A DNA stretch of 35,473 nucleotides from NCBI GenBank assembly GCA_027858745.1, contig JAQICB010000053.1, positions 1 to 35,473 of the forward strand, in the 5' to 3' direction. This document shows positions 1 to 35,473 of the stretch, one piece after another. Under the pieces are notes generated by a model. It saw only the letters and a list, made by a program, of their open reading frames with translations. It was not told where the DNA came from and ran no database searches. The position numbers were made by a program, and so were the translations under genes. The number at the start of each line of letters is the position of its first letter. Position 1 is the stretch's first letter. The DNA comes from Bacteroidales bacterium (GTDB lineage: Bacteria > Bacteroidota > Bacteroidia > Bacteroidales > UBA1715).

Positions 1-66
1 GAGCTCAGCGGAGCTAATCTGAACTCGAAAAATTACGTCGAATTCAGGTTTTAAATGTGGGTTCAT
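1..66 (-). CDS. Start of a divergent gene, cut by the window edge
   Basis: Reading leftward from an ATG at 66-64, 22 codons stay open to the first base of the window, beginning MNPHLKPEFDVIF. The gap to the divergent GH3 gene is 61 bases and AT-rich, which suits a shared upstream region. I do not recognise the family from so few residues. The open frame alone is weak evidence, because 22 codons can occur by chance. The charged and hydrophobic mix and the position are what favour a real gene. Confidence 0.4.
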   Translation of the reverse strand, partial: MNPHLKPEFDVIFRVQISSAEL

Positions 67-127
67 AAAATAATTCTATGTTTTTTTATCCTTTTTTTGT
101 AATATTGCTGTTATAAAAAATAAATCT

Positions 128-1639
128 ATGCCATTTTTAAATTCACTTATTTCTTGGGTTACCGTAAAGCGTTTGCAACAAATTAATTGGTATAAGACAA
201 ATCCGCAAGATATTCAAAACGAATTATTGTTTAACTTACTTCATGATTGTCGCGAGACGACGTGGGGTAAGCAATATGGGTATGATTCTATTGAAAGTCC
301 TCAGGATTTTCAAAAACGAGTGCCTTTGAGTTATTACGAAGATATTGAGCCGTATATTGAAAGAATACGTAAAGGTGAACAGCAAGTTTTGTGGCATTCT
401 CCTATTAAATGGTTTGCGAAAAGTAGTGGAACAACCAATGATAAAAGCAAATATATTCCGGTCAGTAAAGAATCTCTCGAATTATGTCATTTTCGAGGTG
501 CACGTGATGCTGTCTTAATATATAATCATATATATACTGATTCAAATTTGTGGAAAGGCAAAACCTTAGCACTTGGGGGAAGCCATCAAATTAGCAAGTT
601 TTCTGTTGATTCCTATTTTGGAGATTTGTCGGCTATTTTAATACAGAATATGCCCTTTTGGTCACAATTTTATCGAACTCCCGATATTTCTTTGGCCTTA
701 ATGGATGAGTGGGAAGAGAAAATCGAAAAAATCGCATTGAAAACCAGTGAAGAAAACGTTGTTGCTCTTGCCGGTGTGCCTTCGTGGACAATGGTGCTGA
801 TGAAAAGAATTCTCGACATGCGAGGAGCTACAAATATTTTGGAGATTTGGCCAAATTTAGAATTGTTTATTCACGGAGGTGTTAGTTTTGCGCCGTATAG
901 AGAGCAGTTTAAATCGCTTATCCCAAGTGATTCTATGCGGTATCTTGAAACATATAATGCTTCTGAAGGTTTTTTTGCAATTCAAGATACTCCTTCTACC
1001 CAAGATATGTTGTTGATGTTGGATTTAGGTGTTTTTTATGAATTTATTCCGCTCGAACAAATTCATGATTCAAATCCTGATGTGTTATTGGTAACTGATG
1101 TGGAGTTGGGTAAGAATTATGCAATCGTTATTACAACTAATTCGGGCTTGTGGCGCTATATTATTGGCGATACGGTAGAGTTTACATCAAAGTATCCGTA
1201 TAAAATTAAAATAACGGGACGAATAAAGCATTTTATTAATGCCTTTGGAGAAGAGTTAATTATTGATAATGCTGAACATGCTTTAGCGAAAGCATGCAAG
1301 AAGACCAGTGCTAAAATACGCGAGTATACGGCGGCACCGGTTTATATGTCCGAGTCTGATAAAGGGCGTCATCAATGGTTAATTGAGTTTGTGCAAGAAC
1401 CTGTTGATTTCAATCAGTTTCAGTCAATTTTAGATTCTACATTGCAGGAATTAAATTCTGATTATGAATCAAAACGATATAAAGATATTACCTTGGACAA
1501 ACCTTTAGTTCAAAAGGTGCCTGAAGGAACATTCTATACTTGGTTGAAAAAGAAAGGAAAATTGGGTGGTCAGCATAAAATACCACGCTTGTCAAACACC
1601 CGTGAATACATTGATGAAATAATTAAGGGAATGGTATAG
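128..1639 (+). CDS. GH3-family acyl-acid amido synthetase-like protein
   Basis: This is a 503-residue member of the GH3 (auxin-responsive promoter) family within the ANL adenylating superfamily. Characterised plant members adenylate a carboxylic acid and join it to an amino acid. The substrate of bacterial members is generally unknown. Visible motifs are the ATP-binding SSGTT at residues 99-103, followed by KYIPVS; a YNASEG motif near residue 280; and LWRYIIGDTVEF followed by the hinge-like KITGRIKHFINAFGE near residues 340-380. The length is close to that of known bacterial GH3 proteins (about 500) and no segment appears to be missing. There is no signal peptide, so it should be cytosolic. 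The gene is followed by a 158-base gap before proC. No strict TAnnTTTG promoter was found in front of it. The family call is firm; the reaction is inferred. Confidence 0.9.
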   Translation: MPFLNSLISWVTVKRLQQINWYKTNPQDIQNELLFNLLHDCRETTWGKQYGYDSIESPQDFQKRVPLSYYEDIEPYIERIRKGEQQVLWHSPIKWFAKSSGTTNDKSKYIPVSKESLELCHFRGARDAVLIYNHIYTDSNLWKGKTLALGGSHQISKFSVDSYFGDLSAILIQNMPFWSQFYRTPDISLALMDEWEEKIEKIALKTSEENVVALAGVPSWTMVLMKRILDMRGATNILEIWPNLELFIHGGVSFAPYREQFKSLIPSDSMRYLETYNASEGFFAIQDTPSTQDMLLMLDLGVFYEFIPLEQIHDSNPDVLLVTDVELGKNYAIVITTNSGLWRYIIGDTVEFTSKYPYKIKITGRIKHFINAFGEELIIDNAEHALAKACKKTSAKIREYTAAPVYMSESDKGRHQWLIEFVQEPVDFNQFQSILDSTLQELNSDYESKRYKDITLDKPLVQKVPEGTFYTWLKKKGKLGGQHKIPRLSNTREYIDEIIKGMV

Positions 1640-1735
1640 TGTTGAATTTTTTTGTATATTGTACTCTTAATTTCTAATAAAATGAAACATTCATGATAGT
1701 AATAACTAACACACACGTAGATAATTATATTATGG

Positions 1736-1797
1736 ATGTTCCATTCCGATTGTGTCGGGACAGGTCATGACCTTTGAAAAGCAATTAAAATAAACAT
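1736..1797 (+). repeat. Hairpin leader repeat, copy 1 (upstream of proC)
   Basis: This element resembles the one at 11574-11628. It has an imperfect hairpin CCGAT-TGT-GTCGG at 1746-1758, then the perfect palindrome GGTCATGACC at 1763-1772, then AATTAAAATAAACAT running into the start codon. The hairpin ends 38-40 bases before the ATG, nearly the same spacing as in copy 2. The remainder of the 158-base gap (1640-1735) is AT-rich and shows nothing else that I can name. Confidence 0.6.
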
Positions 1798-2610
1798 ATG
1801 AATATGAATTTTTCTAAAAAAATAGTAATAATAGGTGGCGGAAATATTGGTATGTCTATTGCTCGCGGTTTGGTTCATTCAAGTGAATTTAGCCCGGAAC
1901 ATATAGTAATTACACGAAAAACGTCAGATTTACCCAAAAATCTACATGAAGAAGGGTTTACCTATACTGATGATAATATATCTGCGGTAGAACAATCTCA
2001 AATTATTATTGTTGCCGTTCTGCCCCAATTGGCGTATTCGATTTTTAAAGAAATTTCGTCTGTTGTTACCGCAAAACATTCACTTATTTCTATTGTTACC
2101 GGTGTTTCAATTACGGAGATAGAAGAGTGTATACATGAGTCTATTTGTATTGCTCGTGCAATGCCAAATACTGCTATTAAGATTCGTGAATCAATGACTT
2201 GTATTGCTTCAAATAACAAGAATTGTCCTGAATTTACCGATATCATTAATTTGTTTGATATGTTAGGTGAAACTTTGGTTATTGATGAATCATTAATTTC
2301 TTCTGCCACCGCACTCGGTTCGTGTGGTATTGCATTCTTTTTACGTTCTATTCGTGCCGCATCTCAAGGAGGTACGCAGATAGGGTTTCACGCAGAAGAT
2401 GCACAGTTGATTGCTGCACAAACCGCAAAAGGAGCAGCCGAATTGTTGTTGCAATTATCATCACATCCGGAAGATGAAATTGATAAAGTAACAACGCCTC
2501 ACGGTATTACTATAGCCGGATTAAATGAAATGGAACATAATGGATTTAGTTCGGCATTTATAAAAGGAATTGTTGAATCGTATACTCAAGCTATTAAAAA
2601 AAATAAATAA
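1798..2610 (+). CDS. proC: Pyrroline-5-carboxylate reductase
   Basis: This 270-residue enzyme performs the last step of proline synthesis, the NAD(P)H-dependent reduction of 1-pyrroline-5-carboxylate to proline, in the cytosol. The N-terminal Rossmann fold shows IIGGGNIG (residues 11-18). The family's RAMPNT motif is present near residue 120. The C-terminal dimer and substrate region carries VTTPHGITIAGL followed by NGFSSAFIKGI. The usual family form is VTSPGGTT, so the H-G-I variant is a small deviation in a loop that normally contacts substrate. The length is typical. Two possible ATGs lie six bases apart (1798 and 1804); I keep the first. A repeat hairpin precedes the gene, and a lipoprotein gene begins 2 bases after its stop, which suggests co-transcription with that gene. 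Confidence 0.93.
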   Translation: MNMNFSKKIVIIGGGNIGMSIARGLVHSSEFSPEHIVITRKTSDLPKNLHEEGFTYTDDNISAVEQSQIIIVAVLPQLAYSIFKEISSVVTAKHSLISIVTGVSITEIEECIHESICIARAMPNTAIKIRESMTCIASNNKNCPEFTDIINLFDMLGETLVIDESLISSATALGSCGIAFFLRSIRAASQGGTQIGFHAEDAQLIAAQTAKGAAELLLQLSSHPEDEIDKVTTPHGITIAGLNEMEHNGFSSAFIKGIVESYTQAIKKNK

Positions 2611-2612
2611 TT

Positions 2613-3194
2613 ATGAAAAGGACATGTTTTTTAATTCTTATTGGAATATCATCAATTTTGATGTTTTCTTGTTCTCAGGAAAAAAAAGTCGTTACTGTAG
2701 AGGATTTTGCTGAGTTATCAGCTACCTATGTTGCTAATATAAAGGCATTCGAAGGGCGGATTAACCCGACTGATTTTAATTCTTTCCAACAAATTAAAGA
2801 TTCAATACGTATCGAAAAAATGACAGGTGATAGTGTATTGTCTGCCTTGTATACATCTATTAAGGATACAGTTTTTTTATCATTTACCCAATCTGAAAAT
2901 ATTGATAAAATAGCAATTCAGGATGTGTGGATAGTTGATGCAGATTATAATCAGTTGTTTTTAGAAGCACGGGTAAAGGCTCTCGACAATAGTGCTCTTC
3001 GTGGCCCCTATACAAGTCTTTCTGCTTTTGACTCTGAAGGGAAACGTTTAGATGTTGGAGGAGGAATTGGCGGACCTACAGACACAAAATTACAAGCAGG
3101 AGAAGTGTATACCTTTACCGGGAAAATTGATAAAATTCACTTATTACATGATTTTAATTATTTGCAATTTGATGAGAAAATTAAAAAGTGGTAA
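2613..3194 (+). CDS. Hypothetical lipoprotein
   Basis: The 193-residue product starts with MKRTCFLILIGISSI and ends its signal with the lipobox LMFSC, giving a lipidated Cys at residue 20, so it is probably anchored to the outer or inner membrane on the periplasmic side. The mature part is soluble. It contains IQDVWIVDADYNQLFLEARVK, which alternates hydrophobic residues as a beta sandwich does, and a Gly-rich turn DVGGGIGGPTDTKLQAGE. The final third reads like a beta-rich domain ending KIKKW. I do not recognise the family. Its start is 2 bases downstream of the proC stop, so the two are probably one transcript, although no functional link to proline synthesis is evident. Confidence 0.8.
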   Translation: MKRTCFLILIGISSILMFSCSQEKKVVTVEDFAELSATYVANIKAFEGRINPTDFNSFQQIKDSIRIEKMTGDSVLSALYTSIKDTVFLSFTQSENIDKIAIQDVWIVDADYNQLFLEARVKALDNSALRGPYTSLSAFDSEGKRLDVGGGIGGPTDTKLQAGEVYTFTGKIDKIHLLHDFNYLQFDEKIKKW

Positions 3195-3211
3195 ATAACG
3201 AGAGTCTGATA

Positions 3212-3226
3212 TACTTTTGTAAAGTA
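3212..3226. terminator. Weak hairpin between convergent genes
   Basis: TACTTT-TGT-AAAGTA is a perfect 6-bp stem with a 3-base loop. It lies in the 47-base gap between the lipoprotein gene (+) and the histidine kinase (-). It is AT-rich and has no long T run on either strand, so it is a poor intrinsic terminator. Its position between converging stops is the main argument for a termination role. Confidence 0.3.
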
Positions 3227-3241
3227 CAAGTTAAAATAAAC

Positions 3242-6200
3242 TTATCTTTTTTTCTTTAAAAAACGAGTAATAATACTTTGTAATTCTCTTTCGTCCAATG
3301 GTTTGGTGATATATTCATCAAACCCTTCCAATAAAAACCGTTCTTTATCACCCTTTTGTGCAAAAGCTGTTTGAGCTATTATTGGTAAATCGGGACGATG
3401 GTTTTTTATTATATGCATTGCTTCAATACCATTTAAGCCTTGCATTTGAATATCCATTAATACCAATTGAATTGTGCTGTTTTGAGTACACATGGAAACT
3501 CCTTCTTCGCCACTTTTTGCTTGCAAAACAGTAATGTTTTCATGTTCAAACATTTCTGAAATAAATATGTATGAGCTTGTGTAGTCATCACAGACAAGAA
3601 TTTGTTCTCCGGAAAAATTTACGTTTGTAAGCGTAGGAATTGTCAGAATTTCATCTTTTTCTGAATCAGAATAGAGTTGTTCAAATGGTATTTGTAAATA
3701 GAATTGAGCACCTTTTTCTTTTTTCGATTCAACCCAAATTGCCCCGCCCATTAGTTCAATCAGACGTTTTGATATTGAAAGTCCGAGTCCGGTACCTCCA
3801 TATTTTCGAGTTGTGGTGTCATCTTCTTGGCGAAAATGGTCAAAAATAATCGTATGTTTTTCCGGTGCTATACCAATTCCGGTGTCTTTTACAAATAAAG
3901 TAATGTGTGAATCAATATTGTGTGAATAGCCAAAATGAATTACTCCTTTTTCGGTAAATTTATATGCATTGTGCAGTAAATTATTTAACACTTGCTTGAG
4001 ACGAACTTCGTCTATATTTATGTTTACATTGCTATCAGGAAGGGGTTTTTCGCAGAAAAATGATATTTCTTTTTGGCTTATTTGTACTGTAAAACTGTCG
4101 TATACTTCTTGTAGAAGTTTGTTTAAACAAATAGGTTCGGGATTTAATATGAACTGACCGCTTTCAATTTTCGAGATGTCGAGTATGTCATTTATAATTG
4201 TTAGTAGTTGATTTGAATTTGATTGAATATCCTGAATAAATAATTTACGTTTTTCTTCTTCATAATTTTTGCGTGCAAGTAGTCGTGAAAATCCTACAAT
4301 TGCGTTCAGCGGAGTTCGTATTTCATGACTCATATTTGCCAGGAATGCAGATTTTAAGCTGTCACTTTCTTCGGCTTTTTCTTTTGCATCAACAAGTTCT
4401 TGTTCAAATCGATTTCGTTCCGAAACGTCTCGAATGGCTGCGAGAATTACATGTTTATTTTTCCAAATAAAATATGCAAGACTAATTTCAACAGGGCAGG
4501 TGTTCCCGTTTTTTTGTAATGCAAGTTCTTCATCAATACGTGAATGTTTTTCTGATATGTACGAAAACAGTCGCTGCGGATTTGTTGATAATGAATAAAA
4601 ATTACGTTTTAGTAATTCTTTTCGAGAATATCCGTATAAATTTTCTGCTGCATTATTAATTTCAAGTATCTCATGTGTTTTGCTGTCTACTAAAAATAAA
4701 CTATCGTTTTCAATTTCAAAAATTCTGCGGAATTTATTTTCACTGTCGCGTAAGTCCGATTCTACCTTTTTTCGAGAAGAAATATCTTGATTAAACCCAA
4801 TCATTTTTTTTGGTAATCCCTTCTCGTCGTATTCCGAAGCAATACCAACACTATAAATCCATTTGTATCGTCCCATTTTTTTCTTTACCCGAAACTCTGC
4901 GGTGAATAGTTGTGACGAGCCTCTCCAAAATCTTTTTAAGTATTTAAGAAGTGCTTCTTTGTCGCTGTCGTGTACTAAGCTGAGGTATATACTCTCGTCA
5001 CCCCATATTTCTTCGGGCAGATAGCCAATCATTGAGGAACCGATATAATCGAGGTTAAAATCTTTATTTTCAAGATCCCATTCCCATAAGCCGAGTTTTG
5101 TACCCGATGTTACCATTCGTAATTTTTCTTCGCTTTCGCGTAATGCAGATATAGCAATACGTAAATCAGATATATCTTGCAGCCAACCTTCTGTTTTTAA
5201 ACAGGTTTTACCTTTGAATGTGTTTATAAATTCAGTGTATATGTGTTTAATACGACCATCAGAAAACAACAAGCGATATTCAATGTTTTCGTAGGTTTTA
5301 TGCTCTTTGATACTTTGTGCATATATTGTTTTTACTCGCTCTCTGTCGTCGGGGTGTATCCGGTTAAGATATGTTTCGAATGATTCTTCGTCATTTCTAT
5401 TGTACTCAAAAATATTGAGCATTACATTACTCCATTTTGAATGGTGGGTGACAATATTAACGTCATAAAACCCAATTTTTGCGTATTCTTGAATTTGCTG
5501 GAGACGCCGAGTGAGTTGTTGCAGCTTATTTTCCGCATATACTTTTTGACTTACATCGGTAAAAATGCCGGCAACTTGTTTTTTCCCCTTTACCGGATAT
5601 AACACGACATCGAGAAATTTGTGTAAATCGGTACTGTATTTCCGAAATGTAATTGTTTCAGATGTTTCGAGGGCTTCTTTATATTTTTCAATCCAAAAAT
5701 GCGGGTCGTGAAAAAGTTCTAATATGGTTCGTTTTTTCACTTCAACATAATCTCCATGAAAGAGAATTTTGCATGCGGGGTTTAATTCAGTAATGATAAA
5801 ATCAAAGACTTCATTTTTCTCATTGAATTTCGGTTTACATATTAAAAATGGTTGGTCAAGATTTTCAAAAAGTAATTGAAATTTTTCTTCTGTTTGTTTT
5901 AATGCTTTTTCTGTTTTGATAGTATGCGTAATATCCATTACCGTACCTAATGAACGAAGTGGATTCCCTTGTTCGTCGAACATAGTACTGCATTTTTCGT
6001 TTACGTATTTTATTGTGCCGTTTTTTAGAACTATACGATGAACAATTTCATACGGATCTTGCGTAATTAAACTGTTTTCGTATGCGTGTTTAACGGAATC
6101 TCTATCGTCAGAATGCGAGAAATTAAGGACTTTTTCGTACGTAGGTTTAAACGTTTTTGGTGTGACACCATATATTTTATACACTTCGTCAGACCAATAT

Positions 6201-7345
6201 AAATTATGCTTAATAATATTATTTTCCCAATGTCCGAGTTTTGCAATTTTTTGAATTTCGCGTAAGCGGTAATCTTTATTCTCTAAATCGTACTGAGTTT
6301 TTCGTTGTTCGGTAATGTCTTGAAAAATCACAACATGATGAATCTCTTCTTGAACGTTTATAAGGACACAGCTGATGGTTACCCATACTTCTCTACTTGT
6401 TTTTGTTGTTAAAGAAATAGTGTCTGATTGTGACATTCTACTATTATCTGAATGTTCCATTAACGAAAAAAGAGCATTTTTATGTGCTTCAGGAATAAGT
6501 TTGGAAAATGGTTGATCAATAAAATCCTCGTATGTGCCTTCCAATATTTCTGTTCCGCGAAGGTTGATGTAGGAAATTATGTTATTTTTAAAAATAATCA
6601 TACCATTTGGAGTATGCTTAATAACTGCACGGAAACGTTCTTCACTTTCAGCCAGTTTTTCCAATGTTTTCAAGCGTTCTCGAATATCGCGAGCTATTAC
6701 CAACCGTAAATCTGTATCGTGAATATGGATTTTTGATATTCGAATTTCTTTGGGAATAGAGGTTTTGTTCTTCGTACTAAGAGTTGTTTCTAATAATATA
6801 GATTCCGAATCTGTTTTTATTTTTGCAAATGAAAAATCTGCGTTCGGGAAAAATGTGTGAATAGGCGTATTGTAAATTTCTTCTTTTGAATATTCTGAAA
6901 TTGAGCAAAAGTGCGAATTTGCATTAATTATGGTATTGTCATTATTAAGGAGAATAACTGAGTCTTCGAATTGTTCAACTAAAGTCATGTAGTTTTGTGT
7001 GTATTCAAAAACTGAAGTATGGCTCAGAGAAAGGTATAATTCTATTTTTTTAGAAATAATGTTTTGTGAAGAGTCTAAGGAAATGAAGTCAGTAAATTGT
7101 GTGGTTGAAAATGTGTTTATTTCCTGAGCATTTTTTAGCAAAAGTATGTGATAGTCTTTATTGTCTTGTGTTTTTGGAAAAATAGTTTGAATGTTTTCTC
7201 CGTACACATATACTACTTGATTTTTTTCATTGTTTTTTTTATAATCAGCAATAGGAATACAGGCACACGAAAATGTGTCGATACATGATGAGTGAATGCG
7301 AGATATGTATTCTTTGTGTGTGCCGTAAATAATAATACGTGACAT
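3242..7345 (-). CDS. Soluble multi-PAS hybrid sensor histidine kinase with C-terminal receiver
   Basis: This 1367-residue protein has no obvious membrane segment, so it should sense cytosolic or diffusible signals. About seven PAS-like domains follow one another: roughly residues 118-228, 232-345, 361-475, 485-600, 615-725, 745-855 and 870-975. Several end in the PAC-type pattern DI(T/S)E/Q, and some have GxW or IGFYDV starts. Next is a HisKA domain with SHEIRTPLN, whose phospho-accepting His is residue 1007. An HATPase domain follows with NLLHNAYKF, DTGIGI and GGTGLGLSISK. The receiver has acceptor Asp1298 in LMDIQM and the conserved Lys in ITKPL. There is no DNA-binding domain or Hpt domain, so phosphotransfer must go to a separate protein or act through the receiver. 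The first 110 residues look like a degenerate receiver. The gene begins 2 bases after the TPR gene stop, so the two are co-transcribed. Confidence 0.93.
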   Translation of the reverse strand: MSRIIIYGTHKEYISRIHSSCIDTFSCACIPIADYKKNNEKNQVVYVYGENIQTIFPKTQDNKDYHILLLKNAQEINTFSTTQFTDFISLDSSQNIISKKIELYLSLSHTSVFEYTQNYMTLVEQFEDSVILLNNDNTIINANSHFCSISEYSKEEIYNTPIHTFFPNADFSFAKIKTDSESILLETTLSTKNKTSIPKEIRISKIHIHDTDLRLVIARDIRERLKTLEKLAESEERFRAVIKHTPNGMIIFKNNIISYINLRGTEILEGTYEDFIDQPFSKLIPEAHKNALFSLMEHSDNSRMSQSDTISLTTKTSREVWVTISCVLINVQEEIHHVVIFQDITEQRKTQYDLENKDYRLREIQKIAKLGHWENNIIKHNLYWSDEVYKIYGVTPKTFKPTYEKVLNFSHSDDRDSVKHAYENSLITQDPYEIVHRIVLKNGTIKYVNEKCSTMFDEQGNPLRSLGTVMDITHTIKTEKALKQTEEKFQLLFENLDQPFLICKPKFNEKNEVFDFIITELNPACKILFHGDYVEVKKRTILELFHDPHFWIEKYKEALETSETITFRKYSTDLHKFLDVVLYPVKGKKQVAGIFTDVSQKVYAENKLQQLTRRLQQIQEYAKIGFYDVNIVTHHSKWSNVMLNIFEYNRNDEESFETYLNRIHPDDRERVKTIYAQSIKEHKTYENIEYRLLFSDGRIKHIYTEFINTFKGKTCLKTEGWLQDISDLRIAISALRESEEKLRMVTSGTKLGLWEWDLENKDFNLDYIGSSMIGYLPEEIWGDESIYLSLVHDSDKEALLKYLKRFWRGSSQLFTAEFRVKKKMGRYKWIYSVGIASEYDEKGLPKKMIGFNQDISSRKKVESDLRDSENKFRRIFEIENDSLFLVDSKTHEILEINNAAENLYGYSRKELLKRNFYSLSTNPQRLFSYISEKHSRIDEELALQKNGNTCPVEISLAYFIWKNKHVILAAIRDVSERNRFEQELVDAKEKAEESDSLKSAFLANMSHEIRTPLNAIVGFSRLLARKNYEEEKRKLFIQDIQSNSNQLLTIINDILDISKIESGQFILNPEPICLNKLLQEVYDSFTVQISQKEISFFCEKPLPDSNVNINIDEVRLKQVLNNLLHNAYKFTEKGVIHFGYSHNIDSHITLFVKDTGIGIAPEKHTIIFDHFRQEDDTTTRKYGGTGLGLSISKRLIELMGGAIWVESKKEKGAQFYLQIPFEQLYSDSEKDEILTIPTLTNVNFSGEQILVCDDYTSSYIFISEMFEHENITVLQAKSGEEGVSMCTQNSTIQLVLMDIQMQGLNGIEAMHIIKNHRPDLPIIAQTAFAQKGDKERFLLEGFDEYITKPLDERELQSIITRFLKKKR

Positions 7346-7347
7346 AT

Positions 7348-8082
7348 TTATAATTTATGTTTCCACCTTTTAACAGCAATGTAGTCAGGCCGAATGTTCA
7401 ATATTTTTTCGTATACTTTGTTTGCTTCTACAAATTGCTTGTTGTCTTCGTAACTTTTTGCTAAAAAAAGTAAAGAATTTATATAATACCAATTGCATGA
7501 CGAATCTAATTTTTGAGATTCAAACAGTTCCACGGCTTTTGTGAATGCCGTAATAGCCGTAGAGAAATCGCCATGTAAAAACAATGCATAACAATAGTGT
7601 AAATTTCCATATTCTGTCCAGCTATAAGGCGAGGAACTATTGGTTTCGGTTGCTTCTTTTGCGAGGGAAAAACTTCGCGGCAAATAGAATAGAGCCATAG
7701 AGGGACGTTGTGCTGCGTAATATCCGTAATAGGTTGCATAAAACGCAGTCATTGAATTTTTGTATTGAGGAAGTTTTTCGAGTGTGCTTATGTCATGTTT
7801 AAAAGCTTGTATTTGCTGAGCAATCTCTTTGTTGGTGTTGTCGTAAAAAAGCAGATGTGCTATATATAGATGTCTGACAAGCATTTTTTTGAAATGTAAT
7901 TCCGGTTTGTAATTCCGACCGAGGAGTGTGTCGATCACCGTGATATATAATCCGTAATTTTCTGTTTTTTGTTGGGTGTAAATATCAGCAAGTCGGCAGT
8001 CCAATTTTGAGTTTTGCGAAAAAACTGTGTGCGAAGTGATTGTTAAACAGATAGATATTATAAAGAAAAGGGTTAATCTCAT
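7348..8082 (-). CDS. Exported tetratricopeptide-repeat protein
   Basis: The 244-residue product has an N-terminal signal sequence (MRLTLFFIISICLTITSHTVFSQ is cut about residue 23), so it is exported to the periplasm or cell surface. Two TPR-like units are visible near the C-terminus, around residues 150-185 (YGNLHYCYALFLHGDFSTAI) and 198-235 (LFLAKSYEDNKQFVEANKVY, ending in a typical ILNIRPD). The central part is helical and aromatic-rich, and may contain more diverged repeats. TPR proteins act as binding scaffolds; no enzyme motif is present. The gene lies between folA (35 bases upstream) and the hybrid kinase (2 bases downstream). The tight spacing to the kinase suggests a functional pair, for example a periplasmic partner, but the kinase lacks a membrane segment through which the two could communicate directly. 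Confidence 0.75.
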   Translation of the reverse strand: MRLTLFFIISICLTITSHTVFSQNSKLDCRLADIYTQQKTENYGLYITVIDTLLGRNYKPELHFKKMLVRHLYIAHLLFYDNTNKEIAQQIQAFKHDISTLEKLPQYKNSMTAFYATYYGYYAAQRPSMALFYLPRSFSLAKEATETNSSSPYSWTEYGNLHYCYALFLHGDFSTAITAFTKAVELFESQKLDSSCNWYYINSLLFLAKSYEDNKQFVEANKVYEKILNIRPDYIAVKRWKHKL

Positions 8083-8117
8083 GAAAAATAATGGATTATG
8101 GTCGAGATGTAATTAAT

Positions 8118-8615
8118 TTAGTATGTTTTTTTATAGGTAATAAATGTATGGTCGTATTTGTTTTTTTCGTTAGCCGAATGGTGTTCTTCGAAAATTATTT
8201 TCCAGTTTATTTCACAAAATTTCGGAAAAAAAGTATCGCCATCAAAAGAATGGTGTATCCGTGTGATGTATAAATAATCGGTAAAGGGTAAAAAAGCTTT
8301 GTAAATTTCAGCACCACCACAAATAAAACATTCATGTTCGCTCGCTGTTAATGCGAGAGCCTCTTCGATAGAATGAGCGATTAATACACCTTCGGGAGCA
8401 GAATAATCTTTGTTTCGCGTTACAATTATAGTTGTCCTGTTCGGGAGCGGTTTGCCATTATTCATTGATTCAAACGTTTTTCGACCCATAATCATAACAT
8501 GTCCGGTGGTTTTTTGTTTAAAAAAACGTAAATCAGCCGGCATATGCCAAATTAAGTCATTGTTATTGCCAATAACATTATTTTCAGAAACGGCAGCTAT
8601 TGCAGAAACTATCAT
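8118..8615 (-). CDS. folA: Dihydrofolate reductase
   Basis: This 165-residue enzyme reduces 7,8-dihydrofolate to tetrahydrofolate with NADPH, restoring the cofactor that thymidylate synthase oxidises. The N-terminal VSAIAAVSENNVIGNNNDLI matches the family's first strand and Met20 loop. WHMPADLRFFK carries the substrate-binding acid, Asp28. MGRKTFESM is the NADPH-binding helix motif, and FICGGAEIYKAFL is the second conserved GG turn. Its length is typical of chromosomal bacterial enzymes. The ATG shares one base with the thyA stop codon (TAATG at 8617-8613), a start-stop overlap that favours translational coupling. The thyA-folA pairing is a common and functionally sensible operon. Confidence 0.96.
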   Translation of the reverse strand: MIVSAIAAVSENNVIGNNNDLIWHMPADLRFFKQKTTGHVMIMGRKTFESMNNGKPLPNRTTIIVTRNKDYSAPEGVLIAHSIEEALALTASEHECFICGGAEIYKAFLPFTDYLYITRIHHSFDGDTFFPKFCEINWKIIFEEHHSANEKNKYDHTFITYKKTY

Positions 8616-9409
8616 TATACAGAAACCTCCCCTTTAATATGTGGATGAGCCTCATAATTCCGAATTTCAATATCGTCAATCGAAAAATCAAAAAGAGAAG
8701 TCACATCCGGATTTAGATGTAATGTTGGTAATTGTTTAGGTGAACGTGTGAGTTGTAATTTACATTGCTCAATATGGTTCAAATAAATATGAGCATCGCC
8801 AAAGGTGTGAACAAAATCGCCCACTTCTAAGCCCGTAACTTGAGCTATCATATGGGTTAATAAAGCGTATGATGCTATATTAAAAGGAACTCCGAGAAAA
8901 ACATCAGCACTTCGTTGGTATAATTGACATGACAATTTTCCGTCGGCAACATAAAATTGAAATAAAATATGACAAGGCGGTAAAGCCATTTGGTCTATCA
9001 TCGCAACATTCCATGCACTTAGAAGATGTCGGCGAGAATTTGGATTATTTTGGATAGAATCTATTATCTGAGAAATTTGATCGATATGCCCATTCTTGCA
9101 GTCCGGCCATGAACGCCATTGGTATCCGTAGATAGGACCTAAGTCTCCATTTTCGTCGGCCCATTCATCCCAAATGCGCACTTTATTATCTTTGAGGTAT
9201 TGTATGTTTGTTTTTCCCTGTAAAAACCATAATAATTCATGAAAAATCGAACGGGTATGTAATTTTTTTGTGGTTAATAAGGGAAACCCTTCTTGTAAAT
9301 TAAATCTCATTTGATGACCAAACACACTAACTGTGCCTGTTCCTGTTCGGTCTTCTTTGTGAACGCCCTCGGATAAAATCCTTTGAATCAGGTCAAGATA
9401 TTGTTTCAT
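8615..9409 (-). CDS. thyA: Thymidylate synthase
   Basis: The enzyme methylates dUMP to dTMP using 5,10-methylenetetrahydrofolate. I place the start at 9409 (MKQYLDLIQ), giving 264 residues. This makes the catalytic Cys residue 146 in [11 protein letters not shown], the same number as in the E. coli enzyme. An in-frame ATG seven codons upstream exists but lies only a few bases from the predicted -7 element, so it is unlikely to be used. Other conserved stretches are [11 protein letters not shown] near residue 17, the dUMP phosphate-binding [20 protein letters not shown], and the C-terminal [13 protein letters not shown]. The gene heads a minus-strand run that continues into folA by a one-base overlap. 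The consensus promoter at 9428-9457 serves it and diverges from the ATP synthase operon. Confidence 0.96.
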
Positions 9410-9427
9410 GTTTATTATAAATTTAGA

Positions 9428-9457
9428 CAAATATACATATTAACCTTAGTTCGACAA
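9428..9457 (-). promoter_or_regulatory. Bacteroidota-type promoter for thyA-folA
   Basis: On the minus strand, TTG (9457-9455) is followed by exactly 19 bases and then TATATTTG (9435-9428). This is the Bacteroidota vegetative pattern TTG-N19-TAnnTTTG. Its 3' end is 18 bases before the preferred thyA ATG at 9409, so the leader should be very short. This is the best promoter match in the window. Confidence 0.75.
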
Positions 9458-9583
9458 TAAAATTTCGTGTCTCTAAACATTTTAAACGCACTTTTTTTTT
9501 AAGTCAGTTGCTTAGAAATGAGTCGATAAAAAAAAATAAATTAAAAAAAAAATAAATTTTTTAGGTCAGCTAATTTTTTTTAA

Positions 9584-9591
9584 TAATTTTG
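9584..9591 (+). promoter_or_regulatory. Probable -7 element of the ATP synthase operon
   Basis: TAATTTTG matches TAnnTTTG and lies 32 bases before the atpB ATG at 9624. The region upstream (9500-9583) is almost pure A/T with long A and T tracts, which may act as an UP-like or bendable element. No clean TTG was found 19 bases upstream, so the -33 box is weak or at another spacing. Confidence 0.5.
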
Positions 9592-9623
9592 TAAGACGTA
9601 AAATAGTAAATAATAAAATCATA

Positions 9624-10712
9624 ATGATACATAGATTTCAAAATATATTTTTTATTCTATTTTTTATCTTCGGGGTTTCTACCCAAATTTTTGGTTCTGA
9701 AGGTGCACAGGAAAAAAAGGGAGTTGATGTTAATGCTATAATTTTTGAGCACATTGCCGACAATCATTCATGGCATTTATGGGATGTGAGGGATGATGAT
9801 GGGGTAAAGCAAGCTGTTGCATTTCCATTGCCGATTATTCTTGTGTCAACAAGTCCTTTTGCCTTTGATGTATTTTGGTCAAGTGAATTTCATCATGGTG
9901 ATCATCCGGTAACTCGCGGTAATAATACATATGTGCTGAATCACGGAACTATTTATTATGCACAAAACACCCAAGGCGATTTGGAATATGATGAGGAAGG
10001 TGAGATTATAAGTGCAAAGCCTATAGATATATCGATCACGAAGAATGTATTTACTATGTTATTGGTTTCCGGGCTTATGTTTTGGTTGTTTGTTGCAGTT
10101 GCAAAAGCATACAAAAAACGTTCGGGTTTAGCTCCTCGTGGTGTGCAAGGTTTTATGGAGCCAATCATTCTATTCGTTCGCGATGAAATAGCAATACCCA
10201 ATATTGGACACAAAAAGTATAAAATTTTCTTGCCGTATTTGTTGACCGCATTCTTTTTTATTTGGTTTTTGAATTTAATAGGATTAATTCCATTTTTTCC
10301 GGGGAGTGCAAATGTTACCGGAAATATTGCAACAACAGCGGTATTGGCAATGTTTACACTAGTTATTACGAATGTGTATGCCAATAAAGAGTATTGGAGA
10401 CACGTATTTGCAATGCCCGGTTTGCCCGCGTGGTTGTTGCCTATAATGATAATTGTAGAAATAATTAGTATTTTCACAAAACCATTTGCATTGGCAGTCC
10501 GGTTGTTTGCGAATATTACTGCGGGTCATATTATAGTGTTAAGTTTAGTTTCTTTAATATTTATTTTTAAAAGTTTGTCTGTAGCTCCTGTCTCTTTCTT
10601 TTTCGTCTTGTTTATGGATGTGCTTGAGTTATTTGTGGCTACTCTTCAGGCTTTTATATTTACTATGTTATCTGCCTTATTTATTGGTATGGCGGTAGCA
10701 GAAGAACATTAG
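9624..10712 (+). CDS. atpB: F1Fo ATP synthase subunit a
   Basis: This is the membrane subunit that forms the proton half-channels beside the c-ring. It has 362 residues, about 90 more than the E. coli subunit. The extra part is N-terminal: a signal-like segment (IFFILFFIFGVSTQIFGSEG) followed by about 115 polar, His-containing residues, then the first core membrane helix near residue 140 (NVFTMLLVSGLMFWLFVAVA). Such extended AtpB proteins are known in Bacteroidota. The essential Arg is residue 293 in ALAVRLFANITAGH, and the later helix has LELFVATLQAFIFTMLSALF. It is the first gene of atpBEFHAG. No atpI is present upstream; the divergent neighbour is thyA. Confidence 0.95.
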   Translation: MIHRFQNIFFILFFIFGVSTQIFGSEGAQEKKGVDVNAIIFEHIADNHSWHLWDVRDDDGVKQAVAFPLPIILVSTSPFAFDVFWSSEFHHGDHPVTRGNNTYVLNHGTIYYAQNTQGDLEYDEEGEIISAKPIDISITKNVFTMLLVSGLMFWLFVAVAKAYKKRSGLAPRGVQGFMEPIILFVRDEIAIPNIGHKKYKIFLPYLLTAFFFIWFLNLIGLIPFFPGSANVTGNIATTAVLAMFTLVITNVYANKEYWRHVFAMPGLPAWLLPIMIIVEIISIFTKPFALAVRLFANITAGHIIVLSLVSLIFIFKSLSVAPVSFFFVLFMDVLELFVATLQAFIFTMLSALFIGMAVAEEH

Positions 10713-10734
10713 AATCAAAATGATTGTAAGATAA

Positions 10735-10983
<249 letters not shown>

Positions 10984-10988
10984 CACTT

Positions 10989-11028
10989 AATTGTTCTCAA
11001 TGCGATTGGCATTGAGAACAATTTTTTT
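10989..11028 (+). terminator. Terminator-like hairpin inside the atp operon, after atpE
   Basis: A perfect 15-bp stem pairs 10989-11003 with 11009-11023 around the 5-base loop GATTG (11004-11008). A run of seven T residues follows (11022-11028). This has the full form of an intrinsic terminator. It starts 6 bases after the atpE stop and ends 28 bases before atpF. Because atpFHAG must still be expressed, it probably acts as a partial terminator or as a 3' stabiliser of an atpBE message. Confidence 0.8.
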
Positions 11029-11055
11029 CAGAATTTAATTTAAAAATTACAAATT

Positions 11056-11550
11056 ATGGATTTAATAACTCCCGATATTGGTATTGTTTTTTGGACAACG
11101 GTTATTTTTTTAGTCCTTTTATTATTATTGCGAAAATTTGCATGGAAACCTATTATGGCTGCTATAGATGCTCGTAATAAATCAATTGAAGATGCTCTGA
11201 AAGCAGCAGAAAAAACCAAGGAAGAAATGGTGCAACTTCAGGCAGATAACGAAGTTATTTTACAACAGGCTAAGAAAGAACGTGATTCATTATTGATGGA
11301 AGCTCGTGACACGAAAGAGCAAATGATTGCTCAAGCGCAACAAGAAGCACGAGTTGAGGCTGAAAGAATCACACAAAAAGCACTGCAATCTATTGAATTA
11401 GAAAAACAAAAAGCAATAGTGGAATTGAAAAATACGGTCGGGGAATTGTCAATTGATATTGCTGAAAAAATTCTTAGACAAGAACTTACTGATACGAAAA
11501 TTTCTGAAAAAATTATTTCTCAATCAATTAATGATTTGAAATTGAATTAA
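11056..11550 (+). CDS. atpF: F1Fo ATP synthase subunit b
   Basis: This 164-residue peripheral stalk subunit holds the alpha-beta ring static against rotation. The N-terminus has one membrane helix (about residues 8-26, IGIVFWTTVIFLVLLLLL) followed by the conserved RKFAWKPI. A long charged coiled coil runs from about residue 35 to 130, and the end (SIDIAEKILRQEL) binds the delta subunit. Length and layout are ordinary for the family. It sits between the hairpin after atpE and the repeat hairpin before atpH, so it is flanked on both sides by RNA structures, which is unusual for a gene inside this operon. Confidence 0.95.
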   Translation: MDLITPDIGIVFWTTVIFLVLLLLLRKFAWKPIMAAIDARNKSIEDALKAAEKTKEEMVQLQADNEVILQQAKKERDSLLMEARDTKEQMIAQAQQEARVEAERITQKALQSIELEKQKAIVELKNTVGELSIDIAEKILRQELTDTKISEKIISQSINDLKLN

Positions 11551-11573
11551 CGGAATAAATTAGCATACATGTA

Positions 11574-11628
11574 ACATCCCGACTTTGTCGGGGTAAGTTA
11601 TGACAAATAATGACAATAAAATAAACAT
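11574..11628 (+). repeat. Hairpin leader repeat, copy 2 (upstream of atpH)
   Basis: The hairpin CCCGAC-TTT-GTCGGG (11578-11592) is a perfect 6-bp stem with a 3-base loop. It is followed by GTTATGAC, a near-palindrome in place of GGTCATGACC of copy 1, and by CAATAAAATAAACAT running into the atpH start. The hairpin ends 36 bases before the ATG. It matches copy 1 (1736-1797) in order of parts, spacing and the last dozen bases. Confidence 0.6.
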
Positions 11629-12174
11629 ATGAATCAAAGTCAAATTTCTGTACGATATGCGAAAGCTTTTTTCCATTTATCAGTGGAAAAGAAAAAGCTT
11701 GATGTTGTTATTCCCGATATTCATCTTATGTATAGTGCAATTCAAGATGTCGAAGAGTTAAAGCGTTTGTTGCATAATCCATTAGTGAATCCAAGTGATA
11801 AGAAAAATGTCTTGCATGCATTGTTTAATACCAAAGTATCGCCGGAATCTATCCAATTTTTAAATCTTGTAGTGGAACATTCTCGAGAAGCTTTTTTACA
11901 AGATATGTTACGGAATTTTATTGAGATGTATAGAAAACACTCCGGCATTAAAAAAGTGACAGTGCAAACAGCACATACATTTTCTCAAACTCATATTTCG
12001 GAAGTTACTAAAATAGTTAAGGAATTGTATAAAACAGATATTGAATTTGAGGAAATTGTTGATGAAGAGTTGATAGGTGGTTTTATTCTGCGAATTGACG
12101 ATTTGCAATTTGATGCAAGTATTCAACAACAAATTAAGAATATAAAAAAAGAAATGCTTTTACAAGCTGTATAA
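11629..12174 (+). CDS. atpH: F1Fo ATP synthase subunit delta
   Basis: This 181-residue subunit joins the peripheral stalk to the top of the alpha-beta ring (OSCP equivalent). The N-terminal helical domain begins ISVRYAKAFFHLSVEKKKLD, the standard start of the family. The C-terminal domain contains the conserved region VDEELIGGFILRIDDLQFDAS followed by IQQQIKNIK. Length is usual. It lies 78 bases after atpF, a gap filled by a repeat hairpin, and 30 bases before atpA. The start codon lies within CATATG, as in proC. Confidence 0.94.
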   Translation: MNQSQISVRYAKAFFHLSVEKKKLDVVIPDIHLMYSAIQDVEELKRLLHNPLVNPSDKKNVLHALFNTKVSPESIQFLNLVVEHSREAFLQDMLRNFIEMYRKHSGIKKVTVQTAHTFSQTHISEVTKIVKELYKTDIEFEEIVDEELIGGFILRIDDLQFDASIQQQIKNIKKEMLLQAV

Positions 12175-12204
12175 TAAGGTATAAATTATTTTAACATAAA
12201 ATCT

Positions 12205-13782
12205 ATGGCTACTATTAAACCCGCTGAAGTTTCAGAAATATTAAAACAACAGCTCGAAGGATATAAAACAGATGTAGAACTTCAAGAAGTCGGAACTGTA
12301 TTGCAAGTTGGTGACTGTATAGCTCGTGTTCATGGCCTAAATAATGTTGAGGCTAACGAAATGATTGAATTTGCAAATGGCACTATGGGTATTGTCCTTA
12401 ATTTAGAGGAAGATAATGTTGGTGCCGTTTTGTTGGGACAATCTGAGGGTATTCGTGAGGGAGATGTTGTGAAACGAACAAAACATATTGCGTCTATTAA
12501 AGTTGGTGAAGGGTTACTTGGTCGTGTGATTAACACAATTGGTGATCCTATTGATGGTAAGGGTAAAATTGAAGGCGACTTACTTGAATTGCCGCTGGAG
12601 CGTAAATCTCCGGGCGTTATATTTCGCGAACCCGTTACGGAACCACTTCAGACAGGTATTAAATCAATAGATTCTATGATTCCTATTGGTCGAGGTCAAC
12701 GTGAGTTGATTATTGGTGACCGTCAGACCGGAAAAACGGCAATAGCTATTGATACAATCATCAATCAAAAGGAATTTTATGATAAAGGTGAACCGGTATA
12801 TTGTATTTATGTTGCAATTGGTCAAAAAGGATCGACGGTAGCAAATATCGCAAAAATTTTAGAAAAGCATGGAGCTCTTGATTATACGGTTATTGTAACG
12901 TCTACAGCCTCAGATCCGGCTGCACTGCAATATTATGCACCGTTTGCAGGATGTGCAATAGGAGAGTATTTTAGAGATACGGGAAGAGCTGCCTTAATCA
13001 TATATGATGACTTGTCGAAACAAGCAGTTTCGTATCGTGAGGTTTCGTTGTTGCTTCGTCGTCCGCCGGGACGTGAAGCGTATCCGGGTGACGTGTTTTA
13101 TCTGCATTCTCGTTTATTGGAACGTTCTGCAAAAATTATTAGTTCTGATGAGGTTGCTCAGCAAATGAATGATGTGCCACCTGCTCTTCAAGGTAAAATA
13201 AAGGGGGGCGGTTCTTTAACAGCTCTACCGATTATTGAAACGCAGGAAGGTGATGTGTCTGCATATATTCCAACCAATGTTATTTCTATTACGGATGGAC
13301 AGATTTTCCTTGAGTCTTCATTGTTTAATGCGGGTATTCGACCGGCAATTAATGTAGGTATTTCGGTTTCTCGTGTAGGTGGTAATGCACAAATTAAATC
13401 AATGAAAAAAGTTGCGGGAACATTACGTGTTGACCAAGCTCAGTATCGTGAGTTAGAGGCATTCTCGAAGTTTGGTTCCGATTTGGATGCGGCTACAACT
13501 GCTGTTTTAGAAAAGGGGAAACGTAATGTTGAACTGTTGAAACAAGGGCAGTATTCTCCAATGTCGGTGCGTCAGCAAGTTGCTGTTATCTATGTTGGAA
13601 CGCAAGGTTTATTGCAAAATGTGCCAATTGAACAGGTTACAGAATTTGAAAAAGAATATATTGAGTATTTAGAGTTGAAACATGCGGATGTTCTTGAAAA
13701 AATTGGTCAGGGACAATACGATGAGTCAATTACTTCCGTTCTTAAATCAGTATGTAAGGAGCTTTCAGCTAAATATCAATAA
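12205..13782 (+). CDS. atpA: F1Fo ATP synthase subunit alpha
   Basis: This 525-residue subunit carries the non-catalytic nucleotide sites of the F1 hexamer. The Walker A motif GDRQTGKTA spans residues 171-179, with Lys177. The Walker B region is [12 protein letters not shown]. The ATP synthase alpha/beta signature region is seen as [20 protein letters not shown], and the conserved Arg finger region as [10 protein letters not shown]. No residue looks abnormal and the length is close to other Bacteroidota AtpA proteins. The catalytic beta subunit (atpD) and epsilon (atpC) are not in this operon or elsewhere in the window, so they must be encoded in another locus, as is common in this phylum. 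Confidence 0.97.
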
Positions 13783-13806
13783 TTGTACACTAGAAATTAA
13801 TTGTGA

Positions 13807-14685
13807 ATGGCAGGAATTAAAGAAATACGAACACGAATAGCATCGGTAATTAACACTCAAAAAATTACCAGTGCAATGAAAATGGTCTCGGCTGCAAAAT
13901 TGCGAAAAGCTCAAATGGCCGTGAGCCAAATGAAACCGTATGCTGCAAAACTTCAAGAGCTTCTTCATGTTATTGGCTCTCAATCATCAGATAATGAGAC
14001 TGATAATAAGTATGCGACTGTGCGTCCCGAAGAAAAAATTCTTGTTGTTGCTATTGCTTCAAATAGTGGTTTGTGTGGTGGTTTCAATTCGAATATTAGT
14101 AAGGCTGTTCTGCCTTTAATACAAAAAACATATGCAGGTAAAGATGTTACTGTGTATGCTTTTGGAAAAAAAATGATTGAAGGATTAAAAACAAGACAGA
14201 TAATTCCGGAAAAAAAATTCATTGAAATTTTCGACAATTTTTCTTTTGAAAGTGTTTCTGAAATTTCGACGGATATTATGAATTCTTTTGCTTTGGAACA
14301 GTTTGATAAGGTGGTGTTGGTATATAACAGTTTTATAAATGCAGCAACTCAAATAGTTGTTGAGGAGCAGTTTTTACCTATTGTTGCTGAACCTTCTGAA
14401 GAGAATTCTCAGTCTGTTGCTTTTGAAAAAGATTATATTTTTGAGCCGACTAAAGAATATATTGTGCAGGAATTAATTCCACGCTCATTAAAAATACAGT
14501 TTTATAGTGCAATGCTTGATTCTATTGCATCCGAACATGGTGCTCGCATGACAGCAATGTATCAGGCTACTGATAATGCAACTGACTTATTGCGTGATTT
14601 ACGTCTCGATTATAATAAAGCTCGACAGGCTTCTATTACAAATGAGATTTTGGAGATTGTGAGTGGTGCTAATGCTTTAGGCTAA
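13807..14685 (+). CDS. atpG: F1Fo ATP synthase subunit gamma
   Basis: This 292-residue subunit is the central rotor shaft that couples the c-ring to the catalytic sites. Its N-terminal helix IKEIRTRIASVINTQKIT and the following MKMVSAAKLRKA are the family's standard start. SNSGLCGGFNSN lies in the middle Rossmann-like domain. The C-terminal helix contains ERGAR-type sequence as SEHGARMTAMYQATDNA, followed by YNKARQASITNEILEIVSGA. Length is typical. It begins 24 bases after atpA and is the last ATP synthase gene; the next start is 54 bases away. I saw no strong terminator after it, so read-through into the lipoprotein and esterase genes is possible. Confidence 0.96.
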   Translation: MAGIKEIRTRIASVINTQKITSAMKMVSAAKLRKAQMAVSQMKPYAAKLQELLHVIGSQSSDNETDNKYATVRPEEKILVVAIASNSGLCGGFNSNISKAVLPLIQKTYAGKDVTVYAFGKKMIEGLKTRQIIPEKKFIEIFDNFSFESVSEISTDIMNSFALEQFDKVVLVYNSFINAATQIVVEEQFLPIVAEPSEENSQSVAFEKDYIFEPTKEYIVQELIPRSLKIQFYSAMLDSIASEHGARMTAMYQATDNATDLLRDLRLDYNKARQASITNEILEIVSGANALG

Positions 14686-14739
14686 GCATTTTGAGAATAG
14701 TGAGGAGTTATCTTATGATAGTTAAATAATAAAATAAAC

Positions 14740-15444
14740 ATGAAACATGTTCTTCCTCTTTTTTTATTTTTTGTGTTGACCGTTCTTTCATGTACCAAAG
14801 AAACTGCGATTCCCGAAGATACTTCAGATAAATATTATCCCATGCAGCTTGGATATGAATATGTGTATTCTGTTACCTCAATTCGTATTGATAAGCCAAC
14901 TGAAATTTATGATACGGTTCATTATTGGTTGCGACAAAGAGTTACTGATATCATAGTTGATACGCTCGATTATACTACATTTGTTGTTCAACAAGATTCA
15001 TGTGTAGACAGTTCCGGATGGTTTCCAAGTAAAAATATTGCTGTACGTAAGCTCGATAATGAGGTTGTAATGCTCGATAATAATACCGAAACGGTATTGC
15101 TCCGATATCCGATTTCTAGAAACATGTATTGGGATGTAAATATATATAATCTTGGAGATGAGAAGACATATATGTATTCAGATATTGATGTTCCATATCA
15201 GTCAGAGGTTTTTAATAGTGATTCTACCATTGTTGTTGAACAACAGAAATTTGAATCGTTATATTCTTATATTTTTCAAGAGGAACGGTATGCTCGTGGC
15301 GTAGGATTGTGCTCAAAAACAGATATTAATATTGAATCTCAACCAACTCAAGGTACAATTGATTTGAGTTTACCTATTAAAGAACGAATCACGTATGGTT
15401 ATATGAAAACATATTCATTAATTTCATATTCTCTTGTGGAATGA
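14740..15444 (+). CDS. Hypothetical lipoprotein
   Basis: The 234-residue product has a short signal sequence ending in the lipobox LTVLSC, with lipidated Cys18. The mature part starts with an acidic linker (TKETAIPEDTSD) and then KYYPMQLGYEYVYSV, a motif often seen in Bacteroidota lipoproteins that fold into a beta domain. Aromatic and beta-branched residues dominate the rest, with no recognisable catalytic motif. The end overlaps the next gene by four bases (ATGA at 15441-15444), so the two proteins are translationally coupled and probably made in fixed ratio. It may be an accessory or anchor for the esterase that follows; this is inference from coupling only. Its upstream gap ends in AATAAAATAAAC before the ATG, as atpH does. 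Confidence 0.8.
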   Translation: MKHVLPLFLFFVLTVLSCTKETAIPEDTSDKYYPMQLGYEYVYSVTSIRIDKPTEIYDTVHYWLRQRVTDIIVDTLDYTTFVVQQDSCVDSSGWFPSKNIAVRKLDNEVVMLDNNTETVLLRYPISRNMYWDVNIYNLGDEKTYMYSDIDVPYQSEVFNSDSTIVVEQQKFESLYSYIFQEERYARGVGLCSKTDINIESQPTQGTIDLSLPIKERITYGYMKTYSLISYSLVE

Positions 15445-16508
15445 ATTTATTATTAATGTGTATATCCTTTTTCGGTCTGGCATTGTCACAAATAACACCT
15501 ACGAATTCTCCACATATTTCATATATGGGAAGGTTTGATACAACTAATTCCCACGAATATATTTGTTCTTTTCCGGCCTCGTCTATTTCGATACACACAA
15601 ACTCACAATATGTATATGCTTATTTACGTGATTATGCTATAGATACTGCTGAACCGAATTACATTGAAGTTATAGTTGATGACTCTATTTATGCAACGGT
15701 CAAACTTTCGTCTTCTGAAAAAAAAAGATATGTGCTTGCAAAATTTCCTGATAGAAAGTTGCGTACAATTTCTTTGGTAAAACGTACCGAAGGTCAGATT
15801 GGGAATATGGGTTTTTTAGGATTTGAATGTGAGAAAGATGCTCGTTTTTCTTCTATTCCAACAGGAGAACGAAACATGCTTTTTATTGGAAATTCTATTA
15901 CCTGTGGATATGGTAACGAAGCACACAATGCAGAACAATCTTTTACAGCTAAAACAGAAAATGCATATATGTCGTATGCCGCAATTGCTGCTCGTTCGCT
16001 TAATGCAGAATATCATTTGATAGCGTACTCTGGAAAGGGAATATATAGAAATTGGGAAGATACTTTGTTCAATCAAGATTGTATGCCAGAAGTGTTTCGG
16101 CGTACTCTTGCATTGAAACCTTCAGCTGTGTGGAGTCATAGCCGGTTTTTTCCTGACATTTTTGTGATTAATCTCGGAACAAATGATTTTAGCCCTCCAC
16201 TTGGTGCTCAAAAAAAGCTCTATATTAGGTATTATTTAGAATTTCTTACATATCTGTTAGCACAGTATCCGCAGTCGCAATTTGTGTTGGTTTCAAGTCA
16301 AATGTTGGAAGGTGAAAATAGAGCAAATCAAATTACATGGCTACAAGAAATAGTTCAAAAAATTAATTCATTGCAGGTTTCAGTCTGTGTTTTATCCCAA
16401 CAAGGAAGTGTCGGGTATGGTGCTGATTGGCATCCCAATGTTGCTCAAAATAAAATCAATGCCCAAGAATTGGTTTCATTCATTCGTTTGGAGATAGATA
16501 AAAAGTAA
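15441..16508 (+). CDS. Exported SGNH/GDSL esterase, CE2-like
   Basis: This 355-residue hydrolase starts with a signal peptide (MNLLLMCISFFGLALSQ). An N-terminal beta domain (about 20-135, with SYMGRFDTT) precedes the SGNH domain, the layout of carbohydrate esterase family 2, whose known members remove acetyl groups from polysaccharides. The nucleophile is Ser152 in IGNSITCGYGNE (GNS replaces the usual GDS). The oxyanion Asn248 lies in NLGTNDF, and the acid-base pair is Asp329/His331 in GADWHPN. All expected active-site residues are therefore present. The start overlaps the lipoprotein stop by ATGA. The substrate is unknown; deacetylation of an envelope or extracellular glycan is the likely role. 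The outer-membrane protein gene begins 69 bases downstream. Confidence 0.88.
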   Translation: MNLLLMCISFFGLALSQITPTNSPHISYMGRFDTTNSHEYICSFPASSISIHTNSQYVYAYLRDYAIDTAEPNYIEVIVDDSIYATVKLSSSEKKRYVLAKFPDRKLRTISLVKRTEGQIGNMGFLGFECEKDARFSSIPTGERNMLFIGNSITCGYGNEAHNAEQSFTAKTENAYMSYAAIAARSLNAEYHLIAYSGKGIYRNWEDTLFNQDCMPEVFRRTLALKPSAVWSHSRFFPDIFVINLGTNDFSPPLGAQKKLYIRYYLEFLTYLLAQYPQSQFVLVSSQMLEGENRANQITWLQEIVQKINSLQVSVCVLSQQGSVGYGADWHPNVAQNKINAQELVSFIRLEIDKK

Positions 16509-16577
16509 GAGTATCATATTTATTAAATCATTTAATATGTGTATATTTACATATTGTTTATTTTAAATCAAAGACTT

Positions 16578-17243
16578 ATGAAAGTATATGGATTAGCGTG
16601 GTTATGTATATGTTTAGTATTGTTTCCAATATCTGTTTTTTCACAGGAAGACACCTCTGATTCTGATAAAAAAACTTCAACAATATTGTCTGCCGGAGAG
16701 CGACGTACTAAATTAACGCTTCAAGGTGGGTATTATTTGAGTAATCAATCGTACAACGAGGTACGTGCAGGTGAAAATATCTCCGTAGATTTTTCTTATA
16801 TGCTCAATGGCAATTGGTCTATAGGGCAGCATATGAATTTTGGGAGAAATAGATATTATGACAATACACGTTCGAATTTCCCATCATACAATCGACAAGA
16901 TGACAGTACAAATGCGGATATTTTCTTAATTCAAGTGGGATTTAATCTTGGATATACGTATCCGCTTTCTCGCTTTATTACGGTTTCTGCGTTTTCCGGT
17001 ATTTCTACCTATTCCGAAACTATTGTGTATCCTGTGTTGGGGAATGCTGTTTTCGGAGAGACGATTTCAGCAGGCTATGTACAAGAAATCCGTACGCTGT
17101 TTGCGATGCCGCTTATTTTTAGTCTTCAGTATTTACCAACTGATTATTTAGAGATTGGTTTGCGAGGTGGTTTTTATGTTTCAGCCGAAGAGGAATCTCT
17201 TCTCGGTGCTCATATTGGACCGCAATTTATTTTGAAATTTTAA
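16578..17243 (+). CDS. Outer-membrane beta-barrel protein
   Basis: I place the start at 16578 (MKVYGLAWLCICLVLFP), giving 222 residues and a clean signal peptide cut after VFSQ. An ATG 13 codons upstream would put a second, unlikely hydrophobic stretch in front. The mature part has a polar linker, then alternating strands such as RRTKLTLQGGYYLSNQSY, DIFLIQVGFNLGYTYPL and LEIGLRGGFYVSA. It ends in FILKF, an aromatic C-terminus that suits BAM-dependent barrel insertion. It resembles small 8-strand barrels of the OmpW/OmpX type in size, but I cannot assign a subfamily. It is followed 9 bases later by a glycosyltransferase gene, so the two are likely co-transcribed. A TATATTTA at 16542-16549 is a possible weak promoter element. 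Confidence 0.8.
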   Translation: MKVYGLAWLCICLVLFPISVFSQEDTSDSDKKTSTILSAGERRTKLTLQGGYYLSNQSYNEVRAGENISVDFSYMLNGNWSIGQHMNFGRNRYYDNTRSNFPSYNRQDDSTNADIFLIQVGFNLGYTYPLSRFITVSAFSGISTYSETIVYPVLGNAVFGETISAGYVQEIRTLFAMPLIFSLQYLPTDYLEIGLRGGFYVSAEEESLLGAHIGPQFILKF

Positions 17244-17252
17244 CCTTCGTGT

Positions 17253-18146
17253 ATGCCCTTTTTTTCAATTGTACTGCCAACGTACAACAGGGCACATATG
17301 TTGCCAAAAGCAATTGAAAGTGTTTTAAGTCAAACATTTGAAGATTTTGAGTTGATTATTGTTGATGATGCATCAACAGATAATACAGTTTCATGTATCA
17401 AGTCTTATTCGGACTCCCGAATTGTCTATCTTCGAAATGAAAAAAATCTTGAGCGATGTCGTTCTCGAAATGTTGGTATTGAAAGAGCTTCGGGTACTTA
17501 TATTTGTTTTATTGATAGTGATGATTATCATTTGCCATTTCATTTGGAAGAACTTTATAATGAAATTCAAAATTTATCGAAGCCGCAGGTACTTTTTTTT
17601 ACAAATGCATTTGATGAAAAGTTAAATGTTCGTTCAAAACGTGTGTGTCCACCTATTGAGAATTATAATGTTTTTCATTATATTGTAACGTATACATTTA
17701 ATCCCCAAAGAATGTGTGTGCATGCAGATATTTGTAAACATATCCAATTTGACCCAGATGTCTATGTGTGTGAGGATGTTGATTTTGCGGCACGTATAGC
17801 ATGTGCATATCCTATTGTTCAAATTCCTGCTAGGACAACGGTGTATGTTAATCATCCCGATTCTTTCACCGGTGGCGATAGTTTAAAACCATTTAAAGAA
17901 TTAGAAAATTATCGGAGAATTTTTTCGAAAAAAGAACTTCGCTCTCGTATTCCTCTTTTTTCAAAATGGCGATTATATAGTATGTGCTATTTTCATATTG
18001 CTCAATATTATCAAAAAAACAAGAATTTTCTGAAAATGTATACTGCAATTTTTCGTTCGTTTTTTCTTTGTCCTCGCGGATATAACAGGAAAACAAATAA
18101 AATTCTGTGTGCATTGGCTTGTAAAGGACTGTTTAAAACAATGTAA
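17253..18146 (+). CDS. Family 2 glycosyltransferase
   Basis: The 297-residue protein has a GT-A fold transferase at its N-terminus. FSIVLPTYNRAHMLPKAIES is the opening strand and helix, IIVDDASTDNT binds the nucleotide, and the metal-binding DSD is at residues 88-90 in FIDSDDYH. A later CEDVDFAARI resembles the catalytic-base region of the family. The C-terminal third is rich in Phe and basic residues (FRSFFLCPRGYNRKTNKI) and may lie on the membrane surface, but there is no clear transmembrane helix. Members transfer sugars from nucleotide donors to glycans or lipids; the acceptor here cannot be told. It directly follows the barrel gene and ends the run of envelope genes. Confidence 0.92.
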   Translation: MPFFSIVLPTYNRAHMLPKAIESVLSQTFEDFELIIVDDASTDNTVSCIKSYSDSRIVYLRNEKNLERCRSRNVGIERASGTYICFIDSDDYHLPFHLEELYNEIQNLSKPQVLFFTNAFDEKLNVRSKRVCPPIENYNVFHYIVTYTFNPQRMCVHADICKHIQFDPDVYVCEDVDFAARIACAYPIVQIPARTTVYVNHPDSFTGGDSLKPFKELENYRRIFSKKELRSRIPLFSKWRLYSMCYFHIAQYYQKNKNFLKMYTAIFRSFFLCPRGYNRKTNKILCALACKGLFKTM

Positions 18147-18151
18147 TGTTG

Positions 18152-18182
18152 TTTGTTTTTCGTTCTAAAAAATGTAGATTTA
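18152..18182 (+). promoter_or_regulatory. Promoter for the 60-residue membrane protein
   Basis: TTTG (18152-18155) is followed by exactly 19 bases and TAGATTTA (18175-18182). This fits the Bacteroidota pattern except for the final base (A for G). It ends 28 bases before the ATG at 18211 and separates this small gene from the glycosyltransferase transcript. Confidence 0.55.
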
Positions 18183-18210
18183 CAATACTAATGTAATAAT
18201 ATAAATAATT

Positions 18211-18393
18211 ATGAGTGAACACATTAACAACAATGCTCCTTCAGGAGCTGTCTACGGTTTAGGTTTAATTGGAGCTGCCATTTACTATATTTCTACCGCA
18301 GGCTCTTTTATGGCTGGAGTATTAGGTTTTTTGAAAGCTCTTATTTGGCCGGTTTTTTTGGTGTATGAAGCATTTTCTTTTTTTGGATCTTAA
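18211..18393 (+). CDS. Small conserved-looking membrane protein (60 aa)
   Basis: The product starts with a short polar segment (MSEHINNNAPSGAVYGLG) and has two hydrophobic stretches: about residues 16-34 (LGLIGAAIYYISTAGSF) and 36-57 (GVLGFLKALIWPVFLVYEAF). It is probably a small inner-membrane hairpin. I recall similar short proteins with PSGAVYGLG and LKALxWPxFLVYE from several bacterial phyla, annotated as hypothetical; this is from memory and unverified. The coding region is supported by its own promoter-like element and by a sequence quality unlike a random frame. No function is assigned. It ends 17 bases from the converging lipocalin-like gene. Confidence 0.8.
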   Translation: MSEHINNNAPSGAVYGLGLIGAAIYYISTAGSFMAGVLGFLKALIWPVFLVYEAFSFFGS

Positions 18394-18410
18394 GGTAGAT
18401 AATTAAAGGC

Positions 18411-18848
18411 TTATTCTTTTTGTGATGTTTTTCTTTGCAGAAAAATACGTGATTTTGTGTCAGAAACTATTTGATTGAGTATCATTGTGTTTTCGGTATA
18501 GTCCGAAATAATAAACTCAGAGGGTTGAATGTACGAGTTGTTTATTTGGCTATATGCAATTTTTTTCTGTTCAAAATCATATTCACAGGCACAAGCCACA
18601 TGTACATATTGATTTTGTATGTGAAGTACGGTGTCTTCAAAAATATATGAGGTAGAAAGAACAGTAGAACGGATTTGTTTTATTTCATGAGAATTGAGAT
18701 TTGTATCTTGTAAAACATAATCGTAGCATTCCCATTCACCTTGAAGATAGTCTTTAGATAATTCGGGTTTTGTGTTACAAGAAAAAAAGGCTGTGACAAT
18801 AAGTGTTGATAAAATAATTGTCTGAGTGACGCGTTGGATAGATTTCAT
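18411..18848 (-). CDS. Lipocalin-like lipoprotein
   Basis: The 145-residue product has a signal sequence and lipobox AFFSC with lipidated Cys24. The mature start (SKDYLQGEWECYDYVLQ) resembles the G-x-W opening of lipocalin-like domains common in Bacteroidota lipoproteins, and the rest alternates polar and hydrophobic residues as a small barrel would. The internal Cys-Ala-Cys (HVACACEYDF) is uncommon and could bind a metal or form a disulfide. No ligand can be inferred. The gene is convergent with the small membrane protein and divergent from the YgiQ gene, with 82 bases between the two starts. Confidence 0.75.
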   Translation of the reverse strand: MKSIQRVTQTIILSTLIVTAFFSCNTKPELSKDYLQGEWECYDYVLQDTNLNSHEIKQIRSTVLSTSYIFEDTVLHIQNQYVHVACACEYDFEQKKIAYSQINNSYIQPSEFIISDYTENTMILNQIVSDTKSRIFLQRKTSQKE

Positions 18849-18888
18849 TTTTTATATTTTACTTTTTTAAAAATACATAAATTTTCTA

Positions 18889-18909
18889 TATCACTATCAA
18901 TTATCACTA
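18889..18909. repeat. Short direct repeat between divergent genes
   Basis: TATCACTA occurs at 18889-18896 and again at 18902-18909, 13 bases apart start to start. It lies in the 82-base gap between the divergent lipocalin-like and YgiQ genes. It could be an operator half-site pair, but the AT-rich context makes chance possible. Confidence 0.3.
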
Positions 18910-18930
18910 AATTTTTTTAGATATTTACCC

Positions 18931-20646
18931 ATGTTTTTACCTACGTCCAAAAAAGAAGTCGATAAACTCGGCTGGGATTATATTGATGTTATTTTAATTA
19001 CCGGTGATGCATATATCGATCACCCTTCTTTTGGTATTGCTATAATTGCTCGTGTTCTTGAAAAACATGGTTTCCGCGTTGCAGTTATTCCTCAGCCGAA
19101 TTGGCAAGATGATTTGCGTGATTTTAAAAAATTAGGAACACCTCGTTTGTTTTTTGGTGTAAGTGCCGGAGCTATGGATTCCATGGTAAATCATTACACA
19201 GCAACCAAACGCTTGCGTTCGCAAGATGCCTACACAGCAGGCGGAACTATAAAGCAACGCCCCGATTATGCCGTAACGGTATATTCGACAATTTTAAAGA
19301 AACTATATCCCGATGTTCCGGTGGTGATTGGTGGAATTGAAGCATCGCTCAGGCGATTTACGCACTATGATTATTGGTTGGAGATGCTACGAAAACCTAT
19401 TTTGATTGATTCGCATGCCGATATGTTGGTTTATGGTATGGGAGAAAAAGTTATTTTGCAGATTGCACAAGAGCTTTCACGTGGTGTTGCCGTAAGTAAA
19501 TTGCAATCTCTTCCACATACAGCTTTTGTAACACAATCTATTCCTTCTCATTGTACTGAATATATTCAATTATCATCTCACGAGGACTGTGCACGCGATA
19601 AAAAGAAATTTGCACAAAACTTTGTTCATATAGAGCACAATTCAAATGCTTGGAAGGGCACAACTCTTATTCAACAGGTTGCTTCTGAATATGTGGTTAC
19701 AAATCCCCATTATGAATCTTCGGGTATTAGCATGCAAGAATTAGATGAAATATATCGCTTGCCTTTTACCCGAAAACCGCATCCGAGGTATAATGCAAAA
19801 AAACCGATTCCTGCATATGAAATGATAAAATATTCGGTAACTATTCATCGAGGTTGTTTTGGTGGCTGTAGTTTTTGTACTATTTCGGCTCATCAAGGTA
19901 AGTTTGTAGCCAGTAGAAGTCAGGAATCCGTTATTCATGAGTTAGAGAACATTTCTCGCGTACCCGATTTTGATAAACATATTACCGATTTGGGAGGACC
20001 ATCTGCCAATATGTATATGATGCGTGGGAAAAATATAGATGTGTGTAAAAAATGTAGCCGTGCTTCATGTATTTTTCCTGCTAAATGTTCAAATTTAAAT
20101 GATGATCATATGCCACTCGTTAATTTGTATGCTGCTGCTCGTAAAATTGATGGAATTAAACATGTTACCATTGGTAGTGGCATTCGTTTAGATTTATTGC
20201 AACAGGCGCCGGGAGAACATCGATATATGAAAGATTTGATTCAGCATCATATTTCCGGTCGATTAAAAGTTGCACCTGAACATACCGAATCGAATGTGTT
20301 GCAATCTATGCGGAAACCCGATTTTACGTCTTTTTTGAAATTTAAAAAAGATTTTGAAAAGTATAATAATCAGGCGGGTAAACGACAACAATTAATACCA
20401 TATTTTATTTCTGCTCATCCGGGCTGTACGGTGAATGATATGAGAAAATTGTCTCAGACCTTTTTTCAATATAATTTGTATGCTGAGCAAGTACAGGATT
20501 TTACACCAACACCTATGACTTTAGCTACCGTTATGTTTTATACCGGACTTAATCCATATACCATGAAACCTCTTTTTGTTGCTCGTACCAAAAGAGAAAA
20601 AGATGCACAAAAATCCTTTTTCTTTTCACGTGTGCACAAAAAATAA
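18931..20646 (+). CDS. YgiQ-family (UPF0313) radical SAM protein
   Basis: The 571-residue protein has the N-terminal domain typical of YgiQ (LPTSKKEVDKLGWDYIDVIL, then GDAYIDHPSFG and VIGGIEASLRRFTHYDYW). The radical SAM core binds a 4Fe-4S cluster through Cys309, Cys313 and Cys316 in RGCFGGCSFCT. A second Cys group (CKKCSRASCIFPAKC, near residues 370-384) is also characteristic of this family. The reaction is not known. E. coli YgiQ has about 740 residues; this one stops soon after KPLFVARTKREKDAQK and lacks the long basic tail, which varies widely in the family. There is no sign of frameshift, since the stop follows a complete core. The next gene (MATE) begins 33 bases later with its own promoter element. 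Confidence 0.92.
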   Translation: MFLPTSKKEVDKLGWDYIDVILITGDAYIDHPSFGIAIIARVLEKHGFRVAVIPQPNWQDDLRDFKKLGTPRLFFGVSAGAMDSMVNHYTATKRLRSQDAYTAGGTIKQRPDYAVTVYSTILKKLYPDVPVVIGGIEASLRRFTHYDYWLEMLRKPILIDSHADMLVYGMGEKVILQIAQELSRGVAVSKLQSLPHTAFVTQSIPSHCTEYIQLSSHEDCARDKKKFAQNFVHIEHNSNAWKGTTLIQQVASEYVVTNPHYESSGISMQELDEIYRLPFTRKPHPRYNAKKPIPAYEMIKYSVTIHRGCFGGCSFCTISAHQGKFVASRSQESVIHELENISRVPDFDKHITDLGGPSANMYMMRGKNIDVCKKCSRASCIFPAKCSNLNDDHMPLVNLYAAARKIDGIKHVTIGSGIRLDLLQQAPGEHRYMKDLIQHHISGRLKVAPEHTESNVLQSMRKPDFTSFLKFKKDFEKYNNQAGKRQQLIPYFISAHPGCTVNDMRKLSQTFFQYNLYAEQVQDFTPTPMTLATVMFYTGLNPYTMKPLFVARTKREKDAQKSFFFSRVHKK

Positions 20647-20651
20647 AAGTA

Positions 20652-20659
20652 TACCTTTG
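20652..20659 (+). promoter_or_regulatory. -7 element for the MATE gene
   Basis: TACCTTTG is an exact TAnnTTTG match ending 20 bases before the MATE ATG at 20680. No clear TTG lies 19 bases upstream, which is within the end of the YgiQ gene. Confidence 0.5.
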
Positions 20660-20679
20660 TTGGAAATTTTTATGTATTC

Positions 20680-22044
20680 ATGAAAGATTTTACAGAAGGA
20701 AACGAGTTTCGACTTATATATAAATTTGCCATCCCACTTATTATCGGATTAGTAATACAACAATTATATAGTGTAGTTGATAGTATTATAGTTGGTAAAT
20801 TTTTGGAAAATGGAGAACAAGGTCTGGCAGCTATTGGTGCTGCTTTTCCGGTTATCTTTTTTCTCATTTCTTTTGTGGTGGGGATTTCGAATGGCGGAAC
20901 AATTATCATATCACATTTTTTTGGTAATAAAAATTATAAAGGTATTAATGAGGCTATAGAAACAAATAATATTTTTCTATTTGTTTGTGCTATAATTGTG
21001 AGTGTAATTGGCATTACCCTTGCAGAACCGATTTTTGTATTTATTAATCTTCCCGAAGAAGTAATACCCGATGCGGTAACATATATGCAAATTTATAGTG
21101 TCGGATTTATGGGAATGTTCGGATATCATGGGGTCAGTTCCATTCTTCGTGGAGTTGGTGATTCCAAAACCCCATTGTATGTGTTAATTGTTGCGAGCGT
21201 ATTAAATATTTTACTCGATTTATTGTTTATTGTGGTGCTTAAAACCGGCATAGCCGGAGTTGCGTGGGCAACGGTAATTGCTCAAACAAGCACATTTATT
21301 GCAGTTGTTATCTATTTAAATCGTACGCATCCCCTCATTAAATATACTTTTGGATTGCGATTCGATAAAGAAATTTTTAAAGAAAGTGTTCGGATTGGTT
21401 TGCCTTCGGGTTTTCAACAAGCTTTTGTTGGGCTTGGAAATGTGGCATTGATGTCAATTGTGTCTCGTTTTGGAACCGTCGTTGTTGCTGCATATTCGGT
21501 CACGTCGCGAATAGACATGTTGTGTGCTGTTCCTGCAATTGCCTTAGCTTCTGCTTTTTCAAGTTTTGTCGGTCAAAATCTTGGGGCACGAAAAATTGAG
21601 CGGGTAGAGCGAGGATATAAAATAACGATTATTATGGGAGTTATAATTTCTGTTGTCATTTCAAGTTTTTTATTATTGTTTCGAACAGAAATTATGAGCT
21701 TGTTTACAAACGAGCAAAATATTTTACCCTATGGTGCTCAATACCTAGCTATAGTAAGTCCGTTTTATGTGGTGTTTACTATTTTGTTTATTTCCAATGC
21801 AGCATTGCGCGGAGCAGGCGATACTATCATTCCTATGTTTGTAACACTGTTTGCATTATGGATTATTCGGGTGCCGACTGCTCATTTTCTTTCACAGCAT
21901 TTTGGTGAAGTCGGCATTTGGTGGGGTATACCAATGGGATGGTTTATTGGGATGGTCTTCTCTACAATTTATTATTTTACCGGCACATGGAAACGAAAAC
22001 GAGTTGGCGGAATGAAAAATAAAGAGGTTATTTTAATTGATTAA
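20680..22044 (+). CDS. MATE-family efflux transporter
   Basis: This 454-residue inner-membrane protein has about 12 predicted helices in two homologous halves. The first half opens with FAIPLIIGLVIQQLYSVVDS and the paired motif GNGG-like VVGISNGGTIIIS. The second half repeats it with GLPSGFQQAFVGLGNVALMS and later LRGAGDTIIPMF, which mirrors LRGVGDSKTPLYV in the first half. MATE proteins export cationic drugs, toxins or metabolites using H+ or Na+ gradients; the substrate here cannot be read from sequence. Length is normal. It sits after the YgiQ gene and its own promoter-like element; ilvC follows after a 216-base gap. Confidence 0.93.
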   Translation: MKDFTEGNEFRLIYKFAIPLIIGLVIQQLYSVVDSIIVGKFLENGEQGLAAIGAAFPVIFFLISFVVGISNGGTIIISHFFGNKNYKGINEAIETNNIFLFVCAIIVSVIGITLAEPIFVFINLPEEVIPDAVTYMQIYSVGFMGMFGYHGVSSILRGVGDSKTPLYVLIVASVLNILLDLLFIVVLKTGIAGVAWATVIAQTSTFIAVVIYLNRTHPLIKYTFGLRFDKEIFKESVRIGLPSGFQQAFVGLGNVALMSIVSRFGTVVVAAYSVTSRIDMLCAVPAIALASAFSSFVGQNLGARKIERVERGYKITIIMGVIISVVISSFLLLFRTEIMSLFTNEQNILPYGAQYLAIVSPFYVVFTILFISNAALRGAGDTIIPMFVTLFALWIIRVPTAHFLSQHFGEVGIWWGIPMGWFIGMVFSTIYYFTGTWKRKRVGGMKNKEVILID

Positions 22045-22104
22045 TTTTTTTTAGTATAATAATCCGGACTTAAAAGAACACGGTGAACTGACCATGTATT
22101 TTAT

Positions 22105-22120
22105 ACTCATTGAAATGAGT
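22105..22120. repeat. Small inverted repeat in the MATE-ilvC gap
   Basis: ACTCAT-TGAA-ATGAGT is a 6-bp stem with a 4-base loop. It lies in the 216-base gap (22045-22260). There is no T run after it on the + strand. Apart from this and the -7 element at 22174, the gap is AT-rich with nothing else I can name. Confidence 0.3.
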
Positions 22121-22173
22121 AAAATAAATTAAAAAATTAGGTACATTAAACCCATATTTTCATAAAATATCTT

Positions 22174-22181
22174 TAAGTTTG
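22174..22181 (+). promoter_or_regulatory. Possible -7 element for ilvC
   Basis: TAAGTTTG matches TAnnTTTG 79 bases before the ilvC ATG at 22261, implying a leader of about 70 bases. No clear TTG lies 19 bases upstream. Confidence 0.4.
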
Positions 22182-22260
22182 TATCCTTAAAAAAAGAACA
22201 TACTGTGCAAATGTCCAGTGTATTAAGTAAATAAAGTATAATTAATCAATATAGTAAAAT

Positions 22261-23739
22261 ATGGGAAATTATTTTAGCTCACTTCCTTTCCGTGTTCAAA
22301 ATCAGGAATTAGGAAAATGTGATTTTATGGAAAGTTCAGAATTTAACAATGGTGTTGAATATTTGAAAGGTAAAAAAATTGTTGTAGTTGGTTGCGGTGC
22401 TCAGGGATTAGCTCAAGGTCTTAACATGAGAGACAGTGGTCTTGATGTGTCATATGCACTACGAAAGTTGGAAATTGACGAAAACCAAATTTCATATAAA
22501 AATGCAAAAGAAAATGGTTTTGAAGTAGAAACTATTGAAAAACTTGTGCCAAAAGGTGATTTAATATTAAATCTTACACCGGATAAGTATCATACCCCTG
22601 TTGTAAATCAAATTATGCCATTAATTAAAAAAGGTGCATGTTTGTCATACTCTCACGGTTTCAATATTGTAGAAGAAGGTATGAAAATACGTGAAGATAT
22701 TACCGTAATTATGGTCGCTCCTAAATCTCCTGCTTCTGAAGTTCGTGCAGAGTTTTTACGTGGTTTTGGTGTGCCAACACTTATTGCGGTTCACCGTGAA
22801 AACGACCCAAATGCTGACGGTCTTGAAATTGCAAAAGCATATTGTGTTGGAACTGGTGGACACAAAGCCGGAGTTCTTCATTCTTCTTTTGTTGCTGAGG
22901 TGAAATCTGACTTAATGGGTGAGCAAACAATTTTATGTGGTTTGTTACAATCAGGTTCTTTATTGTGTTTCGACAAAATGATTGAAAAAGGTGTTGATGC
23001 AAAATGGGCTGCAAAATTTGTTCAATATGGTTGGGAAGTTATTACCGAAGCTCTCAAAATCGGTGGTATTACTCATATGATGGATAGACTTTCAAATCCT
23101 GCGAAAGTAAAAGCATTTAACTTAGCACAAGAATTGAAAACTATTATGCGTCCATTGTTCGAAAAACATCAAGATAATATTCTTTCTGGTTCATTCTCTG
23201 AAACAATGATGAAGGATTGGGCAAATGATGATGCTAATTTATTAAAATGGCGTGAACAAACCGGTCAAACTGCTTTTGAAAAAACAGAGGCTACAAGCGA
23301 TTCAATAACAGAACAAGAATATTTTGATAAGGGTGTTCTTATGGTTGCGTTTGTAAAAGCAGGTGTAGAATTAGCTTTTGAGGTAATGACCGAATCGGGA
23401 ATTAAACCTGAATCTGCATATTATGAGTCTCTTCACGAAACTCCTCTTATTGCGAACACAATTGCTCGTAAAAAATTATACGAAATGAACCGGGTGATTT
23501 CTGATACAGCTGAGTATGGTTGCTATTTATTTGACCATGCATGTCGTCCGTTATTATCTGATTTTATGAGTAAAATTGATACTGACGTTATTGGTAATGA
23601 TTTTAATGCCGGAAAAACAAATAAAGTTGACAATAAAGAATTGGTTTGTATTAATGAAGAAATTCGTTGGCACGATATTGAAGTTTCTGGAGAAGAACTT
23701 CGCGAAGCTATGTCTGCAATGAAAGCGATTATTGAATAA
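22261..23739 (+). CDS. ilvC: Ketol-acid reductoisomerase, long (class II) form
   Basis: The enzyme isomerises and reduces acetolactate or acetohydroxybutyrate with NADPH and Mg2+, in valine, leucine and isoleucine synthesis. At 492 residues it is the class II, E. coli and plant-like form with a duplicated knotted domain. The N-terminus ([21 protein letters not shown]) aligns by eye with that of E. coli IlvC. The nucleotide site is [20 protein letters not shown], followed by the Arg/Lys of YALRKLE. Metal-ligand regions are [19 protein letters not shown] and the later [17 protein letters not shown]. The gene stands alone here, with no ilvB, ilvN or ilvD nearby. Its codon use looks more uniform than that of its neighbours, which may reflect high expression. 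A strong bidirectional terminator follows. Confidence 0.96.
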
Positions 23740-23760
23740 GCTGATTTTTATTATACATAT

Positions 23761-23799
23761 AAAAAAAACCTCGTCATACATAAATGATGAGGTTTTTTT
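23761..23799. terminator. Bidirectional terminator between ilvC and the barrel gene
   Basis: ACCTCGTCAT (23768-23777) pairs with ATGATGAGGT (23784-23793), with one G-T wobble, around a 6-base loop. The stem continues into A (23761-23767) and T (23793-23799) runs, so each strand reads a hairpin followed by T residues. It closes ilvC (+) and the outer-membrane protein gene (-). Confidence 0.85.
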
Positions 23800-23828
23800 G
23801 TGTAATCATTTTTATGAATTGCAATTTT

Positions 23829-25085
23829 TTAGAATGAATATACGGTTGTAAATAAAATACGAGAATTTGAAACATCGCTCAATGAATGTGCTTTATAATT
23901 TGCATTAAAATTCTTCCCGTACACAGCTCCGGTGTATTCATACTCTAAACCCACACGGAATTTGTTTATTGTATACATAACACGAGGTGAAACACGATAT
24001 AAACGTGTTATATTTGTAGCTAAACCATATACCGGATTTGTCGCACTATTCATTTTTTCTTTTGTTCCGGTGTTCGTGAAAAGCCCACCAAACACGCCAA
24101 ATTCCCAATAATCTCCATTTGTATGTATTTCTCCCCAATATGAAAGGCTGGTTAATGGTGTGTATTCGCTTTTGCCGGTAATTGTATCCGAAACATTTTT
24201 TACTGCAAATCCACCCGGTGCAGTAATGTCGGGAATGTTTTCTCCATATCTCATTGAGATTTTAATGGTAAGTAGGGATGTTTGTATTTTAGAAAACACT
24301 ACCGCAGTTAGCCCTTTTACAGACTCATCAATAGTGTAAATTATACTGTCAACAGTAGATGTATTACGAGGTGTTATTTGTTTGTAAGCAATGCCACCAC
24401 CACAGGTGAAAGACCTCTGAGTAGAATCGTTTTTCGTTGCATAAGCAAATTGCAGATGTGCATCCGGAATAACAGATTGTCGAAGGTAGGTAGATGATTT
24501 GGTATTGTTAATGCTGCGAGAAACATTGTCTACTTGAGAGAGGAGTGCACCGGTAAATGAAATGTTCCCCAAAGTATGTGTTATGCGTAATTGCGGGTTA
24601 CGTGCAAATGAATTAAATGGTGTGCCGGTGTTGAATGAAATAGTTCCCGGGAAGCAGCTTGTTACAAAAAGCGGATTCCAATACTGTCCTGATATAAGTT
24701 CTGTGTGTTCCCAATTTAATTTCACAAAAGCGTGGCGAAGACGAAGGCTGTTGATTGATGCATTTCCGAAAAAATCCCCTTCAATAAGTCCGCTTGTGTG
24801 AGCCCCTAAGACATCAGGTCCAGAAAAACGAAATGTTATACGACTTTGAATAGCAAGCATGTTTAGTTGAGCAATATTATTCATGTCGGTATTTGAAGAG
24901 TCTAATGCGATAGGACTTGGCCATAGAAGGAAATGACCATCGCGAGCAGATACGGTTTCTCGTGTGTCATAAAAAACGTCATTCTTTACATATCCCGAAA
25001 TACTTGAAGTAAAGGGCTTGTTTTCTTGTGCTAGGAGAGCTAATGAAATAGTAGTGAAATAGATTAATTGTACAATTTTTTTCAT
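23829..25085 (-). CDS. Outer-membrane porin-like beta-barrel protein
   Basis: The 418-residue product has a signal peptide (MKKIVQLIYFTTISLALLAQ). The mature part opens with SSISGYVKNDVFYDTRETVS, a start typical of large Bacteroidota barrels, and alternates amphipathic strands to the end, where TTVYSF provides the C-terminal aromatic residue recognised by BAM. Strand-like pairs such as HAFVKLNWEHTELISGQYW and VGLEYEYTGAVYG suggest a barrel of 14-18 strands. No plug domain or TonB box is visible, so a passive porin is more likely than a TonB-dependent receptor. It is the last gene of the minus-strand run after the pseudouridine synthase, 32 bases away, and ends at the shared terminator. Confidence 0.8.
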   Translation of the reverse strand: MKKIVQLIYFTTISLALLAQENKPFTSSISGYVKNDVFYDTRETVSARDGHFLLWPSPIALDSSNTDMNNIAQLNMLAIQSRITFRFSGPDVLGAHTSGLIEGDFFGNASINSLRLRHAFVKLNWEHTELISGQYWNPLFVTSCFPGTISFNTGTPFNSFARNPQLRITHTLGNISFTGALLSQVDNVSRSINNTKSSTYLRQSVIPDAHLQFAYATKNDSTQRSFTCGGGIAYKQITPRNTSTVDSIIYTIDESVKGLTAVVFSKIQTSLLTIKISMRYGENIPDITAPGGFAVKNVSDTITGKSEYTPLTSLSYWGEIHTNGDYWEFGVFGGLFTNTGTKEKMNSATNPVYGLATNITRLYRVSPRVMYTINKFRVGLEYEYTGAVYGKNFNANYKAHSLSDVSNSRILFTTVYSF

Positions 25086-25117
25086 AAAAAATTAAAGTAA
25101 TATTTAACTCATGTTAA

Positions 25118-25795
25118 TTAAATCATAGTACTGAATTCGTTCCAAAGAGTTTCTTGAGGAAATGCTGCAATAATGTCTATTTTTTCTTTTGTAACCGGAT
25201 GGGTAAATGATACAGAGTATGCGTGTAATGAAATACCACCGTCGGGATTACTTCTTCGTGCACCGTATTTTAAGTCGCCTTTTATACAGCACCCTATTGA
25301 TGAAAGTTGTGCTCGAATTTGATGATGTCTGCCCGTATGCAAATCAACATGAAGTAAATGGTATCGTTCTGAAGACCCTATGTGTGTATAGCAGAGCGAT
25401 GCTTGTTTGCTGTTTGCTACTTCCTTGCCGGAAACAAATGATTTATTTTTTGTATGATTGCGGGTTATAAAATGTGTAAGTGTGGCAGAATGTTTATGGG
25501 GAATGTTTTCAACAATAGCATAATACGATTTTGATATTTGTTTGTGTTTAAACAGTTCATTCATTCGCCCTAAAGCTTTACTTGTTTTTGCAAAAAGCAC
25601 AATGCCGCTTACTGGTCTGTCTATACGGTGAATTACCCCTAGAAAAACATTACCCGGTTTATTGTATTTTTCTTTGATATAGGCTTTTACTTCTTCTTCA
25701 AGCGTAGTGTCGCCTGTTTTATCTGAATGCACAAGCGTATTATTGTCTTTAGAGACGGCAATAAGATGATTATCTTCAAAGAGAACTTTAAACAT
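25118..25795 (-). CDS. RluA-family pseudouridine synthase
   Basis: The 225-residue enzyme isomerises uridine to pseudouridine in RNA. The catalytic Asp59 lies in the family motif HRIDRPVSG. VDLHTGRHHQIRAQLSSIG is the conserved motif III region, followed by GDLKYGA. It lacks the N-terminal S4 domain of RluC and RluD, so it is like the short RluA/TruC types; the exact RNA target, in rRNA or tRNA, cannot be told. It starts 2 bases after the panB stop, so it is probably co-transcribed with panB. The pairing has no evident biochemical logic and is likely only a shared transcript. Confidence 0.9.
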   Translation of the reverse strand: MFKVLFEDNHLIAVSKDNNTLVHSDKTGDTTLEEEVKAYIKEKYNKPGNVFLGVIHRIDRPVSGIVLFAKTSKALGRMNELFKHKQISKSYYAIVENIPHKHSATLTHFITRNHTKNKSFVSGKEVANSKQASLCYTHIGSSERYHLLHVDLHTGRHHQIRAQLSSIGCCIKGDLKYGARRSNPDGGISLHAYSVSFTHPVTKEKIDIIAAFPQETLWNEFSTMI

Positions 25796-25797
25796 AG

Positions 25798-26619
25798 TTA
25801 ATATTGTTCACGTTCGTTCGGGAAGTCAGAAGATTTTACGTCGTTGATGTATGTTGTGACCGAACCGGTAATTTCTGCATAAAGATTATGATATCGACGT
25901 AGAAATCGGGGAGAAAAGTCTTGATTTATCCCAAGCATATCATGCAGTACAAGAACTTGACCATCCGTTTGTGGTCCTGCACCAATGCCAATAACAGGAA
26001 TTTTTAATTCTCGTGCTATAACACCGGCAAGGTCGGCCGGGATTTTTTCAAGAACAATCGCAAAACAACCTGCTTCTTCAAGTAATTTTGCATCAGTAAT
26101 TAATTTTTCAGCTTCTTCGTCGTGTTTTGCACGAACGGTGTAGGTGCCGAATTTATGTATTGATTGTGGCATTAAGCCTAAATGTCCCATTATGGGAATT
26201 CCGGCAGAAATAATACGTTTTATTGAATCAATAATTTCGATGCCCCCTTCTAATTTTACTGCTGCACAACCGGTTTCTTTCATGACGCGAATTGCAGATT
26301 GGAGAGCTTCAAGCGAATTACCTTGATATGAACCAAACGGTAAATCAACGACAACTAATGCACGTGAAACAGCATTATGAACGGATGCTGCATGATAAAT
26401 CATTTGGTCAAGAGTTATAGGTAAGGTTGTAATATTTCCGGCCATTACATTTGATGCTGAATCACCGACTAATATAACATCAATGCCGGCATTGTCGAGA
26501 ATACGAGCCATTGAGTAATCGTATGCAGTAAGCATGGCGATTTTTTCACCACGTAACTTCATCTCACTTAACACATGTGTAGTTACAACTTTTGCAGAAA
26601 CAGTATTTGCCGTTGACAT
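25798..26619 (-). CDS. panB: 3-methyl-2-oxobutanoate hydroxymethyltransferase
   Basis: This 273-residue enzyme makes ketopantoate from 3-methyl-2-oxobutanoate and methylenetetrahydrofolate, the first committed step of pantothenate and CoA synthesis. [19 protein letters not shown] is the standard N-terminal strand. The Mg2+-binding Asp is in [11 protein letters not shown], followed by [11 protein letters not shown], and the catalytic Glu region is [16 protein letters not shown] and [16 protein letters not shown] are further family blocks. All are intact. Its substrate comes from the same branched-chain pathway as the ilvC product, and its folate cofactor is the one made by folA, but these genes are not linked here. 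The upstream gap (26620-26714) holds an inverted repeat. Confidence 0.95.
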
Positions 26620-26647
26620 AATAGAGACAATTTTAAATTTATGGTAA

Positions 26648-26673
26648 AACTACATATATTTTCTAATGTAGTT
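26648..26673. repeat. Inverted repeat between kdsB and panB
   Basis: AACTACAT (26648-26655) and ATGTAGTT (26666-26673) are a perfect 8-bp inverted repeat around a 10-base A/T spacer. Only four T residues follow on the minus strand, so termination after kdsB would be weak. An operator for panB is the other option. Confidence 0.45.
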
Positions 26674-26714
26674 GATGTACAAATAGAGATTTTTGTGAAT
26701 TTTTATAGTTTTGT

Positions 26715-27464
26715 TTATTTCATTTTTTGTAAAATCTCATTTAGATCATCTTCGGTGTCAACGGAAAGGTTTTCGTATTTCGTAATACCTGTTTTAATGG
26801 TATATCTGTTTTCAATCCATCGGAGTTGTTCGAGACTTTCAGCTTTTTCAAGTTCGGTGGGAATGAGGTTTGTAATTTCTTTTAAAACATCCGATTTATA
26901 TGCATACACGCCTATATGTTTATAGAATGTATGTGCTTTGTACCATTGTGCTTTTTCTAAATCTCTAAAAAAAGGAATAGGAGAGCGGCTAAAATAAATT
27001 GCATTATCAAATACATCTCGAATAACTTTCGGTTTGTTCGGATTAAATAAATCATCAACCGTTGTTATTTTTTTTATGAGCGTTGCAATTTGTGCTTTTG
27101 GGTCGGAACACAATTTAAAAAGCTGTTCTATTTGTGAGGGTTCAATAAACGGTTCGTCACCTTGAATGTTGATTACAATAGAAAAATCTTCATTATTTTC
27201 AATCGAACTAAATGCCTCGGCAATACGGTCAGTTCCACTTACATGCTTTGATGAGGTCATAACTGATTGTCCCCCAAATTTTGCAACTGCCGATTCTATG
27301 CGAAGGTCATCAGTTGCAACCCACACATCATCTATTACTTGTTTTGCTTGTTCGTACACACGTTGAATCATTGTTTTGCCTTTAATTTTCACTAAAGGTT
27401 TGCCCGGAAAACGTGTAGATCCGTACCTTGCAGGTATTATTACTATAGCTTTCATGTTTTTCAT
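26715..27464 (-). CDS. kdsB: 3-deoxy-manno-octulosonate cytidylyltransferase
   Basis: The 249-residue enzyme activates Kdo with CTP to CMP-Kdo for lipopolysaccharide inner-core synthesis, so the organism makes Kdo-containing LPS. Its nucleotide-binding opening IIPARYGSTRFPGKPLVKIKG is intact, followed by VWVATDDLRIESAV and the conserved VINIQGDEPFI. HIGVYAYKSDVL and LEQLRWIENRY complete the family pattern. The MKN start at 27464 and an internal ATG at 27455 are both possible. The latter gives a closer match to the usual MKxIxIIPARY start, and the difference is 3 residues. It begins about 10 bases after the MORN-repeat gene stop, so both are probably on one transcript. Confidence 0.95.
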   Translation of the reverse strand: MKNMKAIVIIPARYGSTRFPGKPLVKIKGKTMIQRVYEQAKQVIDDVWVATDDLRIESAVAKFGGQSVMTSSKHVSGTDRIAEAFSSIENNEDFSIVINIQGDEPFIEPSQIEQLFKLCSDPKAQIATLIKKITTVDDLFNPNKPKVIRDVFDNAIYFSRSPIPFFRDLEKAQWYKAHTFYKHIGVYAYKSDVLKEITNLIPTELEKAESLEQLRWIENRYTIKTGITKYENLSVDTEDDLNEILQKMK

Positions 27465-27474
27465 GTACGTAAAA

Positions 27475-29214
27475 TTAGCGAACTTGTTCTTCTTTTTTTC
27501 GGTTATCTACTTTTACTTTTGCAATAGTTCCATTTTTATATTTTACGTGATATAATAATTTCCCTTTTCGAGAATAGTATTTGTAATTTCCGTGTCGATT
27601 ACCATTTTTATATGATATTTCTTCGCGTACAGGTCCTTCTTTGTATCGAATAATCCAATTTCCGTGAGGAAGACCATTTTTGAAATGCTGTTCTCGTTCG
27701 CAGATTCCACTTTCGTTGAAATATTTCCAGATTCCGGTCATTCTTCCCGAATCATATTCTCCAAAAATATTTGGTTTGCCGGATAAAAAATATGTTTTAA
27801 ATTCACCATGAAGTTCGCCATTTTGGTAATGCTTTTCAGAACGTAAATTGCCATCTTGATTCCAATATTTTTCAATGCCATTTTTAAGACCATTTTCATA
27901 ATCAATTGAATATTTCAATTGGTTTTCGGGTTCTTCAAACCATGATTGCCATGTGCCGGTCATATTTCCTTCAGAAAAATAGCCAATAGTTTCGACGTTC
28001 CCGTTTTTGAACCATTCGGTGTATGTGCCATCTTGTTTATCATTTTTGTAGAAACCTTGACTTCGCATGTGTCCGTTTTTATAGAAAAAATTCCATTCTC
28101 CTGATTTTTTGCCGTGTTCGTATGAACCTTTTTTCCACACAGATTTTCCATCATCATAATACCAAGTCCATTCTTCATGCATATTTCCTTGTATATAGCT
28201 TCCGGTATTTCCAATAATGCTGTCTCCTTGCCAATAAATCCATGTGCCTTCTTGTAAGTCATTTAAAAAGGAGCCTTCCATATCAACAATACTGTCGGGA
28301 AGCCACCAGCGGGCAAATCCGTTTTTCAATCCGTGTTGGTATGTTAATTCTGATTTAATGCATGAATCGGTAAACCATGTGTACTGTCTTCCATGAAATT
28401 CACCATTCTCAAATCTATTTTCAGCAATGCGAACCCCTTGTTTATTCCATGTGTGCCAAAGAGAATCTTTCTCTTCATTTTGTAGAAATCCATCTACATG
28501 TTTAAGCCCGTTAGGATGCCAAAGTTCGTATTTTCCGCTTGTGTGGTTCATGCGTTCTTTTGGAGAACCGTCAGGGTAATTTTCAATCCAATTTCCAATT
28601 TTTTCACCCAATTTATAAGCTCCTTTTGCTTTAAGGGTGCCATCTTCGTAGAATATTTCCCATTTCCCATGAGGATAACCATTTTTATAGGCACCATTTT
28701 CTTTAACTGTATTGTTTGGCCAAAATGTTTTATAGCTGCCATTGCCATTGACAATTGAGCAGCCTCGTTTTAAGCAATACCTCATGAGTAGAACGGTATC
28801 GGGATTCAGGTAGAGTAATTCTTTGTGTAATTGCCCCGATCTATAATAATATTTCCACACACTATCTTGTTCTCCATTTTTGAAATATCCTTCAACGGCA
28901 ATTTCTCCATTATCAAACCATTCTTTATATTGCCCTTGTTTTTTGTTTAAATAATAGTTGGTTTCGTATAATTTATTTCCGGTTTCTTCACTGAATAATA
29001 TTGTCGGACCATGCAAACGTCCTCGTAAAAAAGAACTTTCCTGAGCCTTGTTGCCCAGCGAATCCCAATATGTCCATAATCCATTTTCAGTACCATCACG
29101 TAAATATCCTTTACTGCTTATTTGACCATTTTTCCAGGTGTTTGTAATAGTATCTTGTGCTGAGGTGTAAAGCACAGAGCAAAAGGTGAAAAGTGTGAAT
29201 AGATATTTTAACAT
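27475..29214 (-). CDS. Exported MORN-like repeat protein (YwqK-type repeats)
   Basis: The 579-residue protein starts with a signal peptide (MLKYLFTLFTFCSVLYTSAQ). The rest is almost wholly made of about 21 repeats of 22-25 residues, beginning around residue 25 and running to about 560. The repeat is roughly GxWxxYxxxGxxxxxxxYxNGxxx, as in HGKWEIFYEDGTLKAKGAYK. These are the MORN-like units of the family often annotated as YwqK antitoxin; that label has no support here, as no toxin gene is near. Such repeats form a rigid, elongated beta-hairpin solenoid. The C-terminus is basic (KVDNRKKEEQVR), with no T9SS domain, so it is likely periplasmic or at the outer membrane. It heads the kdsB-panB-pseudouridine synthase run. 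Confidence 0.88.
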   Translation of the reverse strand: MLKYLFTLFTFCSVLYTSAQDTITNTWKNGQISSKGYLRDGTENGLWTYWDSLGNKAQESSFLRGRLHGPTILFSEETGNKLYETNYYLNKKQGQYKEWFDNGEIAVEGYFKNGEQDSVWKYYYRSGQLHKELLYLNPDTVLLMRYCLKRGCSIVNGNGSYKTFWPNNTVKENGAYKNGYPHGKWEIFYEDGTLKAKGAYKLGEKIGNWIENYPDGSPKERMNHTSGKYELWHPNGLKHVDGFLQNEEKDSLWHTWNKQGVRIAENRFENGEFHGRQYTWFTDSCIKSELTYQHGLKNGFARWWLPDSIVDMEGSFLNDLQEGTWIYWQGDSIIGNTGSYIQGNMHEEWTWYYDDGKSVWKKGSYEHGKKSGEWNFFYKNGHMRSQGFYKNDKQDGTYTEWFKNGNVETIGYFSEGNMTGTWQSWFEEPENQLKYSIDYENGLKNGIEKYWNQDGNLRSEKHYQNGELHGEFKTYFLSGKPNIFGEYDSGRMTGIWKYFNESGICEREQHFKNGLPHGNWIIRYKEGPVREEISYKNGNRHGNYKYYSRKGKLLYHVKYKNGTIAKVKVDNRKKEEQVR

Positions 29215-29339
29215 AGGTTTTTTTTATTGAATTATTTGAATATGTAATAATACTAAAAACTCTTCATTTTCACAATAGTTTTATTGTAAACTCAATTTGT
29301 AAAAAAATACTTTATACGGTTTTTTGCATGAGAAATTCC

Positions 29340-29374
29340 AAAAAAAAAGCCGGCTCTTAAATAAGAGTCGGCTT
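29340..29374 (-). terminator. Terminator of the cold-shock gene
   Basis: An 11-bp stem pairs 29348-29358 with 29363-29373, with one A-C mismatch on the minus strand, around loop AAAT. Nine T residues follow on that strand (A run at 29340-29348 of the + strand). It lies 25 bases after the cold-shock protein stop. The gap from here to the MORN gene start (29215-29339) holds only AT-rich sequence. Confidence 0.8.
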
Positions 29375-29398
29375 AGATTTAAATGATTATTGATTGAA

Positions 29399-29590
29399 TT
29401 ATAATAATTTTACGTTTACCGCATTTAATCCTTTTTTACCTTCTTGCAAATCAAATTCTACTTCATCATTTTCATCAATTTCATCAATTAATCCTGAAAC
29501 ATGTACAAAATATTCTTTGCCTGTTTCTTCTTCAGCAATAAAACCAAAACCTTTAGTCTTATTGAAAAATTTTACTTTTCCGTTGTTCAT
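29399..29590 (-). CDS. Cold-shock domain protein
   Basis: The 63-residue product is a single cold-shock domain, an OB-fold that binds single-stranded RNA or DNA and acts as an RNA chaperone. RNP1 is KGFGFI (residues 13-18) and RNP2 is YFVHVSGL (27-34). The latter begins with Tyr where Val is usual, so one RNP2 position is aromatic rather than aliphatic. Acidic residues follow (EIDENDEVEFDLQ), typical of the family. It is monocistronic, with its own terminator. A TAATTTGC upstream resembles the -7 element but is one base short of TAnnTTTG. Whether it is cold-induced cannot be told from the sequence. Confidence 0.93.
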   Translation of the reverse strand: MNNGKVKFFNKTKGFGFIAEEETGKEYFVHVSGLIDEIDENDEVEFDLQEGKKGLNAVNVKLL

Positions 29591-29666
29591 TGTATTAAAT
29601 TATTTATTATTAAAGACCGCAAATTACTTATAAAGTTTTGATTTATTGTAAAAAAAATGATTTTTT

Positions 29667-32600
29667 TTATTTAATTAATAAAACTGTTCCAAAAATTGAG
29701 TGTTTGCCCTTGTTATCCGCTAAGCCTTTCCACACAACTCCATTTACAAAAGTAGCATTTATTTTCCATATATAGGTGTCTGATTTGAGCGATTTTCCGT
29801 TATATGTACCGTCCCATCCTTCCGCAGGACTACCCGATTTGGTTAGCTTGTTGGAATACCATACGGTATTACCCCAAACATCATAAATTATTATTTCATA
29901 TTCTTGGAGGTTGAATCCGGAGGGTATAAATTCTCGAACTCCTAATGATGGACTGTTTGGTGCAAATGCGTTCGGCACAAAAAGTCCGGTTTTGATGTCG
30001 ACAAATATATCTTTGCTAATGGAATTTGAACAACCATATTCGTTTTCTACTGTTAAATTTACGGTGTAATTTCCATATACATATTCTGTCCGGATTTTTT
30101 CTTCAAATGTTTCGGGTGTTTGAATATATGGTACGGTATCAATCCAATCTCTTCCAAATAACCAATATGAGGTTAATTCTATTTCTTTGTCAATTCTCTG
30201 TATGTTTTCTTGATGAGAAGTGTTTGTAAACTCAGCTATTTGACCTGCTCCCGGCAATGACCATTCGAAATCTGCAATTGGTGTTTCTGCTACTTCGATA
30301 TATGTTGTGTCTATTCCTAAACAGCCGTACGGATTTGTTTTATGAACAATTAAGGTGTCATATCCGGGAACATCCCAATCTATTCGAATAGTTTTTTTAA
30401 TACCAACAGCATACGATACCCGATTGTTACTTACCTGCCATTCATATGTATTATCGGAGCCATTGTCTTCTATATAATATAATTCTCCATATGAGTTTTC
30501 ACATACTTGTTTTTTTCCCTTAATTTCCGGTTGTGGAAATGGAGCAACAATGAGGTCGTATTGTCCAATTTCGCTTTCGCATCCATTAATAGTTTGCGAA
30601 ACGCCAACAGTGTATTCACCTTCGGTTGAAATACCTAAATGGGTGCAATGTGATTGATTTTCGCATGCAGGAATACGTAAATTATCGGAACTATACCAAT
30701 TAATGTGAGTTCCTATTGCTGTTATTTCTTCTTGTATGGTGTCCGATATACAATATTCTGATTTAAGTATTTCCGGTGGTTCGGGAATAGATTTTAATTC
30801 ATACAATACGGGAATAATATCACTTTTACAAGCAAATGAATTGATTGCTTGAATATTAAATGTTGTGGTATTGTCAATCTGTAATCGTGAATTTTCAGGT
30901 ATATATTCCGGTGTGTTTTCCTGTAATAAAGCCATGTGTTGTGAGTACCAATATATTTGATCATCCGGCTTGTCCGCTGTTGCTTCCATTGCAATAATAT
31001 CATTTTCGCATTGCGATAGATTTTCTATTTCCGGATTTTGTGGTTTTTCGTGAATTGCAAATAGGGTCTGTGAGGGATTACTCCAACAATTTTGGCTTTT
31101 ATGCATTGCATAAAAAGTATATGTGTCGGGAGTTTTGTATGTGTCGGCTATTGTATAGCTTACTCCGGTAGCTATTTCCGGTGTTTCCGGCGGACGTTGT
31201 GTTGGTTCTGTGTCGTACCAATAAACTGTATCGATTGCTTGTTGTACGGAAATGCTCGGTAAAGGGTCTCCTTCACAAATGTACGGATTGTTTCGTAGAG
31301 TAACTTCGGGGGATGAATTTACGGTAATATTAACTGTTTTTGATTCTCCCATACAGTCGTAACCTTCATCATATTGTGCGACATACCATGTGTTTATTTC
31401 ATCAACGAATACATTGCCTGGTGTAAATGTTTGACTAATTGAAACCTGTGTTGCATCATCCGGATTGCTTGTTTTTTGAGTAAACCACCTGAAATCTGTC
31501 GGACCAATTTCGGGAGCAGATGCAGGCCAATTTGTGCCTGCAATTGCCTCTAATGTAGGAGTAGAATTATAGTCACATATTGTAAACGAGTTTGCACCTG
31601 GTCGAGGAACCGGACAATTAATAATCTCTATGAGAATAGGAGATGTTTCGCTTTCACAGCCTTGTTCCGTTTGTGTTGCATAGAGATAACTATAATGTAT
31701 ATTTTCCGGATTAATATAAAAATTACCATTGTTTGTTGTTGGTATATTCCACGGACTGCCATTTGCTATTGCAGTTGTATTTTCCGGATTCGAACTTGTA
31801 TAATATTGTATACTGTTGCCAATTGGAGTGAGGGATACTTGAGTTGGATTTGTGGTTACTGCAAAATAATCTTCCGTTTCGGGAGCAGCAACATATTGAA
31901 TATTTACCGCTTCGGTGTTCGAGGATGTACACCCTTTTGAATCAGTCACGTTGGCTTGAATAGTGTATGAGCTGAGGGCTGTAGCCGAAGCATCTGCTCC
32001 CACCCGTGTATCGTCGGGATTGATAAAACCGCTCAATCCTGAGGTTTGAATTGCAGTATTTTCATCGCTTGCACCGCTCAGTGTGTAGTCAACACTTGAA
32101 AGGGTATTGCTCCCGGTTGGTGAAAGACTTATTTCAACATTATCCCCATCATAACAAGCTGTTTGTGTGCTGAGAGAGATGGTAAATGTTGGTTCGGGAT
32201 TCACGGTAAGAGTAATAGATGTTTGAGGTCCGCGACAAAGAGCTCCGGAGAGGTCTTCGTCTTCAAATGAAACTGAAATGGTATGTTCACCAGCTTCGGT
32301 GAAATCGTAAGTTGATGATGCTAATGTGTTTGTGAAATTCAGTTCTGTGTCGTATGAAAGTTCGTTTCCGTTGGGGTCAATCCATATAATATTTGTTGCC
32401 GTGGGGCTTGTAATATTAGATGGTATTAGGGGTAACTGATTGCCTTCGCAAATGGCAGTGTCTCGTGGGACAGGAGCCGGAGTTGGACAATCTACAATAT
32501 TCCACTGAGAAACGGCAGGATTGCTTACACAGGAGTTAATGCTTTGACGTACTTCAAATTCGTAATAACCGATACCCGAAATGTGGGTATTATATAAGGT

Positions 32601-35473
32601 GAGCGGTTGAGTTGCTAGGGTTCCAATTTCAGCATCCACAGAGTCGAGAATAGAAATTTCATCGGGAGTGTCGCTTGTGTTTATTGCAAGATTGGGAAGA
32701 TTTGCAATATCTGAAATTCCCCATAACACATTGTTCCCTGTTCCAATACCAGTTCCGGTAGGTGGAGCAATATATTGAATATTTAGCGCTTCGGTGTTCG
32801 AGGATGTACACCCTTTTAAATCAGTCACGTCGGCTTGAATAGTGTAAGAGCTGAGGGCTGTAGCCGAAACATTTACTCCCACCCGTGTATCGTCGGGATT
32901 GATAAACCCGCTCAATCCTGAGGTTTGAATTGCAGTATTTTCATCGCTTGCACCGCTCAGTGTGTAGTCAACACTTGAAAGGGTATTGCTCCCGGTTGGT
33001 GAAAGACTTATTTCAACATTATTCCCATCATAACAAGCTGTTTGTGTGCTGAGAGAGATGGTAAATGTTGGTTCGGGATTTATTCTCATTGTTACCGTAG
33101 CTTCAGGTCCGCGACATGTGCCACTTGCTAAATCATCATCTTCGTATGAAACCGTAAATGTGTGTGTGCCACTAGAAGAATAACCGTTTATAAGAGATAA
33201 ATCAAGATTTTCATTTGTGGAGATAATGGTGTTGGTACTGTCTCTCCATTCAAAATTGGTGTATGATGGTGATGCTCCAATTGCGTTTGAACGAATAAGT
33301 GGCATGTTTTCATCATAGCATAAAACTGTATCCTTAGGTTGTGGTGCTAAAGTAGGGCAATTCACAATATGCCATTCTGAAGGAGCATGAGGACTTACAC
33401 ATCCGTTTAAATATTGTCGGGTTGTATATGAATATGTCCCAATATCATCAATTATTGACGGATACATTTGTGTTGTTGGATTGGTGCTAATTATTGTCGA
33501 GGTTGAATCAAGTATCTCCAAAGAATCACCTTCTAAAAGTAATTCCATGTCAGGTAAATTTATAATATCTGCTCCGCCGTGTATAATGGCTGTGCCAATG
33601 CCGGTTCCGGTCAATGCTTCAATATTGGTAACACTAACTGTAAGATTTGAACTGTTTGAACAATTTGCTGTTGTATCAATACCACTGGTTCCCCATAATC
33701 GGTCAACAGAGAGAGTAAATTCAGAATTTGTAACACCCGTCCCGGTAGTAAAATATGGTATCCATTGTGAACCCGTTAGGGTACCATTATCAACATTCAA
33801 AATAGCATTTGTTGTTGAGTTGGATTGAGGTGTATATGAAATATCTATCGTTGATGTTGAATAACAAATCATGCCGGGGTCTGTTATAGTTGGGTTTGGT
33901 ATTCCATGTACATTGATTGTTACCGCTGTTGCAGGACCATAACAGGATTCTACATTATCGTATTCGGCTACATATACAGTGTATGTCCCGTCTGTTGTAA
34001 AGCTGTGACCGTTCCATGTTATTCCGGTTGCATCTTCTGTTCCCGCAATTGGTGCCGGTGTTGTAGCTGATTGATTGAGCCACCAGCCAAATGTTACACC
34101 AATATTGCCATTTCCTGATTCTACTCCCAAATTCACCGGAGCATCTCCTTCGCAGGCATGATAATTTGCAACCTTTGGTGCCGGTGCCGGGCATGATGTT
34201 ATGGTAAGTGTTACCTCAGAAGGATTACTTTCACATCCGAATGCGTCAGTTTGAGTTGCAAAACGAGAATATGTTCCAGCAAGCATATCACCGGTCCCGT
34301 CGTCAACAAATGCAAAATTATAGCTTGCAGGATCTCCGTCGTCGACCTCATCTGCTGATATAGTTGTTGTCGCAGCAGTTTCATACCATTTAATGTTTGT
34401 TCCTGTAACAGAAATAGGTGGCACATCAGCGTCTTGATGAACTGCTGTATTCATTGCACTTGCATGTGTTGGTGTTGGTGCGTCAATATGGTGAACAGTA
34501 ATGGTATGGGAAACTTCATTGGCTGCACATTGAGTACCTGGGGCGGTATAATTAAATAATAAAGTATATGAACCTTCGCCACCGGCAGAAACGGGATCAA
34601 AAGATGTTCCTGTAACCGCACCGGAGAACGTGCCATTCGATGAAATATTGGTACCATCCGATAATTCTGCTGTCAAGCTTGTTGCAGATTCATAATCACA
34701 CATATCACTCGTGTTCATTGAAATATCGGTAATTGGTCTGTCGTGAACAACCATTTCAAAACTTACCGGATTGCCTGAGCAGGTGGTGCTTGGATTTGTG
34801 TATGTGTAGGTAATAGTATATGGATTTCCGTGTACAATATCAGGTGCTGATGGATCAAAACTACCGTCGCTTGTATTGAGAGCGGATGATACCGGCGATA
34901 CAGAAATTGAACCATTAGTTAAATCATGTGATAAGTCAACGGCTAAAGGATTTGCATATGAACATATTCCTGTGGTAGAATTATAGTTCGGATAGGCAAT
35001 TGAGATAGTCGGTCTTGGATGTACCACAACAGAAATTGAAGCGGGATTTTCCATTTCACAACCATTATTATCAATAAAACTGTATGTTATAATGTTTGAT
35101 GCACTAGCGGTAGCAGGGTCAAGTTCGGCAGTTGTTTCGGAGAGTTCTGTAATATTAGACGACCAGGTCGCAGTTTGCACAGTTGTTGAAGGAACAGCCG
35201 TAATAGTTTGTACCGTTTCATATTCGCAGAACGGACCTGCAGCATCAATTGTCGCAGTTGGAAGAGCATGCACGGTAATTGTGGTATCGTTAGAACCACT
35301 ACAGCCATTATTGTCGGTTACGTCAACAGTTACGGTATACGTTCCGGCAGGTGCAGTTGCATTAAAAGTAGGACTTGCAATAGAGTTAGAACTTATATAT
35401 CCCCCCGTTTCTGTCCAGTTGTAGGTATCAAATGTTTGTGTTGTGCCGAGCGTAACCGCATTGCCTTCGCAGA
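29667..35473 (-). CDS. Giant T9SS-exported modular surface protein, 5' end outside the window
   Basis: The frame is open to the right edge, at least 1934 residues; the GTG at 35273 is only an internal codon, because clear coding sequence (CEGNAVTLGTTQTFDTYNW) continues past it. The protein is a chain of Ig-like beta modules with recurring Cys and motifs such as CPTPAPVPRD and NPEPTFTISLS. Near the C-terminus come a PKD-like module (YTFEW-type, about 30300-30530 on DNA) and a second PKD domain (YGNYTVNLTVENEYGC). The last 105 residues are a type B T9SS sorting domain: FVPNAFAPNS, YEIIIYDVWGN, WDGTYNGK and DTYIWKINATF. It should be secreted through the outer membrane and held at the surface or released. 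Adhesion or gliding roles are plausible for the family. Two modules are nearly identical (see repeats). Confidence 0.92.
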   Translation of the reverse strand, partial: CEGNAVTLGTTQTFDTYNWTETGGYISSNSIASPTFNATAPAGTYTVTVDVTDNNGCSGSNDTTITVHALPTATIDAAGPFCEYETVQTITAVPSTTVQTATWSSNITELSETTAELDPATASASNIITYSFIDNNGCEMENPASISVVVHPRPTISIAYPNYNSTTGICSYANPLAVDLSHDLTNGSISVSPVSSALNTSDGSFDPSAPDIVHGNPYTITYTYTNPSTTCSGNPVSFEMVVHDRPITDISMNTSDMCDYESATSLTAELSDGTNISSNGTFSGAVTGTSFDPVSAGGEGSYTLLFNYTAPGTQCAANEVSHTITVHHIDAPTPTHASAMNTAVHQDADVPPISVTGTNIKWYETAATTTISADEVDDGDPASYNFAFVDDGTGDMLAGTYSRFATQTDAFGCESNPSEVTLTITSCPAPAPKVANYHACEGDAPVNLGVESGNGNIGVTFGWWLNQSATTPAPIAGTEDATGITWNGHSFTTDGTYTVYVAEYDNVESCYGPATAVTINVHGIPNPTITDPGMICYSTSTIDISYTPQSNSTTNAILNVDNGTLTGSQWIPYFTTGTGVTNSEFTLSVDRLWGTSGIDTTANCSNSSNLTVSVTNIEALTGTGIGTAIIHGGADIINLPDMELLLEGDSLEILDSTSTIISTNPTTQMYPSIIDDIGTYSYTTRQYLNGCVSPHAPSEWHIVNCPTLAPQPKDTVLCYDENMPLIRSNAIGASPSYTNFEWRDSTNTIISTNENLDLSLINGYSSSGTHTFTVSYEDDDLASGTCRGPEATVTMRINPEPTFTISLSTQTACYDGNNVEISLSPTGSNTLSSVDYTLSGASDENTAIQTSGLSGFINPDDTRVGVNVSATALSSYTIQADVTDLKGCTSSNTEALNIQYIAPPTGTGIGTGNNVLWGISDIANLPNLAINTSDTPDEISILDSVDAEIGTLATQPLTLYNTHISGIGYYEFEVRQSINSCVSNPAVSQWNIVDCPTPAPVPRDTAICEGNQLPLIPSNITSPTATNIIWIDPNGNELSYDTELNFTNTLASSTYDFTEAGEHTISVSFEDEDLSGALCRGPQTSITLTVNPEPTFTISLSTQTACYDGDNVEISLSPTGSNTLSSVDYTLSGASDENTAIQTSGLSGFINPDDTRVGADASATALSSYTIQANVTDSKGCTSSNTEAVNIQYVAAPETEDYFAVTTNPTQVSLTPIGNSIQYYTSSNPENTTAIANGSPWNIPTTNNGNFYINPENIHYSYLYATQTEQGCESETSPILIEIINCPVPRPGANSFTICDYNSTPTLEAIAGTNWPASAPEIGPTDFRWFTQKTSNPDDATQVSISQTFTPGNVFVDEINTWYVAQYDEGYDCMGESKTVNITVNSSPEVTLRNNPYICEGDPLPSISVQQAIDTVYWYDTEPTQRPPETPEIATGVSYTIADTYKTPDTYTFYAMHKSQNCWSNPSQTLFAIHEKPQNPEIENLSQCENDIIAMEATADKPDDQIYWYSQHMALLQENTPEYIPENSRLQIDNTTTFNIQAINSFACKSDIIPVLYELKSIPEPPEILKSEYCISDTIQEEITAIGTHINWYSSDNLRIPACENQSHCTHLGISTEGEYTVGVSQTINGCESEIGQYDLIVAPFPQPEIKGKKQVCENSYGELYYIEDNGSDNTYEWQVSNNRVSYAVGIKKTIRIDWDVPGYDTLIVHKTNPYGCLGIDTTYIEVAETPIADFEWSLPGAGQIAEFTNTSHQENIQRIDKEIELTSYWLFGRDWIDTVPYIQTPETFEEKIRTEYVYGNYTVNLTVENEYGCSNSISKDIFVDIKTGLFVPNAFAPNSPSLGVREFIPSGFNLQEYEIIIYDVWGNTVWYSNKLTKSGSPAEGWDGTYNGKSLKSDTYIWKINATFVNGVVWKGLADNKGKHSIFGTVLLIK
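31892..32201 (-). repeat. 310-bp duplicated module, copy A
   Basis: Compared by eye with copy B (32771-33080), offset by 879 bases, it differs at 10 of 310 positions, about 97% identical, with no gaps. Both encode an Ig-like module starting TFTISLSTQTACYDG. Only one difference falls in the last 170 bases (+ strand order). The flanking modules are only distantly similar. Confidence 0.9.
32771..33080 (-). repeat. 310-bp duplicated module, copy B
   Basis: This is the partner of the copy at 31892-32201. The offset of 879 bases is exactly 293 codons, so the duplication keeps the reading frame. Differences from copy A change only a few residues (for example GVNVSAT versus GADASAT). Confidence 0.9.

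Follow-up and report, generated by a model that had tools for sequence, protein, structure and literature searches.

A short hairpin element, probably mobile, that adjoins ATGAA in Bacteroidales genomes

In the 35,473-nt stretch of Bacteroidales DNA analysed here (the window), proC and atpH share a leader that is probably a copy of a short non-autonomous mobile element of Bacteroidales, inserting 5′ of ATGAA in one orientation (TTCAT on the other strand). A hairpin element has been inserted repeatedly and site-specifically. Its mobility is supported by conserved ends, covariation of its hairpin P1, identical copies, arrays, adjoining ATGAA and element-free sites in relatives. Insertion 5′ of ATGAA would explain why the genes behind the copies share no pathway.

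The leaders of proC and atpH

An earlier note on this DNA had described a hairpin leader common to the two genes, and the parts that it listed are in place. Ahead of proC, CCGAT-TGT-GTCGG (1746–1758) is followed by GGTCATGACC (1763–1772), AATTAAAATAAACAT and the ATG at 1798; ahead of atpH, CCCGAC-TTT-GTCGGG (11578–11592) is followed by GTTATGAC (11597–11604), AATAAAATAAACAT and the ATG at 11629. The spacing from hairpin to ATG is likewise as described, with 39 bases at proC versus 36 at atpH. The extent given for the proC leader, 1736–1797, captures the 3′ half of the element and misses the 5′ half (1682–1735).

We searched with three covariance models: R1, built from five 3′ halves; R2, built from the 5′ part without the tail (13 training members from this genome); and R3, a broader model with training copies from G000, G109, G154, G225, G227, G270 and G307. 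The proC copy, a full-length element of 116 nt on the forward strand (1682–1797), scores 89.1 bits with R3 as a training member of that model, and the match extends into the start codon (1682–1801). Its 5′ end ATGAAACATTCATGATA (1682–1698) is the 5′ arm of P1, and the 3′ arm ATTATGGATGTTCCAT (1729–1744) contains the conserved GTTCCAT; both assignments draw on P1 covariation across genomes. A second, optional hairpin P2 (1744–1760), which is missing in some copies and has other sequences elsewhere, is followed by the palindrome GGTCATGACC, where the five R1 copies of this genome have TyATGAC in common. An A-rich tail ending in AATAAACAT (1773–1797) adjoins the start codon of proC (pyrroline-5-carboxylate reductase, 1798–2610, forward strand; TIGR00112, E = 1.9e-59, above the cut-off). 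The 5′ half of this copy, which was not used in R1, recurs in other copies.

Between atpF and atpH, the element lacks its 5′ part (11563–11628, forward strand; 82.9 bits with R1, as a training member). R3 matches 11569–11632 only, at E = 0.069. Its P2 hairpin lies at 11576–11594, and atpH itself (F1 subunit delta, 11629–12174, forward strand), like proC, had been named correctly; comparison with relatives marks its ATGAA start as native. Elsewhere in the atp cluster, a long inverted repeat with 15-bp arms and a following T run (10989–11023) stands between a small c-subunit-like open reading frame (ORF) and atpF, and looks like an internal terminator or attenuator. At 14700–14742, GTTATCTTATGATAGT...AATAAAATAAAC occurs directly 5′ of ATGAAACATG, ahead of an ORF at 14740–15444; this may be a strongly decayed copy of the element, and R3 gives no match there.

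The check that the earlier note had proposed, a search with the hairpin pattern CCCGACNNNGTCGGG (at most one mismatch), returned only the atpH copy and a place on contig C166. The latter is also a real copy, but the exact pattern proved too strict because the hairpin sequence differs from copy to copy. Looser patterns, based on the bases after the hairpin or on the tail, gave further copies in this genome, each about equally far from a start codon. The string AAAATAAACATATG occurs 11 times in the genome versus 0 times for a reversed-pattern control, and the resemblance of the two leaders is thus beyond chance.

Copies in this genome and in relatives

In the genome of the window, R1 gave 34 matches at E ≤ 10 and 9 at E ≤ 1e-3, four of the latter outside the training set. 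The region upstream of the R1 matches, unused in that model, is also common to the copies (ATGAAACATCCATGATA...GATTATCTCATGGATGT). R2 gave 14 matches at E ≤ 1e-3, consisting of its 13 training members and a new one before panC; a weaker R2 match precedes purE. Together the two models mark 16 places at E ≤ 1e-3, training members included, and at 14 of these an ORF longer than 160 amino acids has its ATG precisely at the 3′ end of the copy. At the panC copy the start lies 8 nt further on, and the copy on contig C124 has no ORF behind it. The dispersed repeat that the earlier note had offered as one option is thereby borne out, with many copies and a majority whose 3′ end is at a start codon. The genes behind them include proC, atpH and lpxB, and others that from their translations appear lptE-, trigger-factor-, hemD-, lysC-, pyrB- and mqnB-like.

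Recovery in other genomes varied with the model. Under strict filters R1 had no match at E ≤ 0.01 in 59 relatives. R2 matched 9 of 393 genomes, its own included; 7 of the 8 new loci are clear by eye, and the copies in G111 are clear. With R3 in sensitive mode (E ≤ 0.1), 18 of 40 genomes matched, again including the window's own, and 17 of the 39 others had at least 1–44 matches each. The 40 included the window's own genome and eight that had been selected for their R2 matches; of the other 31, which were not preselected, 9 match, 6 of them four or more times. Up to 91 candidates were scored per genome, so the counts are lower bounds: at least 44 in G225, 40 in G154, 33 in G111, 32 in G041, 29 in G307, 23 in G370, 20 in G270, 13 each in the window's own genome and G227, and at least 1–10 in the others, with none in 22. 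In the window's own family, G002 has one member that is clear by eye. Three copies of 106 nt at unrelated places of G225 are identical, which marks them as recent copies.

Searches of plasmids and phages by blastn gave no element match. A copy was seen on a viral contig (L306:8771–8865, IMG/VR contig IMGVR_UViG_3300039008_000327; 59.5 bits), directly before a phage-like gene that lies upstream of a tape-measure-like ORF, and phages may therefore ferry the element between hosts. G227 (L311:13995–14118, contig C43) also holds a repeat of another kind, some 124 nt long, whose ends (GTCCAAAAAGT...ACTTTTTGGA) look like inverted repeats; 29 further places are listed for it in the same genome.

Anatomy of the element

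The anatomy was read from 57 single copies, mostly top-scoring matches; 60 regions had been fetched, and three arrays were set aside. As read from these copies, the element is a unit of about 90–150 nt with conserved ends. The 5′ end is ATGAAA in 54 of the 57 (consensus start ATGAAA(C/T)), and the P1 arms enclose an internal loop of variable length, often with ACACACA...GATGATTAT. The 3′ arm of P1 ends in (G/A)TTCC; the optional P2, whose sequence differs between lineages, lies between TTCCA and TGAC. In most copies the A-rich tail ends in AAACA(G/T/C), and ATGAA follows. A mini-ORF at the 5′ end (ATG AAA CAT CCA TGA) is common, and is not claimed as a conserved feature since many copies have lost it (ATG to ATA) or carry a longer version. 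In G225, three loci (L225, L223 and L220) hold composite elements, with GC-rich REP-like palindromes nested in the hairpin loop, that stand in arrays of two or three units.

The arms of P1 vary by lineage and keep their complementarity (CATCC/GGATG, CCTCC/GGAGG, TGCGCAT/ATGCGCA and TACCCATGA/TCATGGGTA). Across 16 diverse copies, picked for their simple arms, 96.4% of cells are paired and 23 cells carry two-sided changes, each value being reached in 0 of 500 shuffles. Two-sided change affects 5 of the 12 pairs, a number reached by 9 of 500 shuffles; the number of further pair types in the same 16 copies does not exceed that of the shuffles (404 of 500). With the 3′ arm assigned by a fixed rule, which left out 2 of 76 elements, own arms fold at −10.5 versus −7.2 kcal/mol for swapped arms (38 representatives; 0 of 20,000 permutations). 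The same test on the 15 representatives of this genome alone was not significant (1,210 of 20,000), and other tests within it gave p = 0.084 and no covariation. P1 is therefore strongly supported as a selected structure across genomes, and unsupported as one within this genome. At the DNA level, neither strand clearly forms the more stable hairpin, the bottom strand doing so in 22 of 46 cases.

The insertion site

At their right ends, 55 of the 57 copies adjoin ATGAA, one ATAAA and one AGGAA. The A that follows ATG lies inside our models and the fifth base outside them, which makes the fifth base a cleaner test of a target than the Met-Lys/Asn start: it is A in all 55 copies that have ATGA at the right end, compared with 85 of 147 background ATGA starts. 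The search for genes covered the sequence 3′ of the copies. Of the 57, 41 directly precede the ATG that opens an ORF of 50 amino acids or more; another 14 are at an ATGAA with a shorter ORF (in some cases the next copy), and 2 have no ATG. When weaker matches of this genome are included, 63 of 67 genes behind copies begin with MK or MN, compared with ATGAA starts at 85 of 281 ORFs in 400 kb of G225.

Start codons are used beyond the supply of the motif. Copies at a start codon and at other ATGAA stand at 41:12, the 12 being a hand tally that sets aside 2 arrays and 2 near-starts, versus 106:207 for the sites available; the motif alone therefore does not explain the placement. The excess may reflect accessibility of the target, or survival of insertions thanks to the open tail. 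In an unbiased sample, the same 400 kb of G225, a gene start directly follows 4 of 9 tails, another copy follows 2, and neither follows the remaining 3. Neighbouring copies in head-to-tail arrays overlap by ATGA.

Sites without the element in relatives

The gap between atpF and atpH, counted from sequences, is 9–27 nt, with no element, in all 12 family genomes examined (G007 being left out), versus 78 nt here, and atpH in those 12 relatives begins ATGAA(T/C)CA(A/G)AGT. Three named relatives with the same gene upstream of proC (L068–L070) also lack the element there, with no R3 match. One insertion in G227 lies at the edge of conserved non-coding DNA, ahead of a gene that we take to be mraZ-like. 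Of 5 other genomes in the genus, 4 contain the flank of this site, none with the element; its left flank does not align. At the site itself one of the four reads GTGAA and three read ATGTA, never ATGAA, so an ancestral ATGAA target is assumed. This non-coding insertion shows that a start codon is not required.

How the element might move and persist

ATGAA, which encodes Met-Lys/Asn, is a frequent gene start, and insertions would for that reason often land between a gene's own 5′ untranslated region (UTR) and its start codon. They would be tolerated because the A-rich tail would form an open translation-initiation region, and old copies, such as those at proC and atpH, would persist as leaders. 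Less surely, an HUH enzyme of the IS200/IS605 type, supplied in trans, might move the element as single-stranded DNA; the motif at the foot of P1, GTTCCAT (ATGGAAC on the other strand), would then pair both with TTTCAT, the end of the element itself, and with TTCAT, the target. Among 54 copies with the motif, base 7 of the foot is complementary to the base that precedes TTC in 53 (44 C–G and 9 T–A), with one mismatch; 3 further copies lack the motif. The pairing suggests that the motif could also pair with the target, as IS200/IS605 guides do.

A stronger version, in which the element homes to start codons, with the foot pairing with ATGAA and guiding insertion before Met-Lys/Asn genes and the tail supplying the open initiation region, is conceivable, although we lean against it. 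If it were true, one invasion would rewire the 5′ UTRs of dozens of unrelated genes and break none of them.

The likeness to IS200/IS605 derivatives (HUH, Y1) lies in the hairpin, the lack of visible terminal inverted repeats, the single orientation to a short target and the possible guide-type pairing of the target with the hairpin foot. Members of that group insert 3′ of a particular tetra- or pentanucleotide, and here TTCAT (ATGAA) stands at 55 of 57 right ends. The principle of guide and target pairing is set out in PMC6006769. Unlike those derivatives, the element has one long hairpin and an optional second one rather than subterminal hairpins at both ends, is linked to no Y1 gene, has ATGAA/TTCAT as its target and is placed at start codons.

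We found no convincingly linked transposase or RAYT (REP-associated tyrosine transposase). Y1 transposase genes are present in 33 of the 40 genomes, with and without the element alike, and 33 Y1 loci taken from a longer list had no element within the fetched flanks. Around weak Y1 matches, 20 further loci contain three element matches at E < 0.05, in two loci, and no gene bounded by the element on both sides. Two of the three are in L346, where one overlaps, on the opposite strand, a broken RAYT-like frame and the other follows a second frame at a distance of about 465 nt; the third, in L357, is about 1 kb from a RAYT frame. Nor was an autonomous copy seen in the 400 kb of G225, where 7 of the 9 tails have a head within 230 nt and none was recognised for the other two.

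Alternative readings

The same mobile element could be moved by a different enzyme, by cut-and-paste with a 5-bp ATGAA duplication, by a site-specific recombinase with an ATGAA core or by an RNA-based route. This possibility overlaps the main reading, and we rate it as rather unlikely. ATGAA stands on both sides of 52 of the 57 copies, an arrangement that either a duplication or a crossover core would produce, and target duplication and fixed ends are for this reason indistinguishable. By eye, however, there are no terminal inverted repeats, the ends ATGAAAC... and ...AAACAG not being inverted repeats of one another. Moreover, two copies have ATGAA on the left and not on the right, which later mutation can explain, and three show the reverse.

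If the copies formed a family of RNA leaders regulating in cis, akin to riboswitches or thermometers, that had been duplicated and retained for translational control of the genes behind it, this would account for the majority of copies at start codons and for the covariation of P1. It would also suit the more open initiation region, with a mean unpaired value of 0.675 for 12 G225 copies, which are not independent, versus 0.510 for 235 other genes. The gene lpxB has a copy exactly at its start codon in three families (L025, L221 and L243, in G000, G225 and G111), each with lineage-specific sequence. However, no common pathway is visible among the 67 genes behind copies, as the earlier note had remarked for proC and atpH, and sequence comparison of these genes groups only lpxB and, weakly, an epimerase-like pair. 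Some copies stand before another copy or before non-coding ATGAA, the element is missing at orthologous sites of relatives, P2 is optional and lineage-specific in sequence, and P1 pairing is not significant in the window's own genome. We consider such a family distinctly unlikely. For the mobile element itself, a leader acting on mRNA in cis, the other option in the earlier note, is plausible, as the position and the open A-rich tail would both allow it; neither regulation nor the tuning of atpH relative to atpF that the note had suggested is needed for the pattern. Work on F. johnsoniae (PMC6847099) names secondary structure and an A at −3 as factors on which initiation in this phylum depends; the element's tail, though open and A-rich, has C at −3.

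The earlier note had also raised a REP/RAYT origin, with the hairpin as a REP moved by a RAYT, and this we now hold to be highly improbable. Short palindromic repeats in many copies outside genes are common to both, and the P2 hairpins are REP-like, optional and different between lineages. In PMC6006769, a Bacteroidetes RAYT subclass, 2.6, is described as having atypical structures on its flanks, further copies of which occur elsewhere in the genome, and the overlap with a broken RAYT-like frame in L346 points the same way. Yet the unit is 90–150 nt long with its own ends and its own insertion target, none of the 33 Y1 loci has the element, and nine RAYT genes are flanked, by eye, by other palindromes. 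Nor does the whole unit, by eye, resemble a 20–40-nt palindrome with a GTAG or CGTC tag; its ends are ATGAAA...AAACA(G/T/C). Bacteroidetes-type RAYT genes (NHxH, YIHxNP) were seen at L345–L362, several per genome in some, with palindromes of their own.

That A-rich Bacteroidetes translation starts are merely alike, through chance or convergence, would fit those of the 11 AAAATAAACATATG occurrences that precede leaders without hairpins (for example, L017 and L020), but is refuted by the conserved 90–150-nt units, the arrays, the covariation and the identical copies, and we give it practically no weight.

Relation to known elements and meaning

We file the mobile element as a new variant among small non-autonomous mobile elements. 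By eye it lacks the terminal inverted repeats of a classical MITE (DDE). HEARO (Rfam RF02033), which is associated with IscB, is said to adjoin ATGA/GTGA, a statement not found in the literature searched; the element is much shorter, and eight element loci searched gave no RF02033 match. BrickBuilt, a MITE of Porphyromonas gingivalis, is also a multicopy small intergenic element in a Bacteroidales species; it differs in its 23-nt repeats, its terminal inverted repeats and its distance of 49–591 nt from genes, as given in PMC4596501, the main text of which does not contain ‘ATGAA’ as the start of a word. Rfam gave no match at gathering score in the window and nothing beyond sub-threshold matches at L007; across 8 element loci there was one sub-threshold match, beside an element and not on one. 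Among the open-access matches listed, no title names such an element, and searches with element sequence strings returned only unrelated papers.

If the main reading is right, a mobile element, and not the history of the gene itself, is the source of the 5′ UTR of many genes in these bacteria, and identical leaders on genes without a common pathway would be explained. For a phylum in which Shine–Dalgarno sites are not used, the copies would then amount to a naturally occurring collection of portable leaders, and they would pose the question of which enzyme recognises start codons, and how.
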